Assembly: GCA_947479085.1 (NCBI GenBank)
Contig: CANJYB010000009.1
Span: forward strand, 1-64,000
Reading direction: 5' to 3'
DNA length: 64,000 nucleotides
Source of the DNA: Bacteroidota bacterium
GTDB lineage: Bacteria > Bacteroidota > Bacteroidia > 2-12-FULL-35-15
Made by a program: the position numbers and the translations under genes. Under the pieces are notes generated by a model. The model saw only the letters and a program-made list of their open reading frames with translations, was not told where the DNA came from and did no database searches. Below, piece by piece: positions 1 through 64,000 of the stretch (within the stretch, counting starts at the first letter, position 1; every line of letters starts with the position of its first letter).

Positions 1-1
1 T

Positions 2-127
2 ACCCGCAAAGCGGATGTAATGAAAGGTGGACTAACCAGTGTAAAGAAGTATTATTTCCGGGTTGGTAATGGAGGAGATGTGGAAACGGAAGTTTTCAGT
101 GTTGTGTTCTCCATTGTGGTTCAGTAA
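2..127 (+). CDS. C-terminal end of an unknown protein (5'-truncated)
   Basis: An open frame enters from the left edge and gives 41 residues ending in VVFSIVVQ before TAA at 125-127. The strand-rich ending would suit the last strands of a secreted beta-domain, but no family can be assigned from so little. A strong terminator follows 23 bp downstream, which supports this as a real gene end. Confidence 0.5.
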   Translation, partial: TRKADVMKGGLTSVKKYYFRVGNGGDVETEVFSVVFSIVVQ

Positions 128-150
128 ACCGAGTGAGTGTTGAATAAAAC

Positions 151-189
151 AACCCCGAAGCCGTTGGGTGCTTCGGGGTTGTTTTTTTT
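151..189 (+). terminator. Intrinsic terminator
   Basis: A perfect 10-bp stem (AACCCCGAAG at 151-160 pairing with CTTCGGGGTT at 171-180), a 10-nt loop, then G and eight T. It ends the gene entering from the left and sits between two convergent genes. Confidence 0.85.
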
Positions 190-227
190 ATGTGTATAGA
201 AGTGTGAGGTGAAATTACTACTCCTTT

Positions 228-572
228 CTATCTTTTATTAATTCCAAGTGACTTCAATACATCTAAAGCCAATACACTTACCTCTATCCAACTTTTATCA
301 AACATAAATGCTTGGACGTTCCATAATGCAGGTTCAATATTTTCTATTAAGTGTCGAATTTTCTGAATTTTATTAACTTGAGCCAAATTAAGTTTATTCT
401 CATTTTGCAATTTTTTTAAATTGTCTATGTGAAAAAAAGTATAATAGTCACCTTCTAGCTCAACCAAATGTTCTTCAAATTCATTAGGATTAGGGTTTTT
501 CCTATCAGGATTTACCATCATCAGAGTATCAACCAAAAGGTCATAAAGTTCATTGTTTTCTTTTTTATTCAT
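228..572 (-). CDS. Hypothetical protein in a putative immunity-gene group
   Basis: A 114-residue soluble, acidic, mostly helical protein with no signal peptide, membrane segment or motif I recognise. It starts at an ATG and is the last gene of a leftward series that includes a barstar-domain protein (823-1416) and another small protein (1462-1854). Small acidic proteins in such series are often immunity proteins of polymorphic toxins, so that role is inferred from position only. No toxin gene is in the window. Confidence 0.55.
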   Translation of the reverse strand: MNKKENNELYDLLVDTLMMVNPDRKNPNPNEFEEHLVELEGDYYTFFHIDNLKKLQNENKLNLAQVNKIQKIRHLIENIEPALWNVQAFMFDKSWIEVSVLALDVLKSLGINKR

Positions 573-822
573 AATGTTAGGGTTTCCCCAGTTGGGTGCA
601 GTGTTCCGTTGCGTTCTATTTAACTAGGCATCCAGCCTTCAAATTATTATAAAGTTTGCCCTGTTCTATTATTTTATAATCACTTGGCATCACTGTTTTG
701 TTCGAATATATGGATTTATTTTATTGTTTCTAATAAAGTAAGATGAAAGGTTAAGCTTGTCTAAGGGGGACACCAGGCTCAATTGGGATAAAATAGTTTT
801 TGCACTTTTGTTTGAAGATTAA

Positions 823-1416
823 TTACTTCAAAACAATAATAAAATCAGATTTGGTTCGGTACTGATCTTCGCCCTCATAATTCGGAACATTTGCCCATTC
901 TCTTCTTACTTGCTGTAAGGTGTCTAAAATATCTTCCTTAACTTTAGTGTCTTCGTCTTTTAGAAATTCTGAAGAATTATCTATTACCAATGCATATTTT
1001 TTTTCTTCTATCCAATCTAAGTCATTAATACATTCATAAAATGCATTCATATTAACTCCGTAATAACTGGGAAATTTAAAAGTTTTAGCAATTTCAATTA
1101 AAAATGATTTAATGGTTTTTACTTTTTTTCCATCGATTATTCCGATAAAATATTTATTTGTATTTAATTCAGCAATTAGGGTATCGCAATTATTATCTAA
1201 CCACTTAACAATGTTGTTTTTAAAAAAATCCATTAATATTTCATAGTTTTCAACCCAAGTATCATAAACAGGTGCTTTATTATCAAAATTGCTGGAAGAT
1301 ATGTAGAAGTAATATCCTCCAGTTTTTCCATTAGTGTCATCTCGAATAGAAATGTATTGACCAGCATCTTCTCCTTTGATTACTTTTCCTTTTTTGTTAA
1401 ATATAATTTCTTGCAT
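823..1416 (-). CDS. Barstar-family (barnase inhibitor) immunity protein
   Basis: 197 residues. Residues about 89-197 match the barstar fold pattern: an IDGKKVKTIKSFL opening, a long helix, the diagnostic FPSYYGVNMNAFYECINDL segment (about 115-133), and a terminal strand DFIIVLK. Barstar proteins bind and occlude the active site of barnase-type RNases. The N-terminal 85 residues are an extension not present in classical barstar (about 90 residues). No barnase-like nuclease lies alongside, so the gene appears to be an orphan immunity gene. It probably shares a transcript with the gene at 1462-1854 (45-bp gap). Confidence 0.8.
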   Translation of the reverse strand: MQEIIFNKKGKVIKGEDAGQYISIRDDTNGKTGGYYFYISSSNFDNKAPVYDTWVENYEILMDFFKNNIVKWLDNNCDTLIAELNTNKYFIGIIDGKKVKTIKSFLIEIAKTFKFPSYYGVNMNAFYECINDLDWIEEKKYALVIDNSSEFLKDEDTKVKEDILDTLQQVRREWANVPNYEGEDQYRTKSDFIIVLK

Positions 1417-1461
1417 TAGGTTTTTTGTATTGTTAAGCTTACCTTTCCTATCTCCTGTTTA

Positions 1462-1854
1462 TTATGGAATATTATCAAAAGCACTTTTCATAATATTCAT
1501 ATAATACAGCTTTTGCTTGTCAACAGTTGTAATTAAATCAATCTTATCAGTTGTTTCAAAAATATTAACCAAATCGTTAAGGGTTGTTTTTTTATTAAGT
1601 TCTAATACATATGCATTAGAACCTACTGAAGAAATTCTTGAAGGATAAACATCAATCCTTGAGCCATTGCAAATTAATAAATAACCAAGTTTTTCAAGTT
1701 CTTTTCTTAAGTCAACTAAAACATAAAAAGGGAGTTCTCCTTCCTTAAGTATTTCAATATCCTTAAAGATGAACTTCATTTTTATTTGTTCTCCAGAATC
1801 ATCAATAAGAAGTTCAGCTTTATCAACACTTTTGTCTTTTAACAAAATTAACAT
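1462..1854 (-). CDS. Small hypothetical protein, candidate immunity protein
   Basis: 130 residues from the ATG at 1854. The frame stays open to a TTG at 1917 (151 residues), but that TTG forms part of a TATATTTG promoter box (1915-1922), so the internal ATG is more likely the start. The middle (PFYVLVDLRKELEKLGYLL, then NGSRIDVYPSR and NAYVLELNKK) has the alternating strand/helix look of small cytosolic immunity proteins. I do not recognise a named family. It is the promoter-proximal gene of the leftward barstar group. Confidence 0.55.
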   Translation of the reverse strand: MLILLKDKSVDKAELLIDDSGEQIKMKFIFKDIEILKEGELPFYVLVDLRKELEKLGYLLICNGSRIDVYPSRISSVGSNAYVLELNKKTTLNDLVNIFETTDKIDLITTVDKQKLYYMNIMKSAFDNIP

Positions 1855-1914
1855 TTCTCTTTTCAATATATTTTGTTCTTTTATGAAGCGGTTGCTTACC
1901 AGTAATACATTTTC

Positions 1915-1922
1915 CAAATATA
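1915..1922 (-). promoter_or_regulatory. -7 promoter box for the barstar group
   Basis: TATATTTG on the minus strand matches the Bacteroidota -7 consensus TAnnTTTG exactly. It would start transcription near 1910, reading leftward into the three small genes. Confidence 0.5.
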
Positions 1923-2127
1923 AAGATTTAAATTAATTGGGGGAGGGGGTGCGCTTTGGAAAAGGGCAGAATATTACCTAAAAGACTGCCTCCAAAGGAA
2001 CAATAAATAGTCAATCCAAAACTTTATAGTTTAGCTTAAAGCATTGAAATCATGTTTTTTATGTATTTTAACTAAAATACAACTTCTGCCCAATAAAACC
2101 TCCCAAATATTTATTTTTCCAATATTA

Positions 2128-2157
2128 ATTGACCTAAACCAAAATTTTGTACTTTTG
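2128..2157 (+). promoter_or_regulatory. rpsA promoter
   Basis: A -33 ATTG (TTG at 2129-2131), 18 bp, then TACTTTTG at 2150-2157: a full match to the Bacteroidota housekeeping promoter. It leaves a leader of roughly 90 nt before rpsA. Nothing else coding is seen between 1923 and 2254. Confidence 0.75.
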
Positions 2158-2204
2158 TGTCCCCAAAATTAAATGGGAACAATCAATCAATTAGTATTAA
2201 CCTC

Positions 2205-2237
2205 TTCAATTGCTTAAAAAAACAAAGGGCAATTGAA
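2205..2237 (+). promoter_or_regulatory. Hairpin in the rpsA leader
   Basis: A perfect 9-bp inverted repeat, TTCAATTGC (2205-2213) and GCAATTGAA (2229-2237), around an A-rich 15-nt loop, ending 17 nt before the rpsA start codon. Its position in the mRNA leader next to the ribosome landing site would suit autogenous control by S1, as known for rpsA in enterobacteria, but this is inference. Confidence 0.45.
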
Positions 2238-2254
2238 TACAAAAAAGTAAAAGA

Positions 2255-4159
2255 ATGTCAGAAAACGAAAATGCTCAAATGGAGCAGGAAGTAACAGAAA
2301 CAGAAACCCCTAAAGCAGCAGAAATTCAACAAACACCTGAGCAGGCTCACGAAGCGTTTGATTGGAATGCTACAGGAAACAAAGGCGATGTGTACTCTAA
2401 AAAAGAACGCGAAGATTTGGACTCTGTTTATGAAAAAACATTAACCTCTATTGCATCTAATGCTATAGTGGATGGTAAGGTGGTTGCAAAAAACAGTAAA
2501 GAAGTAGTAGTAAACATTGGCTATAAGTCAGACGGTGTGGTTCAATTAACCGAATTCCGTTACAACCCGGATTTGAAAGTTGGAGATACCGTGGAAGTAT
2601 ATGTAGAAAGCCAGGAAGATAAAAACGGTCAGTTGATTCTTTCTCACAAAACAGCACGTTCGATGCAGTCTTGGGACAGAGTAAACACTGCCTTAATAAA
2701 CGAAGAAATTATAACAGGATTTGTAAAATGCCGTACCAAAGGAGGTTTAATAGCTGATGTATTTGGTATCGAAGCGTTTTTACCGGGTTCTCAGATAGAT
2801 GTGAAACCAATCAGAGATTACGATGTGTATGTAGGAAAAACAATGGAATTTAAAGTTGTGAAAATCAACAATGAGTTCAAAAACGTTGTGGTATCTCACA
2901 AAGCACTTATCGAAGCTGAGCTGGAACAACAGAAAAAAGAAATTATTTCAAGACTTGAAAAAGGACAGGTATTGGAAGGAACTGTTAAAAACATTACTTC
3001 TTATGGTGTATTTATTGACCTTGGAGGTGTTGACGGACTTATTCACATCACTGACTTATCTTGGGGACGTATCAACCATCCGGAAGAAGTAGTGAAATTA
3101 GACCAGAAAATCAATGTGGTTATTCTTGATTTTGATAACGAGAAAAAACGTATTGCATTAGGCTTGAAACAGCTTTCAGCTCATCCTTGGGATGGTTTGC
3201 AAACTGACCTTGCTGTTGGAGATAAAGTGAAAGGAAAAGTAGTGGTAATAGCTGATTACGGTGCATTTGTTGAAATCCAACCGGGAGTGGAAGGATTGAT
3301 TCACGTATCTGAAATGAGCTGGAGCCAGCATTTACGTACTGCCCACGATTTCTTAAAAGTAGGACAGGAAATAGAAGCGGTTATTTTAACACTTGACCGT
3401 GAAGAGCGTAAAATGTCACTTGGTATTAAACAATTAATGCCTGATCCTTGGGCTGAGGTGATTACCAAATACTCTAAAGGAACTAAACATACTGCAACAG
3501 TTCGCAACTTTACCAACTTTGGTATATTTGTAGAATTGGAAGAAGGTGTGGATGGTTTAATTCATATTTCGGATTTATCATGGTCTAAAAAAATCAAACA
3601 TCCATCAGAATTCACCAAAATAGGAGATAAGATTGATGTGGTAGTTTTAGATATCGATGGCGAAAACCGCAGATTGAGTTTAGGACATAAACAAATAGAA
3701 GAAAACCCATGGGAAATTTTCGAAACTATATTTACTGTAGATTCAGTTCACCAGGGAACCATCATCAATGTGTTGGATAAAGGAGCTATTATAGCAATGC
3801 CTTACGGTGTTGAAGCATTTTGCCCTACCCGTCACCTTGTAAAAGCAGATGGTAAAACTGCTAAAGTAGAAGAGGTATTGGATTTCAAAGTAATTGAATT
3901 CAATAAAGAATCTAAAAAAATAATCGTTTCTCATACTGATTTAGTAAAAGAGGCAAATAGTGCAGAAAGAGCTAACCTTTCAGAAGGTCAAAAAGCTGAA
4001 GAAGCAGAAACTAAAAAAGCCGCTAAAAAAGTAAAAGACAGCATAGAAAAGACTACTCTGGGTGATATGGATGTTCTTTCAAATCTGAAAACAGATATGG
4101 AAGCAACTGAAAAGAAAACAGAAGATGATGCAGCTGCCGCAGCTAAAAAGTCTGAATAA
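2255..4159 (+). CDS. rpsA: 30S ribosomal protein S1
   Basis: 634 residues with six S1 (OB-fold) RNA-binding repeats at about 68-140, 150-225, 237-310, 322-395, 410-485 and 498-568. The third to fifth carry the classic pattern GxFVxxxxGVDGLIHISDLSW. An acidic, Gln/Glu-rich N-terminal tail (1-45) and a Lys/Ala/Glu-rich C-terminal tail flank them, typical of Bacteroidota S1, which is longer than the E. coli protein (557). It binds mRNA on the 30S subunit. S1 in this phylum works with little help from Shine-Dalgarno pairing, and no such site precedes the ATG here. Single-gene unit with its own promoter and terminator. Confidence 0.96.
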   Translation: MSENENAQMEQEVTETETPKAAEIQQTPEQAHEAFDWNATGNKGDVYSKKEREDLDSVYEKTLTSIASNAIVDGKVVAKNSKEVVVNIGYKSDGVVQLTEFRYNPDLKVGDTVEVYVESQEDKNGQLILSHKTARSMQSWDRVNTALINEEIITGFVKCRTKGGLIADVFGIEAFLPGSQIDVKPIRDYDVYVGKTMEFKVVKINNEFKNVVVSHKALIEAELEQQKKEIISRLEKGQVLEGTVKNITSYGVFIDLGGVDGLIHITDLSWGRINHPEEVVKLDQKINVVILDFDNEKKRIALGLKQLSAHPWDGLQTDLAVGDKVKGKVVVIADYGAFVEIQPGVEGLIHVSEMSWSQHLRTAHDFLKVGQEIEAVILTLDREERKMSLGIKQLMPDPWAEVITKYSKGTKHTATVRNFTNFGIFVELEEGVDGLIHISDLSWSKKIKHPSEFTKIGDKIDVVVLDIDGENRRLSLGHKQIEENPWEIFETIFTVDSVHQGTIINVLDKGAIIAMPYGVEAFCPTRHLVKADGKTAKVEEVLDFKVIEFNKESKKIIVSHTDLVKEANSAERANLSEGQKAEEAETKKAAKKVKDSIEKTTLGDMDVLSNLKTDMEATEKKTEDDAAAAAKKSE

Positions 4160-4220
4160 AATATTTTGTCGGGCAGCAATGCCTTTCAGAATCTAGGAAT
4201 CACGCCATGGTTTTTAGGAG

Positions 4221-4251
4221 TGCCCCGCAGAAATGCGGGGCATTTTTTTTT
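4221..4251 (+). terminator. rpsA intrinsic terminator
   Basis: A perfect 9-bp GC-rich stem (TGCCCCGCA at 4221-4229 with TGCGGGGCA at 4234-4242), a GAAA tetraloop and nine T, 60 bp after the rpsA stop. Confidence 0.9.
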
Positions 4252-4381
4252 GAGATTCCTCACTTCGTTCGGAATGACAATTTGTTTAATGTTGGGAAAG
4301 GAGAGGCAGGTGCGAAGCACCCGCCTCTCCTTTCCCTTATTTTCTTATCAGGCTGTCATTCCGAACGAAGTGAGGAATCTC
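4252..4381. repeat. Palindromic intergenic element, family 1 (copy a)
   Basis: Perfect 28-bp inverted repeats at 4252-4279 and 4354-4381 flank a second stem (GGGAAAGGAGAGGC at 4294-4307 with its complement at 4323-4336). The outer arm begins GAGATTCCTC and ends GGAATGACA. The same design, with a different inner stem, recurs at 22264-22401 and 34285-34418. No coding capacity. It resembles a non-autonomous, MITE- or REP-like element inserted after the rpsA terminator. Confidence 0.8.
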
Positions 4382-4430
4382 TGATTTTATAAATAGAAAA
4401 AAATAAAATAGTCCGCTCCAACTTTTTATC

Positions 4431-4438
4431 TATCTTTG
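4431..4438 (+). promoter_or_regulatory. -7 promoter box for pyrR-pyrB
   Basis: TATCTTTG matches TAnnTTTG and ends 9 nt before the pyrR ATG, so the transcript would start at or just before the start codon. No clear -33 TTG is seen at the usual distance. Confidence 0.6.
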
Positions 4439-4447
4439 TTTCCTGAT

Positions 4448-4987
4448 ATGATGAAGCCTAGAATCATTTTAGACAGCAAGCACTTCGAAATTACCGTTAC
4501 CCGGCTTTGCTATCAATTAATTGAAGTACATAACGATTTTTCCAATACGGTTATTATAGGCCTTCAGCCCCGTGGAATATACCTCGCAAAGAGAATTCAA
4601 AAAAAGCTTTCTGAAATTTTAAAGAAAAAAGACATCAAGTGCGGAAGTCTGGATATTACTTTTTATCGTGACGATTTCAGAAAACGGGAACTGGTGCCTA
4701 ATGCCACCGAAATTGATTTTATTATAGAAGATAAAAATGTGGTAATGGTGGATGATGTATTGTTTACAGGCAGAACCATTCGTGCCGGGCTGGATGCCAT
4801 GCTGGCTTTCGGAAGGCCAAATGATGTGGAATTACTGGTTTTGATTGACAGGAGATTAAGCCGCCATTTGCCCATACAGGCAAAATACATCGGGAAAATT
4901 ATCGACTCGATTTCATCTGAAAAAGTAAAAGTGGAATGGAAGGAAAGTGATGGAGAAGATAGAGTAACCTTATTGTCTAACGATTGA
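4448..4987 (+). CDS. pyrR: PyrR: uracil phosphoribosyltransferase / pyrimidine regulatory protein
   Basis: About 179 residues, the normal length. A phosphoribosyltransferase fold with GLQPRGIYLAKRI near the N-terminus and the PRPP-binding loop VVMVDDVLFTGRTIRAGLDA; PyrR proteins carry this VDDVLFTGRT signature. PyrR converts uracil plus PRPP to UMP and in other phyla binds pyr-mRNA leaders. A TTG at 4436 keeps the frame open but lies inside the promoter box, so ATG 4448 (or the adjacent 4451) is the start. With no leader RNA, classical attenuation of this operon seems impossible, so enzymatic salvage may be its main role. It overlaps pyrB. Confidence 0.93.
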   Translation: MMKPRIILDSKHFEITVTRLCYQLIEVHNDFSNTVIIGLQPRGIYLAKRIQKKLSEILKKKDIKCGSLDITFYRDDFRKRELVPNATEIDFIIEDKNVVMVDDVLFTGRTIRAGLDAMLAFGRPNDVELLVLIDRRLSRHLPIQAKYIGKIIDSISSEKVKVEWKESDGEDRVTLLSND

Positions 4988-5916
4988 TGCCCATGACAAA
5001 ATTAAGTACTAAACATTTACTTGGAATAAAAGACCTGACGGCTGATGATATTAATTTAATTCTGACCACAGCGGATAGCTTTAAAGATGTCATCAATCGC
5101 CCGATAAAAAAAGTACCTTCCTTAAGAGATATAACGATTGCCAATTTATTTTTTGAAAATTCCACCCGTACCAAACTTTCGTTTGAACTGGCCGAAAAAC
5201 GGTTAAGTGCAGATGTTATCAATTTTTCTTCTTCTTCTTCTTCCGTTAAAAAGGGCGAAACTTTAATTGATACGGTAAATAACATACTTGCCATGAAAGT
5301 GGATATGGTGGTAATGCGCCACCCTAATCCGGGAGCGGCTGTTTTTTTATCGAAACATGTAGATGCTAAAATAGTAAATGCAGGAGACGGAGCTCACGAA
5401 CACCCAACCCAGGCTTTGCTGGATGCTTTTTCCATAAAAGAACGATTGGGAAGTGTAAAAGGAAAAAAAGTGGTGATAGTGGGAGATGTCTTGCATTCGC
5501 GAGTGGCTTTGTCCAACATATTTTGCCTGCAAAAATTAGGTGCTGAGGTGATGGTTTGCGGACCCACGACATTAATACCAAAGTACATTGGTTCGCTGGG
5601 TGTAAAAGTAGAACATAACCTGAGAAAAGCCCTGGAATGGTGTGATGTGGCAAACATGCTGCGAATTCAGCTGGAACGGCAGGAAATAAAATATTTCCCT
5701 TCCATCAGGGAATACACCATGCTGTTTGGTTTAAATAAAGAACTGCTGAACTCTCTTTCTAAAAAGATAGTGATTATGCATCCTGGGCCTATTAACAGGG
5801 GAGTGGAGATAACCTCTGACGTTGCCGATAGCGACCAAAGCATTATCCTGGAACAGGTGGAGAATGGAGTAGCCGTTAGAATGGCGGTTTTGTTTTTACT
5901 GGCAGGAAGGGTTTAA
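4987..5916 (+). CDS. pyrB: Aspartate carbamoyltransferase catalytic subunit
   Basis: 309 residues, the usual size. It condenses carbamoyl phosphate with aspartate in the first committed step of UMP synthesis. The carbamoyl-phosphate loop FFENSTRTKLSFE (STRT about 59-62), the HPTQALLDAF motif, and HPGPINRGVEI near the C-terminus are all present. The start ATG overlaps the pyrR stop in a TGATG junction, so the two are translationally coupled; ATG 4993 is an alternative. No pyrI regulatory subunit follows. The gene ends with no obvious terminator before the STAS promoter. Confidence 0.96.
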   Translation: MPMTKLSTKHLLGIKDLTADDINLILTTADSFKDVINRPIKKVPSLRDITIANLFFENSTRTKLSFELAEKRLSADVINFSSSSSSVKKGETLIDTVNNILAMKVDMVVMRHPNPGAAVFLSKHVDAKIVNAGDGAHEHPTQALLDAFSIKERLGSVKGKKVVIVGDVLHSRVALSNIFCLQKLGAEVMVCGPTTLIPKYIGSLGVKVEHNLRKALEWCDVANMLRIQLERQEIKYFPSIREYTMLFGLNKELLNSLSKKIVIMHPGPINRGVEITSDVADSDQSIILEQVENGVAVRMAVLFLLAGRV

Positions 5917-5971
5917 ACCCTATATTTAACAGTCGAATGAATTTTTTTTAGATTTATAACAAAAGTTTGCC

Positions 5972-5979
5972 TACATTTG
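5972..5979 (+). promoter_or_regulatory. -7 promoter box upstream of the STAS gene
   Basis: TACATTTG, an exact TAnnTTTG match, 17 nt before the ATG at 5997. Confidence 0.5.
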
Positions 5980-5996
5980 CTAAAACATTTTAAGTC

Positions 5997-6347
5997 ATGA
6001 ATTTTCAAATAGAAAAAACTGATAAGTACGCGGTAATTAAAGTTCAGGTTGAAAAACTGGATAGTAACATTGCACCTTCATTAAAATCAGAGTTGGTAGT
6101 ATTAAATACAGATGGAATAAAGAATATTATCATTGATTTAACGCTTACCCGTTATTGCGATTCTTCCGGATTGTCTGCTATTCTTGTGGCAAACAGGTTA
6201 TGCAGAAACAGCCAGGGAACATTTGTTTTAACAGGTTTGCAGGATGCAGTTAAAAAACTAATTTCCATTTCTCAATTAGACTCCATATTAACCATTACTG
6301 GTAATTTAACTGAAGCAGATACTGTATTTGTAAGCCAGGTTGGATAG
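5997..6347 (+). CDS. STAS-domain anti-sigma factor antagonist-like protein
   Basis: 116 residues forming a single STAS domain. The strand-turn IIIDLTLTRYCDSSGLSAILVANRL contains the DSSG motif whose serine is phosphorylated in SpoIIAA-type proteins. Such proteins bind anti-sigma or partner-switching kinases. No kinase is adjacent. It lies 18 bp before rnz and is probably co-transcribed with it; the STAS-rnz pairing is common in this phylum. A SpoIIE phosphatase encoded at 14802-16955 could in principle act on such a protein (inference). Confidence 0.85.
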   Translation: MNFQIEKTDKYAVIKVQVEKLDSNIAPSLKSELVVLNTDGIKNIIIDLTLTRYCDSSGLSAILVANRLCRNSQGTFVLTGLQDAVKKLISISQLDSILTITGNLTEADTVFVSQVG

Positions 6348-6365
6348 TAACTATTCAAGCTGTTT

Positions 6366-7289
6366 ATGCAAAATTTTGAATTAACCATTCTTGGTTGCAG
6401 TAGCGCAACCCCAACATCAAGACGTAATCCCACCGCTCAGCTTTTAAATATTGCTGAGCGTTTTTTTTTAATAGATTGTGGTGAAGCCACCCAGATTCAG
6501 TTAAGAAAATTCAAAATAAAATTCCAAAGGATAAATCATATTTTCATCAGTCATCTGCATGGTGACCATTATCTTGGTTTACCTGGTTTGCTTTCAAGTA
6601 TGCACCTGCTGGGCAGAACCAATGAATTGCACTTATACTGTCCGGGCGAATTGCAGGAAATTATTGAAGTACAATTTAAACACTCGCAATCGTACTTGAA
6701 TTTCAGAATAATTTATCATCCTCATAATTATGTTAACGATGACCTTATCTTTGAAGATGAAAGGGTGGAGGTGCGCACTGTGGTGTTGAATCATCGAATT
6801 CCCTGCTGCGGTTTTGTATTTACAGAAAAGCCTTTGTTAGCCAATATTTCAAAGGAAATAATTGAAAGATACAATATTCCATTGGAAGGCATTTTAGCCA
6901 TTAAAAAGGGAGAGGATTTTACAAGTTCATCAGGAGAGGTTATTAAGAATGAAAAATTGATTACCCGTAAGCTATCTCCCCGCAAATATGCTTATTGTTC
7001 GGATACAGTTTATGACGAGAGGATAATTGAGTATATTAAAGATGCAGATTTGCTATATCACGAAGCTACTTTTTTAAACGAAATGGGAGCAAGGGCAAAG
7101 GAAACATTTCATACCACTGCGCTGCAGGCTGCCGAAATTGCAACAAAAGCGAACGCAAGGAAATTAATGATAGGGCATTATTCAGCAAGGTACAAAGATT
7201 TGCAACCATTGCTGGAAGAGGCGCAATCGGTATTTAAAAATACAGTGCTTGCTGTGGAGGGAGAAAGTACAATTGTTGATTTTAAATAA
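6366..7289 (+). CDS. rnz: Ribonuclease Z
   Basis: 307 residues, a metallo-beta-lactamase-fold endonuclease that removes 3' trailers from tRNA precursors. The zinc motif HLHGDH is at residues 63-68, and there is an N-terminal LGCSSATPTSRRNPTAQLL strand typical of RNase Z. Later ligands include CSDT (in YAYCSDTVYDE), HEATF and the final GHYSARY. Length matches the short (bacterial) form. Transcribed with the STAS gene. Confidence 0.95.
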   Translation: MQNFELTILGCSSATPTSRRNPTAQLLNIAERFFLIDCGEATQIQLRKFKIKFQRINHIFISHLHGDHYLGLPGLLSSMHLLGRTNELHLYCPGELQEIIEVQFKHSQSYLNFRIIYHPHNYVNDDLIFEDERVEVRTVVLNHRIPCCGFVFTEKPLLANISKEIIERYNIPLEGILAIKKGEDFTSSSGEVIKNEKLITRKLSPRKYAYCSDTVYDERIIEYIKDADLLYHEATFLNEMGARAKETFHTTALQAAEIATKANARKLMIGHYSARYKDLQPLLEEAQSVFKNTVLAVEGESTIVDFK

Positions 7290-7358
7290 TTAAGCTTGCC
7301 CTTTTATTATTTGTCAATAAAATAATACCTTTAACACTGAAAAAATAAAACACATTAT

Positions 7359-8378
7359 ATGGAATTTACCGCACAACAAATTGCAGGTCTGTTAAACGGA
7401 CAAATAGAAGGTGATGCAACAGCTACAGTTACCAAACTGTCTAAAATAGAAGAAGGAGAAACAGGTTCAATTTCTTTCCTAGCAAATCCTAAATACACCC
7501 AATATATTTATACTACTAAAGCATCGTTGGTTATAGTTAACAAGGATTTGGTTTTAACTGCACCTGTCTCTGCAACGCTTATAAGAGTGGATAGTGCAGA
7601 AACGGCATTTGCTAAGTTGCTTGAAATGTATAACCAGATTAAGTTAAACAAAACAGGAATTTCAAAACTTGCTTTTATTTCCGAAAGTGCTAAAGTAGGG
7701 GAGAACATTTATGCTGGAGAATTTGCCGTGATAGGAGATAATGTAAAAATCGGCAACAATGTAAAAATATACCCACAGGTTTTTATTGGAGATAATGCTG
7801 TTATTGGTGATAATACCACTTTGTTTGCAGGAGTTAAAATATATTCAGAAACACAGATTGGGAAGAACTGTATTATCCATTCAGGAACTGTTATAGGCAG
7901 TGATGGCTTCAGGTTTAATCCCCAGAACGACAACCAGAAAATACCACAGATAGGAAATGTGATTATTGAAGATGATGTGGAAATAGGTGCTAATTGCGCT
8001 ATTGACAGAGCTACACTGGGTTCAACTATCCTTAGAAAAGGTGTTAAGTTTGACAACCTTGTTCACATAGCACATAATGTGGAAATAGGGGAGAACAGCT
8101 ACCTGGCAGCCGCAAACGTTATTGCAGGTTCAACCAAAATAGGTAAAAATTGCATGTTCAGCGGACAGGTTGGAATAGTTGGCCATGTGGAAATTGCAGA
8201 TAATACCATTATTACAGCACAATCGGGTATTTCAAAAAGCATAACTAAAAAGGGTGAAGTATTAATGGGGTCTCCTGCTTTTGAAGCAAGTAAGTACCGG
8301 AAAACCTATGTTCATTTCCGCAACCTGGATGCATTGGTACAGAAAGTTAATCAACTGGAGAAAGACAAGGGGAAATAG
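7359..8378 (+). CDS. lpxD: UDP-3-O-acylglucosamine N-acyltransferase
   Basis: 339 residues. Adds the N-linked 3-hydroxyacyl chain in lipid A synthesis, using acyl-ACP. An N-terminal uridine-binding domain (about 1-100) is followed by a left-handed beta-helix of hexapeptide repeats (IGDNVKIGNNVKI and onwards, about 105-320). The catalytic-region motif NLVHIAHN places a histidine at position 239, where the E. coli enzyme has its catalytic His. A short helical tail ends in LEKDKGK. In many Bacteroidota lpxD is followed by an lpxC-fabZ fusion; here it stands alone. Confidence 0.95.
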   Translation: MEFTAQQIAGLLNGQIEGDATATVTKLSKIEEGETGSISFLANPKYTQYIYTTKASLVIVNKDLVLTAPVSATLIRVDSAETAFAKLLEMYNQIKLNKTGISKLAFISESAKVGENIYAGEFAVIGDNVKIGNNVKIYPQVFIGDNAVIGDNTTLFAGVKIYSETQIGKNCIIHSGTVIGSDGFRFNPQNDNQKIPQIGNVIIEDDVEIGANCAIDRATLGSTILRKGVKFDNLVHIAHNVEIGENSYLAAANVIAGSTKIGKNCMFSGQVGIVGHVEIADNTIITAQSGISKSITKKGEVLMGSPAFEASKYRKTYVHFRNLDALVQKVNQLEKDKGK

Positions 8379-8406
8379 TTTATTAAGTAATAACCGGCAG
8401 ATTCGG

Positions 8407-9399
8407 TTATGCTACTTCCATTTCATCATACCCTACCATCTTGTTTTGTTCAGGGTCCCAGGCTTTTAATCGAAGACATTTAATGATATCAGAAGGAAAC
8501 AGGCTGGTCCTGTTCGCTTTTTGCAGTTCAGGAATGGCAGCCATTGCTTCCGGTAACCTGTAAAAAGGAATTCTTGAATTTAAGTGATGCACATGGTGGT
8601 AACCTATGTTGGCGGTAATCCAATGCCCCACCGGATTCATATCCATAAAACTGGAAGATTCCAAAGCTGCATCGGCATAATTCCAATCCACATTGCTTCT
8701 GTAACGTGCGCCTGGGAAATTATGCTGGGCATAAAAAAGGTAGGAACCCAACATGTGAGAAAGAAAGAAAGGTAAAAAGAAAGTAAGGAACCACGTTAAC
8801 CATCCAAAATGAATAAACAGGAAGGTTGCAATAGAGAAGTGAATGATTAGAACCACCAACGAATCCCAGTGTCTGCGTGGGCTTGATAAAAAAGATTGAA
8901 TATCCATACCATACATAAAGGTAGTGAAATAAGCCAGGAACATGTTTAACGGATGACGAACAGCAAGGTAATAGAAACGTTCCTTTTTATCGGCTTCCAT
9001 AAACTTTTGTTTGGTCATAATTGGAAATGAGCCAATACTTGCACTGAATAACTTTGCATTATGATTATGATGGTGATCGTGCGAGCGTTTCCAGATGCTT
9101 GGCGGAGTTATCATATAAACTCCAAAAAGGGTAAACAAAACTTTTGCGACCGCAGATTTTTGAAGGATGGCATGGTGTTGATAATCATGAAAAATGATAA
9201 AAACTCTGGATAACATCACAGCAACAAAAATGCTACTTAGTATTCTAATAAAAATGTTGTTGATTTCCCAAATAGGAAGGGTACCCAAAATACCTCCTAT
9301 TAATAATACAAATCCAGAAAGCGTGTGATACCAACTTTTCCACCTTATTTCTCTTGCAAATGGTTTTGTTGCAAGAATTAACTCTTTACCTGATAACAT
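8407..9399 (-). CDS. Membrane fatty acid desaturase
   Basis: 330 residues from the ATG at 9399. Three histidine boxes of the membrane di-iron desaturase family are visible: HDYQHH, HDHHHN and a C-terminal HHVHH. Four or so hydrophobic segments lie between them. The enzyme would introduce double bonds into acyl chains in the inner membrane using O2. The frame extends to an ATG at 9435, but a promoter box (9404-9411) lies between the two, so the downstream ATG is preferred. Convergent with lpxD, with 28 bp between the stops. Confidence 0.88.
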   Translation of the reverse strand: MLSGKELILATKPFAREIRWKSWYHTLSGFVLLIGGILGTLPIWEINNIFIRILSSIFVAVMLSRVFIIFHDYQHHAILQKSAVAKVLFTLFGVYMITPPSIWKRSHDHHHNHNAKLFSASIGSFPIMTKQKFMEADKKERFYYLAVRHPLNMFLAYFTTFMYGMDIQSFLSSPRRHWDSLVVLIIHFSIATFLFIHFGWLTWFLTFFLPFFLSHMLGSYLFYAQHNFPGARYRSNVDWNYADAALESSSFMDMNPVGHWITANIGYHHVHHLNSRIPFYRLPEAMAAIPELQKANRTSLFPSDIIKCLRLKAWDPEQNKMVGYDEMEVA

Positions 9400-9403
9400 T
9401 TCG

Positions 9404-9437
9404 CAAAGGTAACAACAAATTGACGATAAATTCAAAA
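9404..9437 (-). promoter_or_regulatory. Desaturase promoter (leaderless)
   Basis: On the minus strand TTTTG, 21 bp, TACCTTTG, then only 4 nt to the ATG at 9399. Both elements match the Bacteroidota promoter, so translation would begin at the very 5' end of the mRNA. Confidence 0.65.
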
Positions 9438-9526
9438 TAAATGTTTAATGAAATATAAGATGCGATGAATAAAACATTAGCGGGGAATGATTGTTATCAG
9501 TTTTTTGAAATTATAATTTTAATGTG

Positions 9527-9556
9527 TTTGCTGAAATAAAATAATGTGTACATTTG
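9527..9556 (+). promoter_or_regulatory. Response regulator promoter
   Basis: TTTG (9527-9530), 18 bp, TACATTTG (9549-9556). The best full-length promoter match in the window. It lies inside the longest open frame, showing that the GTG at 9546 is not the start. Confidence 0.75.
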
Positions 9557-9590
9557 TGCATTATTTATAATTATTCTAAATAGCGAAATA

Positions 9591-10262
9591 GTGGGGAAAC
9601 TTAGAATTACCATAGCCGACAGTCATTTTTTAAGTAGAAAAGGTTTATCAGTATTGTTAAATGAAAATTCAGATTTCATATTGATTAATGAGGCACTAAG
9701 TACAGTGGATTTAATTAACCAGGCAAAATTACATACCCCCGATTTAATTATTATAGATTACACATCTCCAAACTTTAGCCTTGAAGGATTGCAGCAGATT
9801 GTCAAAGCATATTCATCTTCCAGGTTTCTTGCAATTACCGAAATAAGTTCAAAACAGACCGTTGCAAAAGCTTTATCAATTGGTATTCTGAGTCATTTAT
9901 TAAAGGACTGTGATCAGGATGAAATAGTAGAAGCAATTTATAAGACTGCAAAAGGGGAGCAATTTATGTGTGGTAAAATCGTTTCTTATATTTTGGGTGA
10001 AAAGGCAGCATCGGTGGATGAATTCTCCTGCGAAGGATTAAACATAAGTGAGCGTGAAATTGAAATTATTACATTGGTTGCCGAAGGTCTTTCTAACAAG
10101 GAGGTGGCAGATAAACTGTTTTTAAGTACTCATACTGTTATCACGCATCGTAAAAATATAATGAACAAATTGGGCGTAAATAATACTGCCGGTTTGGTTC
10201 TTTTTGCTGTTCGCGAAAATCTGGTTAGCCCTAATCATTTCCTTTTTTCTCAAAACAATTAA
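9591..10262 (+). CDS. NarL/LuxR-family response regulator (orphan)
   Basis: 223 residues from GTG 9591, which gives the standard opening MGKLRITIADSHFLSRKG. Receiver domain about 1-120 with phospho-acceptor D56 in LIIIDYTSP and the conserved lysine in LLKDC (about 105). The usual acidic pair is reduced to DS. A LuxR-type helix-turn-helix spans about 148-210 (SEREIEIITLVAEGLSNKEV, then LFLSTHTVITHRKNIMNKL). No histidine kinase is nearby. Two NarL-like operator palindromes follow directly downstream, in front of the barrel/cytochrome genes, which are therefore the likely target. Confidence 0.88.
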   Translation: MGKLRITIADSHFLSRKGLSVLLNENSDFILINEALSTVDLINQAKLHTPDLIIIDYTSPNFSLEGLQQIVKAYSSSRFLAITEISSKQTVAKALSIGILSHLLKDCDQDEIVEAIYKTAKGEQFMCGKIVSYILGEKAASVDEFSCEGLNISEREIEIITLVAEGLSNKEVADKLFLSTHTVITHRKNIMNKLGVNNTAGLVLFAVRENLVSPNHFLFSQNN

Positions 10263-10276
10263 TACTCCTTTTTTTA

Positions 10277-10321
10277 ATACCTAATTGTAGGTATTTTATC
10301 AGGATACCTCATTTTAGGTAT
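10277..10321. promoter_or_regulatory. Two NarL-like 7-2-7 operator palindromes
   Basis: ATACCTAATTGTAGGTAT (10277-10294) and ATACCTCATTTTAGGTAT (10304-10321), 27 bp apart start to start. Each has heptamers of the type TACCTMA in inverted orientation with a 2-bp spacer, the layout NarL uses (TACYYMT, 7-2-7). The second overlaps the -33 element of the next promoter. Binding by the adjacent response regulator is inferred. Confidence 0.65.
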
Positions 10322-10351
10322 TGCCTGTTCTATCCTATCCATCTACTTTTG
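10321..10351 (+). promoter_or_regulatory. Promoter of the barrel/cytochrome operon
   Basis: TTG at 10321-10323, 20 bp, TACTTTTG at 10344-10351. The upstream element overlaps the second operator palindrome, so a bound regulator would touch the polymerase. Confidence 0.65.
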
Positions 10352-10384
10352 TTCCATTATTTAAAATCAATCTAAATTAAAGAA

Positions 10385-11224
10385 ATGAGAAAAAGTATAC
10401 CATTCCTTGTTGCTGCATTCGCCTCTTTATCATCCTATTCTCAGGATAGACAATTTGTCCACACCTACCAAAGTACTAATCTCGCAAAAGGGTCCCGCGA
10501 TTTTGAAGTATGGACCACAATAAGAATGGGCAAAGAATCATTTTACCGAGCTATTGATGAACGACTTGAATTTGAAATTGCGCTGACTGACAGATTACAG
10601 ACTGCAATATACCTTAATGCTACTCATAAGGCTTTTGCTGTTAAAGGTGATTCGACAGGCGCAATTAATACTGAATCAGAATTTTCTATTTCAAATGAAT
10701 GGAAATTAAAATTATCTGATGCAACAACCAGTTTTATTGGTTCTGGTTTGTATGGCGAAGCTACCATTTCTGCAACAAGTTTGGAATTGGAAGCAAAACT
10801 TATTTTAGATAAAAGAATCAATCAGCATTTAGTTGCATTTAATGTGGTTGGCGAATGGGAATGGGAGCAAGAGGTAAAAGGGAAAGTAATAAACGGAAAA
10901 GTGGAACAGGAAAACAAAACAAAACTAATGGCAACCCCTGTTGAATTTGATTTGGCATATATGTATAATATAAATACAAATTTGGGAATAGGGTTGGAAG
11001 CAAAAAATCAATATGAAATAACAACAGAAAACGGTTTAGAACATAATGCTTTATTACTCGGCCCTACCTTGTACTGGAATGCAAAAAACAATAAACATTC
11101 TGTAATAATCAATTTTCTCCCTGAAATTACTAATTTGCGCAAAACTGAGGAGCAACCTAATTCGTTGGATCTGGATGAATATGAAAAATACCAGTTCAGG
11201 TTATTGCTTGATTTTTCATTCTAA
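10385..11224 (+). CDS. Putative outer-membrane beta-barrel protein
   Basis: 279 residues with a signal peptide (MRKSIPFLVAAFASLSSYSQ, cut after about residue 20). The rest is alternating amphipathic strands with aromatic ends, closing in FRLLLDFSF, as in outer-membrane barrels whose last residue is Phe. I cannot name the family. It is 9 bp from a haem lipoprotein gene, and the pair follows NarL-like operators. That suggests the protein supports a periplasmic or outer-membrane redox step (inference). Confidence 0.7.
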   Translation: MRKSIPFLVAAFASLSSYSQDRQFVHTYQSTNLAKGSRDFEVWTTIRMGKESFYRAIDERLEFEIALTDRLQTAIYLNATHKAFAVKGDSTGAINTESEFSISNEWKLKLSDATTSFIGSGLYGEATISATSLELEAKLILDKRINQHLVAFNVVGEWEWEQEVKGKVINGKVEQENKTKLMATPVEFDLAYMYNINTNLGIGLEAKNQYEITTENGLEHNALLLGPTLYWNAKNNKHSVIINFLPEITNLRKTEEQPNSLDLDEYEKYQFRLLLDFSF

Positions 11225-11233
11225 AATAACAAT

Positions 11234-11560
11234 ATGATTTTTAAATATAAAACGATTGCCACTTTTTTTATTATACTTTCTACTGTATGCTGCAGTCCTT
11301 CTATTTATAAACCCACAGAAGCAGACGTGTTTGCAGGTAAAAAACAATATCCTGATTTAACAATGGAACAATTGAACAAAGGGCTTGCTTTGTATGGAGA
11401 CAAATGTGGGTCGTGTCATGCATTGTATAAACCTAAGGAGATTACTGAAAAAAGATGGGCCGAAACGTTGCCTGAAATGAAGGAAAAAGCAAGATTAACT
11501 GATAAAGAATATGTACTGATTACTCAGTATTTAATGTCAAAAAATGTTAATCCCAACTAA
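11234..11560 (+). CDS. Monohaem cytochrome c lipoprotein
   Basis: 108 residues. An N-terminal hydrophobic stretch with a lipobox-like STVCCS (about 16-21) suggests lipid anchoring. A single haem-binding CGSCH lies at about 58-62 (LYGDKCGSCHALYKP). A methionine in LPEMKEKARL could be the sixth ligand. Electron carrier at the membrane surface. It forms an operon with the barrel gene upstream. The best guess is control by the NarL-type regulator two genes away. Confidence 0.82.
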   Translation: MIFKYKTIATFFIILSTVCCSPSIYKPTEADVFAGKKQYPDLTMEQLNKGLALYGDKCGSCHALYKPKEITEKRWAETLPEMKEKARLTDKEYVLITQYLMSKNVNPN

Positions 11561-11577
11561 CAGTCCTTTTTATTCTA

Positions 11578-11585
11578 TAATTTCG
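11578..11585 (+). promoter_or_regulatory. -7 promoter box for the BadF-type kinase gene
   Basis: TAATTTCG, a TTCG variant of the TAnnTTTG box, 17 nt before the ATG at 11603. The same TTCG variant recurs upstream of ribF and OsmC. Confidence 0.4.
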
Positions 11586-11602
11586 CTAACAAAACAAATA
11601 CT

Positions 11603-12463
11603 ATGAAATTAATCGCAGATAGTGGTTCCACCAAAACAGACTGGCGTTTGTTAGGTAAAAAGCAAAGTATCTATAAATATACCACCCAAGGATTTAATCC
11701 TTATTTTCAATCAAGTGAAGAGTTGTCGTTTATTATAAAAAACGAATTGCTTCCTCAATTTGAAACTCCTGTTAATCAATCTCACATGAAAATTCATTTT
11801 TATGGTGCCGGTTGCGGAAACGATGCTAAAAAAGGAACGGTTTATTTTTCTTTGCATAAAGAATTCCCTTTAGCCGAAATAGAGATTAACTCAGACATGT
11901 TGGCTGCTGCCAGGGCAACAGCAGGAAGGAAAGAAGGAATAATAGCAATTCTTGGCACAGGGGCCAATACTTGTTTTTATGACGGTGATGAAATAGAACA
12001 AAGCATCGCTTCTCTGGGCTACGTGTTAGGTGACGAAGGCAGTGGGGCTCATATTGGCAAAACCTTTATTCAGGCTTTTCTGAATAAGGAAATGCCAAAG
12101 GAATTATCAAAACGATTTGCTGAAAGGTTTAAATTAGGTAAAGATGAAATACTGGACGCTGTTTACAAACAACCAAATCCTAACCGGTTTTTAGGCTCAT
12201 TCAGTAAGTTTATTTATCAAAACCTGAAAGAGCAGTTTGTTATCGACCTTGTCGCTGGTTGTTTTGGTCAGTTTTTTGATAAACAAATTTGTAAATACGA
12301 TATGTACAAGGAAGTAAAATTAAGTTGTGTGGGTTCTGTAGCATTTTATTACAGTAATATTCTGCGAGCCGTTGCTACCAACAAAGGGGTAAATATTGAA
12401 ACCATTATCGAATCTCCGATTTCTGGTTTAGCTTTGTTTCATCAGGGTACTGAAAATGATTAA
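11603..12463 (+). CDS. BadF/BadG-type ATPase, probable N-acetylglucosamine kinase
   Basis: 286 residues of the actin/hexokinase-like ATPase fold. The phosphate-1 loop is MKLIADSGSTKTDWRLL, phosphate-2 is AILGTGANTCFYDG, and the adenosine-region glycines are in YVLGDEGSGAHIGK. In Bacteroidota this family is annotated as N-acetylglucosamine kinase, which would feed cell-wall sugar recycling. The substrate cannot be read from the sequence. Single gene, ended by a shared terminator. Confidence 0.85.
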   Translation: MKLIADSGSTKTDWRLLGKKQSIYKYTTQGFNPYFQSSEELSFIIKNELLPQFETPVNQSHMKIHFYGAGCGNDAKKGTVYFSLHKEFPLAEIEINSDMLAAARATAGRKEGIIAILGTGANTCFYDGDEIEQSIASLGYVLGDEGSGAHIGKTFIQAFLNKEMPKELSKRFAERFKLGKDEILDAVYKQPNPNRFLGSFSKFIYQNLKEQFVIDLVAGCFGQFFDKQICKYDMYKEVKLSCVGSVAFYYSNILRAVATNKGVNIETIIESPISGLALFHQGTEND

Positions 12464-12489
12464 CTGAAATAGCAGGAAGTAAAGAAAAT

Positions 12490-12525
12490 AAAAAGGAGAA
12501 CTGGTATTTACCAATTCTCCTTTTT
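12490..12525. terminator. Bidirectional terminator
   Basis: AAAAGGAGAA (12491-12500) pairs with TTCTCCTTTT (12515-12524), with a further TGGT/ACCA pairing inside. A-rich on one side and T-rich on the other, it serves both the kinase gene and yebC, which converge here. Confidence 0.8.
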
Positions 12526-12547
12526 AATTTTCAAACTTTTAAATCTC

Positions 12548-13255
12548 TTATTTTATATTGTGATATACCGTTTGCACATCATCATCTTCTTCCAGTTTGC
12601 TAACTAATATCATAACTTCCTCCACCTGTTTTTCGTTTAATTCAAGGGTAGAGGTTGGGATACGTTCCAGTTCCGAACTGATAATATCCAGTTTTCTTGA
12701 CTCTAGTGCTTTTTGCATTTTACCGAAATCGGTAAAGGCTGTATATATTACAATTTCTTCCTCGTCACTTTCTATTTCATTGGCTCCGTCATCAATGAGT
12801 TCAAATTCCAGTTCTTCCACATTGATGTCGTTTTTTTTGATGCGAAATACTCCTTTGCGCTCAAATAAATAGTCCAATGAACCTGTTTTTCCTAATTCAC
12901 CGCCATGACGGTTAAAGTTCATTCGCACATTGGCAACAGTACGGGTAGGATTATCAGTAGCACATTCTATCAAAATACCGATTCCGTATGGTCCTTTCCC
13001 TTCATATACCACTTCCTCCAGGTTCGATTCGTCTTTGGAAGAGGCTCGTTTGATGGCAGCATCTATCCTGTCTTTGGGCATATTCAAACCCTTTGCATTT
13101 TGAATGGCTACACGCAAACGGGCATTTCCTTGAGGGTCGGCACCTCCTAATTTTACTGCTATTGCTATCTCTTTTCCTGCACGGGTAAAGCCTTTCGCCA
13201 TTTTATCATAGCGGGCAAACATTTTATACTTTCTTTTTTCGAATACGCGTCCCAT
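12548..13255 (-). CDS. yebC: YebC/PmpR (TACO1) family protein
   Basis: 235 residues, three-domain YebC family. The N-terminal helical part (MFARYDKMAKGFTRAGKEI, then GGADPQGNARLRVAIQNAK and NMPKDRIDAAIKRA) is the signature. VVYEGKGPYGIGILIE and RTVANVRMNFNRHGGELG follow. The family acts as translation factors for proline-rich stretches and/or transcription regulators. The opening GRVFEKRKYKMFARYDK differs from the usual GHSKWxNI start, a variant seen in Bacteroidota. A minus-strand TAAATTTG box at 13290-13297 is a likely promoter. Confidence 0.92.
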   Translation of the reverse strand: MGRVFEKRKYKMFARYDKMAKGFTRAGKEIAIAVKLGGADPQGNARLRVAIQNAKGLNMPKDRIDAAIKRASSKDESNLEEVVYEGKGPYGIGILIECATDNPTRTVANVRMNFNRHGGELGKTGSLDYLFERKGVFRIKKNDINVEELEFELIDDGANEIESDEEEIVIYTAFTDFGKMQKALESRKLDIISSELERIPTSTLELNEKQVEEVMILVSKLEEDDDVQTVYHNIK

Positions 13256-13289
13256 AAATAGTATTAATTTAAAGTTTCTTGTTGAGCTG

Positions 13290-13297
13290 CAAATTTA
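13290..13297 (-). promoter_or_regulatory. -7 promoter box for yebC
   Basis: TAAATTTG read leftward, an exact TAnnTTTG match, 34 nt before the yebC ATG. Confidence 0.45.
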
Positions 13298-13317
13298 TAA
13301 AATTTAACCAATAAAAA

Positions 13318-14601
13318 TTATGAAACTATTAATTTAAAGAATGCATCATAATCCCATGTGTTTCCATAAAAACAGCCATCGTAATAATATTCAATACTTA
13401 AATTAATAAAACAGCAAAAAGCAATAAAGGCGAAGAATGTGATTTTAAGAGCCATCCTGTTTTTTACAAACTGCCATAAATAACAAAAAGGTATAATGAG
13501 CAGGGAATAGTATTCCACAAAGCTTCGGGCACCAAACGCACAGCCAAACCACCAGTTCCACCAACTGGCAAAAATGTAAGAGATCAGAAAAAACAAGAGA
13601 CCAATGTAAATGCCCAGCTTGTCTTTATTGCGGAGCATTATAATTACTCCCAACAGGCAAAGTAAAACTAATGGTGTGTATATAAAAAGCCCGTTCATGG
13701 CACTGAACCATACTTCAATCAATTTTGGATTTTTCCAGAAATCAAACCTTTCGTTTCTATATCCGTAACTGATAAAATGCCCGAAAGTGCTTTTCCAATA
13801 AACCATTTGTGGAACAGCTATAATAAGCGAAAACAAAAGAGACAGTAGCAAGGAGATTTTACCCTCCAGGAAAAAACGAATCCTGTTCCTAAAATCGATG
13901 GAATTATACACATTATAAAACAATGGAAACAAAGCTATAAATGCATTGGTTGGACGGATAAGCAGGGCAAGTACCACCAGCGAAAAGAAAAGCAATAAAT
14001 TATTAAATGATTTGTTGGCAAGCAGGAGGGGAGTTAAATATATAATGCAACTGAACACAAAAAAGGAATAGATATGTGACATTCCCGGTGCATCGATGGT
14101 GTAATAAAATAAATTTGAAGCTGCGAAAAGTACAATGACCGATGCTATGGAAATAAAGGAAGAAAAATGCCTTTTCAAAAAACCAATTAACAGCAACATG
14201 GCCATGAAACAATAAAACATTCCTGAAACATACAGCAGATAAGAATAGATTTCAGAAAAACCATCTTTTTTATATCCTAATGAAGAAGCGATAAGATGGG
14301 CGGTTAAAAAGAACGGACTTTGTAAAATGGCTGTCCCGCAGGGATATTTGGTAGTTACCCTGTTAGTATTTTTGTCCAAACTAAAACCATCCCCGGTTTT
14401 AACATCCATGCTGTCAGGATAAGCCGCTGCATTGTTTCCGTAAACAAACCATATGGTGTTATATACATAATAGCCTGCAGCATCAGCCCATATTACATCA
14501 TGGTAACTGCGCTGTTTGTCCTTACTGTGTTTGTTAAAGGAAAGAAACAACATCAGCCCGAAAAATAAGGGATACATTACTTTTTTAAAAACCGGGTTCA
14601 T
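13318..14601 (-). CDS. Polytopic membrane protein, glycosyltransferase-39-like
   Basis: 427 residues with about ten predicted membrane helices. A large N-terminal loop after the first helix contains HDVIWADAAGYYVYNTIWF. An acidic DA pair in the first loop and an aromatic, Pro-containing second helix suit the lipid-linked sugar transferases of the GT39/PMT kind. I assign only the general class. No neighbouring glycan genes. A minus-strand TACTTTTG box lies at 14635-14642. Confidence 0.65.
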   Translation of the reverse strand: MNPVFKKVMYPLFFGLMLFLSFNKHSKDKQRSYHDVIWADAAGYYVYNTIWFVYGNNAAAYPDSMDVKTGDGFSLDKNTNRVTTKYPCGTAILQSPFFLTAHLIASSLGYKKDGFSEIYSYLLYVSGMFYCFMAMLLLIGFLKRHFSSFISIASVIVLFAASNLFYYTIDAPGMSHIYSFFVFSCIIYLTPLLLANKSFNNLLLFFSLVVLALLIRPTNAFIALFPLFYNVYNSIDFRNRIRFFLEGKISLLLSLLFSLIIAVPQMVYWKSTFGHFISYGYRNERFDFWKNPKLIEVWFSAMNGLFIYTPLVLLCLLGVIIMLRNKDKLGIYIGLLFFLISYIFASWWNWWFGCAFGARSFVEYYSLLIIPFCYLWQFVKNRMALKITFFAFIAFCCFINLSIEYYYDGCFYGNTWDYDAFFKLIVS

Positions 14602-14634
14602 TCTTCCATTTCTTTTTATCTTGCCAAAAGTAAT

Positions 14635-14642
14635 TTATTTTG
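14635..14642 (-). promoter_or_regulatory. -7 promoter box for the membrane protein gene
   Basis: TACTTTTG read leftward, with a TTG 16 bp further upstream, 33 nt before the ATG at 14601. Confidence 0.5.
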
Positions 14643-14769
14643 CCCATTCAATTCATTTTTTATAAACAGGAAGAAAAATAAGATACACATAAAAATTTCT
14701 GACCACCATGATTCACTTTGTTTTGACTTTTGGCTCGAAATGATTTTCTATTCTGTTTGCAGATTTTTA

Positions 14770-14777
14770 TAACTTTG
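14770..14777 (+). promoter_or_regulatory. -7 promoter box for the TPR-SpoIIE gene
   Basis: TAACTTTG, 24 nt before the ATG at 14802. It lies inside the longer open frame that begins at 14730 and so argues for the later start. Confidence 0.55.
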
Positions 14778-14801
14778 TTTCGCATAAAATTTACTGCGCT
14801 T

Positions 14802-16955
14802 ATGAGAGTTAATAATTTCAGGTTTTTATATTCCTTTTTGTTTCTTTTTTTTTTCTGTCCGCTTTTTTCTCAAAATAATAACTTAGCTGAACTTCAGGCA
14901 GAATATAAATCAAGTAGTACAGATACAGGTAAAATAAGTATCTTACTTAAAATTGCTGATATTACTCCTGAAAATGATAGCGCAATAATTTATCTTAATA
15001 AGGCAGTTGATATTTCAATTAAAATAAATTCAAAATCTAATTTAGCGGTAAGTTATAAAAAAATCGGGGCTCGTTATCTAAAACAGGCTGAATATACAGA
15101 AGCAATAGAATACTTTTTGAAAGCATTAAAATTTTACGAGGAAATCGGGGATAAAAGCGGAGCAGGAAAATGCTATTATAATATCGGTTTGGTTTATCAT
15201 CAGCAATCGAATTTTACAAAAGAACTTGAAAATAGATTAAAAGCATTAAAAAATTTTGAAGAAATCGGTGATAAAAAATTAATTGGAGTTTCTTATTCTG
15301 ATATTGGAATTATTTATTATTCTCAAATTAATTATCCCAAAGCTCTTGATTATTTTTCAAAGGCATTGATTATTTGCGACACGCTTAAAGATGATGAAGG
15401 AAAGGCTAAAAATTATAATAATATTGGTCTTATTTATATTGATAAGAAAGATTATCCGAAAGCTTTTGAATATGAGGTTAAAGCTATGCACATGTATGAA
15501 AAGTTAAATAATAGTAAGGACCTAAGCTCTTGCTATATTAACATTGCAATTATTTATTCCAATTCAAATGATTTTTCACAGGCAATGCAATATTACAAAA
15601 ATGCCTTGAAAATAAAGATTGAATTAGGTGATGATGCACTTGCAGCTGTATGTTATGTAAACATTGGTAGCCTCAATGATAATTTAAAAAATTATCAGGA
15701 TGCAATAGATTATTCTTTAAAGGGCATTGAAATCTCAAAAGGAATAAATGATCTGGATAACATGCGAAACGGATATAAGACGCTTGCCAATGTGTATGAA
15801 GAATTGAAGGATTATAAAAATGCTTTTAAATATGAGATTAAATTTAAGCAGTTAACGGATAGTATTTTTAATATTGAAAATACTAAACAAATGAGTGATT
15901 TGAAAACCAATTTTGAGGTGCAGAAAAAGGAAGATGAGTTAAATTCGAAATCAAAAGCGGAAAAGGAAAAACTTGCTGTTATTGCTGAAGCTGAAAAAAA
16001 ACGCCAGCAAACGATTATTTATTTTGTAATATTTATTCTTGTTATTGTATGCATTGCTTCTGTTTTTCTTTGGAATCGCTATAAAGTTACTGAACGTCAA
16101 AAAAACATTATTGAAAAACAAAAAGATGTAGTACAGATTCAAAAGCAAAAAGTGGAGGAAAAAAACAAGGAAATTTTGGATTCCATTCAATATGCCAAAC
16201 GCCTGCAAAATGCTATTCTTCCTAACCCTAAACTGGTAAAAGATTTTTTGGTTGATTCATTTATTTTCTTCCGGCCAAAAGATATTGTTGCCGGTGATTT
16301 TTACTGGTTATATCCTATAAAAAACAACAGGGAGGAGACAGTGATTTTATTTGCAGCTGCTGATTGTACGGGTCACGGAGTGCCAGGTGCAATGGTAAGT
16401 GTGGTTTGTGCTAATGCATTGAACAGAGCAGTAAAAGAAATGGCACTTACAGAACCAGGCAAAATATTGGATGCGGTAAGTAAATTTGTCATTGAAACAT
16501 TTGTCCAAAAGACAACTCCGAACTCTTTAACGGGTAGCGAAGTAAGTGATGGGATGGATATTTCACTTGGAGCTCTAAATCTTACTACAAGGCAGTTTCA
16601 ATGGAGCGGAGCTAATAACTCACTTATTATAATTAAAAATAATCCTTCTGAAATTTTAGAAATACAACCGGATAAACAACCTGTCGGTTTATACGAAAAT
16701 CCTCAACCTTTTACCACTCATTCTCTTTCTTTAGAAAAAGGTGAAATGATTTATTTGTTTTCTGATGGATATGCTGATCAGTTTGGTGGAGAGCGCGGAA
16801 GGAAATTAATGAAAGCAAATTTTAAAAAGCACCTCTTTGAAATATCTTCTTTAAATATTGACAAACAACTTTCTGCCATGGAAAATCATTTTGATACATG
16901 GAAAGGCGACCTACAGCAAATAGATGACATTTGCGTAATAGGAGTAAGGGTCTGA
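14802..16955 (+). CDS. TPR / SpoIIE-type PP2C serine phosphatase
   Basis: 717 residues. Signal peptide or anchor at the N-terminus (FLYSFLFLFFFCPLFSQ), then at least seven TPR units (about 50-370, e.g. AKNYNNIGLIYIDKKDYPKAFEYEV is one unit). A Lys/Glu coiled coil follows, with one membrane helix (TIIYFVIFILVIVCIASVFLW, about 405-425). The cytoplasmic SpoIIE domain is about 470-717 with VAGDFYW, AAADCTGHGVPGAM, DGMDISLGAL and LFSDGYADQFGG. It senses something outside through the TPRs and dephosphorylates a cytosolic partner, probably a STAS protein. Its stop codon directly abuts the stop of the opposing sulfatase gene. Confidence 0.9.
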   Translation: MRVNNFRFLYSFLFLFFFCPLFSQNNNLAELQAEYKSSSTDTGKISILLKIADITPENDSAIIYLNKAVDISIKINSKSNLAVSYKKIGARYLKQAEYTEAIEYFLKALKFYEEIGDKSGAGKCYYNIGLVYHQQSNFTKELENRLKALKNFEEIGDKKLIGVSYSDIGIIYYSQINYPKALDYFSKALIICDTLKDDEGKAKNYNNIGLIYIDKKDYPKAFEYEVKAMHMYEKLNNSKDLSSCYINIAIIYSNSNDFSQAMQYYKNALKIKIELGDDALAAVCYVNIGSLNDNLKNYQDAIDYSLKGIEISKGINDLDNMRNGYKTLANVYEELKDYKNAFKYEIKFKQLTDSIFNIENTKQMSDLKTNFEVQKKEDELNSKSKAEKEKLAVIAEAEKKRQQTIIYFVIFILVIVCIASVFLWNRYKVTERQKNIIEKQKDVVQIQKQKVEEKNKEILDSIQYAKRLQNAILPNPKLVKDFLVDSFIFFRPKDIVAGDFYWLYPIKNNREETVILFAAADCTGHGVPGAMVSVVCANALNRAVKEMALTEPGKILDAVSKFVIETFVQKTTPNSLTGSEVSDGMDISLGALNLTTRQFQWSGANNSLIIIKNNPSEILEIQPDKQPVGLYENPQPFTTHSLSLEKGEMIYLFSDGYADQFGGERGRKLMKANFKKHLFEISSLNIDKQLSAMENHFDTWKGDLQQIDDICVIGVRV

Positions 16956-18827
16956 TTACTTAATCCGGTAATCTTCATATACCGCTTCCTGGTAAGCTTT
17001 GCTGTACATAGTCAACGTATCAGCCATCGGATTTTTATCCCCGAAAGTATTTACGATTAATTGTTTCACTCCATGCTGGTAACCAATGGCTCCTTCATTG
17101 GTAACAAACGCTGCCCCTCCGAAATTTGGAGAAAAAGCAAATGATTTTGTGGTAGGGTTAAACAGATCCTTGCTCCATACATATTCGCTGGCAGGCGCGT
17201 CAGGATTTACCTGTTTTAATAGCGTTTTAGTAATGTCCAGTTGTGAGCAAACGTTATCTATAATAACTCCCCGAAAACCATAATCAATGACATCACCGAA
17301 AAAAATCAATGGGATATGATGATATTCAGGGTCATATTCACTAAAGTCTTTCTGGCTGCCATGGCTATGGTCCGAAACAATTACAAACAAAGTGTTTTTA
17401 TACCAGAGTTGTTTTTTAGCATTACCAAAAAAATGTTGCAAGGCTTTATCTGCATACACAATGGAGTTTACATAGTCATTTTCCCGTTCAAATAGTTTTA
17501 CTTTTTTACCGGCATAATCGTATGGCATGTGAGTACTAAGTGTAAACCATGCATAAACAAAAGGGGATTTTGCTGCATTAAGTAGTTTCAGGTATTCTCC
17601 TTCCATATCTTCATCCTGTATTCCCAGGTTGCCTCTTGGTAAACTTTTATCAAAATCCGGTTCTTCTTTCACCACATCAAACTGTTGGTTGAAAATATAG
17701 CTTTTAATATTGCCATAGTTTAAATCTCCTCCAAACACAAACCCTGACTGGTATCCCAGCGGTTTCAAATCTTTACTGATGCAAGGTAATTTGGCTGATT
17801 TTGAACTTTGGTTAATAACACTGATTCGGGAAACGGACGGATACCCACTTAATATAGCCGGGATTCCTTGGTCAGAAACATAAGCCGCAGGGTAGGTTTT
17901 GGTAAACCGTATTCCTTCGCGACTCAGGCTATCCATAAAAGGGGCAATGTTATCTCCTCCAAATGACTTTATTTCGTATGAACTCCAGCCTTCAAGGATG
18001 ATAAAAACAATATTGGGTTTCCTGGAAGTTAAAATGGAAACAGTAGTATCCTTCTGCGTTTTGTATAGTGAAGCCACTATTTCATTGGCCTTTTTTATTT
18101 CAAAATCGGTATATGGATTTTCCTTAAAATGGTCTTCATAATCAAAGAAATTATACATCAGATTCCATAACGGGTTCACTGTAGCATCATTCACCGTAGG
18201 CTGAGTACAGAAAAAAGCGTCACTGTCCATTATCGGTATCTCCTGCCAACCACCTCTTAATCCTAAAAAGCAGAAAATGCCTCCACAGATAAAAAACAAA
18301 ATACTTTTCCAGTAAAAAGTCCCGAAGGTTAAAATAGTGGCATCGTTCTTAATCGAAATTTTTCTTTTATAAATTCGTATGAAGAACCAACTCAACAAAG
18401 CAGAAAGGGAAAAAAACAAAAGAGTAAGACTAAGGGAGGTAGTTTTAAAAACTTCTGAAGGGTGCATAAAATGTTGCATGGCCTGCACACTTAGTTTAGC
18501 TTTCCACTCACGGTAAAGGCACATTTCGCCAACTGCAGTAAGTACATAGATAACTATAAAAATACAGGTTAACGTATCTATTGTTTTAACAATTACCTTC
18601 TTTTTCAGAAACGTATAAACAAATACCAAAATGACAGGAAGCATCAAAAAGTAACTGATCATGGATAAATCAAGGCGCAATGATTTGTAAAACGACTGAA
18701 AAATCAGCCCATTGGGTACTTCATGAAGCAATGATGTATTGCCCAGGTAAAAAATAACCCGGAGAACAAAAAAAAGGAAAAACCAAAAGAAGATAAGTTT
18801 TAAAATGTAGCGGATAAGTAGTTTCAC
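16956..18827 (-). CDS. LtaS/MdoB-like membrane sulfatase (phosphoglycerol transferase family)
   Basis: 623 residues. Five N-terminal membrane helices (about 5-215), then a periplasmic sulfatase-fold domain opening with KPNIVFIILEGWSSYE, which contains the metal-binding Glu. The nucleophile position falls in VSDQGIPAILSGYPS, with serine where lipoteichoic acid synthases use threonine; serine is common in the Bacteroidota branch. The late metal motif is FVIVSDHSHG. It would transfer phosphoglycerol- or phosphoethanolamine-type groups to envelope glycans or lipids; the true substrate is unknown. Confidence 0.87.
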   Translation of the reverse strand: MKLLIRYILKLIFFWFFLFFVLRVIFYLGNTSLLHEVPNGLIFQSFYKSLRLDLSMISYFLMLPVILVFVYTFLKKKVIVKTIDTLTCIFIVIYVLTAVGEMCLYREWKAKLSVQAMQHFMHPSEVFKTTSLSLTLLFFSLSALLSWFFIRIYKRKISIKNDATILTFGTFYWKSILFFICGGIFCFLGLRGGWQEIPIMDSDAFFCTQPTVNDATVNPLWNLMYNFFDYEDHFKENPYTDFEIKKANEIVASLYKTQKDTTVSILTSRKPNIVFIILEGWSSYEIKSFGGDNIAPFMDSLSREGIRFTKTYPAAYVSDQGIPAILSGYPSVSRISVINQSSKSAKLPCISKDLKPLGYQSGFVFGGDLNYGNIKSYIFNQQFDVVKEEPDFDKSLPRGNLGIQDEDMEGEYLKLLNAAKSPFVYAWFTLSTHMPYDYAGKKVKLFERENDYVNSIVYADKALQHFFGNAKKQLWYKNTLFVIVSDHSHGSQKDFSEYDPEYHHIPLIFFGDVIDYGFRGVIIDNVCSQLDITKTLLKQVNPDAPASEYVWSKDLFNPTTKSFAFSPNFGGAAFVTNEGAIGYQHGVKQLIVNTFGDKNPMADTLTMYSKAYQEAVYEDYRIK

Positions 18828-18913
18828 TTCCTTGGTTTAAATAATAATTTGGGTGCGAAGTTATAAAACAATAATAAAATGAAGTAATTTCGCATAAAAT
18901 TAGAAAGGCGCAA

Positions 18914-19870
18914 GTGAAGGTTTATAACTGTATTGAAGATTTTGAAAATATAAATAATCCGGTGGTTACCACAGGAACTTTTGATGGGGTACACCTTGGG
19001 CATCAGAAAATTATTGCAAGGTTAAAAGATGTGGCAGCAGACGAAGCGGGCGAAACGGTTCTGCTAACTTTCTATCCCCACCCGCGTATGGTCTTATTTC
19101 CTGATGATAATGAATTAAAATTATTATCCACTCAGGAGGAGAAAATACAATTGCTCGAAAAATTCGGAATTGACCATTTGATTATTCACCCGTTCACAAA
19201 AGAGTTTTCTCGTTTAACCTCATTAGAGTTTGTAAGAAACATCCTTGTGAATCAACTAAAAACCAAAAAGCTGGTCATTGGCTACAATCATCATTTCGGG
19301 CGCAACCGCGAAGGTTCATTCGAACATTTAAAGGAATATGGCCCCATTTATGGTTTTAATGTGGAGGAAATTCCGGCTAAAGATATTGACAGTATTGAAG
19401 TCAGTTCCACCAAAATACGGAATGCTCTGGAGACAGGGGATGTTTCGACAGCAAGGAAATATTTAGGTCACCATTATTCTTTAACCGGTAAGGTAGTTGG
19501 AGGAAAAAAAATAGGAAGGGAAATAGGTTATCCTACTGCCAACATCTCTGTAGAAGAAAAATTCAAATTGATTCCGGCTGATGGAGTATATGCCGTAAAA
19601 GTAAAACATCAGAATTTCACTTACGATGGTATGTTGAATATTGGTAACAACCCTACCGTGGAGGGAAAAGGCAGGTCAATCGAAGTTAATATTTTTGATT
19701 TTGAAAAGGATATTTATGGTGATGATATAACTGTCTATTTTATGGAACGACTGCGAGACGAAGTTAAATTTAATGGGCTTGATGAATTAAAAACGCAACT
19801 GGCCCTGGATAAAATTAACGCTTTGCAAATTTGTAAAACCCAGGTTTTACTTTCATCTTTTACCCTATAA
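18914..19870 (+). CDS. ribF: Bifunctional riboflavin kinase / FAD synthetase
   Basis: 318 residues. FAD synthetase domain at about 1-185: VTTGTFDGVHLGHQKI holds the nucleotidyltransferase HxGH motif, with VIGYNHHFGRNREG and SSTKIRNALETGDV. The flavokinase domain is at about 185-310: GREIGYPTANI and DGVYAVKV, with the catalytic-region DGMLNIGNNPT and a Glu in SIEVNIFDF. It makes FMN and then FAD from riboflavin. The start is GTG 18914 (gtgaaggtttataac), with a TAATTTCG box just upstream. Divergent from the sulfatase gene. Confidence 0.95.
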   Translation: MKVYNCIEDFENINNPVVTTGTFDGVHLGHQKIIARLKDVAADEAGETVLLTFYPHPRMVLFPDDNELKLLSTQEEKIQLLEKFGIDHLIIHPFTKEFSRLTSLEFVRNILVNQLKTKKLVIGYNHHFGRNREGSFEHLKEYGPIYGFNVEEIPAKDIDSIEVSSTKIRNALETGDVSTARKYLGHHYSLTGKVVGGKKIGREIGYPTANISVEEKFKLIPADGVYAVKVKHQNFTYDGMLNIGNNPTVEGKGRSIEVNIFDFEKDIYGDDITVYFMERLRDEVKFNGLDELKTQLALDKINALQICKTQVLLSSFTL

Positions 19871-19889
19871 GTAAAATAAACAGGCTGTT

Positions 19890-20495
19890 ATGAAAATAAA
19901 ATATTCTTTCCTTTTTATCTTTCTTTTAGTTGCCATCATCGGCAGGTCTCAGTCTGTTCTTCTCGATTCGCTTACACTAGACACCGTTGCAGCATTAACC
20001 GACCTGCAGGAAGCATTAAAACATCCCGAATTGGTTATCAAACTCGAACTGAGAAGACAACATCTCAAAAAGTTTCCGCTTGAAATCTTAAAGTTCACCA
20101 ATCTTCAATACCTTGATTTAACTAAAAATAATATTGATGAACTTCCTCACGAAATAGGGGAGCTCAAAAACCTTCAATACCTTTCCCTTTCCAAAAACAA
20201 GTTGCAGGACCTGCCTGTAGAGATAGGCCAACTTACCAACCTGTTTTACCTCAATCTCAATCAGAATGAAATAGGAACTCTTCCCAATACCATTGGCTAC
20301 CTGGTTAATCTCAAAACCATTGATATGTGGAGCAATCTCATTGATAAGTTTCCTGATGAGATGGCTAATTTAAAATACCTCCAGTTTATGGACTTGCGGG
20401 TAATCATGATTCCTGATAAAGAGCAGGCAAGGTTAAAAAAACTTTTACCTGAAACCAAAATTGAATTCTCTCCTTATTGCAAGTGTCAGCAATAA
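19890..20495 (+). CDS. Secreted leucine-rich-repeat protein
   Basis: 201 residues. Signal peptide MKIKYSFLFIFLLVAIIGRSQ. Five to six 23-residue LRR units of the type LxxLxxLxLxxNxLxxLPxEIG (about 60-180), a pattern that folds into a curved solenoid for protein binding. The tail ends in CKCQQ. It is 19 bp after ribF and may be read from the same transcript. The ligand is unknown. Confidence 0.85.
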   Translation: MKIKYSFLFIFLLVAIIGRSQSVLLDSLTLDTVAALTDLQEALKHPELVIKLELRRQHLKKFPLEILKFTNLQYLDLTKNNIDELPHEIGELKNLQYLSLSKNKLQDLPVEIGQLTNLFYLNLNQNEIGTLPNTIGYLVNLKTIDMWSNLIDKFPDEMANLKYLQFMDLRVIMIPDKEQARLKKLLPETKIEFSPYCKCQQ

Positions 20496-20578
20496 CTTCC
20501 AAGGTTTTTTTAGTTTATAAACATGATACTGTTCAGAAAACAGAACACTTAAATAGTGGCATTAAACGATTTATTCAT

Positions 20579-20586
20579 TAGTTTTG
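20579..20586 (+). promoter_or_regulatory. -7 promoter box for the small membrane protein pair
   Basis: TAGTTTTG, exact TAnnTTTG match, 19 nt before the ATG at 20606. Confidence 0.55.
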
Positions 20587-20605
20587 TAACCCAATAACCA
20601 AACCA

Positions 20606-20782
20606 ATGAGAAAAAAAACGCTTGTATTATTATTTGCTGTTTTATGTCTTTTTGCCTCTTTCATTATGTATGTAATCGGTGACAAATCTTTTCACTGGGA
20701 AGAATTCAAGTATCTTTTCTGGATTCCGCTTCCCATTTCAGTTGTATTGCTGATTGCTGCCCAAAGGATAGAAGACAGATAA
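20606..20782 (+). CDS. Small two-helix membrane protein, copy 1
   Basis: 58 residues: MRKKTLVLLFAVLCLFASFI opens with a positive cap and first helix. A polar loop (GDKSFHWEEFKY) follows, then a second helix after FWIPLP, then a charged end. A promoter box precedes it and the next gene starts 2 nt after its stop. It is clearly paralogous to that next gene, sharing MRKK, AVxCLFAS, KYxFWIPxP and a basic C-terminus. It is too short for default gene callers. Function unknown. Confidence 0.7.
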   Translation: MRKKTLVLLFAVLCLFASFIMYVIGDKSFHWEEFKYLFWIPLPISVVLLIAAQRIEDR

Positions 20783-20784
20783 AT

Positions 20785-20958
20785 ATGCGCAAAAAATTTT
20801 TATTGTTAATTGTTGCTGTGGTATGCCTTTTTGCTTCCCTGGCCCTGTTTTATATTGCCGAAAATTACGAAACATGGCAATACTTAAAATATTTTTTCTG
20901 GATTCCTATTCCTGTTGCACTTTTTGCATTGCTCGAATCAAAAAGGTTAGACCCCTAA
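20785..20958 (+). CDS. Small two-helix membrane protein, copy 2
   Basis: 57 residues: MRKKFLLLIVAVVCLFASLA, loop ENYETWQYLKY, FWIPIP, second helix, then ESKRLDP. It is a diverged tandem duplicate of 20606-20782, with all key positions kept while the third codon bases differ, which indicates protein-level selection. The next gene begins 3 nt after its stop, so the three genes form one operon. Confidence 0.7.
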   Translation: MRKKFLLLIVAVVCLFASLALFYIAENYETWQYLKYFFWIPIPVALFALLESKRLDP

Positions 20959-20961
20959 CCA

Positions 20962-21966
20962 ATGAATTTTCATTTAAAATTCCCGGTTCCTGCACTTACT
21001 GAAAAGATAAATTACAACCATTCCTTTTTGTTCATGGGTTCTTGTTTTGCCGAAAACATTGGCAGCACCATGGAAAAATACAAATTCAAATTACAGCTTA
21101 ACCCTAGCGGAATTGTATATAACCCTGCAAGTATTTCCATCGCCTTACAAAGATACCTTGCAGATTGCAGGATGGAGGACACCGAGTTGTTTTATGAAAA
21201 CGAAGTATGGAGTTCATGGGAACATCATAGTTATTTTTCTTCTCCTGATAAATCCATTGCACTTGGATGGATGAACAGCGGTATAAGCCTTGCCCATCGC
21301 GTTATCAAAAGGGCCGATTGGTTGTTCATCACCTTTGGCTCCGCTTATTATTATAAAAGAAAAGATACGGGAATTATCGTGAGCAATTGTCATAAAGTGC
21401 CCCAAAAGGAATTTACCAAACACCTATTAAGCGCAGAGGAAATTGTAAAAGACTATACCACCTTATTTTCTAAGTTAAAAGAGGCCAACCCTGGATTAAA
21501 AATTGTTTTTACGGTAAGTCCTGTTCGCTACATTCGTGATGGCGTAATCGAAAACAACAGGAGCAAGGCTATTCTTATCGAATCGATTCATCAGTTAAAA
21601 GAGAGACACCCCAATGTATTGTATTTCCCTGCTTACGAACTGGTGATGGACGATTTGCGCGATTATCGTTTTTTTAAGGAAGATTTGGTACATCCCACCA
21701 GCCAGGCAATTGATTATGTTTTCGAAAAGTTTATAGAAGCTGCTTTCAGCAAAGAAGCCCGTTTAATTTATGACAGACTTACTTCCATCATCAACGATTA
21801 TAATCACCGCCCGCTTAACAGTAAATCGGATGCATTTAAAAAATTCAGAACCTCTTATAGAAACAGGGCCATGGCCTTAGAAACCGAGTTTCCTTTCCTG
21901 GATTTAAAAGAGTACTATTCTACTACTTTAGAAGAAGACATGGAAGAGAATGAAAATGAGGATTGA
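20962..21966 (+). CDS. GSCFA-domain protein
   Basis: 334 residues. The family-naming motif appears as FMGSCFAENIG (about 26-36). Further motifs are the block around FGSAYYYKRKDTG, a TVSPVRYIRDG segment, and FKEDLVHPTSQAIDYVFEKF with the C-terminal Asp/His pair. The GDSL/SGNH-like arrangement (Ser near the N-terminus, DxxH near the end) suggests an esterase or acyl hydrolase. No signal peptide. Common single-copy gene in Bacteroidota, function undetermined. Confidence 0.9.
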   Translation: MNFHLKFPVPALTEKINYNHSFLFMGSCFAENIGSTMEKYKFKLQLNPSGIVYNPASISIALQRYLADCRMEDTELFYENEVWSSWEHHSYFSSPDKSIALGWMNSGISLAHRVIKRADWLFITFGSAYYYKRKDTGIIVSNCHKVPQKEFTKHLLSAEEIVKDYTTLFSKLKEANPGLKIVFTVSPVRYIRDGVIENNRSKAILIESIHQLKERHPNVLYFPAYELVMDDLRDYRFFKEDLVHPTSQAIDYVFEKFIEAAFSKEARLIYDRLTSIINDYNHRPLNSKSDAFKKFRTSYRNRAMALETEFPFLDLKEYYSTTLEEDMEENENED

Positions 21967-22085
21967 AAATTAGTCTCACGCAAAGACGCAAAGAACGCAA
22001 AGAAAAATGGTTAACTACGATACAAATTTTGCTTTTTAGACCTCACCCCCGGAGTTCCATAGCCTTCAGGTTAAGGAATTAGTTG

Positions 22086-22195
22086 AGCCCTGAAAGGGTG
22101 TAATATCCCAACAAAGGGCAAAGCCCTTTGAATAAAAAGGAATTTCAATTTTGGAAGCCCTGAAAGGGCGTAATATATTACGCCCTTTCAGGGCT
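22086..22195. repeat. GCCCTGAAAGGGC palindromic element, truncated copy
   Basis: An outer half-site AGCCCTGAAAGGGTG (22086-22100) and a perfect 40-bp central palindrome (22156-22195, arms AGCCCTGAAAGGGCGTAATA). The full version at 33249-33425 has a fourth half-site on the right, which is missing here. Distance from outer site to centre is the same in both copies (about 89-90 bp). Confidence 0.75.
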
Positions 22196-22263
22196 GCTTT
22201 TTGTAATTCTATTGTTCTCGACTCATTTCATCCTGCCATCCATATTATGAATAGTGATTTAAG

Positions 22264-22401
22264 AGATTCTTCTCTTCGCTCAGAATGACAAGCGTTTATA
22301 GGGCAGGGGGGAGGAGGGGAAAAACGGCTTTGCCGTTTTTCCCCTCCTCCCAAAAAACAAAATTCCCTGTCATTCTGATTCGCCTTGGCGAAGAAGAATC
22401 T
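22264..22401. repeat. Palindromic intergenic element, family 1 (copy b)
   Basis: Outer arms beginning AGATTCTTCTCTTCG and ending GAATGACA, with their complement at the right end (imperfect). A perfect 20-bp inner stem (22309-22328 with 22332-22351) carries a TTT loop. Same plan as 4252-4381. Confidence 0.75.
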
Positions 22402-22529
22402 AATTTTGAATTAGGGTAGTTTATTAAAATAATTATAAAAATCCTTTGCGTTCTTTGCATCTTTGCGTGAAAAATATCCATCATTTCATCCTGAAAATTA
22501 TCTTTGCATAAAATAAAGACCATCACCTT

Positions 22530-23939
22530 ATGAGCGCTTATTCCAAAATAACTTCATCCATTCTATCCACCTTGCAGCAAATTGCCGGCAACGACTATGT
22601 TTTTTTTGATAAAGAAATTCTTGCTCAGTATGCCCACGATGAAACCGAAGAGTTGGTGTATTTACCCGAAGTGGTAGTAAAACCGGGTACAACAGAAGAA
22701 GTAGCTGCCATTTTAAAACTGGCCAACAAGGAATTAATTTCTGTCACTCCCCGAGGAGCAGGCACAGGGCTTAGTGGCGGAGCATTACCCATTTTTGGAG
22801 GTATTATTCTTTCCATGGAACGTTTTAATAAAATCATTCAGGTGGATGAGCGAAACCTGCAGGCTACTGTGGAACCGGGTGTTATCAACGAGGTGTTTCA
22901 AAATGCGGTGAACGAAAAAGGATTGTTTTACCCTCCCGACCCGGCCAGCAAAGGCAGTTGTTTTTTAGGAGGAAACGTGGCCGAAAGCAGTGGCGGACCT
23001 AAATGCGTAAAGTACGGTACCACCAAGGATTATATTTTAAATCTCGAAGTAGTGCTGCCTACAGGCGAAATAATATACACCGGTGCCAACACCTTAAAAA
23101 ATTCTACCGGCTATAACCTTACCCAGTTGATGGTAGGCAGCGAGGGCACTTTAGGCATTGTTACTAAAATTATTGTCAGGCTGTTGCCTCATCCCAAATA
23201 CAATTTGCTGATGTTAATTCCCTTTCGCAACCTGGACCAAGCCTGCGAAGCAGTCAGCCAGACCTTCCGTGCAGGCTTTACACCAAGCGCTATGGAGCTG
23301 ATGGAACGGGATGCATTGCTATGGGTAAGCAGGTTTGTTCAATCGAACGTGATAAAGATAGAAGACGATATACAGGCCCATTTATTAATAGAAGTAGATG
23401 GAAACGATATGGATGCATTGATGAAGGAAATGGAAGCCATTGGCGAACTGATGAGCAACTACAACATTGCCGATATTTTATTTGCAGATGCCGAAGCACA
23501 GAAACAGGAACTTTGGAAACTGAGAAGAAGAATAAATGAAGCCGTAAAATCCAATGCCATCAGTAAGGAACAGGACACCGTGGTGCCAAGAGCGGAATTA
23601 CCGGCCCTGGTAAAAGGCATTAAGAAAATAGGAGGGAGGTATAATTTCAAATCCGTTTGTTATGGCCATGCCGGAGATGGCAACCTGCATATCCGCATTA
23701 TTAAAGGCGAACTGACGGACGAACAATGGGAGGGAAGCTATATTAAAGAAGCAATAGCAGAAATATTTACGCTTTGCAAACAGCTGGGTGGTACCATTAG
23801 TGGTGAACATGGAATAGGACTGATACAGCAGGAATACATGAACATTGTTTTTTCTGAAAAAGCCCTAAGTATTCAAAGAGAAATTAAAAAAGTATTTGAC
23901 CCCAATAACATTTTGAACCCCGGAAAAATGTTTGGGTAA
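22530..23939 (+). CDS. FAD-linked oxidase (GlcD / D-lactate dehydrogenase type)
   Basis: 469 residues. PCMH-type FAD-binding domain about 35-215 (TPRGAGTGLSGGALPIFGG, DPASKGSCFLGGNVAESSGG, LMVGSEGTLGIVTKI). C-terminal FAD-oxidase domain about 220-469 with CYGHAGDGNLHIRI and GTISGEHGIGLIQQEYM, the conserved His-containing catalytic motifs. It oxidises a 2-hydroxy acid such as glycolate or D-lactate and passes electrons to quinone. No glcE/glcF partners are adjacent. Its last 22 codons are matched by a decayed copy at 24549-24617. Confidence 0.92.
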   Translation: MSAYSKITSSILSTLQQIAGNDYVFFDKEILAQYAHDETEELVYLPEVVVKPGTTEEVAAILKLANKELISVTPRGAGTGLSGGALPIFGGIILSMERFNKIIQVDERNLQATVEPGVINEVFQNAVNEKGLFYPPDPASKGSCFLGGNVAESSGGPKCVKYGTTKDYILNLEVVLPTGEIIYTGANTLKNSTGYNLTQLMVGSEGTLGIVTKIIVRLLPHPKYNLLMLIPFRNLDQACEAVSQTFRAGFTPSAMELMERDALLWVSRFVQSNVIKIEDDIQAHLLIEVDGNDMDALMKEMEAIGELMSNYNIADILFADAEAQKQELWKLRRRINEAVKSNAISKEQDTVVPRAELPALVKGIKKIGGRYNFKSVCYGHAGDGNLHIRIIKGELTDEQWEGSYIKEAIAEIFTLCKQLGGTISGEHGIGLIQQEYMNIVFSEKALSIQREIKKVFDPNNILNPGKMFG

Positions 23940-23998
23940 GGGAAGTAAAATGTTAAGTTACCTCCGCTGACTCGAGTTTCCAACTCGTGCCATTTATT

Positions 23999-24018
23999 TA
24001 AAAGCGTCCCGCTTTTTT
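23999..24018 (+). terminator. Probable terminator after the FAD-linked oxidase gene
   Basis: AAAGCG, TCC loop, CGCTTT, and further T: a short 6-bp stem with a T tract, 60 bp after the stop. Confidence 0.5.
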
Positions 24019-24128
24019 GTTTTAGCCATTGTTGGTGTTTTCACCAACAACCTTCTTTATTAATTTTGTAGTGAATCAAGTTTGTTGGTGAAAAAATACC
24101 CACAAAGGCGGAAACACATAATATGATT

Positions 24129-24172
24129 CGGCCGGAGACCGGTTAAAATGGACGTAGGGGGACCTTACGCCT
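24129..24172. repeat. 44-bp intergenic repeat (inverted copy at 63855)
   Basis: 38 of 44 positions match the reverse complement of 63855-63898. It contains the cores GGCCGGAGACCGG and GACGTAGGGGGACC and occurs in non-coding DNA both times. Confidence 0.65.
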
Positions 24173-24202
24173 CTCAGAAACTTATTATGTTTCTGATTCC
24201 CT

Positions 24203-24319
24203 TTAATTAAAATTATAGTTGGAAACAAATAGCACTGCCGCTGTAGTTACCAATAATAAAATTGTTGCTCTTCTTAGCAGATCATTAAGATCGATTGTTT
24301 GTGTAGATGTTTTTCTCAT
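24203..24319 (-). CDS. Possible 38-residue single-helix membrane peptide
   Basis: ATG at 24319 gives MRKTSTQTIDLNDLLRRATI, then a hydrophobic stretch LLLVTTAAVLFVSNYN, then TAA. A basic N-terminal half followed by one membrane helix is what a real mini-protein or a type I-like toxic peptide looks like. There is no clear -7 box and no homologue in the window. It lies in the gap between the FAD-linked oxidase and the DUF2283 gene, which otherwise holds only repeats and a gene remnant. Confidence 0.4.
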   Translation of the reverse strand: MRKTSTQTIDLNDLLRRATILLLVTTAAVLFVSNYNFN

Positions 24320-24548
24320 TGTTTTTTATTTGTGTTAATTAATTGCTTCAATTTAATCAATTCGTATATTTTTTGTGTTCGATATGGTTATTTATACCAG
24401 ACAAACACCTCCATGGTTTCAAAAATAAACAGATTAATTTTGTGTTTATTTTCAAATTTCTGAAACGGTTTTGAAAACCCTTGTACATGGCTCATTTCCT
24501 AATTAAGCAAAGGGGGCGCTTCTCCCGTTTATGGGTTGACATATCTAC

Positions 24549-24617
24549 CATCAAAAAGAAATAAAAGTGGTAGGTGGCCCTAATAATATTTGGAAACCCA
24601 GAAAAATGTTTGGGTAA
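24549..24617 (+). pseudogene. Decayed copy of the 3' end of the FAD-linked oxidase gene
   Basis: In frame, the 22 codons before TAA read HQKEIKVVGGPNNIWKPRKMFG, against IQREIKKVFDPNNILNPGKMFG at the real C-terminus, and the last 40 bp match at 35 positions. No upstream part survives. It is either a remnant of a second oxidase gene or a duplicated gene end left by an insertion into the 3' end of the oxidase gene. Confidence 0.7.
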
Positions 24618-24650
24618 AAATAAACATGCCCCAGCGGGAAATTATGAATT

Positions 24651-24688
24651 AAAAAAATCCCGCTCCTGAAAATGGGCGGGATTTTTTT
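24651..24688. terminator. Bidirectional terminator
   Basis: AAAAAAATCCCGC (24651-24663) pairs with GCGGGATTTTTTT (24676-24688) around a 12-nt loop. It ends the leftward DUF2283 transcript. Confidence 0.85.
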
Positions 24689-24711
24689 GAAACAACTTTT
24701 TTATTTTGTAG

Positions 24712-24906
24712 TTAAGCTACTTCGTATTCTACCTTATTTATATTTTTCATTTTCTTTGAAGCATTAAGAACTTCAATGCCGACAATAGAACCTTCGTCAT
24801 CATAATCTAAAATGATGCCTGATTTTTCTTCGTCACTTTCGTTAATTTTATTATCGCTGAATTGAATGTAGAGTATGTCTACTTCTTTATTATATTTAAT
24901 CTTCAT
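24712..24906 (-). CDS. DUF2283 domain protein
   Basis: 64 residues: MKIKYNKEVDILYIQFSDNK, acidic middle, then IILDYDDEGSIVGIEVLNAS, the DUF2283 signature. Family members are small soluble proteins, often beside DUF4258 or other toxin-antitoxin-like genes. The upstream neighbour (24924-25088) is a small helical protein 17 bp away, and the two are probably co-transcribed. Function not established. Confidence 0.88.
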   Translation of the reverse strand: MKIKYNKEVDILYIQFSDNKINESDEEKSGIILDYDDEGSIVGIEVLNASKKMKNINKVEYEVA

Positions 24907-24923
24907 CTGTTTTTTAGTAATAA

Positions 24924-25088
24924 TTATACTTTCTTTTGTTTTAATTTAAAGTCGGTCATGACCTGCTTTAAATAATTCAAATATTTTTGTTTATCTTGAA
25001 TAAATTGTTCAGTTAATTCGGTGCGTACTTTGCGCATAAATTCAACGGAATGAAATTCCGGATTTGCCTGATTATTCTTTGTTTCCAT
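24924..25088 (-). CDS. Small helical protein upstream of DUF2283
   Basis: 54 residues with ATG at 25088. The core EFMRKVRTELTEQFIQDKQK resembles short Bacteroidota antitoxin-like proteins of the pattern MRxIRxxLxxE. The C-terminus is rich in Lys. It is likely the first gene of a two-gene unit with DUF2283. I cannot name it, and no partner toxin is identified. Confidence 0.6.
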   Translation of the reverse strand: METKNNQANPEFHSVEFMRKVRTELTEQFIQDKQKYLNYLKQVMTDFKLKQKKV

Positions 25089-25234
25089 AAGTTACTTCTT
25101 TAGGGGTTCTAATATCTATTGTTGAAAAACCGTATTTTAAATTAATTGAATTATATTGTCGGATGCGAAAAAAATTTACTCGCTTTTTACTTTTAGTCCC
25201 GAAACTTCGGGAGTACTTAGATAATCCGAAATTA

Positions 25235-25492
25235 TTAATTTAAGGTCTCATAACTTTCTCCTCTTTTCCACTTAGCAATTAAGTCTTTTTTAGCTTCTTT
25301 AAGTTTAAGAAACGAACCAAGGAATTTCACAGGTTTTCTATTAGGATTTTCAGCATCTTCAATGTAGCAATCAAACATTCCTGATTCGTTAGGAAAATAA
25401 GAATTTTCGGGGTGCCTGATACACCATCTACCTGATGAATCGCCATCAAACATATATGTTCCGGCATCTACAATTTCAAATTTTGCTTCCAT
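25235..25492 (-). CDS. Hypothetical protein (85 residues)
   Basis: MEAKFEIVDAGTYMFDGDSS begins a small strand-rich domain with a conserved-looking GRWCIRHPENSYFPNESG segment, then a basic helix (KLKEAKKDLIAKWKRGE). No signal peptide or membrane segment. I do not recognise it. Transcribed leftward, 146 bp from the DUF2283 unit, so it may be separate. Confidence 0.6.
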   Translation of the reverse strand: MEAKFEIVDAGTYMFDGDSSGRWCIRHPENSYFPNESGMFDCYIEDAENPNRKPVKFLGSFLKLKEAKKDLIAKWKRGESYETLN

Positions 25493-25620
25493 TGCTATAG
25501 TGTTTTAATATGCAAATATAAGATATTTTGACTGTTGATTAAAAAGTTAGAAATAAAATTTGAGATTTCTAAACTCATTCGATTTATTCCTATTTTTACC
25601 ATCACTTAAACACAAATTAA

Positions 25621-25746
25621 ATGTCCTTACCAACTATTAAACAGCAAACAAAATTTTCCTTTTCTGGTCATGATTCATTTATTTGTAAGCTTTTTTGGTT
25701 AAAAAGAGGGTATAACTTTGTTGTTTTCTACAAAATTTTCGATTGA
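25621..25746 (+). pseudogene. N-terminal stump resembling DUF4007
   Basis: 41 codons: MSLPTIKQQTKFSFSGHDSF then ICKLFWLKRGYNFV and a quick stop. FSGHxxFxxxxxWLKKGYDFV is, from memory, the opening of DUF4007 proteins (about 300 residues), which are found next to DndC/PAPS-reductase-like genes. Everything after the first 35 residues is missing and the next gene begins at once in another frame. A deletion joining the stump to the following operon is the simplest reading. It could also be a functional leader ORF. Confidence 0.5.
25695..25720 (+). promoter_or_regulatory. Candidate promoter of the PAPS reductase-like operon
   Basis: TTG at 25695-25697, 15 bp, TAACTTTG at 25713-25720. The spacing is slightly short. 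It lies inside the DUF4007-like stump and shows why the TTG at 25718 is unlikely to be a start codon. Confidence 0.4.
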
Positions 25747-25762
25747 ACAAATTTATCACTTA

Positions 25763-26878
25763 ATGAAAAAGAAAGTACGTCATGTCATTGGAATTTCAGG
25801 TGGTAAAGACAGCGGAGCTTTGGGTATTTATCTTAAAGATAAATATCCGTCCTTAGATGTAGAATACTATTTTACTGATACAGGAAAAGAATTGCAGGAA
25901 ACTTATAATCTGATTAAAAATTTAGAAAGCTATTTAGGGAAAACAGTAAATAAACTGGAAGCCGCAAATAAAAGCAATGAAGACCCTTTTGACCATTACT
26001 ATAAATTGTTTGGGGGGTATCTTCCTTCATCAAATGCCCGCTGGTGTACTAAAAAATTAAAACTTGAACCTTTTGAAAATTATGTGGGTGATGATTATGT
26101 AATTTCTTACGTGGGTATTCGGGGTGATGAAGACCGTGAAGGTTATATTTCTAAAAAGCCAAACATTCAATCCATCTTCCCGTTTCGAAGAAACATCTGG
26201 AGCGAGGATGTAATTGCAAAGGTATTGAACAATGCAAATATCAAACTTATATTAGGGTATTATAAAAGCACTGTTGATGCTGATAAGTTTCAACGCATTG
26301 AAGAAATTGTTATTGAACCTATTTCAGTTAAGTTTTTGCAAGTGCAAAAACTTAATGCTTTGTTGGATTTAGGGATAAAAGAATTTAATAAAGTGGTGTA
26401 TCAGTTTATTAAAGAAAAAACAGATTATCCATTAGCGCATACCGATGAATTTCCTTTGATTGATAATGAAGATATTTTGGTGCGTGATGATATTTTTAGA
26501 ATATTGCGGGAGAGCGGAGTGGGAGTACCTGAATATTATGAAAAAATTAAATTTGAAGTGGATGGCAAAGTAGGGGAATATGCACGTAGCCGTTCCGGCT
26601 GCTATTTTTGTTTCTTTCAGCAAAAAATTGAATGGGTTTGGTTATTAGAAAATCATCCTGAGAAATTTAAGTTGGCAACCAAATACGAAAACGAAAAAGA
26701 AGGTTTTACCTGGAACCAACACGAAAGTTTAAAAGATTTAGCACACCCAAATAGAGTAGCGCAAATTAAGCGTGATTTTCTAAACAGAAAAGAGAAAGAA
26801 AAATCAGCTAAATCTCCTTATTTAATAGATATTTTGGATGATACAGAAAGTGGTAGTTGTATTAGTTGTTTTATTTAA
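25763..26878 (+). CDS. DndC/PAPS-reductase-like ATP pyrophosphatase
   Basis: 371 residues from ATG 25763. N-type ATP-pyrophosphatase fold: PP-loop SGGKDS at 12-17, then YYFTDTGKELQETY. RWCTKKLKLEPF gives C95, SGCYFC gives C280 and C283, and the last residues CISCFI give C366 and C369. Such cysteines bind an Fe-S cluster in DndC-like sulfurtransferases. These enzymes activate a substrate by adenylation for sulfur transfer; DndC modifies the DNA backbone. Length is nearer to DndC-like proteins than to assimilatory PAPS reductase (about 240). Followed after 12 bp by an HNH nuclease gene. No cysteine desulfurase is nearby. Confidence 0.85.
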   Translation: MKKKVRHVIGISGGKDSGALGIYLKDKYPSLDVEYYFTDTGKELQETYNLIKNLESYLGKTVNKLEAANKSNEDPFDHYYKLFGGYLPSSNARWCTKKLKLEPFENYVGDDYVISYVGIRGDEDREGYISKKPNIQSIFPFRRNIWSEDVIAKVLNNANIKLILGYYKSTVDADKFQRIEEIVIEPISVKFLQVQKLNALLDLGIKEFNKVVYQFIKEKTDYPLAHTDEFPLIDNEDILVRDDIFRILRESGVGVPEYYEKIKFEVDGKVGEYARSRSGCYFCFFQQKIEWVWLLENHPEKFKLATKYENEKEGFTWNQHESLKDLAHPNRVAQIKRDFLNRKEKEKSAKSPYLIDILDDTESGSCISCFI

Positions 26879-26890
26879 AATTTGGTATTT

Positions 26891-27925
26891 ATGAAATTAC
26901 CAAATTCAAAAGCCCTCCCAATAAATTTATTATCCGCTTGTTTTAACAACACCGTTGCTACCTATAAATTCTATTGGTTTCTGTCAATTCTTCAATCATT
27001 GGAAGAAGGAAAAACAAAAATTAATAAAAGAGAATTGTTTTCCAGGATGATTTCCAACGCTTGGTACACTGTAAACTATTTTCATATTTCTTTTGGTAAA
27101 CAAGATTTAATTCAACAAGCAATTCAAGTTGTAAATGCAAATGAAAATATTGCTATTGATGAAAAGTATCAAATTGTTTTTCAAGAACTTTCTACTACAA
27201 CAAATAGAATAACAGAAAAACAACTTTGGCATTTCAATAAAAATGTTCCTCATTGGTTTATGAGTCCTTGGTTTCAGAAAATGGAGAGAAACGAAATTTA
27301 TCAAGAATCACAAAATTTTAAGAATAAATGTTTGTATTCTTTATATGATGATGAAATTGTAATTAATCCCGAATGGAAAAATTATTTAATTGAAAACGCA
27401 AGAGTGCTAAAGGATTTTTGTTATTGGAATCTTGCTTTGTTTTTACAAACTAAAAATCCAAATGTTCCAGACATTCCAAACAAGTTGATTAAACCTGCAT
27501 TAAGAAGCAGTTTAACCCAACAACGAACACAGTTTTGGGATATTGTTTTAAAAGAATTAGGTTCTGTAAAATGTATATATACTGGAAAAAATCTTACCAT
27601 TGGAAATTATGCAGTTGAACATTTCATTCCTTATAATTTCGTTTCACACAATTTAATTTGGAATTTAATTCCTGCGGATAAAATATTTAATAGTTCCAAA
27701 AGTGATAAACTTCCGCCACTTGAAAAATATTTTAATTCTTTTTTTTCTTTACAAAAAACAGCAATTGAAATTGTAAAAACAAAATCTCCAAAAAACAAAT
27801 TCCTTGAAGATTATTTATCAATCTTTCCCGATACTGATTTAAGTTTTACAAAAGAAAAATACAAAGAAAGAATACAACCACTAATTACCATTGCATCAAA
27901 TAATGGTTTTGAATTTCTAAAGTGA
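26891..27925 (+). CDS. HNH endonuclease family protein
   Basis: 344 residues from ATG 26891. The N-terminal 220 residues are helical with no motif I know. The HNH core is near the C-terminus: CIYTGKNL (C228), YAVEHFIPYNFV (E243-H244), LIWNLIP (N258) and NSSKSDKLP (N267, K270). The structural CxxC zinc pair is reduced to CxxT. HNH enzymes cut DNA. Placed between an ATP pyrophosphatase and a methyltransferase gene, it would suit a modification-dependent nuclease. Much more AT-rich than its surroundings: 27361-27420 counts 17 G/C of 60, against 26 of 60 at 23041-23100. Confidence 0.85.
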   Translation: MKLPNSKALPINLLSACFNNTVATYKFYWFLSILQSLEEGKTKINKRELFSRMISNAWYTVNYFHISFGKQDLIQQAIQVVNANENIAIDEKYQIVFQELSTTTNRITEKQLWHFNKNVPHWFMSPWFQKMERNEIYQESQNFKNKCLYSLYDDEIVINPEWKNYLIENARVLKDFCYWNLALFLQTKNPNVPDIPNKLIKPALRSSLTQQRTQFWDIVLKELGSVKCIYTGKNLTIGNYAVEHFIPYNFVSHNLIWNLIPADKIFNSSKSDKLPPLEKYFNSFFSLQKTAIEIVKTKSPKNKFLEDYLSIFPDTDLSFTKEKYKERIQPLITIASNNGFEFLK

Positions 27926-28782
27926 TTCAACAAAATCAATACAACCATCTTACAGCAAAGGAAAGAGATACACTTTCCTTTCCAGCAAAACTATTATTAA
28001 ATAAAAAGGTTTTAATTGGCGATGTTTTAGATTTTGGTTGTGGCTTTGGAAAAGATGTAGAATTACTAAAAGAAAAAGAAATAAATATAGTCGGCTACGA
28101 CAAACATTATTTTCCAAAGTACCCAACAAATAAATTTGACACCATCATTTGTTTTTATGTGCTTAATGTTTTGATGCCCGAAGAACAAGCAAATGTATTA
28201 ATGGAAATCTCTCAATTACTAAAGCCAACAGGCAAAGCATACTTTGCAGTTCGCAGAGATATACAATATGAAGGATTCCGAACTCACAAAATCCATCAGA
28301 AGCAAACTTATCAATGCAATGTAAAGTTAGGTTACAAATCAATTTTCAAAAATGAAAATTGCGAATTGTATGAATACAAACATTACAACCAAATTAATAG
28401 AAAAGAAAATCCGGATTGTCCTTTTTGTAATCCAAATTCGCAAACCGAATTAATTTTAGAATCGGCTACCGTTTATGCAATCTTTGATAAATTTCCTGTA
28501 AGCAACGGACATACTCTAATAATTCCTAAAAATCATTTAAAAAATTATTTTGAACTTACCTTTAAAGAACAATCCGCCTGTTGGTTTATGTTAAACAAAG
28601 CTAAAGAAATTTTACAGAAGAAATTCAATCCTGACGGATTCAATATTGGAATAAATATTAATGAAACTGCAGGGCAAACTATTCCACACGCGCACATACA
28701 TTTAATTCCAAGATACAAAGATGATGTTAAAGAACCAAGAGGTGGAGTGAGAGGAGTGATTCCTGAAAAGAAAAACTATTAA
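27922..28782 (+). CDS. Fused class I methyltransferase - HIT domain protein
   Basis: 286 residues with GTG start in a GTGA overlap with the HNH gene stop, so tightly coupled. Residues about 1-150 form a SAM-dependent methyltransferase (VLDFGCGFGKD at about 36-45, GYDK at 58-61, FDTIICFYVLNVL at 72-84). Residues about 163-286 form a HIT nucleotide hydrolase: CPFC zinc-type opening (C166, C169), and HAHIHLIPR with the catalytic histidine triad at 256, 258 and 260. The HIT domain hydrolyses nucleotidyl-phosphoramidates such as AMP-lysine. It could clear adenylated intermediates made by the first gene (inference). The methyl target is unknown. Confidence 0.88.
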   Translation: MIQQNQYNHLTAKERDTLSFPAKLLLNKKVLIGDVLDFGCGFGKDVELLKEKEINIVGYDKHYFPKYPTNKFDTIICFYVLNVLMPEEQANVLMEISQLLKPTGKAYFAVRRDIQYEGFRTHKIHQKQTYQCNVKLGYKSIFKNENCELYEYKHYNQINRKENPDCPFCNPNSQTELILESATVYAIFDKFPVSNGHTLIIPKNHLKNYFELTFKEQSACWFMLNKAKEILQKKFNPDGFNIGININETAGQTIPHAHIHLIPRYKDDVKEPRGGVRGVIPEKKNY

Positions 28783-28812
28783 CCAATAAAACCTCAATTT
28801 AATTTCAAAATA

Positions 28813-29016
28813 TTAATTATTCCAAATATACGATAATAGTATTTCCGTGGTAAGAATTATTTTTTCAAATCCCCGGGGAGTTTCTACTTCAACAAAATAT
28901 CTCACGCCTACAAATTTATCTTTCACAAAAAGAATTTCTCCGTAATGATAGAGGTAACTTTCAAAGTATGGCATTGTGAATATTATTTTATCGCCAGATG
29001 ATAATTTAGTTTGCAT
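28813..29016 (-). CDS. Hypothetical protein (67 residues)
   Basis: A small strand-rich protein (GDKIIFTMPYFESYLYHYGE, FVGVRYFVEVE, IILTTEILLSYIW), SH3-like in pattern. No family recognised. It faces the PAPS-HNH-HIT operon tail to tail and marks the edge of the 2.5-kb repeat region. Confidence 0.5.
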   Translation of the reverse strand: MQTKLSSGDKIIFTMPYFESYLYHYGEILFVKDKFVGVRYFVEVETPRGFEKIILTTEILLSYIWNN

Positions 29017-29244
29017 GTTATGCTTTTTCTTTCCAAAAATAACGAATATATTTTTAAAATTAGCAAATAGAGTGGCAAGATGTTACAAAATAATCTGCAC
29101 GAGAGGCTCTTGCTGGCTGGTGTTTTAAAAAATGAGGTTTTTTAAAGCATTTAAAAAAACAATAAAAAATGCAGTATTAAATTATAAAACCAGGAAAGGT
29201 TTTTCACTTTTCCGGCTAAAGAAAAAGTTACCCGCACCTCGTAA

Positions 29245-29277
29245 AAAGGTACTACCTTTCCAAAAGGTAGTACCTTT
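29245..29277. repeat. Nested 33-bp palindrome, copy 1
   Basis: AAAGGTACTACCTTT, CCA, AAAGGTAGTACCTTT. The two 15-bp arms are perfect complements, and each arm is itself a near-palindrome about its centre. It borders the left end of the 21-bp array. Confidence 0.85.
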
Positions 29278-29289
29278 AAAATTCAAACC

Positions 29290-29958
29290 GTTTCATTATG
29301 GTTTCAAAACGTTTCGTTTTGGTTACATAATGTTTCATTATGTTTAAGTAATGATTTAAAACGTGATGATAATGAAAGTAAACCTGCTTACAATGAAATA
29401 GAATGAAACGATAATGAAAGTAAACCTGTTTACAACGAAATAGAATGAAACGATAATGAAAGTAAACCTGCTTACAACGAAATAGAATGAAACGATAATG
29501 AAAGTAAACCTGCTTACAATGAAATAGAATGAAACGATAATGAAAGTAAACCTGCTTACAATGAAATAGAATGAAACGATAATGAAAGTAAACCTGCTTA
29601 CAATGGTTTAAAATGAAACGATAATGAAAGTAAACCTGCTTACAACGATTTAAAATGAAACGATAATGAAAAGTAAACGAGACTAAAATGGTATAGAATG
29701 ATTAAATAATGTTTTATTTCCATTAAGTAATGGTTTATTTCAGTTAAGTAATGGTTCATTTCCATTAAGTAATGGTTTATTTCCGTTAAGTAATGGTTCG
29801 TTTCCGTTAAGTAATGATTTATTTCCGTTAAGTAACAGTTCGTTTCCGTTAAGTAATAGTTTATTTCCGTTAAGTGATAGTTCTTTTCCGTTAAGTAATG
29901 GTTTATTTCCTTTAAGTAATGGTTCGTTTCCGTTAAGTAATGGTTCATTTTTGCTCAA
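29290..29958. repeat. Continuous 21-bp-periodic array (about 32 units)
   Basis: Unit boundaries fall every 21 bp from 29290, most units ending in AAT and beginning with G. In 29374-29667 units alternate between a GAAAGTAAACCTGCTTACAA type and a GAAATAGAATGAAACGATAA type, giving a 42-bp dimer. From 29711 the unit becomes GGTTTATTTCCGTTAAGTAA, still in phase, and again alternates (TTTA versus TTCG or TTCA) as a 42-bp dimer. One unit near 29668 has a 1-bp insertion. No unique spacers are present, so it is not CRISPR. Confidence 0.85.
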
Positions 29959-29991
29959 AAAGGTGCTACCTTTCCAAAAGGTAGTACCTTT
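29959..29991. repeat. Nested 33-bp palindrome, copy 2
   Basis: AAAGGTGCTACCTTT, CCA, AAAGGTAGTACCTTT. One arm base differs from copy 1. It abuts the right end of the 21-bp array directly. Confidence 0.85.
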
Positions 29992-30239
29992 AAAAAGGCC
30001 ATAATACTCTACCTGCCCATATTCCAAATAGCTTTGCTATTTTAGTTTCCGGTTTCAAACAAGCAAAAGCAATATAAATCAGATAGCAGGAAAATAAATT
30101 TGAATTCGAATAAACCTCAATTTCCTCACAAAAAACCTAAAAATCTGGAAAAGACAATAATGTGTAGGGAATATGCTTAAAGCTTACCGGAATACATCTA
30201 AAAGCTGCTCTAATATCCAAAAAAGTGAAAGAAAAGGAT

Positions 30240-30428
30240 ATTAAAGTAACGTAAATACACTTTCCCGCCACTTTAATAGACATTCCCGACACATTAATGT
30301 CTATTAAAGTCACCGATTTGTTAATTAAGGTATAAGGAATAGACATTAACTACACCTTTAAATGTATTAAAGTAACCTGAATGGATATTAATGTAACTTA
30401 AACAGACATTAAGGCTACTTATAAATCA
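30240..30428. repeat. Second 21-bp-periodic array (nine degenerate units)
   Basis: Nine exact 21-bp steps, seven of which begin ATTAA (for example ATTAAAGTAACCTGAATGGA at 30366 and ATTAATGTAACTTAAACAGA at 30387). The consensus is unrelated to the array at 29290. It lies between palindrome copies 2 and 3. The stretch 29992-30239 between them shows no gene. Confidence 0.7.
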
Positions 30429-30596
30429 ACTCCCGTGTAATCATGGTTTTGTATCAAAATCCGGCTGAAAATCAATTCGTTTTGGGAATGGAAAAAGTAA
30501 AAATGGTTCCATAAACTACTATACAAATTTAGATTCCTTCCCGCACGTGCGGGTTTCGGAATGACAGAATCATTTGTTAGAGAGGGAGATGCTCAA

Positions 30597-30629
30597 AAAG
30601 GTACTACCTTTCCAAAAGGTAGTACCTTT
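30597..30629. repeat. Nested 33-bp palindrome, copy 3
   Basis: Identical to copy 1 over all 33 bp, and preceded by the same TGCTCAA found before copy 2. Confidence 0.85.
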
Positions 30630-30639
30630 ATACTTCATA

Positions 30640-31195
30640 CTACGAAGAGATAAGCGGCCTTTCCAAATAATTATTTTTTATTGTTTCATTAAGTGAATGT
30701 CGTGTATTACCCCTGTCAGGGTTTGGAACCCTGACAGGGGTGCAGAACAAACAAAAAGAAAACTAAAAGCCATACCCTATCCGCCTAAACCCGATTGCAG
30801 TGGAAATCCTTTTTCTTTTATCCTTCTAAAAGAAAAAGATTGAAGCGAAAAGCGGGAAGACATTAAACTACGAAGAGATAAGCGGCCTTTTCAAATAATT
30901 ATTTTTATTGTTTAGTGAAGTGAATGGGGTGTATTACCCCTGTCAGGGTTCTAAACCCTGACAGGGGTAGAACAAACAAAACTAAACTAAAAGCGATACC
31001 CCGTCAACCTAAACCCGATTGCAGTGGAAATCCTTTTTCTTTTATCCTTCTAAAAGAAAAAGATTGTAGCGTAAAGCGGGAAGACATTATACTACGAAGA
31101 GATAAGCGACCTTTTCAAATAATTATTTTTATTGTTTCGTTAAACGAATTGGGAGTATTACCCCTGTCAGGGTTCCAAACCCTGACAGGGTTGCA
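30640..31195. repeat. Three tandem copies of a 224-228-bp repeat
   Basis: Copies start with CTACGAAGAGATAAGCG at 30640, 30868 and 31092. The third stops after the central palindrome. Each contains a palindrome with 14-15-bp arms (core CCCCTGTCAGGGTT) at 30709-30741, 30936-30968 and 31160-31191. The first two also hold a hairpin CTTTTTCTTTT/AAAAGAAAAAG flanked by GATTGCAGTGGAAATCC and AAGCGGGAAGA. The same hairpin family occurs at 33114-33222. No coding sequence. Confidence 0.85.
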
Positions 31196-31375
31196 GGAAA
31201 GGGCTATAGATAAGGGATTGTAAATAACCGACTATGTGTAAAACGAAGTTTTCTATCCTTATCTTCAAAGTAATAAAACCTATGATACTATGTGTTTCAA
31301 TTTTTTCTTATTAGCTTGTAAAGAATCATTTTGAAATTAATAATCTCCTGACTTAATACCGATAGTGCTGTTTTA

Positions 31376-31406
31376 CCCCTGTCAGGGTTCCAAACCCTGA
31401 CAGGGG
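31376..31406. repeat. CCCCTGTCAGGGTT palindrome, stand-alone copy
   Basis: 14-bp perfect arms around CCA, matching the palindrome inside the tandem repeats but without their flanking sequence. Confidence 0.8.
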
Positions 31407-31466
31407 AATAAAAAAAAACAAACCCAAATTAACCCCGAAATAAATTTCCATTCCATTGCAATCTGT

Positions 31467-31474
31467 TATATTTG
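31467..31474 (+). promoter_or_regulatory. -7 promoter box for accC
   Basis: TATATTTG, exact TAnnTTTG match, 26 nt before the accC ATG. No TTG at the usual upstream distance. Confidence 0.5.
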
Positions 31475-31500
31475 TTCCCTAATAGTTTTAAGAAAAGAAG

Positions 31501-32982
31501 ATGAATAAAATACTGGTTGCAAACAGAGGAGAAATAGCGCTGAGGGTAATGCGTTCGTGCAGGGAAATGGGAATAAAAACGGTGGCAGTGTATTCGGAAG
31601 CGGATAGAAACGCGCCTTTTGTGAAATATGCGGACGAAGCAGTTTGTATAGGGCCTCCGCCTTCTAACCAGTCGTACCTGCTGGGTAATAAAATAATAGA
31701 AGTTTGCAAGCAGCTGAATGTGGATGGGATACATCCGGGCTATGGTTTTTTGTCGGAAAATGCGGAGTTTGCACAGGCTGTAAAAAAAGCAGGATTGATA
31801 TTTATTGGACCTACAGCAGAAGCCATGCGAATGATGGGGGATAAGCTATCGGCAAAGGCTGCCGCAAAAAAATATAAAATACCGATGGTTCCGGGTTCGG
31901 AAGGAGCTATTACTTCGGTAAAGGAAGGAAAGGAAGTGGCGGTGGCTACCGGTTTTCCTATCCTGATAAAAGCAAGTGCAGGGGGAGGAGGCAAGGGAAT
32001 GCGGATAGTTGAAAACATTGACGAGTTTGAAGAACAGATGAAACTGGCGGTGAGTGAGGCTACTTCGGCCTTTGGCGATGGTTCTGTTTTTATAGAACGA
32101 TATGTGGCCGGCCCGCGTCATATTGAGATACAGATATTGGGCGATACGCATGGTAACATTGTGTATTTGTTTGAGCGCGAATGTTCGATACAAAGGCGCC
32201 ACCAGAAGGTGATTGAAGAAGCTCCTTCGTCAGTACTTACTCCCGAAATACGCAAAGCGATGGGCGAATGTGCGGTGAATGTGGGCAAAGCCTGCGACTA
32301 TACCGGGGCTGGTACGGTGGAGTTTCTGCTGGATGAAAACAAGAACTTTTATTTCCTGGAAATGAATACCCGCCTGCAGGTGGAACATCCGGTGACGGAA
32401 ATGATAACGGGTGTGGATTTGGTGAAGGAACAGATAAAAGTAGCAAGGGGAGAAAAATTATCGTTTAAGCAGGAAGATTTACGGATCCATGGTCATAGCC
32501 TGGAAGTACGCGTGTATGCCGAAGACCCGGCCAATAACTTTTTACCGGACATTGGCAAACTGGTTACTTACAAGCGCCCGCAAGGGTTGGGAGTGCGAGT
32601 GGACGATGGTTTTGAAGAAGGAATGGACATTCCTATTTATTACGACCCGATGATTTCCAAGCTTATTTCGTTTGGAAAGGACAGGGAAGAGGCCATTAAC
32701 CGCATGATTCGCGCTATTGATGATTATAAAATAATAGGGGTGGAAACCACACTTCCGTTCTGTAAATTTGTTTTGAAACACCAGGCGTTTACGTCAGGTA
32801 ACTTTGATACGCATTTTATTAATCACTACTTTAAGCCGGAAATGCTTATTACCGAAAACGAGGACGAAGCCATTATTGCTGCCTTGTTTGGTGCCAAGCT
32901 GATGAATGAAAACAAGGCCAGCCTGGCAGTTAATAAGGAAGAAACTACCGAAATTTCGAAATGGAAAGCGAATAGGTTGTAA
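31501..32982 (+). CDS. accC: Biotin carboxylase subunit of acyl-CoA carboxylase
   Basis: 493 residues. N-terminal domain MNKILVANRGEIALRVMRSC with DGIHPGYGFLSENAEFA. ATP-grasp domain with KASAGGGGKGMRIV and the catalytic region FLEMNTRLQVEHPVTEMITGVDL. C-terminal biotin-carboxylase domain with GHSLEVRVYAEDP. It carboxylates the biotin of a carrier protein using ATP and bicarbonate. The C-terminal extension of about 45 residues relative to E. coli AccC (449), and the absence of accB here, leave open whether it belongs to acetyl-CoA or another acyl-CoA carboxylase. Confidence 0.93.
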   Translation: MNKILVANRGEIALRVMRSCREMGIKTVAVYSEADRNAPFVKYADEAVCIGPPPSNQSYLLGNKIIEVCKQLNVDGIHPGYGFLSENAEFAQAVKKAGLIFIGPTAEAMRMMGDKLSAKAAAKKYKIPMVPGSEGAITSVKEGKEVAVATGFPILIKASAGGGGKGMRIVENIDEFEEQMKLAVSEATSAFGDGSVFIERYVAGPRHIEIQILGDTHGNIVYLFERECSIQRRHQKVIEEAPSSVLTPEIRKAMGECAVNVGKACDYTGAGTVEFLLDENKNFYFLEMNTRLQVEHPVTEMITGVDLVKEQIKVARGEKLSFKQEDLRIHGHSLEVRVYAEDPANNFLPDIGKLVTYKRPQGLGVRVDDGFEEGMDIPIYYDPMISKLISFGKDREEAINRMIRAIDDYKIIGVETTLPFCKFVLKHQAFTSGNFDTHFINHYFKPEMLITENEDEAIIAALFGAKLMNENKASLAVNKEETTEISKWKANRL

Positions 32983-33012
32983 TTGTTTTTGCGCAACCTT
33001 ACTTACCAATTT

Positions 33013-33062
33013 CGTCATTGCGAGGAACGAAGCAATCTCTATAATGTCCTTTCGCAATGACG
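33013..33062. repeat. CGTCATTGCGA palindromic repeat
   Basis: Perfect 11-bp arms CGTCATTGCGA (33013-33023) and TCGCAATGACG (33052-33062). The AGGAACGAAGCAATCTC that follows the left arm is a motif I know to be widespread in intergenic DNA of this phylum. Confidence 0.65.
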
Positions 33063-33113
33063 TTGATTTTATTTTTCAGAACTGACTTTTAGACTTACAA
33101 TAATTTTTTTTAT

Positions 33114-33222
33114 TTGGGCGTGCCCTCCGATGAAGAATCGGAGGTCGGGCTTTCCGCTTCAATCTTTTTTGTGAAGAACAAAAAAGGATTTCCGCTTTAA
33201 TCCCTCACGCGGGGCTGCCCAA
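33114..33222. repeat. TTGGGC...GCCCAA intergenic element
   Basis: Imperfect outer arms (TTGGGCGTGCCC and GGGGCTGCCCAA) enclose a hairpin CCTCCGAT/ATCGGAGG (33124-33144) and a TTTTTTGT-AACAAAAAA type hairpin flanked by CGCTTCAATC and GGATTTCCGC. The second hairpin belongs to the family found inverted in the tandem repeats at 30640. Non-coding. Confidence 0.65.
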
Positions 33223-33248
33223 GTGCTCATTTCATAAATATTTTAATC

Positions 33249-33425
33249 AGCCCTGAAAGGGCGGACTATCTTAACATAGGGCATAGCCCTATGCAATAAA
33301 TAAGAAGCAAACTTAAGAGCCCTGAAAGGGCGAAATATATTTCGCCCTTTCAGGGCTTTGGATAACCAATTTGTTCCTCACACAGGGCTTTGCCCTATGT
33401 TTAGGTATGACGCCCTTTCAGGGCT
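33249..33425. repeat. GCCCTGAAAGGGC palindromic element, full copy
   Basis: Symmetric 177-bp element: half-sites AGCCCTGAAAGGGCG at 33249-33263 and, inverted, 33411-33425. A perfect 40-bp palindrome sits exactly at the centre (33318-33357), with an inner inverted pair around CATAGGGCATAGCCC and GGGCTTTGCCCTATG. Together with the two repeats upstream it fills most of the accC-DUF4294 gap. Confidence 0.8.
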
Positions 33426-33608
33426 AAACAACAAATTTTTTATAGTACTATAGTTTAGAATAGTAAATCATTTTTTATCTTTTCTAATCACTTTTCTGCG
33501 CTTACAGTCCCGATTTTCTTTCGGGGTACCATTTTTTATTCCCCCTGTCATTTTATTATTTTAAACTTAATTAACTCCTTTCGCGTTTTTTCATACTTTA
33601 TTTGGTAG

Positions 33609-33616
33609 TACCTTTG
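33609..33616 (+). promoter_or_regulatory. -7 promoter box for the DUF4294 gene
   Basis: TACCTTTG, exact match, 17 nt before the ATG at 33634. Confidence 0.55.
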
Positions 33617-33633
33617 TATTACCGATTAACTAA

Positions 33634-34239
33634 ATGAAAAAATACATTCTCTTTTTTCTTTTTCTTTTCCCTCTATTGGTTCATTCTCAATCCGACACCG
33701 TTATAAAAGGAATTTCAGTACCGTTAAATGGTTTCAGGGTAAAAGCCATTCTTTACCAGGGCGACACCATGCCTTATGTAACCCTTGAACCCATTATCTG
33801 TTACACCGACAGAGTATTTAAAAACAAGAAACAAAAAGCAGCCTGGGACCGATTAAAGTATAATGTGAAAGTGGTGTATCCTTATGCTATACTTGCTGCT
33901 GCCAAACTTAAGGAATACGACAGGATATTGGCCACCTTGCCGGAAAATCAAAGAAAGGATTATACCGAAGCGGCAGAAAAACAGCTGAAAGAGCAATTTG
34001 GAAAGGAACTTCAAAACCTTACCACCACACAGGGAAGGCTATTGGTAAAATTGATAGATAGGGAAACAGGCAAAACCACCTACACTATTGTAAAAAGTAT
34101 GCGGGGCTCTTTCTCTGCCTTTATGTGGCAAAGTGTGGCATTGATGTTTTCTTCTAACCTGAAGCAGGAGTATGACGCTGATGGAGATGATAAAAACATC
34201 GAACAAGCCATTCGACTGATTGAAGATGGCGCATTTTAA
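33634..34239 (+). CDS. DUF4294 domain protein
   Basis: 201 residues. Signal peptide MKKYILFFLFLFPLLVHSQ. The DUF4294 core includes YNVKVVYPYAILAAAKLKEY, then GRLLVKLIDRETGKTTY and SFSAFMWQSVALMFSSNLKQ, and ends with the acidic EYDADGDDKNIEQAIRLIEDG. Exported, probably periplasmic. Widespread in Bacteroidota with no assigned function. Confidence 0.85.
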   Translation: MKKYILFFLFLFPLLVHSQSDTVIKGISVPLNGFRVKAILYQGDTMPYVTLEPIICYTDRVFKNKKQKAAWDRLKYNVKVVYPYAILAAAKLKEYDRILATLPENQRKDYTEAAEKQLKEQFGKELQNLTTTQGRLLVKLIDRETGKTTYTIVKSMRGSFSAFMWQSVALMFSSNLKQEYDADGDDKNIEQAIRLIEDGAF

Positions 34240-34284
34240 AAGGTGAGCAAATAAAAATCCAAAACTAATTTGCATTTTTCGAGG

Positions 34285-34418
34285 AGATTCTTCTCTTCGT
34301 TCAGAATGACAAATTCCGTTTATTATAGATGTGGTTTCGGCTGCGAAGCAGCCGCACCGCATCCTCTCATGACATCCATAGCCTTGTCATTCTGATTCGC
34401 CCTGACGAAGAAGAATCT
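34285..34418. repeat. Palindromic intergenic element, family 1 (copy c)
   Basis: Outer arms AGATTCTTCTCTTCGTTC...GAATGACA (34285-34311) and an imperfect inverse ending AAGAAGAATCT (34385-34418). Inner stem CGGCTGC-GAA-GCAGCCG. Same plan as copies at 4252 and 22264; arms most like copy b. Confidence 0.75.
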
Positions 34419-34442
34419 AAATTAAAATGACTTTCAAATAAA

Positions 34443-34474
34443 AATCCCGTTCAACATTTCTGTTGAACGGGATT
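34443..34474. terminator. Strong hairpin terminator
   Basis: Perfect 14-bp stem AATCCCGTTCAACA (34443-34456) and TGTTGAACGGGATT (34461-34474), TTTC loop, A-rich left flank and T-rich right flank. It can serve both converging genes. Confidence 0.8.
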
Positions 34475-34523
34475 CTTATTTTTATTACTAATAACTAATG
34501 GCCAATGGCCATTGACCAATAAA

Positions 34524-36383
34524 CTACTTCATCACCACTAATTTTCTCATTACTTTATTTCCATCCACATTTATTTTGCAGGTGTATAATCCAGCATTCA
34601 ATGATTCTGAATTGATGCTTAATTTTCCGCTATGCACCTGGTTATTCAGGTTTCTGCTTTCCACCATTTTACCCTGAACATCATACATTTCATAAGATAA
34701 AGAGTTAACATCAGCAGGTAAATCAAAATTTAAAACAGAATACGAAGTGGAAGGGTTTGGAGAAAACTGTCCGAAATAATCATTCATGGTTACTTCATTT
34801 ACGCCTTGTCCCGGCACTTTGGCTATGGTTACGTTAATCATAAAGTCCAGAGATTCTCTTGCACGATAAGTAGCCCATGTACCATTTACCACTTCAAAAG
34901 TGCGGTTGGAAAAAGGTGCGATGGAATCTTCACCCAAAGCTACTCCAAGGCCGTTCATGGACCATGCAACATATACCCCACCCGAATTGATTTGAATAGG
35001 GTTGGTAGTAGTTAAGGTATTCCATGATGCAGGAATAGTAGTGCCCGCTGCCATGGTTACTGAATCTAACAAACTGCCGGGTGTATTTGCCACACCATTA
35101 TCATCATATACCATCATCGAAAAACCAACAGCATTCGGGTCAGTTTCTATATAAGAATGTAATTGAGTTAATAAACAAGGATAAAAAGGAGGTATAAAAT
35201 AATAACCTGCACCGCCATTTCCTCCTGACCAGCTCAATCCGCCAATAACACCGTTAATACCACTATCAAAAGAAAGGCGAACATTGGCAGTAGTAGTATC
35301 GACCACATGCAACTCCTGTATTTTTGAATTATTACTTGGAGTAATGTCTCCTATATATTGTGTACTCGATTGATAAGTATACAAGCCCTGTGTGGTAGGA
35401 TTCCATGGAGTAGTCATGTTTATCGTTTGAGTTTGTCCGGGAGTTAAGGCGTTACTCATCATAGTTTGTTGCACCTGGATTCCTCCAAGGTTGTCCATCA
35501 CTCTTGAAAATACATTAAATGCAGGCAAGTTCTGATTACCTGTATTTTTTACAGAGGTACTCATTACAAATGGAGTAGGGGTATTCTTCGAAATAAAAAC
35601 CCCTCCTGTTTCAGGGTTATTGTTAGAAACGGTAGAAGCATCCGAAACCTGGTAGGTGGTGCTTGCCGGATAATAAAACTTAATGGCCATGCCTGCAGAA
35701 GGAAGTGTGTTAACCATTGGCATTAAACCAATATTTCCGGAATTGTTTTCAATCCCCACCGTAACTCCGTTTCCGGCAGCAGGAAGTGCTGTTGCTCCAA
35801 CTTGTTCTTTATACTGAAAGGTAATGGAACTGTCCACTGCAGATAAAATAATCTGGAAGGTATTGTTACCTGTATAATTAGGAAGGGTCATTTGATAAAA
35901 AGGAACATTGATGAACGATATAATTAAGGTATCCTGTGCCGCATTGCTCCATCTCCAGCATTCAGCAGTATCAAGCGGAAAGCCGCTAACTGCAGGCGCA
36001 TTGAAATACAAATCGGAAGCCATGGCAGCTATGTAATTATTTGTTCCGCTTGCCAATGGGATGTTAGGAAAGCCAGAAGCCAGTGTTCCATTGGTGAAAC
36101 CAATATAACCATTGGAACCAACCCAGAATTGAGTTACATCATACCAATAGTAATGAAAAGGAAACCCGACAGGAAACGAACCAACTATATTGTCGTCAGA
36201 CAGGAAGCGCACATTTTGAGAACCTGTTAAAGGTACAATGTCAATCCAGTTATAAACCGGTCCGCCCACGGCAAAGTTGTTTTTCCAGGTATAACCATAT
36301 ACGTCAGGTCCGCCCGAAGTTTGTGCATTCAGTAAGTTTAAACTTACAAGGCAAAAGAAGAATAGTGTAGCAATTTTTTTCAT
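34524..36383 (-). CDS. Secreted protein with type IX sorting domain
   Basis: 619 residues from ATG 36383. Signal peptide MKKIATLFFFCLVSLNLLNA. The body is rich in Gly, Asn, Thr and aromatic residues with strand-forming repeats, typical of a surface beta-sandwich protein. It has a CARDB-like segment with PFVMSTSVKNTGNQNLPAF. The last 75 residues are a T9SS type A sorting domain (FSPNPSTSYSVLNFDLP, YEMYDVQGKMVES, LNAGLYTCKINVDGNKVMRKLVV). It would be exported through the outer membrane and anchored or released at the surface. No enzymatic motif seen. The longer frame start overlaps the promoter box. Confidence 0.9.
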   Translation of the reverse strand: MKKIATLFFFCLVSLNLLNAQTSGGPDVYGYTWKNNFAVGGPVYNWIDIVPLTGSQNVRFLSDDNIVGSFPVGFPFHYYWYDVTQFWVGSNGYIGFTNGTLASGFPNIPLASGTNNYIAAMASDLYFNAPAVSGFPLDTAECWRWSNAAQDTLIISFINVPFYQMTLPNYTGNNTFQIILSAVDSSITFQYKEQVGATALPAAGNGVTVGIENNSGNIGLMPMVNTLPSAGMAIKFYYPASTTYQVSDASTVSNNNPETGGVFISKNTPTPFVMSTSVKNTGNQNLPAFNVFSRVMDNLGGIQVQQTMMSNALTPGQTQTINMTTPWNPTTQGLYTYQSSTQYIGDITPSNNSKIQELHVVDTTTANVRLSFDSGINGVIGGLSWSGGNGGAGYYFIPPFYPCLLTQLHSYIETDPNAVGFSMMVYDDNGVANTPGSLLDSVTMAAGTTIPASWNTLTTTNPIQINSGGVYVAWSMNGLGVALGEDSIAPFSNRTFEVVNGTWATYRARESLDFMINVTIAKVPGQGVNEVTMNDYFGQFSPNPSTSYSVLNFDLPADVNSLSYEMYDVQGKMVESRNLNNQVHSGKLSINSESLNAGLYTCKINVDGNKVMRKLVVMK

Positions 36384-36410
36384 GTATTTATTTTTAATGG
36401 TTAGAATGAA

Positions 36411-36418
36411 CAAATGTA
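36411..36418 (-). promoter_or_regulatory. -7 promoter box for the T9SS cargo gene
   Basis: TACATTTG read leftward, 27 nt before the ATG at 36383. It rules out the upstream in-frame start at 36413. Confidence 0.55.
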
Positions 36419-36495
36419 AATATTTTTTTTCAGAAGATAAATTAATAAGACGAAGAGTTGATTTTTGTATTTGGAAAGGTCTTAAGGGAATAGTT

Positions 36496-37704
36496 TTATT
36501 TTTCGTAACCGTTAGAGGAATAAAATGCTTTCACCTGCTCTCTTAAATTATACCTTGAACTCATTACTTCACCATAAGCACCGGTAGTTCTTAATGCAAT
36601 AATATCTCCTCTGAAAGTTTCCGGTAAAATAACAGCTTTCCCAAAACAATCTGCCGACTCACATATAGGACCTACCACATCGTATTTAAAAATTGGGGAT
36701 ACCTGAACTTTTTCCTGCTTCCTATCTGTTTCTGATTCCTGTTGTTGTCGCGAAAGGTTTTCAATTTTATGATAAGCCTGGTACAAAGCAGGGCGCAATA
36801 ACTCGGTCATTCCTGCATCCAGAATTATGAAATTAGTATTCATTCCTTTTTTTATATACACTACTCTTGAAATAAGAGTACCACATTGCGCCACCAATGA
36901 CCTTCCTAATTCGAAATGAACTTTTTGGCCAGGAAGTATTTTTAAAAAATCATGGAATATTTTGAAATAAGTTTTAAAATCAGCGAAACGATAACCATCA
37001 GGATTATGATAATCAACTCCCAATCCACCACCAACATTAACGTTTTCTATTTTAATATTTCGTTGGATAAACCAATTTTGAATTTCATTTATCTTCAGGC
37101 ATAAACTTTTATAGCTATTCAAATCGGTTATTTGTGAGCCGATATGAAAATGCAAACCGATAAGTTTTAAACTGGTAAGCGATTTCAGCTTTTCAACAAC
37201 AGCTTCCAACTCCCACATATTAATTCCAAACTTATTTTCTTCTAATCCCGTGGTAATGTACTTATGGGTATTGGCATTTACATTTGGATTAATACGTAAT
37301 GCTATGTCTGCTATTTTATTTTTTGAAAATGCAAGTTCATTTATCACTTCCAGTTCCTGTAAACTTTCGCAATTAAAACAAAAAATGTTTTGCTCCAATG
37401 CATAATTGATTTCATTATCTGTTTTTCCAACACCAGCAAATACAATGTCTTTTGCATTGAATTGACATTCGATGGCTTTTTTTACTTCATTGCCACTGAC
37501 ACAATCAGCACCTATCGAAAAGGATTTAATTATATTCAGAATCTCATCATTAGTGTTTGCTTTTAAAGCATAATGAATAATAAAATTGTATTTCTCACTT
37601 TCTGATTTAACGAGTTGAAGCGTTTGCTTTAAAACTTCCAAATCATAATAATAGAAAGGAGTAGGGTAGGAGTTGAATTTTTGTATAGTTTCTCTGTAGA
37701 ACAT
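36496..37704 (-). CDS. lysA: Diaminopimelate decarboxylase
   Basis: 402 residues. PLP-dependent fold III decarboxylase producing L-lysine from meso-diaminopimelate. The PLP lysine is in FIIHYALKANTN; HFHIGSQITDLNSY, NVNVGGGLGVDY, FELGRSLVAQCG and GPICESADCFGK are the family landmarks. It starts 6 bp after lysC ends, making a waaA-lysC-lysA unit read leftward. A 23-residue Glu/Gln/Ser-rich insert (RQQQESETDRKQE) follows AYHKIENLS, a likely surface loop. Confidence 0.94.
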   Translation of the reverse strand: MFYRETIQKFNSYPTPFYYYDLEVLKQTLQLVKSESEKYNFIIHYALKANTNDEILNIIKSFSIGADCVSGNEVKKAIECQFNAKDIVFAGVGKTDNEINYALEQNIFCFNCESLQELEVINELAFSKNKIADIALRINPNVNANTHKYITTGLEENKFGINMWELEAVVEKLKSLTSLKLIGLHFHIGSQITDLNSYKSLCLKINEIQNWFIQRNIKIENVNVGGGLGVDYHNPDGYRFADFKTYFKIFHDFLKILPGQKVHFELGRSLVAQCGTLISRVVYIKKGMNTNFIILDAGMTELLRPALYQAYHKIENLSRQQQESETDRKQEKVQVSPIFKYDVVGPICESADCFGKAVILPETFRGDIIALRTTGAYGEVMSSRYNLREQVKAFYSSNGYEK

Positions 37705-37710
37705 ATTTGA

Positions 37711-39021
37711 TTAAAATAATCCATTGTTTAACGCTACCAGTGCATCCTTTTTTAGTTTTGTATCAACCAGTATGGAAATATTGTTCTCGCTGCCTCCATA
37801 GGATATCATCCGGATAGGAATATTTTTTAATGCTTCAAAAATGCTGACAGCATATCCTTGTTTTTCAGCAGTAAAACTACCCACTATGCATACTATTGTT
37901 AAATCAGTATCAATTTCAACAGAACAAAACTCCTTTAGCTCGTTCACAATTAAATCAATGTTTTTAGTATTGTCTATTGTCAACGAAACAGCTACTTCAG
38001 AAGTGGTAATCATGTCAATCGGGGTTTTGTATCTTTCAAAAATTTCAAAAACAGCGCGCAAAAACCCGTATGCTAATAACATTCGGGCGGACTTGATATT
38101 TATAGCTGTAATTCCGTCTTTAGCGGCAACTGCTTTAATACTATCACCGGTAGTTTTAGAACTGATAAGAGTACCCTTTGCTGAAGGTTGCATGGTGTTT
38201 AATAAACGAACCGGGATATTGTTCATTTGTGCCGGAAGAATGCAGGTAGGGTGAAGTATTTTAGCACCAAAATAAGCTAACTCAGCCGCCTCATCAAAAG
38301 ATAATTCTGAAATAGGATGGGTGTTTTCTACAATTCTGGGGTCGTTATTATGCATCCCATCAATGTCTGTCCATATTTCTATTTCTCTTGCCTTAACTGC
38401 TGCACCAATTATTGTTGCTGAATAATCGCTTCCCCCACGTTTTAAATTATCAATTTCACCAAATGAATTTCTGCAAATATAGCCTTGAGTGATAAACAAT
38501 TTTCCATTTGGATATTTTGCTAATTCGGTACGACAATTCATTTCAATGTACTTCATGTCAGGCTCTTCATTCTGATCTGTCCGCATAAAATTGAGAGCAG
38601 GAAGCAACACAGAATCAATATTTTGTTCCTCCAGATAATAATGAAATAAGGCTGTTGAAATTAATTCACCTTGCGCCAGCACCGTGCGTTCTTCATTAAC
38701 TGTGAACAAATCAATAGTAAACATGCGTAGATAATCGAAGTGAGATTTTATTAATTCTTCCGCTTTGTTCAGGCATGGAACTGTTTTGTATAATTCTTTT
38801 ATTACCTCTTTATATTTATTCTCCAGTTGGTTGATAAGAGCAGTTGCTTTTTCGTTATTATGTTCAAATAAAGAAGCGGCAATCTCAACAAGATGATTGG
38901 TAGTACCGCTCATTGCTGAAAGCACAACAATTTTAGGGTTTCCATCATTGATTAAATCAACAAGTGCCTGCATTCGTTTTGCAGTTCCTACAGATGTTCC
39001 ACCAAATTTCAGTACTTTCAT
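37711..39021 (-). CDS. lysC: Aspartate kinase
   Basis: 436 residues. Opens MKVLKFGGTSVGTAKRMQAL (ATP/aspartate site), with GYICRNSFGEIDNLKRGGSD and EIWTDIDGMHNNDPRIV. Two C-terminal ACT domains (about 295-436) bind the feedback regulator, probably lysine. It phosphorylates aspartate at the head of Lys/Thr/Met synthesis. It overlaps waaA by 4 bp and is followed by lysA, so the pathway's first and last lysine enzymes are co-transcribed. It is monofunctional, not fused to homoserine dehydrogenase. Confidence 0.94.
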   Translation of the reverse strand: MKVLKFGGTSVGTAKRMQALVDLINDGNPKIVVLSAMSGTTNHLVEIAASLFEHNNEKATALINQLENKYKEVIKELYKTVPCLNKAEELIKSHFDYLRMFTIDLFTVNEERTVLAQGELISTALFHYYLEEQNIDSVLLPALNFMRTDQNEEPDMKYIEMNCRTELAKYPNGKLFITQGYICRNSFGEIDNLKRGGSDYSATIIGAAVKAREIEIWTDIDGMHNNDPRIVENTHPISELSFDEAAELAYFGAKILHPTCILPAQMNNIPVRLLNTMQPSAKGTLISSKTTGDSIKAVAAKDGITAINIKSARMLLAYGFLRAVFEIFERYKTPIDMITTSEVAVSLTIDNTKNIDLIVNELKEFCSVEIDTDLTIVCIVGSFTAEKQGYAVSIFEALKNIPIRMISYGGSENNISILVDTKLKKDALVALNNGLF

Positions 39022-40235
39022 TTATTCAAACTGTTTAAAATTTTGTCAGTGGCACCGGTTCGACTTTGCACATAATATTTTGCAATATGCGATGCTGTTT
39101 GTAACACCATTTTATCATCAAGCAATTGCATGGTTTTTTCAAACCCTGTTGAATCGGTTACGGAGAATGCTCCACCAAGATGAATCAATTCTTTTGCTTC
39201 ATTAAATTTATGATAATTGATTCCGAAAATAACAGGTAAACCAAAAGTGGCTGCTTCGAGTATATTATGAATGCCTTTTCCGAAACCACCCCCTATATAA
39301 CCTATCTGACCATATTGGTAAAGAGAGGACAATATCCCGATATTGTCAATAATAAGTACATCTGCAGAGTTAATATTTTCATTATTGGCTTGCGAATACC
39401 GGATTGTTTTCAGTTTGGAAAATTGTTCCATAACTGATAGAATATGGGCTTCGTCAATTTCGTGTGGAGCAATGATTATTTTAAAATTACTGAAATCAAC
39501 CTTACTTGCCGAAATCAGTTGTTCGTCTTCTCGCCAGGTACTGCCACAAACAAGGGTCATTTTGTTGCCAACAAATTTACTTACCAGTTCATTTTGTTTT
39601 ACATTTTTTGCAATGTCATTTACCCTGTCAAAACGGGTATCACCCGTAATAGTGATATTGGTAAAACCTTTTAGTTTCAAAAGGTCTGAAGAGAGTTCGT
39701 CCTGCAAATAAAAATGAGTAAAACATTTTAATTGCTTTGCAAACCAGTTTCCATGTGATTTAAAGAAGTAATGATCCTGCCGGAATATACCGCTTACCAG
39801 ATAGGTTGGAATTTTTTTTCTTCTTAACTCATTCAGGTAATTAAACCAGAATTCATATTTCACAAAAAATACTTTTACCGGTTTGATGGCTTCAATAAAT
39901 TTTCTTGCATTTGCAGGTGTATCTATTGGCAGATAATAAATATAATCAGCACCTGCATAGTTTTTTCTTATTTCATATCCCGAAGGGGAGAAGAACGTCA
40001 GTACTATTTTAGAATCCGGATAAAGTGTTTTGTATTTTTCTATCAGTGGTCTTGCCTGTTCAAATTCACCCAATGACGCACAATGAAACCAAATGGTTTC
40101 TCTGTCGGTAGGCTTTAATTGGACAACTTGTTTTTTTCTTCCCGTTACCCATAGCTTTGCTTTGGAGTTGAACAGGGAAGCAATATGAATTGCCAGCGAA
40201 TAAAGATAAATGGAGAAGTTATATATAAGCCTCAT
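39018..40235 (-). CDS. waaA: 3-deoxy-D-manno-octulosonic acid (Kdo) transferase
   Basis: 405 residues, GT30 family. An N-terminal membrane anchor (IYNFSIYLYSLAIHIASLF), then WFHCASLGEFEQARPLIEKY, VLTFFSPSGYEIRKNY and YYLPIDTPANARKFI. C-terminal donor-binding region with GSTWREDEQLI and IGYIGGGFGKGIHNILEAATFGLPVIFG. It adds Kdo to the lipid A precursor on the inner face of the membrane. First gene of the waaA-lysC-lysA unit. Confidence 0.94.
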   Translation of the reverse strand: MRLIYNFSIYLYSLAIHIASLFNSKAKLWVTGRKKQVVQLKPTDRETIWFHCASLGEFEQARPLIEKYKTLYPDSKIVLTFFSPSGYEIRKNYAGADYIYYLPIDTPANARKFIEAIKPVKVFFVKYEFWFNYLNELRRKKIPTYLVSGIFRQDHYFFKSHGNWFAKQLKCFTHFYLQDELSSDLLKLKGFTNITITGDTRFDRVNDIAKNVKQNELVSKFVGNKMTLVCGSTWREDEQLISASKVDFSNFKIIIAPHEIDEAHILSVMEQFSKLKTIRYSQANNENINSADVLIIDNIGILSSLYQYGQIGYIGGGFGKGIHNILEAATFGLPVIFGINYHKFNEAKELIHLGGAFSVTDSTGFEKTMQLLDDKMVLQTASHIAKYYVQSRTGATDKILNSLNK

Positions 40236-40282
40236 AACTCAGTTGCTGATTGCCTGATAGGATTAAAGGAAGCACGTCACTA

Positions 40283-41029
40283 TTAATGTGTATAATATTC
40301 CTGTGGTGGTTTTTTGTATAATGGCAAAATCCACATTAATCTTGCTCCGTATAAAATATCAATTCGCTTTTTAGAATCGTGTTCCATAGTGTCGTAATTA
40401 TAACTTCTTCTGTTTTGAGTAAAGCCCTGCAGACATTCCAAACCTATATATAAATTGGTGAGTCGGTTGTTACTTAAATAGAGATATCCCAGGTTTTCAG
40501 TAAGCAAAAAACCATTGGTTAAACGGTCGTATCCTTTTTTATATTCCTTTGATAATTGTGGTACATCGTTTCCTATTACTTCTATTCTTATTTTATGCTG
40601 AATAAATCCAAACCCCATATTAAACAGTAATCCCGAATTAGGATTTGGTTTTTTGAAATGCAATAATCCTCCCAAAGTGCCTGAAACAGTAAAACCACGT
40701 TCCCACAAACGTACATCAGAAATGGTACCTTCGCTGTTAATAATATAACCTTCGGGTGTAGAAATATTGGCAAACATATCCTCCTTTACTTCTTTCCCGA
40801 AAATATAACTGCCATTTATTCCGACAATAAGATTGGAGCGGCCTTTAAAATCTACATTCAACTGAACAGAGGAAGAGTTTCCGAAGCGGGAAAGTAAATC
40901 TCCGGCAGCCAAATGGTAGCCATAAGATAAACCAATCATTGGAGTGGAAATAGTGGAATCTTTAATACTTACCTGTGCCGAACCAAAACAGGTATAAAGA
41001 AGAAAAACGGTTAAAAATACTTTTTTCAT
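40283..41029 (-). CDS. Putative outer-membrane protein
   Basis: 248 residues from ATG 41029. Signal peptide MKKVFLTVFLLYTCFGSAQ. Repeated amphipathic strands (YGYHLAAGDLLSRFGNSSSV, LIVGINGSYIFGKEV, GFTVSGTLGGLLHF, LTNLYIGLECLQGF) suit an eight-stranded barrel. The frame opens earlier (41068), but a TATATTTG box at 41046-41053 supports the later start. Family not identified. Single gene. Confidence 0.7.
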   Translation of the reverse strand: MKKVFLTVFLLYTCFGSAQVSIKDSTISTPMIGLSYGYHLAAGDLLSRFGNSSSVQLNVDFKGRSNLIVGINGSYIFGKEVKEDMFANISTPEGYIINSEGTISDVRLWERGFTVSGTLGGLLHFKKPNPNSGLLFNMGFGFIQHKIRIEVIGNDVPQLSKEYKKGYDRLTNGFLLTENLGYLYLSNNRLTNLYIGLECLQGFTQNRRSYNYDTMEHDSKKRIDILYGARLMWILPLYKKPPQEYYTH

Positions 41030-41045
41030 TGCGCTATATAGTCGG

Positions 41046-41053
41046 CAAATATA
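41046..41053 (-). promoter_or_regulatory. -7 promoter box for the outer-membrane protein gene
   Basis: TATATTTG read leftward, 16 nt before the ATG at 41029. Confidence 0.5.
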
Positions 41054-41112
41054 CTCTTTTAACTTCAACTGGTAGAGAATGGAAAGTCTTCAGAAAGAAA
41101 TAAATGTTTTAA

Positions 41113-42084
41113 CTAATGCCCTGATTGATTGACCACATCAGGATTTCCCATTTTGCCGGAACGGTAATCGCTGTAACATTTTTTAATTTCTTCTTCTGTG
41201 TTCATTACAAAAGGTCCGTAGGCATACACTGTTTCATTATGCGGTTGCCCGCCAAGCATCAATAGTTCGGCATCTTCGGCACTGAATACGGTTACATCCG
41301 ATTCGTTTCTTTCAAACAATACTACCTGGTTGGTTTTTATTTCCTTTCTTCCTTCGGTTTCAATTTTTCCTTTTATTACATATATAAAAGCATTGTGATT
41401 GGGGTTAGTTGGGATAGTGAGTTTACAACCTGCTTTCATATTTATATGATAATAAAACACCGGAAAAAGTGTTTCTATTTTAGATTTTGCTCCAAACAAC
41501 TCTCCAAGTACCACACGGGCTGTATAATCTTTTCCGCTGATGTCAGCCATTTTATCGAGCCGGTGAACATCGGTGGCAGGGTCAATGAATTTATATTTGG
41601 AAGGCATATTGAGCCATATCTGAAAACCATGGTACAAACCTCCGTCATCGTATAGTTTTTTTCCCGTTTCTTCCATGTGGATGGCTCCTTTTCCGGAAGT
41701 AAACATCATAAAATCTCCTTTACCAATCTGGAAATCGTAATTCAAACTATCCCTGTGGTGTCCGTTTCCCGAAAGAAAATAAGTAGTAGGAATAATGCCT
41801 GCGTGCGGGTGAGCATCCACTCTCAGCGGTTTATCTTTTGGATTAACAGTAACAGGACCAAACTCATCGAAAAAAACATAAGGCGAAACATAATCATTGT
41901 TATCTCCCGCAAAGGCACGAAGAACAGGCAATGTACCCACCATGGTTTTGCTTGCATTTATTACACCATGCACTTTTCTTACCTTTTCAGTTCCCACTAA
42001 ACCCGATGCTGCTTTTAATAAATCGGGTATAACTGCCGTGGCACCTATTATCGCAGAGCCTTTTATAAACTGTCTTCTTTCCAT
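41113..42084 (-). CDS. Pirin-family protein with Tat-like signal
   Basis: 323 residues. The N-terminus MERRQFIKGSAIIGATAVIP has a twin-arginine motif and hydrophobic stretch, unusual because most pirins are cytosolic. The pirin cupin follows: the metal-binding region VDAHPHAGIIPTTYFLSG, and the block KGAIHMEETGKKLYDDGG. YHGFQIWLNMPSKYKFIDP is typical of quercetinase-like pirins. The C-terminal cupin domain has GGQPHNETVYAYGPFVMNT. It may act as a periplasmic dioxygenase. A TACCTTTG box reads leftward at 42112-42119. Confidence 0.9.
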   Translation of the reverse strand: MERRQFIKGSAIIGATAVIPDLLKAASGLVGTEKVRKVHGVINASKTMVGTLPVLRAFAGDNNDYVSPYVFFDEFGPVTVNPKDKPLRVDAHPHAGIIPTTYFLSGNGHHRDSLNYDFQIGKGDFMMFTSGKGAIHMEETGKKLYDDGGLYHGFQIWLNMPSKYKFIDPATDVHRLDKMADISGKDYTARVVLGELFGAKSKIETLFPVFYYHINMKAGCKLTIPTNPNHNAFIYVIKGKIETEGRKEIKTNQVVLFERNESDVTVFSAEDAELLMLGGQPHNETVYAYGPFVMNTEEEIKKCYSDYRSGKMGNPDVVNQSGH

Positions 42085-42111
42085 AATTTCGGGGTATAAA
42101 ATATTAATTTA

Positions 42112-42119
42112 CAAAGGTA
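42112..42119 (-). promoter_or_regulatory. -7 promoter box for the pirin gene
   Basis: TACCTTTG read leftward, 27 nt before the pirin ATG. Confidence 0.55.
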
Positions 42120-42191
42120 AATGTTTTTCGATTCAAATGGTTAGTGCAAATGCCACCTTTTAATACATAGAGTTTGATAAAATAAAAATTG

Positions 42192-42199
42192 TATTTTTG
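42192..42199 (+). promoter_or_regulatory. -7 promoter box for the TMEM175-like gene
   Basis: TATTTTTG, with TTTG 15 bp upstream. The box overlaps the longer frame start at 42197, supporting ATG 42218. Confidence 0.5.
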
Positions 42200-42217
42200 A
42201 AACAAAATAAAATCACC

Positions 42218-42802
42218 ATGAATAAAAACAGGTTGGAAGCTTTTAGTGACGGAGTATTGGCCATCATCATTACCATTATGGTGTTGGAAATAAAAATACC
42301 ACATAGCAGCGAGTGGGCAGAACTGAAGCCATTGATATTTGTATTTATCAGTTATTTTTTAAGCTTTTTGTTTGTGGGTATTTACTGGGGCAATCATCAC
42401 CATTTATTACATTCAGTAAAGCAGGTTTCTTCTGGCCTTATCTGGGCCAATCTTAATTTACTTTTCTGGCTATCGCTTGTGCCCTTTGCCACAGGTTGGA
42501 TGGGAGAGAATCAGTTTGCCTCTAATACGGTGGCATTGTATGGGGCACTTTTGCTGGTTTGCGGAATTGCGTTTACCATTTTGCAAAAGCAGGTGGAAAA
42601 ACATGCCAAGGATGTAGATGCATTAAAAGATGCTTTTGCTAAATTAAAAAGAAAGGGAATAGCTTCCTTAATTATGTATTCATCGTCAATTCCCATTGCC
42701 TATGTATTTCCGGCAATTTCGGGGGTATTATTTTTATCCGTTTCCATCATCTGGCTTATTCCCGATAAAAACATCGAAAAAGCGCTTTCCAAAGGAGAGT
42801 AA
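42218..42802 (+). CDS. TMEM175-family (DUF1211) potassium channel-like protein
   Basis: 194 residues with six membrane helices. The family motif (R)xxxFSDGVxAI appears at the start as RLEAFSDGVLAIIITIMVLEI, in the pore-lining first helix. GIYWGNHHHLLHSVKQ follows. Bacterial TMEM175 proteins form tetrameric K+ leak channels in the inner membrane. Single gene. Confidence 0.9.
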   Translation: MNKNRLEAFSDGVLAIIITIMVLEIKIPHSSEWAELKPLIFVFISYFLSFLFVGIYWGNHHHLLHSVKQVSSGLIWANLNLLFWLSLVPFATGWMGENQFASNTVALYGALLLVCGIAFTILQKQVEKHAKDVDALKDAFAKLKRKGIASLIMYSSSIPIAYVFPAISGVLFLSVSIIWLIPDKNIEKALSKGE

Positions 42803-42833
42803 TTACCAGAAATAAACCAAAAGATTGGGAACC

Positions 42834-43250
42834 TTATGCTAAAGTAGCATTAACGGTAATAGTAGCATTCAATAGTTTTGAAACCGGGCAATTTGCTTTT
42901 GCATCTGCCACCAATTCGTTAAACTTTTCAACTTCCAAACCACTTGCTTTTACTTTTGTTTCCAATTGAATTTCAGGAATAGCTCCGTTATCCAATATTA
43001 CTGTAGCAGTGGTATCAATGCTATCGGCTGTGATGCCTGCTGCCTGCAGGTTAAAAGCAAGTTTCATACTGAAACAGCCTGCATGTGCTGCCCCTATTAA
43101 TTCTTCAGGATTGGTGCCTATTCCATCTTCAAATCGTGATTTGAATCCGTATTGCGAATCTTTTAATACTCCGCTTTGAGTGCTGAGTGTTTCTTTACCG
43201 TCTTTTCCTGAGCCTTCCCAGTGTGCGGTTGCTGTTCTTTTTATTTGCAT
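42834..43250 (-). CDS. OsmC-family peroxiredoxin
   Basis: 138 residues. TNPEELIGAAHAGCFSMKLAF carries the peroxidatic cysteine and ADAKANCPVSKLLNATITV the resolving one, as in OsmC. It reduces organic hydroperoxides in the cytoplasm. Full-length, with a TACCTTCG box read leftward at 43277-43284, a TTCG variant of the usual -7 element. Confidence 0.94.
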   Translation of the reverse strand: MQIKRTATAHWEGSGKDGKETLSTQSGVLKDSQYGFKSRFEDGIGTNPEELIGAAHAGCFSMKLAFNLQAAGITADSIDTTATVILDNGAIPEIQLETKVKASGLEVEKFNELVADAKANCPVSKLLNATITVNATLA

Positions 43251-43276
43251 GGTTATTTATTTTTAAAAATTAAATG

Positions 43277-43284
43277 CGAAGGTA
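43277..43284 (-). promoter_or_regulatory. -7 promoter box (TTCG variant) for osmC
   Basis: TACCTTCG read leftward, 26 nt before the ATG. The same TTCG variant is seen before ribF (TAATTTCG) and the BadF-type kinase gene (TAATTTCG). Confidence 0.4.
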
Positions 43285-43342
43285 TGTAAATATAAAAAAG
43301 CATGTTTCGTTTGTTTACAACTTTTATTAAGGAATTACCAAA

Positions 43343-43453
43343 CGCCTCACCCCTTAATCCCCTCTCCAAAGGAGAGGGGGTTGCAGCAGGGCATCGTAAA
43401 ATCTTTTAAGTTAAGTCACCCCTCTCCTTTGGAGAGGGGCCGGGGGTGAGGCG
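43343..43453. repeat. CCTCACCCC/GGGGTGAGG palindromic repeat
   Basis: Left arm CGCCTCACCCC...CCCCTCTCC-AAA-GGAGAGGGG and a right arm that mirrors it, ending GGGGGTGAGGCG. Each arm contains its own CCTCTCC hairpin. Non-coding. The sequence type is common between genes in this phylum. Confidence 0.75.
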
Positions 43454-43492
43454 ATTTAATATGAAGGTATTTATAACTATCAAATAAATAAT

Positions 43493-43500
43493 TATTTTTG
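43493..43500 (+). promoter_or_regulatory. -7 promoter box for the TMTC-like gene
   Basis: TATTTTTG, exact match, 37 nt before the ATG at 43538. Confidence 0.45.
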
Positions 43501-43537
43501 TCGGCTTTCATTTTGTTTTGAAGAGCGTATATATATT

Positions 43538-45490
43538 ATGAAATCAAACGAAAAAAGGAAAGGAAATAATAACCAGGCAACTACTAAAATGCCAACCGAA
43601 AAAAGAGGTGCAAGCTTAACACCTTTACAAAATGGCAAATGGTGGAAAAACAGGAACACTGTTTTGTTGTTGCTTGCTGTGTTGGTTATTACCTGGGTGG
43701 TTATTTCTCCAAACCTGAAAGCAGATTTTGTAAACTGGGACGATGATGAAAACGTATATAAAAACGAAAACGTTACTTCCTTTAATGTGCATGGCATATT
43801 CACCACTCCTGTTATCGGGAACTATAATCCGCTTACCAATTTAACCTTTGCGGCCGAATATCATTTGTTTAAAGAACAACCTTTTTATTATCACCTGGAT
43901 AATAATATTCTGCATCTCATTAATACATTTCTTGTTTTTATTCTTATCCTGCTTCTTGGTATGCAGCCGGTCTGGGCATTGTTCGTGGCATTGCTTTTTG
44001 GCATACATCCCATGCATGTGGAATCGGTAAGTTGGGTAACGGAACGAAAGGATGTGCTCTTTGGCATGTTTTATCTTTTGTCGGCTGTATGTTACCTGCT
44101 TCATTTTAAAACAAGAAAAATAAGTTACCTCGCACTTACTTATTTGTTTTTTATTTTATCCCTGTTTTCCAAAATTCAGGCGGTATCGCTTCCGCTTACT
44201 TTATTACTGTTCGATTACCTCTTGCAACGACCTTTAAAAATAAAACTCATCATCGAAAAAATTCCCTATTTCCTTTTATCGTTAGGTGTCGGATTGCTGG
44301 GCATTTATTTTCTTCGCAAACAGGGCTCCATCGACCCGAACGTATATAGTTTTGTGGAACGAATACTGATGGGAACTTATACGCTCTGCGTTTATCTTGC
44401 AAAAGCACTGGTACCTTACGAAATGTCAACCATCTATCCTTATCCTAAAACCGGGGAGTTCGAATGGTTTTATTACATCACTCCTTTTATTCTCATTGCA
44501 TTGGGTTATTTAGTTTACCGAACCATTAAACATACAAGGGCTGTAGCATTCGGAGTATTGTTTTTCCTGGTCAATGTCATCTTTGTTATCCAGGTGGTTT
44601 CGGCAGGGCAGGGCTTTATTGCCGACCGCTTTACCTACATTCCTTACATTGGTATTTTTTATGTTTTTGCTTTTGCACTAAGCAGGTTGTATGAACAACG
44701 AGCCGCCCTGAAACCGGTTATCATTGGCTTTACACTTATTGTTTCGCTGGTGTATGCCGGCATTGCCCGAAGCCATACAGCAGTCTGGAAAAATACCGAA
44801 ACCTTATTTACTTATGTGCTCGATCATCATAAAAACGTGGCAACGGCCTATTGGAACAGGGGAAATTATTACCGCGATCATAAAATAATTGATAAAGCCA
44901 TTGCAGACTATTCCTATTTATTAAAAATAAAACCGCTGGAAGGGCCCGGATACATCAGCCGTGGCAAGCTTTATTTCGATACCAAGGAATTTGACAAAGC
45001 CCTTGATGATTTTAACATTGGCCTTAAATACGACCCACAAAATAAAGATGGATACTCCAACCGGGCCGGAATATATACCATGCGCCAGCAATTCGACCTG
45101 GCCATGCAGGATATAAACAAAGCACTGAGCCTGGACCCGACTATGAAAAACGGCTACCGAAACCGCGCCATTATTTATTTTAACCGAAACGATTACGAAA
45201 ACACCATCAAGGACCTGGACAGTTACCTTACCATGGTGCCGGACGATGCAGCCGTTTTTGATATGCGCGGGCTTTGCAAATTTCGCCTGAAAAAGTACGA
45301 TGCCGCTTTACAGGATTTTAATACTGCCATTGGTTTAAAAGCCGACATGGCTTCGTTTTACGAAAACAGGTCGCTGGCACTTTGGAAAACCGGCAACAAA
45401 CCCTCTGCCCTGGAAGATGTAAAAAAAGCACAACAATTAGGTTCAAAAATTACCCCTGCTGTGCTGGAGAGTTTGGATAAAGAGAAGTAA
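43538..45490 (+). CDS. TMTC-like membrane protein with TPR domain
   Basis: 650 residues. A short basic cytoplasmic tail, about ten membrane helices (about 38-425), then five or six TPR units (about 440-640, e.g. GPGYISRGKLYFDTKEFDKALDDFNIGL is one). The first large loop contains the acidic NWDDDENVYKNENV. HPMHVESVSWVTERKDVLFG follows the third or fourth helix; this pattern marks the TMTC/O-mannosyltransferase-like family (GT-C fold plus TPR). It probably glycosylates secreted proteins from a lipid-linked sugar. Substrate unknown. It ends at a good terminator. Confidence 0.85.
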   Translation: MKSNEKRKGNNNQATTKMPTEKRGASLTPLQNGKWWKNRNTVLLLLAVLVITWVVISPNLKADFVNWDDDENVYKNENVTSFNVHGIFTTPVIGNYNPLTNLTFAAEYHLFKEQPFYYHLDNNILHLINTFLVFILILLLGMQPVWALFVALLFGIHPMHVESVSWVTERKDVLFGMFYLLSAVCYLLHFKTRKISYLALTYLFFILSLFSKIQAVSLPLTLLLFDYLLQRPLKIKLIIEKIPYFLLSLGVGLLGIYFLRKQGSIDPNVYSFVERILMGTYTLCVYLAKALVPYEMSTIYPYPKTGEFEWFYYITPFILIALGYLVYRTIKHTRAVAFGVLFFLVNVIFVIQVVSAGQGFIADRFTYIPYIGIFYVFAFALSRLYEQRAALKPVIIGFTLIVSLVYAGIARSHTAVWKNTETLFTYVLDHHKNVATAYWNRGNYYRDHKIIDKAIADYSYLLKIKPLEGPGYISRGKLYFDTKEFDKALDDFNIGLKYDPQNKDGYSNRAGIYTMRQQFDLAMQDINKALSLDPTMKNGYRNRAIIYFNRNDYENTIKDLDSYLTMVPDDAAVFDMRGLCKFRLKKYDAALQDFNTAIGLKADMASFYENRSLALWKTGNKPSALEDVKKAQQLGSKITPAVLESLDKEK

Positions 45491-45522
45491 AGGAAACTGT
45501 TTTTTATTTTTCTGAAAATAAA

Positions 45523-45553
45523 AAAGTCCGAAGTAATGGTTACTTCGGACTTT
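45523..45553. terminator. Bidirectional hairpin terminator
   Basis: Perfect 14-bp stem AAAGTCCGAAGTAA (45523-45536) and TTACTTCGGACTTT (45540-45553), TGG loop. It lies between converging genes. Confidence 0.8.
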
Positions 45554-45577
45554 GTATTTATTACTAAAAACTTTTAT

Positions 45578-46198
45578 TTACTGAACGTAAATTTTTACAG
45601 GGTTTGATAAAATAACCTGTCTTACTGTTCCTTTATGAGCAACTGTAATTTCGTATTGATGTCCTGAAATTAAGCCATCCAGGGTGATGATATGTTTCTG
45701 AGCAAAAAAATCTTTGTCCTCTGTTCTATCGGTAAGGTCTTTCCAATACACCATTGTGCCAATTGATTTTTCGTAAGTAATAATATTTATTTCGGCTTGC
45801 CCCGGAATGCTGGAAGTGATTTTTGAAATTACCGCCTGCGGCAAAACGCCTAACGGAGTGCCTTCTTCGGTTAATATACCTCCTGAACTTAATAATTTTG
45901 CTCTGTCGTGAGCAGCTTGTGTGTTCACCTGGTCGGCCACCGATTTATAAGATGCTATTACTAAAATCTGGGCATCATCTGCCAGTTGAATTTTTACATG
46001 GTCGCCACTTATTTCGCCTGCACTGTTAAGCGACACCCAGGTGTTATAGCGCGAAACAAGCAAGGTGTAAGTGGTTCCTGAAAATGTAAAATTGGTGTTG
46101 TCTGTCGGGTTCGACCCATTAATAAGGTTCAATCCGTTTGTTTTTAATTCTTCTTTGTTCCATGTGGAAGCATCTGTTAAAATGTCGAGTGTGTTCAT
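45578..46198 (-). CDS. Hypothetical protein with fibronectin-III-like C-terminus
   Basis: 206 residues from ATG 46198 (MNTLDILTDASTWNKEELKT). No signal peptide. The N-terminal half (about 1-85) is strand-rich. The C-terminal half (about 115-206) has the FN3 cadence: SKITSSIPGQAEINIITYEK, then TMVYWKDL and LISGHQYEITVAHKGT. A cytosolic FN3-like protein is unusual and may be a structural or tape-like component. Divergent from the XRE gene, which may regulate it through the shared 120-bp gap. Confidence 0.6.
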   Translation of the reverse strand: MNTLDILTDASTWNKEELKTNGLNLINGSNPTDNTNFTFSGTTYTLLVSRYNTWVSLNSAGEISGDHVKIQLADDAQILVIASYKSVADQVNTQAAHDRAKLLSSGGILTEEGTPLGVLPQAVISKITSSIPGQAEINIITYEKSIGTMVYWKDLTDRTEDKDFFAQKHIITLDGLISGHQYEITVAHKGTVRQVILSNPVKIYVQ

Positions 46199-46318
46199 CT
46201 TTTTTGTTTTTAAATTGTTAAACTTTTTATTAATTATTAATTTAGTGGCACAAGTATCGGAAAAATAATTCAAATTGTAAAATATTTCCGACACTTTTTA
46301 TGTTGCTAATGAACTGAC

Positions 46319-46663
46319 ATGGGTACTGTTACCGATAAAATATACAAAGAGATTAAGAGTAGAAACCTTAACATTACTGAATTTGCAAATGCCATTGGCT
46401 TGTCTCGCGATACCATTTATAATCTTTCGGACGAAACAATAAAATATGCTACTATTAAAAAAATAGCAGCAGTTTTAAAACTTCCCATTTCATTTTTTAT
46501 AAATGATGAAACGGAAGAGAAGCAAAAAAATTTGAAAACCGGAATAAAAAAAGATACGGTGACAGAATTATTAGAAAAACAAACCCGACTGCTCAATGAA
46601 CTTAAAAGTATAAACACCGATTTGAAGCAAGAGCTTAATAAATCAAAAAAGAAATCGAAATAA
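46319..46663 (+). CDS. XRE-family helix-turn-helix regulator
   Basis: 114 residues. HTH at about 13-68: NITEFANAIGLSRDTIYNLS is the classic helix-turn-helix, followed by YATIKKIAAVLKLPISFFI. A Lys/Glu-rich coiled coil (about 75-114, VTELLEKQTRLLNELKSINT) suits dimerisation. Divergent from 45578-46198. Directly downstream lies an array of six 21-bp quasi-palindromes (46679-46804), possible binding sites for this or a related protein. Confidence 0.87.
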   Translation: MGTVTDKIYKEIKSRNLNITEFANAIGLSRDTIYNLSDETIKYATIKKIAAVLKLPISFFINDETEEKQKNLKTGIKKDTVTELLEKQTRLLNELKSINTDLKQELNKSKKKSK

Positions 46664-46678
46664 GGAGTAAATATTGAG

Positions 46679-46804
46679 TTCCACTTATCCGAAACATCCT
46701 TCCATTTTTCCGAAACATCTTTCCATTTATTGAAAAAGTCCTTCCATTTATCCGATAAGTGGTTCCATTTATCCAATAAGTGGTTCCACTTATCCGATAA
46801 TTGG
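46679..46804. repeat. Array of six 21-bp quasi-palindromic units
   Basis: Six exact 21-bp steps starting TTCCA at 46679, 46700, 46721, 46742, 46763 and 46784. The ideal unit is TT plus a 19-bp palindrome CCACTTATC-C-GATAAGTGG; units 4 to 6 come closest. The sequence is unrelated to the arrays at 29290 and 30240 but has the same period, and it begins 15 bp after the XRE gene. Confidence 0.8.
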
Positions 46805-46848
46805 AACTCATTTTATTAAAATTACAGGCAGTTTTTGGGTAAATGTTT

Positions 46849-46868
46849 GGGTGTTTTGGGTGGGTGGG
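46849..46868 (+). promoter_or_regulatory. G-quadruplex-type motif
   Basis: GGG-N6-GGG-N1-GGG-N1-GGG, with a further GGG at 46837. It sits in a G/T-only tract between the 21-bp array and the lipoprotein gene. It meets the usual sequence rule for an intramolecular quadruplex; whether it folds is unknown. Confidence 0.4.
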
Positions 46869-46954
46869 TGTGTTTATGTGTTTGTTTTGTAGGTGGTTAG
46901 GTTATTTTTGAAAAATTAGCCACGAGTGACTTAGCGGAAATAATAAGAATTGAT

Positions 46955-46962
46955 TAGTTTTG
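46955..46962 (+). promoter_or_regulatory. -7 promoter box for the lipoprotein gene
   Basis: TAGTTTTG, exact match, 26 nt before the ATG at 46989. Confidence 0.5.
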
Positions 46963-46988
46963 GACAATAAAAAATTAAACCAACATTA

Positions 46989-47774
46989 ATGAAAAGATTT
47001 TACATACTGATTTGGGTAAGCATTATTTTAACAATGGAATCTTGTCAGATATATCATTTGCTTTATAAAATAAATACAGATTCGTCATTGAAGGTAGAAA
47101 AAAAATATATAGTTTATGAAAATGATACACTCTCTATAACATATAATTTCTGGGCGGAGAAAGGAGTTCTTTCTTTTGCAATATTTAATAAGACAGATAA
47201 ACCACTTTATCTTGATTGGAAAAAGAGTTCTTATATACTTAATTTACAAAAATTGAACTTTTGGGAGGATGAAACTTCAGTAAAAATCAGTTCCATTTCA
47301 AATAGTTATTTATATAATGGATACAGAAACCCTGTTTTACCTTATCAATATGTTGGTCAAACTAACTCTACAAGTTCTGGACTTGAAACAAGACCTGAAA
47401 GAATTTCCTTTATTGCACCTAAATCATTTATTTCAAATTCAAAATATATTTTGCTGAATGATAGAATTAACTTTCAAGATAAAATTATTATAAGAAAGCA
47501 TGATGCAATAAAATATAGGGCAAAAGATTCTATCACTATTTATCAAAAAAAGTATAATGAATTAAATTCACCATTAAATTTTAAAGTTTTTTTGACCTTT
47601 TCTACAAAAGAAAATTTTGATGATAGTGAGTTTTATGTAACTAATAAATTTTATCTATCCGAAATTACAGAACTTCCAAATTCAGAATATTTCTATTCAG
47701 ATATAAATGAAAGTGCCAATTATTTTTATTTTGAATATCCGCAAAGTCAGAGTATGAGCAAACTCTATTGGTAA
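46989..47774 (+). CDS. Hypothetical lipoprotein
   Basis: 261 residues. Signal MKRFYILIWVSIILTMESCQ with a cysteine at 19 in a lipobox-like MESC. The rest is strand-rich (FWAEKGVLSFAIFNKTDKPL, LYLDWKKSSYILNLQKLNFW) and would be a periplasm-facing or surface beta-sandwich. No family recognised. AT-rich compared with its neighbours. Followed 8 bp later by a 33-bp nested palindrome. Confidence 0.65.
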   Translation: MKRFYILIWVSIILTMESCQIYHLLYKINTDSSLKVEKKYIVYENDTLSITYNFWAEKGVLSFAIFNKTDKPLYLDWKKSSYILNLQKLNFWEDETSVKISSISNSYLYNGYRNPVLPYQYVGQTNSTSSGLETRPERISFIAPKSFISNSKYILLNDRINFQDKIIIRKHDAIKYRAKDSITIYQKKYNELNSPLNFKVFLTFSTKENFDDSEFYVTNKFYLSEITELPNSEYFYSDINESANYFYFEYPQSQSMSKLYW

Positions 47775-47781
47775 TTTTATT

Positions 47782-47814
47782 AAAGGTTCCACCTTTTTAA
47801 AAGGTGGAACCTTT
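47782..47814. repeat. Nested 33-bp palindrome, variant copy
   Basis: AAAGGTTCCACCTTT, TTA, AAAGGTGGAACCTTT. Same architecture and outer bases as the copies at 29245, 29959 and 30597, but the central bases are changed in a compensated way (TAC to TCC). It could also serve as a transcription stop for the lipoprotein gene, although no T tract follows. Confidence 0.75.
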
Positions 47815-47857
47815 AGAATAAACAAAACTCATTTTGGAAATGAGATGAGTTTCTAAT

Positions 47858-48115
47858 TTAATAATGAAATTTACAGGAGATAATAATAATAGTGTTTTGG
47901 GTAACCTGGTAAACCAATCCATGTTCTTTATTTATTCGTCTGCTCCAGTATCCGGCCAAACCATGCTTAAGGGGTTCAGGTTTGCCAAGTCCTGTAAATG
48001 GGTCTTTTCGGCATTCATCAATAAGTGAAACGATTTTCAGAAATATTTTTTTGTCTTTTTTCTCCCACTCCAAAAATTCTTTCAGAGCATCTTTCTCAAA
48101 CTCCACTTCTTTCAT
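47858..48115 (-). CDS. YoeB/Txe-family mRNA interferase toxin
   Basis: 85 residues, full length. RelE/YoeB fold with DPFTGLGKPEPLKHGLAGYW, SRRINKEHGLVYQV and the C-terminal KFHY. The Arg, His and Tyr at these positions are the YoeB catalytic residues. It cleaves mRNA on the ribosome. Its ATG overlaps the antitoxin stop by one base (TAATG). Confidence 0.93.
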   Translation of the reverse strand: MKEVEFEKDALKEFLEWEKKDKKIFLKIVSLIDECRKDPFTGLGKPEPLKHGLAGYWSRRINKEHGLVYQVTQNTIIIISCKFHY

Positions 48116-48342
48116 TAACGAAGATATTTATCGATATCAACTTTAATCGTTTTACCTCCTTTTACATTTTTTACAGCTTTTTCCAAGTGCTTTCTGTTAG
48201 CTTCTGTAGAAAGCAGATACTCTGTTTCGTCCATTTCTTCTTCTACCGAAATGGTAATTCGCTTGTTTTTAAACATAGCTTTTATGCCTTTAATAAATTT
48301 TTCGTCCAGCTCGTTGGCTTTAATATGAAATGATGTGTACAT
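48115..48342 (-). CDS. Antitoxin of the YoeB-type pair
   Basis: 75 residues: MYTSFHIKANELDEKFIKGI, KAMFKNKRITISVEEEMDET, then a C-terminal region likely to wrap the toxin (HLEKAVKNVKGGKTIKVDID). The N-terminal strand-helix resembles Bacteroidota DUF2683-type antitoxins rather than classical YefM. It is the first gene of the pair, as usual for autoregulated modules. Confidence 0.82.
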   Translation of the reverse strand: MYTSFHIKANELDEKFIKGIKAMFKNKRITISVEEEMDETEYLLSTEANRKHLEKAVKNVKGGKTIKVDIDKYLR

Positions 48343-48405
48343 AATAAAATAAATTAAAAATTATAAGAAACACAAAGATAACTAATGAAAAAACACAAAA
48401 CTAAA

Positions 48406-49254
48406 TTACCACCACCTCCCCACCAAATCCACCAGCAAAGCAGTTTGTTTGGCTTCTTTTACTTCATGCACTCTTAAAATTTTTGCTCCGCTGAGTAAAC
48501 AAAAAACATGGAGTACAGAGGTGGCGTTCAAAGCATCTTTCGATTTAATATCCAGGGCTTTTGTTATCATCGATTTGCGGGAAATTCCCATCATTATGGG
48601 CTGTTCAAAAATATTTTCCAATTGTAAATGTCCTGTCAACTTATAATTTTGTTCCAGTGTTTTTCCAAAACCAATGCCCGGGTCAATAATAATTTTAGAA
48701 AACCCCAACTTAGTAAGGCTCTTAATTTTCGATTTGAAATAAGTTATCAACGCTTCATTAATATCACCCTTTATATTTTTATTGTGCATGGTTTCCGGGG
48801 TTTTATTGCTGTGCATCAATATATAAGGCACATTGAGTCGGGCCACCGTGGCAAACATTTTTTTATCAAACTGTCCGCCCGAAATGTCATTAATAATATT
48901 GGCACCTGCTTTCACTGCTTTTTCGGCAATGGCAGCACGAAAAGTATCCACCGAAATAAGCAGTTCGGGGAAGTGTTTCCGTACCGATTTTATAACAGGT
49001 AGTACCCGTTTTGCTTCTTCGGTTGCACTTACCTGTGTGGCTCCCGGTCGGGTAGACACTCCGCCAATATCAATAATATCCGCACCTTCGGTTACCATTT
49101 TTTTGCATTGTTTCAGCCAGTCTTTTTCTTTCAGGTATTTTCCTCCATCCGAAAAGGAGTCGGGAGTGATGTTTAATATTCCCATAATCATTAGCTCCCC
49201 ATCAAGGTCAAAAATCCGAGCGATTTTTTCCGAAAAAACTGTATCTTGTGCCAT
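48406..49254 (-). CDS. folP: Dihydropteroate synthase
   Basis: 282 residues. MGILNITPDSFSDGGKYLKE (substrate loop), DIIDIGGVSTRPGA, ISVDTFRAAIAEKAVKAGAN, INDISGG and IIDPGIGFGKTLEQN cover the TIM-barrel motifs. It joins pABA to dihydropterin pyrophosphate in folate synthesis and is the sulfonamide target. Divergent from the DUF1599 gene, an arrangement often conserved in Bacteroidota. Confidence 0.95.
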   Translation of the reverse strand: MAQDTVFSEKIARIFDLDGELMIMGILNITPDSFSDGGKYLKEKDWLKQCKKMVTEGADIIDIGGVSTRPGATQVSATEEAKRVLPVIKSVRKHFPELLISVDTFRAAIAEKAVKAGANIINDISGGQFDKKMFATVARLNVPYILMHSNKTPETMHNKNIKGDINEALITYFKSKIKSLTKLGFSKIIIDPGIGFGKTLEQNYKLTGHLQLENIFEQPIMMGISRKSMITKALDIKSKDALNATSVLHVFCLLSGAKILRVHEVKEAKQTALLVDLVGRWW

Positions 49255-49378
49255 GTTTTTAAATGTATAAATTAATAAAAATAAAATCTGTATAAATAAT
49301 GAAGCAAATTGAATTTACGGATAGCTGCTTACGAACTGATTCGCAAATTTGTAATGATTCGTTATCCGAACCAAAACT

Positions 49379-49927
49379 ATGACAATGACTATTAATAAAA
49401 CTTCCTCCCAATACGATTCGGCAATTTCTGCCTGCAAAGATATATTTTTAAAAAAGATGAAAGACTATGGTACGGCCTGGAGGATTCTTCGCACCAGTTC
49501 CATCACCGACCAGTTGTTTATTAAAGCCCAGCGCATTCGTAACATAGAAGACAAAGGGATGCAAAAAATAAATGAAGACATCACCTCCGAATACATTGGT
49601 ATTATTAATTATTCTATCATCGGGCTTATTCAGTTGGGCTTAAAAAACGATGAACGTATGGAACTTCCGGCCGATGAAGTGAGTAAACTTTTTGATAAAT
49701 ATAGCAAGGAAGCCAAGAGCCTGATGGAAAACAAAAACCATGATTACGGAGAGGCCTGGAGAGATATGCGCCTGAGTTCGCTTACCGATTTGATATTGAT
49801 GAAACTTCTTCGCATCAAACAAATAGAAGATAACAAAGGCGAGACCATAATATCAGAAGGGGTGGATGCCAACTTTAATGATATGATTAATTACAGTGTT
49901 TTTGCATTGATAAAATTAACGGAATAA
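49379..49927 (+). CDS. DUF1599 domain protein
   Basis: 182 residues made of two related halves, each with a KDYGxAWRxxRxSSxTDxxxxKxxRIxxIED pattern (about 25-60 and 115-150) and a later INYSxxxLIxL helix. This internal duplication is characteristic of DUF1599. The helical, acidic, Asp-rich design looks like nucleotide pyrophosphohydrolase relatives; no activity is established. First gene of a long rightward run. Confidence 0.9.
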   Translation: MTMTINKTSSQYDSAISACKDIFLKKMKDYGTAWRILRTSSITDQLFIKAQRIRNIEDKGMQKINEDITSEYIGIINYSIIGLIQLGLKNDERMELPADEVSKLFDKYSKEAKSLMENKNHDYGEAWRDMRLSSLTDLILMKLLRIKQIEDNKGETIISEGVDANFNDMINYSVFALIKLTE

Positions 49928-49989
49928 AATTTGTTGTAATAAGTGCCGAAAAAAATTAAAAACAACAAACTTTTTAAATAAATTATAAT

Positions 49990-51135
49990 ATGAAAATAAT
50001 AACAGCAATATTCAGGGTATTTGTAGGATGTTTATTCATCTTTTCGGGCTTCATCAAAGCCAACGACACATTAGGTTTTTCGTATAAACTGGTAGAGTAT
50101 TTCGAAATTTTTGCAAAGAGCTTTCACTTTTTCGAATATTTTGTTCCTATCGCCACCCCGCTGGCCATCTTTTTATGTGTGTTTGAAATAGCACTTGGAT
50201 TTACCCTCTTAATGGGAGCCAGGACCAAACTTACCCTTTGGCTGCTTTTATTGTTGATCGTATTTTTTACCTTCCTTACTTTTTACTCCGCTTATTTTGA
50301 CAAGGTGCGCGAGTGCGGTTGTTTTGGCGATTTCTGGCACCTTACTCCTTGGCAATCGTTTACAAAAGATTTGATTTTATTGGTTTCCGTAATAATATTA
50401 TTTATTGGTAAAAAGTACATTACTCCATTGTTCGGAACACGAATGGAAAATATTTTACTGATATTTTTTGTACTTATTTCCACCGCCTTTCCGCTTTATA
50501 CCTATAACTATTTACCTATATTCGATTTCCGTGCTTACGCAATAGGCAAAAACATTCCGGAACAAATGAAAGGAGTGCCGGATGAAGTGAAATTTTATTA
50601 TGTATTGAAAAACAAAACAACAGGTGAAACCAAGGAGTTTGACAGCTGGCCAACTGACTGGGACAAAACGTATGATTATGTTACCAATCGAAATGTTGTT
50701 ACCAAAAAAGGAATCGACCCTAAGGTAAAAGACTTTGTTATTACCAAACCGGAAGGTGGCGATTATACCCAGGATATTATTGAAGCTCCTGATTTTAATT
50801 TCCTGTTGATTTGTTACGATCTTGAAAAAACCAATAAAGATATTTTCGGGAAAACAAATGATTTTGCTTCGCTTTGCAAGCAGGACAATGTAACTTTTGT
50901 GGTACTTACATCGTCTGGTAAAGAGACGATAGCTAAGTTTAAACAGGAAACAGGAACAACGGTTGATTTTTATAACCTGGATGGAACTGTTTTAAAAACA
51001 ATGATACGTTCGAATCCGGGATTGATGCTGATGAAAGCAGGAACAGTTCAGGACATGTGGCATTACCATCGTTTCCCTTCTTACAATGATGTTAAACAAA
51101 AACATCATATAGAGAAACAGGCGCCACACGAGTAA
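49990..51135 (+). CDS. BT_3928-like DoxX membrane protein
   Basis: 381 residues. The N-terminal DoxX/MauE-like domain has four helices (about 1-150), with FSGFIKANDTLGFSYKLVEYF and the ECGCFGDFWHLTPWQSFTKD loop carrying a CGCFG motif. A C-terminal soluble region (about 190-381) looks thioredoxin-like (FNFLLICYDLEKTNKDIFGK, VTFVVLTSSGKETI), without a CxxC. It is thought to handle membrane redox or quinone-linked thiol chemistry. Context: after DUF1599 and before a lone permease gene. Confidence 0.85.
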   Translation: MKIITAIFRVFVGCLFIFSGFIKANDTLGFSYKLVEYFEIFAKSFHFFEYFVPIATPLAIFLCVFEIALGFTLLMGARTKLTLWLLLLLIVFFTFLTFYSAYFDKVRECGCFGDFWHLTPWQSFTKDLILLVSVIILFIGKKYITPLFGTRMENILLIFFVLISTAFPLYTYNYLPIFDFRAYAIGKNIPEQMKGVPDEVKFYYVLKNKTTGETKEFDSWPTDWDKTYDYVTNRNVVTKKGIDPKVKDFVITKPEGGDYTQDIIEAPDFNFLLICYDLEKTNKDIFGKTNDFASLCKQDNVTFVVLTSSGKETIAKFKQETGTTVDFYNLDGTVLKTMIRSNPGLMLMKAGTVQDMWHYHRFPSYNDVKQKHHIEKQAPHE

Positions 51136-51182
51136 AGTTAACGCGGTATTGCTTAACAAATAAAAACATATTAAAATAATTT

Positions 51183-52259
51183 GTGATAAAATTTATTATA
51201 AAACGGTTATTCTACGGATTCCTTGTATTAATAGGTGTTATCACAGTTGTGTTTTTATTGTTCAATGTTCTTCCGGGCGACCCTGCCCGATTGATGCTTG
51301 GTCAGCGTGCCGATAAAGCATCAGTTGATATTATCAACAAAGATTTAGGTCGGGACCGCCCGCTGAGTAAGCAGTTTTTAATGTATATGAATGATTTATC
51401 TCCGTTATCTGTTCACAATGCAGAGGATAAGAGCAGCAGCATTTACCTGGATGATAAAAAATATTCCTATCAAAAACTCTTCCCTGTTTCCTCTTCCAGG
51501 GTGCTGGTTCTTAAATTTCCTTACCTGCGCAGGTCATACATCACCAAACGAAAAGTATCGGATATAATAAAGAAAACACTGCCTGCCACTGCCTTGCTTG
51601 CATTTTCAGCCATTGCCTTCGGAGCATTCTTTGGAATACTATTGGGAATTATTTCTGCCATTAAGAAAAACTCGTGGATAGATAAAGCAACTCTTGTCTT
51701 TGCAATATTCGGAATGTCGCTTCCTTCTTATTTTGTAGGGCTGATTATAGCATGGGTATTCGGCTTTCTATTATTCAATTATACAGGACTTAATAATGAA
51801 GGCTCGCTCTATTACTTTGATGATTTCGGGGAAAAACACTTAGTACTTAAAAATTTAATTTTACCGGCCATTACCCTTGGGCTTCGGCCATTGGCATTGA
51901 TAATACAGTTAATGCGGAGTTCCTTGCTGGAAGTTCTTTCCCAGGATTATATCCGAACAGCAACTGCCAAAGGGTTGAGTTATTATAAAGTAGTAACCAA
52001 GCATGCGTTAAAAAATGCATTAAACCCTGTTATTACTGCAGTATCAGGTTGGTTTGCCGGATTGATGGCGGGAGCTGTATTTGTGGAGATTATTTTTAAC
52101 TGGCGGGGAATAGGGTTTGAAGTGGTAGATGCTCTAAATAATAATGATTTGCCGGTGGTAATGGGTGCCACCTTAATATTTGCAGTGGTGTTTGTATTAA
52201 TAAATATATTGGTCGATATTATTTACGGAGTGCTGGATCCAAGAGTAAGGGTTCAATAA
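51183..52259 (+). CDS. ABC transporter permease, DppB/OppB type
   Basis: 358 residues, GTG start. Membrane helices and the BPD_transp_1 domain with the ATPase-coupling EAA loop (YIRTATAKGLSYYKVVTKHA). The opening VLPGDPARLMLGQRA is the usual start of DppB. An insert of about 60 residues between helices 1 and 2 (NAEDKSSSIYLDDKKYSYQK) is larger than in E. coli DppB. No ATPase, second permease or binding protein is encoded nearby, so its partners lie elsewhere. Confidence 0.9.
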   Translation: MIKFIIKRLFYGFLVLIGVITVVFLLFNVLPGDPARLMLGQRADKASVDIINKDLGRDRPLSKQFLMYMNDLSPLSVHNAEDKSSSIYLDDKKYSYQKLFPVSSSRVLVLKFPYLRRSYITKRKVSDIIKKTLPATALLAFSAIAFGAFFGILLGIISAIKKNSWIDKATLVFAIFGMSLPSYFVGLIIAWVFGFLLFNYTGLNNEGSLYYFDDFGEKHLVLKNLILPAITLGLRPLALIIQLMRSSLLEVLSQDYIRTATAKGLSYYKVVTKHALKNALNPVITAVSGWFAGLMAGAVFVEIIFNWRGIGFEVVDALNNNDLPVVMGATLIFAVVFVLINILVDIIYGVLDPRVRVQ

Positions 52260-52332
52260 GGAAATTATGAATTATAAATTATGAATGCAAAGTTTAACAA
52301 TCTGGCAATTCAACAATAAAACAATTTAAAGG

Positions 52333-53085
52333 ATGAGAAAAAAGATAGTAGCAGGAAACTGGAAAATGAATAAAACCATTGCAGAAGGTCTGCAATTGGT
52401 AGATGAGATTCTGGCAGGTTCGAATGATGATTCCGTATTGAAAATCATTGCACCTCCGTTTATTCACCTGGCTGCAGTTGCAGATAAATTAAAATCAAAA
52501 GAAGGATTTGAGGTTGCTGCACAAAACTGTCATCAGGCTGCCGGTGGAGCATTTACCGGTGAAGTGTCTGCAGAAATGATTGCATCCACGGGCACCAACT
52601 ATGTTATTATCGGTCATTCCGAAAGAAGAACTTATTTTGGAGAAACGAACCAGTTGCTAGCGCAGAAGGTTGCAATGGCTTTGGCAAACAACCTTATCCC
52701 AATATTTTGTTTGGGAGAAAGTATGGAAGACCGAAATGCCAATGTTCATTTGGAAACCGTGAAACAACAATTAAAGGAAGGACTATTCAGTTTATTACCT
52801 GCCGATTTCAGTAAAGTAATAATAGCTTACGAACCCGTTTGGGCAATAGGAACAGGTGTTACCGCTACCACTCACCAGGCTCAGGGGATGCATAATTTTA
52901 TCCGTTCGGAAATAAATAAAAAGTACGGGAAAGATATTTCAGAGAATACAATCATACTGTATGGAGGAAGTTGTAATGCGGAAAATGCAAAGGAACTGTT
53001 TGCCTGCCTGGATGTGGATGGTGGATTAGTAGGAGGGGCTTCTCTTAAGGCAAATGAATTTCTGGCAATAGTGAATTCGTTTTAG
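52333..53085 (+). CDS. tpiA: Triosephosphate isomerase
   Basis: 250 residues. MRKKIVAGNWKMNKT (Asn, Lys of the active site), YVIIGHSERRTYFGE (catalytic His), IIAYEPVWAIGTGVTAT (catalytic Glu and loop 6), and LYGGSCNAENAKELF, DVDGGLVGGASLK (phosphate site). It interconverts dihydroxyacetone phosphate and glyceraldehyde 3-phosphate. Confidence 0.97.
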   Translation: MRKKIVAGNWKMNKTIAEGLQLVDEILAGSNDDSVLKIIAPPFIHLAAVADKLKSKEGFEVAAQNCHQAAGGAFTGEVSAEMIASTGTNYVIIGHSERRTYFGETNQLLAQKVAMALANNLIPIFCLGESMEDRNANVHLETVKQQLKEGLFSLLPADFSKVIIAYEPVWAIGTGVTATTHQAQGMHNFIRSEINKKYGKDISENTIILYGGSCNAENAKELFACLDVDGGLVGGASLKANEFLAIVNSF

Positions 53086-53123
53086 TACCAGCAAATTTTT
53101 TATTTAGATTTAAAAACAAAGAA

Positions 53124-53957
53124 GTGGGAAATTATATAGAACTGATATTTACAGTGGAGCCAAAGGAGCAGGCCAGTGATGTGTTGATTGCTCAGCTTTC
53201 CGATATCGGGTTTGAAAGTTTTGTGGAGAGTGCTGCAGGTTTTTCTGCCTTTGTGCAGGAAGAAGAATTTAAGGAAACTGATCTTACCAATATGCTTTCC
53301 GGGTTTAAAGATGTTTTTAAAATCGAGTATTCGAGAAAAGATATCCCTCAGCAAAACTGGAACAAGGAATGGGAAAGTAGTTTTCAACCAATCGAAATAG
53401 AAGGGAAGTGTTATATCAGGGCACCTTTTCATGAACCGAAAAAAGGTTTTGTTTATGATGTGATTATAGAACCTAAAATGAGCTTTGGCACAGGGCATCA
53501 CGATACCACCCAGTTAATGATTGGCAAACTGATGAAACTGGATGTTAAGGATAAATCATTGCTTGATATGGGCTGCGGAACGGGAGTGCTAGCCATTGTG
53601 GCATCTATGATGGGTGCAAAGCCCATTACGGCTATTGATATAGATGAATGGAGCTATGAAAACACGGTGGAAAACCTGGAAAGAAATAATATTGAGAATG
53701 TGGTTGTTCATAAAGGGGATGCAGAAATTTTGGCAGGGAAAGAATTTCATAGTATTTTAGCCAATATTAACAGGAATATTTTGCTAAGAGATATGCCAGT
53801 TTATTTCAATTCGCTTGAAAAAGGCGGAAACCTTGTAATGAGCGGTTTTTTCGAAACTGATATTAACGAAATTTCTGCAAAAGCATTAAGCCTTGGATTG
53901 AGATTTATAGACAAGGAAATAAGTAACCAATGGACCATGTTGCATTTTATTAAATAA
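53124..53957 (+). CDS. prmA: Ribosomal protein L11 methyltransferase
   Basis: 277 residues, GTG start. N-terminal substrate-recognition domain (about 1-60), linker, then a class I methyltransferase: FGTGHHDTTQLMIG, LLDMGCGTGVLAIVASMMGA, AIDIDEWSYENTVENL and ILANINRNILLRDM. Trimethylates L11 at several sites. It lies 38 bp after tpiA; this tpiA-prmA order is common in Bacteroidota. Confidence 0.94.
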   Translation: MGNYIELIFTVEPKEQASDVLIAQLSDIGFESFVESAAGFSAFVQEEEFKETDLTNMLSGFKDVFKIEYSRKDIPQQNWNKEWESSFQPIEIEGKCYIRAPFHEPKKGFVYDVIIEPKMSFGTGHHDTTQLMIGKLMKLDVKDKSLLDMGCGTGVLAIVASMMGAKPITAIDIDEWSYENTVENLERNNIENVVVHKGDAEILAGKEFHSILANINRNILLRDMPVYFNSLEKGGNLVMSGFFETDINEISAKALSLGLRFIDKEISNQWTMLHFIK

Positions 53958-53967
53958 AATATTAACG

Positions 53968-56900
53968 ATGAAAAGAATAATAGGCCTTTTTTTATTTTTT
54001 GCAGTAATTGCATTTACTCAAAAATCTTACGGACAACTTAATCCTATTAAGCAATTTACCGCTGACCCCATTAAGTTCCTGGAGGAGGTTCATACCATGT
54101 TCGAAGTTTCAGGCATGGATAAAAAGGAAGTCAAGGATTTTATGGAACAATTTACGGCCGTATGGAATAATCCTAAATACAGCGAGAACCTGAAACAATC
54201 CACCTACAGTTCATTGAACCTGATGGTGAAGAAAAAGATGAGGATTTTGCCCGAATACAAAAGTTACCTTTCTTCCATCATGAATTTTATTAATTCCAAC
54301 CAAACGGAACTTAGTTTTATTATGTGGCAGGAGTGTATTAATAAAATATTGAACGGAAAAAGTCAGAAGTTCTTTTCTGATTACCTGCAGATGAGTGAAA
54401 ACTTATTTGCAACTAATACATTTTATAAATCATCTGTTATTTCTTATTCTTCAAACAATAATAAATACATATTTGAATTCGACAGTGTTCCTAAAGTTAT
54501 TTTTAAAAGTTTAAATCTTCGCTGCGTTAACAATCAAAATGATAGTGGGGTGGTGTATGATACCCGTGGAGTTTATTACCCTTACAAAGGAATATTTGTT
54601 GGCCAGGGAGGAACAGTGTTCTGGACCCGCGTTGGTTTTCCTACCGAGAAAGTTTGGGCAGAACTGAAGAAATACCAGGTTTCGTTAAAAACATCAGGCT
54701 TTTCAGCAGATTCTGTTTTGTTTAACAATAAAAATTATTTTGATAAACCATTGTTAGGACGGTTGGAAGAAAAGGTAGTTTCGGAAAAGGGCAGTAATAT
54801 TTCTTACCCCCGGTTCGAATCGTACAGTAAGCGAATGCAGATAAAGAACATTGCCAAAGGGGTCGATTACGATGGTGGATTTAGTCAGCGGGGGGAGAAG
54901 TTTCTGGGTTCAGGAAATCATGATGAAGATGCAAAAATTATATTTTATAAGGACGGAAAGAGGTTCCTCGTGGTAGGGGCACAGCTGATGGGAATAACAG
55001 AGGAAAAATTATTTGCAGAGCAGGCGAACATTAAATTTTATTTTGATAAAGATTCAATTACTCACCCAAGCCTGAGTTTTAAATTTATTACCAAAACAAG
55101 GTTGCTTTCATTAAATCGAACTAATGGCGGTATTTCCAAATCTCCTTTTATTAATTCCTTTCACAAAGTGGACATGTATTTCGAAGAATTGGAGTGGGTG
55201 ATAGATGATCCTAAGATTGATTTAAAGATGCTGGTGGGTAATACCCAGGAAGACGCTTATTTTGAATCCAGGGCTTATTTCCGAACGGATAGGTATGACC
55301 AGTTGCAGGGTGTTGACCCTGTCAATCCTTTAATTCAGATGAGGGACTATATTAAAAAGAATAATGACAATCGTGATTTTACCGGGGACGAATATTCCAG
55401 GTATATTAAACTGGCAGCTTATGATGTGCGTCCGAATCTGGTAAGATTGTCAACCTTTGGCTTTATAACGTATGATGCCGAAACAGACAAAGTGCATGCA
55501 ACGGATAAGTTGTTTGATTACATAGCCGACCGGGCCGGAAAGATAGATTATGATGTTATCCAGTTCCCTTCTGTAGTTCGCAATGGAATCAATGCCTCCA
55601 TTAATTTATTGAATTACGATATGTCTATTTACGGAGTACGACAAATTGGAATGAGTGATTCGCAAAATGTGGTTATTTACCCTTTTGAGCAAAAAATTAT
55701 TTTAAAAAAGAACAGGGATTTTACATTTGCTGGAGTAGTACATGCAGGTCGTTTCGATTTCTTTGGAAAAGAGTTTTCTTTTGATTACGACAAGTTTATT
55801 ATAAACCTGAAAAATGTGGATTCACTCCGGATGTTGGTAAGATCAAGGGAAAAGGATGCTTATGGTGAATACCCGCTTGTGAAATTAAAAACAGTAATCG
55901 AAAACATTAATGGAGATTTGGAAATAGATGCTCCCGCTAATAAGTCGGGAAGAAAAAATATCCCTAAGTATCCCGTCTTTAATAGTTTTAAGGATTCGTA
56001 TGCATACTATAATAAGAAACAGATACAAGGCGGAAAATATGGAAAGGATAAGTTTTACTTCCACCTTGAACCGTTTCAGATTGATAGTTTGGACAACTTT
56101 TCCAACGAAGGTTTGAATTTTAAAGGAGACATGGTCTCGGCCAATATTTTTCCAACCTTTAAAGAAACACTTACCCTGCAACCTGATTATTCATTGGGTT
56201 TTGTTACACAAACACCTCCGGGTGGGTATGCCATGTATGGAGGGAAAGGAACTTATAACAGTGCGATTAAGCTGAGTAACCAGGGATTGAGGGGTGATGG
56301 TACATTGGATTATATCACTTCTGTCTCGAAATCGAATGATTTTATTTTTTATCCCGACTCTACCAATGCCATTGCACAGGCCTATGATGTGAAGGAGCAA
56401 AAGACGGAACCTCAGTTTCCACAGGTACATGGCGAGGATGTAAAAATTCACTGGATGCCTTTAAAAGATGTGATGTATGCCTATAACAATAAAGACAAAA
56501 AGTTTTTGCAGTATAACGGACAATCGCAATTTACCGGACGCCTGACACTCACTCCTAAAATGCTTTACGGAACCGGATTTGCAGATTTTGTGAGTGCAAA
56601 ACTGGAAGCAAAATGGATGAAGTTTAAACAGAATACTTTTGATTCAGATACAGCCAATTTCAGTTTGAAATCTACGGAAGTTTCTGCTCTGGCTTTTTCT
56701 ACGCTTAACGTAAACGCTCACATTGATTTTAATAAGCGATTGGGAGAATTTAAGTCAAATGGAAAAGGGTCTATTGTTAAGTTTCCAATTAACCAATACA
56801 TCTGTTTCATGGACAAGTTCAAATGGTTCATGGATGCCAGTATTATTGAATTAGGTGCAGATAAAGCAACCGCAGCGCAAAATTCGGGGAACGACCTGGA

Positions 56901-58443
56901 TTTGGAAGGGCCTGAATTTATTTCTGTCCATCCCAAACAGGATTCTTTGCGTTTCCAATCACCACGGGCCAGGTATGACCTGAAGAAATTTATTATTTCT
57001 GCAATGGATGTAAAATACATCAATGTGGCAGATGCCCGTATTTATCCTGATGACGGAGATGTTATTATTGGTCGTGATGCGGTGATGAAAACATTTACCA
57101 GTGCCAAAATTGTGGCCAATGCCGTTACTCAGTACCACCATTTATATAATTGTACTGTCAATATTTATGCCCGTAAAAACTATGCCGGTTCAGGGTTTTA
57201 TGATTACATCGATGAGTTAAAAGCAAAACAGACTTTTTATTTCAGTGATGTAAGTGTGGATACTACGTTCCAGACTTATGCCGAAACAGAGATTAAAGAC
57301 TCCTCCAATTTTAAACTGAGTCCTAATTTTGAATTCAAAGGAAAAGTAAAACTGAAAGCTACCAACCAGTTCCTTGTATTTGACGGAGCTACGCGTATCG
57401 ATTACGATTGTGCTGCTATTCCAAGAACCTGGTTGAAATTTGAATCGGAAATAAACCCGAACAATATTTATATTCCTGTTCCTAAAGAACCATTAAATAT
57501 GGCCGGTAAACCTATTGCTGCTTCGATGATGGTAACTACCGATTCAACACATTTTTATTCTGCATTCCTTTCTCCTAAAATTTCAGGAAACGATGCATCC
57601 GTGTTGCCTGCAGATGGATTTTTATATTTCGATAAAGTTGCCAAAGAGTACCAGATTTCAAACAAGGAAAAACTGGTGGAACATTCCTTACCGGGCAATT
57701 ACCTGAGTTTAAATAAATCGAACTGCGTGGTACGTGGTGAAGGTAAAATTAACCTGGGTGGAGATTTCGGACAGGTGAAACTGGAATCGTTTGGAAGTGC
57801 GACTCATTATCTTATACCGGATACCACTGTTTTTGATATGTTAATGTCTCTGGATTTTTTCTTTAATGATAATGCGATTGATAAAATGGCAGATGATATT
57901 AACGGTAATGCTGACCTGAAACCAACTGAATTCGGAAGACCTGTTTTTGAAAAAGGAATGCGCGAAATGTTAGGCAAGGAGCAGGCAGATAAACTTATTT
58001 CTCAGCTTAACCTTTATGGATCTTTCAAGAAAATACCGGAAGAGTTAAGAAAAACATTATTCCTCAATGATATCAAGATGAAGTGGAACAAAGAAACCCG
58101 TTCTTATACATCTATTGGTAAAATAGGAATTGGGAATATCAATAAAACACAATTGAATAAATACATCGGGGGAAGAATAGAAATCATCAAGAAACGTGGT
58201 GGTGATATTCTGAATGTTTACCTGGAAATAGATGCTAATAACTGGTATTACTTTAACTATACCCGTGGAACTATGTTGGCGGTTTCTTCCAATGAAGCAT
58301 TCAATACTTTGATAAAGGAAATGAAACCTGATAAACGCGAAAAGGCTGGTGATAAGGATAAAAAGGAACAGAACTATTATTTTAATATTTGTCCGCCAAC
58401 CAAAAAAATTCAGTTTCTACGGAAATCTCAATCTGATCAGTGA
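53968..58443 (+). CDS. Very large exported protein of unknown function (1491 residues)
   Basis: Signal peptide MKRIIGLFLFFAVIAFTQKS then YGQ. Residues about 25-180 are helical; the rest is almost entirely beta-strand with frequent DKFIINLKNVDSLRM, FKGDMVSANIFPTFKE and LEIDANNWYYFNY type segments, and no membrane helix. No sorting domain at the C-terminus, which ends in a Lys-rich segment. The repetitive strands suggest a long beta-solenoid or beta-jellyroll chain in the periplasm. I do not recognise a family. It starts 10 bp after prmA and overlaps plsY by 4 bp (GTGA), so it is in the same operon. Confidence 0.85.
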   Translation: MKRIIGLFLFFAVIAFTQKSYGQLNPIKQFTADPIKFLEEVHTMFEVSGMDKKEVKDFMEQFTAVWNNPKYSENLKQSTYSSLNLMVKKKMRILPEYKSYLSSIMNFINSNQTELSFIMWQECINKILNGKSQKFFSDYLQMSENLFATNTFYKSSVISYSSNNNKYIFEFDSVPKVIFKSLNLRCVNNQNDSGVVYDTRGVYYPYKGIFVGQGGTVFWTRVGFPTEKVWAELKKYQVSLKTSGFSADSVLFNNKNYFDKPLLGRLEEKVVSEKGSNISYPRFESYSKRMQIKNIAKGVDYDGGFSQRGEKFLGSGNHDEDAKIIFYKDGKRFLVVGAQLMGITEEKLFAEQANIKFYFDKDSITHPSLSFKFITKTRLLSLNRTNGGISKSPFINSFHKVDMYFEELEWVIDDPKIDLKMLVGNTQEDAYFESRAYFRTDRYDQLQGVDPVNPLIQMRDYIKKNNDNRDFTGDEYSRYIKLAAYDVRPNLVRLSTFGFITYDAETDKVHATDKLFDYIADRAGKIDYDVIQFPSVVRNGINASINLLNYDMSIYGVRQIGMSDSQNVVIYPFEQKIILKKNRDFTFAGVVHAGRFDFFGKEFSFDYDKFIINLKNVDSLRMLVRSREKDAYGEYPLVKLKTVIENINGDLEIDAPANKSGRKNIPKYPVFNSFKDSYAYYNKKQIQGGKYGKDKFYFHLEPFQIDSLDNFSNEGLNFKGDMVSANIFPTFKETLTLQPDYSLGFVTQTPPGGYAMYGGKGTYNSAIKLSNQGLRGDGTLDYITSVSKSNDFIFYPDSTNAIAQAYDVKEQKTEPQFPQVHGEDVKIHWMPLKDVMYAYNNKDKKFLQYNGQSQFTGRLTLTPKMLYGTGFADFVSAKLEAKWMKFKQNTFDSDTANFSLKSTEVSALAFSTLNVNAHIDFNKRLGEFKSNGKGSIVKFPINQYICFMDKFKWFMDASIIELGADKATAAQNSGNDLDLEGPEFISVHPKQDSLRFQSPRARYDLKKFIISAMDVKYINVADARIYPDDGDVIIGRDAVMKTFTSAKIVANAVTQYHHLYNCTVNIYARKNYAGSGFYDYIDELKAKQTFYFSDVSVDTTFQTYAETEIKDSSNFKLSPNFEFKGKVKLKATNQFLVFDGATRIDYDCAAIPRTWLKFESEINPNNIYIPVPKEPLNMAGKPIAASMMVTTDSTHFYSAFLSPKISGNDASVLPADGFLYFDKVAKEYQISNKEKLVEHSLPGNYLSLNKSNCVVRGEGKINLGGDFGQVKLESFGSATHYLIPDTTVFDMLMSLDFFFNDNAIDKMADDINGNADLKPTEFGRPVFEKGMREMLGKEQADKLISQLNLYGSFKKIPEELRKTLFLNDIKMKWNKETRSYTSIGKIGIGNINKTQLNKYIGGRIEIIKKRGGDILNVYLEIDANNWYYFNYTRGTMLAVSSNEAFNTLIKEMKPDKREKAGDKDKKEQNYYFNICPPTKKIQFLRKSQSDQ

Positions 58444-59147
58444 TAACAGGGGGTAATATAATCTTTTTGCTTTGTGCCTATTTATTAGGCTCCATTCCTT
58501 CTGCTGTATGGATAGGAAAATACTTTTACAAAACCGATGTCCGCGAATACGGAAGTGGCAATGCCGGAGCTACCAATGTGTTCAGGGTGCTTGGTAAAAA
58601 GGCAGGTATTCCCGTATTGCTGCTCGATATTCTGAAAGGCTTTGCTGGTGTCAGCCTGGCATACCTTAGCATATATCCCAAAGGAAGTAATCAGCTTACT
58701 GATTTGCAACTGGTGCTGGGTATAGCAGCATTGGTAGGTCATATTTTTCCTGTATTTGCACAGTTCAGGGGAGGGAAGGGAATTGCCACCTTGCTTGGAA
58801 TTATTTTAGCAATACATCTTTATGCAGGCCTGGCTTCCATTGCTGTTTTTATCATTGTGCTGCTTGCTTTCAGTTATGTATCGCTTGCTTCCATTATTGC
58901 TTCCATTATGTTTCCTGTTATTGTGGTAGTAATTGATAAAACGTGTAAGCAGCATAGTGCTGCTCATGAAACATTGATACCTATGCTAACCAATCCATTG
59001 ATTATATTTTCCATTTTAATTCCTATTATGGTTTTAATCACGCATCAGAAAAACATTGAACGACTGCTTAGGCGGGAAGAATCAAAATCAAAGCTGATAA
59101 AGAAAAAGAAAAAGGCTGAGGAACCTGTCACGGAAGAGACAAAATAA
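58440..59147 (+). CDS. plsY: Glycerol-3-phosphate acyltransferase PlsY
   Basis: 235 residues, GTG start overlapping the previous stop. YLLGSIPSAVWIGKYFY, REYGSGNAGATNVFRVLGKK, GHIFPVFAQFRGGKGIATLL are the three PlsY catalytic motifs. About six membrane helices and a Lys/Glu-rich tail (about 205-235). Transfers acyl from acyl phosphate to glycerol 3-phosphate, the first phospholipid step. Its coupling to the 1491-residue gene suggests that protein serves envelope biogenesis (inference). Confidence 0.94.
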   Translation: MITGGNIIFLLCAYLLGSIPSAVWIGKYFYKTDVREYGSGNAGATNVFRVLGKKAGIPVLLLDILKGFAGVSLAYLSIYPKGSNQLTDLQLVLGIAALVGHIFPVFAQFRGGKGIATLLGIILAIHLYAGLASIAVFIIVLLAFSYVSLASIIASIMFPVIVVVIDKTCKQHSAAHETLIPMLTNPLIIFSILIPIMVLITHQKNIERLLRREESKSKLIKKKKKAEEPVTEETK

Positions 59148-59174
59148 GTATACTTCAATTAAATTTTAATAGCA

Positions 59175-59900
59175 TTGACCATCCAGCGTTTTATTGTATT
59201 TACTAAGTTAACCATCATGTTATCCATTGGCATTTGTTTCAGTTCTGCTGCACAAAATATGGTAACCATAACCGGGCGTGCATTTGATAAGGATGATAGT
59301 AAACTCCCTCTTTCTAAATTAATGATTATTAATAAGCGCACCAACAATGGTATGTTTGCTGATGCTGAAGGAAAGTTCTCCATTTCTGCCCGTCAAACGG
59401 ATACTATTTTATTTTCCGCTATTGGTTTTCTTTTAAAGAAAGTTTGCCTTGCCGATTCGCTACCTAAAAAGCAATATTCAATTGAAGTACCAATGATGAA
59501 GCTTCAATATACACTAAAAGAAATTTCGGTGTTTGCTACCCGCGACCTTAGCGAGATTCAAAAGGACATTAATAACCTTGGAGTAAAACACGATTACCTC
59601 GTGGAAGGGATTAATGGTTTCGAAAGTCCCATTACGTTTTTATACGAACGTTTCAGTAAGCGCGAACGCAGCAAGTATAGAGTAAGGGAAATGGAAAACG
59701 AAGATTTGAAACGAGATGTGCTTAAAGATTTGTTCCGCTTATATGTTAAACATGAAATTATTGATTTGAGTGATGCGGAATTTGATGTCTTTATAAGGTA
59801 CCTTAATTTCAGTGATGAGTTTATTCAAAATGCTTCCCAGTTTGAATTGACAATGGCTATTAAAGGTAAATATGAAAGTTTTAAATACCGCTGGAAATAA
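59175..59900 (+). CDS. Exported protein with carboxypeptidase-like regulatory domain
   Basis: 241 residues from TTG 59175, which gives a good signal peptide (MTIQRFIVFTKLTIMLSIGI then CFSSAAQ). ATG 59217 would cut it short. A CarboxypepD_reg-like beta-sandwich (about 28-105) has VTITGRAFDKDDSKLPLSKL, then TNNGMFADAEGKFSISAR and TILFSAIGF. It is followed by a basic helical part. This domain is common at the front of TonB-dependent receptors; here it stands alone. Confidence 0.8.
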   Translation: MTIQRFIVFTKLTIMLSIGICFSSAAQNMVTITGRAFDKDDSKLPLSKLMIINKRTNNGMFADAEGKFSISARQTDTILFSAIGFLLKKVCLADSLPKKQYSIEVPMMKLQYTLKEISVFATRDLSEIQKDINNLGVKHDYLVEGINGFESPITFLYERFSKRERSKYRVREMENEDLKRDVLKDLFRLYVKHEIIDLSDAEFDVFIRYLNFSDEFIQNASQFELTMAIKGKYESFKYRWK

Positions 59901-59910
59901 ATAAATACTT

Positions 59911-59918
59911 TACCTTTG
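59911..59918 (+). promoter_or_regulatory. -7 promoter box for DUF4834 (leaderless)
   Basis: TACCTTTG ends 7 nt before the ATG at 59926, so the message would begin at or next to the start codon. Confidence 0.55.
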
Positions 59919-59925
59919 TACCCTC

Positions 59926-60147
59926 ATGAGAGATGTGTTTTATACTTTATTGGTTGTCTGGATTATCTGGCGGGTGCTTAATGCATTCAGTTCTGGTAAA
60001 ACAAAACAGCAATCGCCCACACCCAATAATAGCACTTCCGGAAATTACAAAAAGGAAGGGGAAACACGGGTGGAGTATGTACCGCCAAAATCAAAACCAA
60101 TAAATGATGATGCGGGAGAGTATGTGGATTACGAGGAGGTAAAATAA
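59926..60147 (+). CDS. DUF4834-family small membrane protein
   Basis: 73 residues. One N-terminal membrane helix (MRDVFYTLLVVWIIWRVLNA), then a hydrophilic tail with a conserved GETRVEYVPPKSKP and acidic DDAGEYVDYEEVK end. Matches the DUF4834 pattern. Function unknown; widespread in Bacteroidota. Confidence 0.82.
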   Translation: MRDVFYTLLVVWIIWRVLNAFSSGKTKQQSPTPNNSTSGNYKKEGETRVEYVPPKSKPINDDAGEYVDYEEVK

Positions 60148-60153
60148 CCTTGC

Positions 60154-61194
60154 CTAAAAGGTTTCACAGTCTTTGCACAAATCAATTTCTTTCTTTTTAC
60201 CCTGTATAAATTTTCTCAACATTTCTTTTCGTTGCGGTTTATTGTAAATGTCCAGCAACCTTTCTTTTTTAATATTTCCAATTACACCCTTCGAGTTCAG
60301 GTCGGCACAGCAAACGGTAACATCACCATTAGGCAACAATACCAACTGATGCATCAGCAAACTGCAACCTACCTTTAAACTTTTTTTCTTTTTATCTTTC
60401 AGTTCCTTTACTTCCACATCGCCACCCCAGTTGTGTGCATAGCGCAGTTCGTAGCCATCCACCCAGTTCAGTAATGTTTTAAATTCTTCACTCATCCATT
60501 TGGTATTCATTTTGTTTTCATAACCTATCAAGGTAATAATGCCGGTCGGAATTCTTTTACTGCTCTTTTCATTCAGTTCGCAAAAGGTAGTAATGTTTTT
60601 TACAAATACATCCCACTTGGCCCGGGCTCTCATTTCTTCAAATTTCTCCTTGCTTCCGCCATCCATGCTGAAACGGATATTATCAATCACTCCTGACTCC
60701 ACAATGATTTTGGAATTCTTTTCATTCAATATAGTAGCGTTGGTAAGTAATGCTATTTGCGGGAACGGAATTTTCCGGGTTGCAGCTTCCTCTTTATAGT
60801 GTTTAATGATGTCCAGCATTTCCGCTATCTTCGGGTGAAGCAATACTTCTCCGGCATTATACAGGTGAATGGTTTTTACACTTCTGAAATGAGCATCGTT
60901 TAAAAAGTCTTCAAAAAAATCTTTTAATATTTCTTCACTCATTCTTATTTTCGGTTTCTCATGGTCCAGCGAACAGAGGGTGCAGCGCAGGTTGCAATAG
61001 CTAACAAATTCAATATTGATTTCGGTAATGGAACTTTTGCCTTTTATCAGCTGTGTTTTGTAATACAGCCAGTAATCAAGCGAATACGAAATGCCCTGCA
61101 TAAACTCTACCAGCCGCCATACAAGTGTATTCTTGCCGATACGTTGTACAAAAAAGTTTTTGAATTCAAATGAATTTAACTGCAGACCAAACAT
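60154..61194 (-). CDS. Radical SAM protein with SPASM-like C-terminus
   Basis: 346 residues. The [4Fe-4S]-SAM motif CNLRCTLC is at 67-74 (CxxxCxxC). The barrel contains the strand QIALLTNATILNEKNSK and the segment VIDNIRFSMDGGSKEKFEEM. The C-terminus has DVTVCCADLNSKGVIGN and DLCKDCETF, a SPASM-type auxiliary cluster region. Such enzymes modify peptides or sugars. The next two leftward genes (an SDR and a 2OG oxygenase) could belong to the same pathway, but the gaps of 95 and 67 bp leave this open. Confidence 0.9.
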   Translation of the reverse strand: MFGLQLNSFEFKNFFVQRIGKNTLVWRLVEFMQGISYSLDYWLYYKTQLIKGKSSITEINIEFVSYCNLRCTLCSLDHEKPKIRMSEEILKDFFEDFLNDAHFRSVKTIHLYNAGEVLLHPKIAEMLDIIKHYKEEAATRKIPFPQIALLTNATILNEKNSKIIVESGVIDNIRFSMDGGSKEKFEEMRARAKWDVFVKNITTFCELNEKSSKRIPTGIITLIGYENKMNTKWMSEEFKTLLNWVDGYELRYAHNWGGDVEVKELKDKKKKSLKVGCSLLMHQLVLLPNGDVTVCCADLNSKGVIGNIKKERLLDIYNKPQRKEMLRKFIQGKKKEIDLCKDCETF

Positions 61195-61289
61195 AGTGAA
61201 CGTGTTTATTTTCTTGCAAGTTTAGGGAGTATTCCTTCTCTTAAAATATGATTGTTATCAGGGTAAAAAAAACGGGCGGATGAATTACA

Positions 61290-62081
61290 TCACTTGGTCA
61301 TTTTACGCATCAGCTTGTAAAAAATCTTTGGGAAAAACTGTTTTACATACACCGAAAATATTTCGTATTTGCCTACAAACTTATGGTTGCGGTTTGTTTT
61401 AATGGCGCTTACTATTCCCCTGGCACAGTCCTTTGCCGACATTCCTTTTTCCTGGGCATCGCTTTTTATTCCATAAGCACTTCCATCTTCCTTCAGCAGT
61501 TTGGTGCTTACATCTGTATTTATAAATCCGGGGCTGACAATCAGAACAGAGATATTATCTTTAAATAATTCCTGGCGTAATGATTCAAAATAGCCGTACA
61601 AGGCATGTTTAGAAGCCGCATAAGTAGAGTAGAGGGGCATACCATATTTTCCCATAATGCTGGTTACTATTACCAGCTTACCGCTTTTTTGTTGTTGCAT
61701 TTGCCTTGCCACAGCCTTGGTAAGGTTAATGGTTCCGAAAAAATTTACTTCCATCACTTTCCTATCCACTGTGGTGGGCGTATTTACAGCCAATGTGCGG
61801 TGCCCCATCCCGCTGTTGTTAATCAATATATCTATGCGTCCAAACTTTTCCACCACTTCCTTTACCTTATCCTCCACATGTTCCGTATCGCCAAGGTCCA
61901 GGTGCAGCACCAGCGAATTATCCTTACCTGTATTGCAGTTGGTACATACCCGGTTCAGCTCGTCCACCCTGCGGGCCGACAATATCACCTTTGCACCTTC
62001 TTCCGCACAAACGTATGCCAGCGCTTCACCAATGCCTGATGATGCGCCTGTAATCCAGATAACTTTGTTTTTTAATTCCAT
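61290..62081 (-). CDS. Short-chain dehydrogenase/reductase
   Basis: 263 residues. Classical SDR: VIWITGASSGIGEALAYVCA (NAD(P) loop TGxxxGIG), ILINNSGMGHRTL, the catalytic tetrad VTSIMGKYGMPLYSTYAASKHALYG (Ser, YxxxK). The C-terminal FVGKYEIFSVYVKQFFPKIF is hydrophobic and basic, suggesting membrane association as in DHRS7-like enzymes. Substrate unknown. Confidence 0.93.
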   Translation of the reverse strand: MELKNKVIWITGASSGIGEALAYVCAEEGAKVILSARRVDELNRVCTNCNTGKDNSLVLHLDLGDTEHVEDKVKEVVEKFGRIDILINNSGMGHRTLAVNTPTTVDRKVMEVNFFGTINLTKAVARQMQQQKSGKLVIVTSIMGKYGMPLYSTYAASKHALYGYFESLRQELFKDNISVLIVSPGFINTDVSTKLLKEDGSAYGIKSDAQEKGMSAKDCARGIVSAIKTNRNHKFVGKYEIFSVYVKQFFPKIFYKLMRKMTK

Positions 62082-62148
62082 TTATAGGAGATATGAGAAT
62101 TGAGATTTTAGACTTTGGAAGTGTGTTCTAACATCTAACATCTCTTTT

Positions 62149-62964
62149 CTATTTTTTATTCTTATCCTGAAAATCCAACGACTTCACCCCAATCATTTTT
62201 AAGAACTTCTTAATATTAATTTTCAAGGTTTCTTTAACTTCCGTAATAGCAGTCTTGGTCATGCTTTCGTCCGGCCGCGATTTAAAGCGCGAATCACGGT
62301 ACACAAAATCCTTACCTGCCGGAGTGTAATAATAGCAGTAAAACGATTTACGGCTTTCCCCTTCCGGAATATTTATTTTAGCATACCCATGGTACGAAGT
62401 TTCGTCCGTAACCATAATGGCTGCCTGGTTAAAATAAGGCATCACCTTCGAAATGCAGTTTTTTACATCCTTGTCCCAAAACTCCAGCGCACCGCCATAC
62501 TCATCCTTCCAGTGTTTGTTCAGATATATCAGCAGGTTAATCCTCCGGTGAAGCTTCGCAGCAGGGTTCATATTAATGTCCACATGCACATCCACAAAAC
62601 TGCCCGGCCCACCCTGGTGAACACCCGAACCCAGCGAATCGTAAGTAGAAGTCATGCCCTCAATACCCGTCACATCACTTATCCATTTATACATTTCAGG
62701 CGAGTTCAAAAAATCGCGCAACTCGTTAAACTGCGGATGATAGCGGTCCAGGTGATATTCCTCCGATTTGTTTTCGTTTATACTCTTGCGCTTCACATTC
62801 AGCGTATCCAGTTTCGGGAAGTTTTCGTACAGCGTATCCGCCACCTCGTTCAGCAAAAAGCACGGAAGCGCAATATGTTTACATGGCTCCGCATTACTGA
62901 ACTGTTCGCGTATTTCTTTCTTTTTCTCCTCGCTCAGGTAAGCCGGATTAATCAAATTTTTCAT
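62149..62964 (-). CDS. 2-oxoglutarate/Fe(II)-dependent oxygenase
   Basis: 271 residues. Jelly-roll oxygenase with HVD (H127, D129), distal histidine in TSYHGYA (H192) and the 2-oxoglutarate-binding Arg in SRKSFYCYYYT (R205). The N-terminal helical part (about 1-60) resembles prolyl-hydroxylase-like 2OG enzymes that act on proteins or glycans. A TACTTTTG box at 62987-62994 reads leftward. Confidence 0.87.
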   Translation of the reverse strand: MKNLINPAYLSEEKKKEIREQFSNAEPCKHIALPCFLLNEVADTLYENFPKLDTLNVKRKSINENKSEEYHLDRYHPQFNELRDFLNSPEMYKWISDVTGIEGMTSTYDSLGSGVHQGGPGSFVDVHVDINMNPAAKLHRRINLLIYLNKHWKDEYGGALEFWDKDVKNCISKVMPYFNQAAIMVTDETSYHGYAKINIPEGESRKSFYCYYYTPAGKDFVYRDSRFKSRPDESMTKTAITEVKETLKINIKKFLKMIGVKSLDFQDKNKK

Positions 62965-62986
62965 CTTTTCACTTCTTTTTGGTGTG

Positions 62987-62994
62987 CAAAAGTA
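62987..62994 (-). promoter_or_regulatory. -7 promoter box for the 2OG oxygenase gene
   Basis: TACTTTTG read leftward, 22 nt before the ATG at 62964. Confidence 0.55.
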
Positions 62995-63062
62995 AGTAAA
63001 ATAACTTGTTGCTCCTCCACCCTGATTTTTATCATTCCCCTTTCCCGTTTCCCCAAATCCAT

Positions 63063-63070
63063 TATTTTTG
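63063..63070 (+). promoter_or_regulatory. -7 promoter box for the HEAT-like gene (leaderless)
   Basis: TATTTTTG ends 4 nt before the ATG at 63075, so the transcript would start at the initiation codon. Confidence 0.55.
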
Positions 63071-63074
63071 TCAC

Positions 63075-63581
63075 ATGAATTACAAAGAACAATTATTAAC
63101 CGAACATTCCCGTACCAATACCGATTTCATAGCTCAGGCCATTGGCAATAAACCCGCAGAACTTCAGAAAATAATCGACATCATTTACCTTCAGCCCGCC
63201 CCCTTGCCACAGCGCGCTTCCTGGCTCCTGTCCGTTGTCAATTCCCGCCATCCTCAGCTCCTCACCCCCCACATACCCTTATTCATCCGCACCGTCCATC
63301 ATTTCCATATCGATGGCATCAGGCGAAACATCATGCACGTACTTGCCCAGCATACCATCCCCGAACAACAGCAGGCCACACTTCTCGATATCTGTTTCCA
63401 CTTCCTGCTTTCACCCACCGAAACCGTAGCCGTAAAAGTACATGCCATGAAGGTCATTGCCAACCTTTCCCGCCTTCACCCCGAAATCAAAGGCGAACTC
63501 CGGTCCGTTATTCAGCAGCAGCTCCCCAAAAACACAGTTGCTTTTGCTGCCCGCGCAAGGTTAATTTTAAAGAAACTCTAA
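63075..63581 (+). CDS. HEAT-repeat-like helical protein
   Basis: 168 residues from ATG 63075; the frame opens at 63006 but the promoter box lies between. All-helical with short paired helices (LQKIIDIIYLQPAPLPQRAS, IRRNIMHVLAQHTIPEQQQA, TVAVKVHAMKVIANLSRLHP), a HEAT-like pattern. Bacteroidota proteins of this kind are sometimes mislabelled adenylosuccinate lyase; no catalytic motif of that enzyme is present. Noticeably C-rich coding (many CCC/ACC/CTC codons) compared with most of the window. Confidence 0.75.
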   Translation: MNYKEQLLTEHSRTNTDFIAQAIGNKPAELQKIIDIIYLQPAPLPQRASWLLSVVNSRHPQLLTPHIPLFIRTVHHFHIDGIRRNIMHVLAQHTIPEQQQATLLDICFHFLLSPTETVAVKVHAMKVIANLSRLHPEIKGELRSVIQQQLPKNTVAFAARARLILKKL

Positions 63582-63669
63582 TAGTATTTTTTTTGGGCAG
63601 ATACTTTATCATTCCAATCCACCAGTCTTCCCGCCCACACGCGGTATCTTTTTTTTTAATCACCTCCTC

Positions 63670-63706
63670 CCTCCGAACTGGCTCTTTTGCCAGTTTGGAG
63701 GTTTTT
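63670..63706 (+). terminator. Intrinsic terminator
   Basis: CCTCCGAACTGGC (63670-63682) pairs with GCCAGTTTGGAGG (63689-63701) with one mismatch, TCTTTT loop, then five T. About 90 bp after the HEAT-like gene. Confidence 0.75.
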
Positions 63707-63813
63707 ACCCCTTAATACCTGTCCAACCAAAAAAAAGGATACTTCGCACGGGTCGGGTGCAAAGGGCAATTGTCCTTCTTCGTAGCAACCTTTTAAAATT
63801 CCCCCAAAAAGAA

Positions 63814-63833
63814 AGTCCCGATTTCTCGGGACT
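63814..63833. repeat. Short hairpin AGTCCCGA/TCGGGACT
   Basis: Perfect 8-bp stem around TTTC. No T tract of note follows, so terminator function is uncertain. Related TCCCGA hairpins occur near 25197. Confidence 0.45.
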
Positions 63834-63854
63834 CTTCAAACTCATAACTCAGTT

Positions 63855-63898
63855 GGGCGTAGGGTCTCCCTACGTCCGGTTTAACCGGCCTCCGGCCG
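63855..63898. repeat. 44-bp intergenic repeat (inverted copy at 24129)
   Basis: Three small hairpins in a row: GCGTAGGG/CCCTACG, CCGGTT/AACCGG and GGCC/GGCC. 38 of 44 bases match the reverse complement of 24129-24172. Confidence 0.65.
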
Positions 63899-63944
63899 TT
63901 TTTATTTCGTCCTCACCACATATCTAATTGTATTTCATTTTATT

Positions 63945-64000
63945 ATGGAATTCAGCTCACCCTTTTTTTCGCAGGCAAACAAATCGTTCCCTATCCCCCT
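63945..64000 (+). CDS. Possible start of a gene cut by the window edge
   Basis: An ATG at 63945 opens a frame MEFSSPFFSQANKSFPIP to the edge with no stop. No clear promoter box precedes it, and 18 codons are too few to judge. Listed only so that the right edge is not assumed empty. Confidence 0.2.
   Translation, partial: MEFSSPFFSQANKSFPIP

What the first reader, a model, noticed from the sequence alone, without database searches (positions are those of the whole stretch)
25763..28782. Three-gene operon: DndC-like pyrophosphatase, HNH nuclease, methyltransferase-HIT fusion
Seen: SGGKDS PP-loop plus five cysteines in gene 1, an HNH core in gene 2, DFGCGFGKD and HAHIHLIPR in gene 3, with gaps of 12 bp and a 4-bp overlap. 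Known: DndC/SspD-type ATP pyrophosphatases put sulfur into the DNA backbone, HNH enzymes are common restriction effectors, and HIT enzymes hydrolyse adenylated products. Inference: the trio could be a DNA modification-and-cleavage or tRNA/nucleotide-sensing defence system lacking the usual Dnd/Ssp partners. The AT-rich composition and repeat-laden flank support acquisition by transfer. I know of no described system with exactly this set.
Basis: partly seen in the sequence, partly recalled or inferred. Interest (0 to 1): 0.85.

Follow-up and report, generated by a model that had tools for sequence, protein, structure and literature searches.

The report
Broken DNA-sulfur operon keeps nuclease cassette
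The three genes are what is left of a bacterial anti-virus operon that marks its own DNA with sulfur: two of the marking genes were deleted, while a nuclease gene and a methyltransferase–HIT gene remain intact, and in other bacteria those two travel together as a pair that often has no sulfur-marking genes beside it.

Summary
The trio is real: gene 1 is SspD (PADLOC E 2e-94), gene 2 a Cas9-like HNH_4 nuclease, gene 3 a methyltransferase–HIT fusion. It is not a system lacking Ssp partners by design. Just upstream (25622-25747) lie the first ~34 codons of sspB (DUF4007), ending ~30 bp before sspD. The rest of sspB and all of sspC (~4 kb in relatives) are gone, and no SspB, SspC or DndC was found elsewhere in the genome. 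Of 80 fetched sspD relatives, 67 sit in intact sspB-sspC-sspD operons with varying downstream modules; one Hymenobacter has sspB-sspC-sspD-HNH-MTase/HIT. HNH+MTase/HIT is a separable cassette: in 395 Bacteroidota genomes all 17 full-length MTase-HIT genes lie beside an HNH gene, mostly without Ssp genes, and several neighbouring Ssp writers are independently broken. The window's HNH and MTase-HIT keep every near-invariant residue (dN/dS about 0.1 against the closest relative). Best reading: a writer-less relic of an Ssp phosphorothioation operon whose HNH/MTase-HIT effector survives because it does not need the sulfur mark to spare the host. I found no published description of the cassette; its activity is untested.

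The parts
25622..25747 (+). sspB (DUF4007) stub: MSLPTIKQQTKFSFSGHDSFICKLFWLKRGYNFV then VFYKIFD and a stop; only the first ~34 residues are SspB
   Evidence: DUF4007 profile positions 1-23 at 25660-25728; 72% identity over 25 aa to L007 SspB, tblastn E 4e-7; DNA 82% over 66 nt to the L007 sspB start, E 2e-10; sequence read
25726..25762 (.). deletion junction region; relatives carry the rest of sspB plus about 1075 codons of sspC here (about 4 kb)
   Evidence: comparison with 67 intact loci; SspC absent from the genome with positive controls
25763..26878 (+). sspD, ATP-pyrophosphatase/sulfurtransferase of the phosphorothioation writer, intact 371 aa; keeps the ATGA start context of the usual sspC/sspD overlap
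   Evidence: PADLOC SspD E 2.3e-94; 67-68% identity to sspD of intact operons; 127 of 130 near-invariant columns kept
26891..27925 (+). HNH_4 nuclease (family A), helical N-terminal region plus Cas9-like HNH core
   Evidence: Pfam HNH_4 1.6e-7; Cas9 HNH by profile, E 8e-5; 35 of 35 near-invariant columns kept
27922..28782 (+). class-I SAM methyltransferase (N-terminus like TIGR04096, 'DNA phosphorothioation-associated putative methyltransferase') fused to a HIT domain with an intact HAHIH triad
   Evidence: Pfam HIT 1.5e-21 and Methyltransf_23 1.3e-9; TIGR04096 partial 4.3e-14; 52 of 52 near-invariant columns kept
23940..31500 (.). variable insert between two conserved housekeeping genes (FAD-linked oxidase 22530-23939 and biotin carboxylase 31501-32982) that carries the operon
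   Evidence: in genome G004 (L185) the two genes are about 130 bp apart; G014 and G002 hold other genes there

Best explanation
The locus is the surviving 3' part of a horizontally acquired sspB-sspC-sspD-HNH-MTase/HIT operon. An internal deletion removed most of sspB and all of sspC (shown by the stub and by comparison). Without the SspB nickase and the SspC ATPase the cell almost certainly cannot write phosphorothioate (PT) marks, although a cysteine desulfurase is present; sspD is therefore probably a passenger (inferred). The HNH nuclease plus MTase-HIT is a separable two-gene effector cassette (shown by neighbourhoods) that attaches to Ssp writers but also stands alone; its HNH family also sits beside a Dnd writer. 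Its retention in several loci with broken writers implies that, like SspE and unlike SspFGH, DndFGH or DndI, it does not attack unmarked host DNA by default (inferred). Most likely HNH cleaves or nicks invader nucleic acid upon a trigger. MTase-HIT, always beside an HNH gene, probably acts on HNH's substrate or product, for example by methylating it or removing AMP/nucleotidyl groups from cleaved ends, or controls HNH activity (inferred, weak).
For: SspD identity. 67 of 80 fetched relatives have intact B-C-D; most of the rest are cut by contig ends. The sspB stub is in place. No SspC, DUF4007 over cut-off, or DndC elsewhere in the genome; SspC and DndC searches had positive controls. Cysteine desulfurase present. 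The complete five-gene operon exists in L060 (Hymenobacter), its B and C scoring as SspB and SspC. Family-A HNH also lies by SspB/SspC/SspD/IscS/SspF (L087), SspB/SspC (L120, L086) and DndC (L123). All 17 full-length MTase-HIT genes found in 395 Bacteroidota genomes lie beside an HNH gene (HNH types confirmed). Broken writers beside HNH: window; G083 (SspB residues 2-105 only); G325 (SspC residues 3-697, no SspD); pSYSM (partial SspC); L028/L029 (SspC interrupted); L072 (SspD split, no B or C). HNH and MTase-HIT conserved, dN/dS about 0.08-0.15 against G083. Toxicity contrast between SspE and SspFGH/DndI without PT: PMC8092258, PMC11662687.
Against: No activity data exist. The deletion could be an assembly error; no reads were available. 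SspD is intact rather than decaying, so either the deletion is recent or SspD does something. The counts of broken writers are small and partly come from draft metagenome assemblies. HNH-A is found without MTase-HIT (L087, L120, cyanobacterial plasmids), so MTase-HIT is not essential to it. HIT residues vary in some homologues (HASLH in L060, HAALH in L121), so HIT catalysis may not be universal.
Confidence: 0.68

Rival explanations
1. The trio is a self-sufficient minimal system: SspD, guided by HNH or by the methyltransferase, modifies DNA or RNA without SspB and SspC.
For: All three ORFs are intact and conserved and closely spaced.
Against: The sspB stub and the missing sspC point to deletion. 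Among the 80 fetched sspD relatives only L072 shows SspD with HNH/MTase-HIT and no SspB or SspC nearby, and there SspD is itself split. SspB nicking is reported as essential for PT formation (PMC8092258).
Confidence: 0.07
2. Pure decay: the whole island is a dying defence relic with no remaining function, and HNH and MTase-HIT are intact only because the deletion is recent.
For: SspD is intact although probably useless; a duplicated gene fragment and tandem repeats surround the operon.
Against: The closest relative (G083, 74% aa identity for MTase-HIT) has also lost the writer, by a different deletion, and the pair is under purifying selection between the two. The pair exists without Ssp genes in many genomes.
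Confidence: 0.17
3. HNH is the PT-dependent restriction component of the Ssp operon and is inactive without PT, as SspE is; MTase-HIT tunes it. The window pair is then silent.
For: HNH-A sits beside Ssp and Dnd writers in several lineages. PT-activated SspE is harmless without PT (PMC11662687).
Against: Most MTase-HIT/HNH pairs have no PT writer beside them and yet stay intact. HNH has no DUF262 or sulfur-binding domain by Pfam.
Confidence: 0.25
4. HNH plus MTase is an ordinary methylation-based restriction-modification pair: the methyltransferase protects host DNA from HNH.
For: A nuclease and a methyltransferase lie next to each other in all 17 surveyed cases.
Against: The methyltransferase matches Methyltransf_11/23/25 families and no DNA-methylase Pfam family. 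HNH-A occurs without it in several loci. The HIT fusion is unexplained by this model.
Confidence: 0.08

Closest known systems
Ssp phosphorothioation system (SspABCD with SspE or SspFGH)
   Same: SspD is a clear member; an sspB stub lies in the canonical upstream position; the operon order of intact relatives is B-C-D followed by a module
   Different: sspC and most of sspB are lost here; the downstream module is HNH plus MTase-HIT instead of SspE or SspFGH
DndI / SspE type HNH effectors
   Same: an HNH nuclease beside a PT writer
   Different: those are DUF262 plus DUF1524-HNH proteins (PMC11662687); gene 2 is HNH_4 with a helical N-terminal region and no DUF262
Dnd-linked SBD-SRA-HNH enzymes (ScoMcrA type)
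   Same: HNH linked to PT loci
   Different: no SRA or sulfur-binding domain found in gene 2
TIGR04096 DNA phosphorothioation-associated putative methyltransferase
   Same: first ~90 residues of gene 3 match its N-terminus
   Different: gene 3 scores 52 bits against a cut-off of 150 and carries a HIT domain in place of the long C-terminus
PbeABCD and DUF262+SIR2 modules behind SspBCD
   Same: they occupy the same position downstream of sspD in relatives
   Different: unrelated protein families

Membership tests
Ssp system (as a complete system) | SspD-type ATP pyrophosphatase | tested here: met
   PADLOC SspD 2.3e-94, 314 bits
Ssp system (as a complete system) | SspB (DUF4007) nickase | tested here: not met
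   only a ~34-residue stub; no other DUF4007 hit in the genome
Ssp system (as a complete system) | SspC ATPase | tested here: not met
   absent from the genome, found at E 0 in three control genomes
Ssp system (as a complete system) | cysteine desulfurase SspA/IscS in the cell | tested here: met
   hit at 3.8e-66 elsewhere in the genome
Ssp system (as a complete system) | PT in genomic DNA | not testable with these tools
   needs LC-MS
Dnd system | DndC over the TIGR03183 cut-off | tested here: not met
   gene 1 scores 20.3 bits against 290.4; no DndC in the genome, control G138 positive
Type-4 BREX | BrxP-type PAPS reductase | tested here: not met
   gene 1 is far closer to SspD (2.3e-94) than to BrxP (2.1e-12)
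Type-4 BREX | PglZ and BrxL | not tested
   not searched for in the genome; none among the three genes
SspE/DndI effector family | DUF262 plus DUF1524 HNH | tested here: not met
   Pfam finds only HNH_4 over cut-off in gene 2
SBD-SRA-HNH PT-dependent restriction enzymes | SRA or sulfur-binding domain | tested here: not met
   Pfam finds only HNH_4 over cut-off in gene 2
Methylation-based restriction-modification | DNA methyltransferase family or catalytic motif | tested here: not met
   the methyltransferase part of gene 3 hits only Methyltransf_11/12/23/25/29/31 and, weakly, CheR models
HNH+MTase/HIT cassette (named here) | HNH gene directly followed by an MTase-HIT gene | tested here: met
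   window, and all 17 MTase-HIT genes of the phylum survey, window included
Thoeris (ThsC HIT) | ThsA/ThsB partners | not tested
   HIT domain resembles ThsC at 4e-10; no such partner is among the three genes

The most novel reading that the evidence does not exclude
HNH plus MTase-HIT is an undescribed stand-alone anti-invader system of Bacteroidota (about 4% of sampled genomes). It can plug into phosphorothioation writers as an effector and survives, apparently under selection, when the writer is lost.
Probability: 0.4. Interest if true: 0.68.

Novelty: new variant of a known kind. Interest (0 to 1): 0.5.

Why it matters
In a published survey of 2,678 sspBCD loci only about 15% had sspE or sspFGH nearby (196 and 199 strains, plus 36 with both; PMC8092258), so most Ssp writers lack a known restriction partner. 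HNH with MTase-HIT is a concrete candidate for part of that gap. Writer-less loci such as this one separate two models that can be tested: effectors that need PT to spare or attack DNA, and effectors that work alone. The locus is also a warning: an odd trio can be a deletion derivative rather than a new system.

Tried and rejected
Structure: AlphaFold models of gene 2 (pLDDT 66.5) and gene 3 (58.8) were too weak, and the fold search for gene 2 gave no match at E<=0.001, so no fold-based claim is made. Viral contigs: one partial HNH relative, no gene 3 relative. Phage records: one distant HNH. PDB: no SspD relative. The catalytic-Asp-to-Glu change in the window HNH (VEH instead of LDH) looked like decay, but L125 and L129 share it, so that idea was dropped. 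A remnant of the SspC C-terminus in the 37 bp before sspD was sought: the ATGA overlap is kept, but the residues are not recognisable. Literature searches found no description of an HNH plus MTase-HIT pair.

Full report
Observation. The three ORFs, spacings and motifs are as described. Pfam confirms PAPS reductase (gene 1), HNH_4 (gene 2), and HIT plus class-I methyltransferase (gene 3), all over cut-off. PADLOC names gene 1 SspD at 2.3e-94, far ahead of BrxP and DndC. The N-terminus of gene 3 resembles TIGR04096, the DNA phosphorothioation-associated putative methyltransferase, below cut-off.

What relatives look like. Of 80 GTDB loci with the closest sspD genes, 67 have full-length sspB (~294 aa), sspC (~1075 aa) and sspD in that order; most of the others are cut by contig ends. 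B and C of L060 score as SspB and SspC. What follows sspD varies: PbeABCD-like genes, DUF262 plus SIR2, and, in L029, L051, L060 and L070, an HNH gene of the window's family; in L072 the HNH and MTase-HIT genes precede sspD. L060 (Hymenobacter) carries the full set sspB-sspC-sspD-HNH-MTase/HIT.

The missing genes. The window has no sspC and no full sspB. A DUF4007 profile hits 25660-25728, covering model positions 1-23. The ORF 25622-25747 reads MSLPTIKQQTKFSFSGHDSFICKLFWLKRGYNFV and then seven unrelated residues and a stop. At DNA level this stretch aligns to sspB starts at 81-85%. Recognisable sspB ends about 30 bp before the sspD start, whose ATGA context matches the usual sspC/sspD overlap. 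Relatives hold about 4 kb here. SspC is absent elsewhere in the genome, with positive controls, and so is DndC. A cysteine desulfurase is present. The simplest reading is one internal deletion; an assembly error cannot be excluded without reads.

Acquisition. None of 35 other same-genus genomes holds the HNH gene. The flanking oxidase and biotin carboxylase genes are about 130 bp apart in G004 and hold other genes between them in G014 and G002, so the operon lies in a variable site. Low GC agrees (third-position GC 0.27-0.29 against 0.35-0.36 in the flanking genes).

The cassette. In 395 Bacteroidota genomes, 17 have a full-length MTase-HIT and 11 a long family-A HNH match. In all 17 the neighbour is an HNH gene: family A, the related family B (profile comparison E 5.7e-13), or an HNH_2 protein. 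Some genomes have HNH and HIT genes close together without the methyltransferase (G130, G324). Family-A HNH also sits beside Ssp genes in cyanobacterial pSYSM, in a Hymenobacter plasmid with SspF, and beside DndC in G138. Genomes with HNH-A carry SspC more often than others (3 of 11 against 18 of 384, Fisher p 0.016).

Recurrent writer damage. Beside HNH the writer is broken in the window, G083 (SspB residues 2-105), G325 (SspC residues 3-697, no SspD), pSYSM (SspC partial), L028/L029 (SspC interrupted; near-identical pair, counted once) and L072 (SspD split, no B or C nearby). In the sspD-anchored set, loci that could be assessed were broken in 2 of 3 with HNH against 2 of 68 without (Fisher p 0.007; small numbers, draft genomes). 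In G083 the HNH gene is split over two contig ends, joined here by inference. HNH and MTase-HIT of the window keep all near-invariant columns, and dN/dS against G083 is about 0.08-0.15.

Mechanism. Published work says SspFGH and DndI harm cells that lack PT, whereas SspE does not. A nuclease that persists after its writer is lost must be of the harmless-by-default kind or independent of PT. I favour a triggered HNH nuclease; the dedicated MTase-HIT most likely acts on its substrate or products or controls it. The HIT step is the weakest part: some homologues lack the middle histidine. A KptA gene between HNH and MTase-HIT in L029 hints at RNA, but it is one case.

Verdict. The interpretation as a distinct trio lacking partners is replaced by a deletion derivative of an Ssp operon that carries an apparently undescribed, separable HNH plus MTase-HIT cassette.

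Noticed in passing
window 24551-24620: A second, diverged copy (81% identical) of the last ~67 bp of the oxidase gene 22530-23939 lies ~680 bp downstream of the original, perhaps a scar of insertion at this site.
   Followed up: partly
window 29282-31190: Dense tandem repeats: 21/42-bp arrays and a 224-bp unit with 2.4 copies; short pieces of the latter also match L182 (same genome) and L190 (same genus).
   Followed up: no
L029:5668-6207: A KptA/Tpt1 RNA 2'-phosphotransferase gene lies between the HNH gene and the MTase-HIT gene.
   Followed up: partly
L004:7603-9151: Another internal deletion in an Ssp writer: SspB residues 2-135 run straight into SspC residues 713-1095, with sspD intact and a GIY-YIG gene downstream.
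   Followed up: partly
L088 (Allochromatium vinosum pALVIN01): A family-A HNH gene lies in a CRISPR-bearing plasmid region with an RtcB-family gene a few kb away.
   Followed up: no
L170:10660-12327: A family-B HNH carries its own N-terminal methyltransferase domain and is followed by an MTase-HIT gene.
   Followed up: no
window 24712-24906: A small DUF2283 gene on the opposite strand within the island.
   Followed up: no
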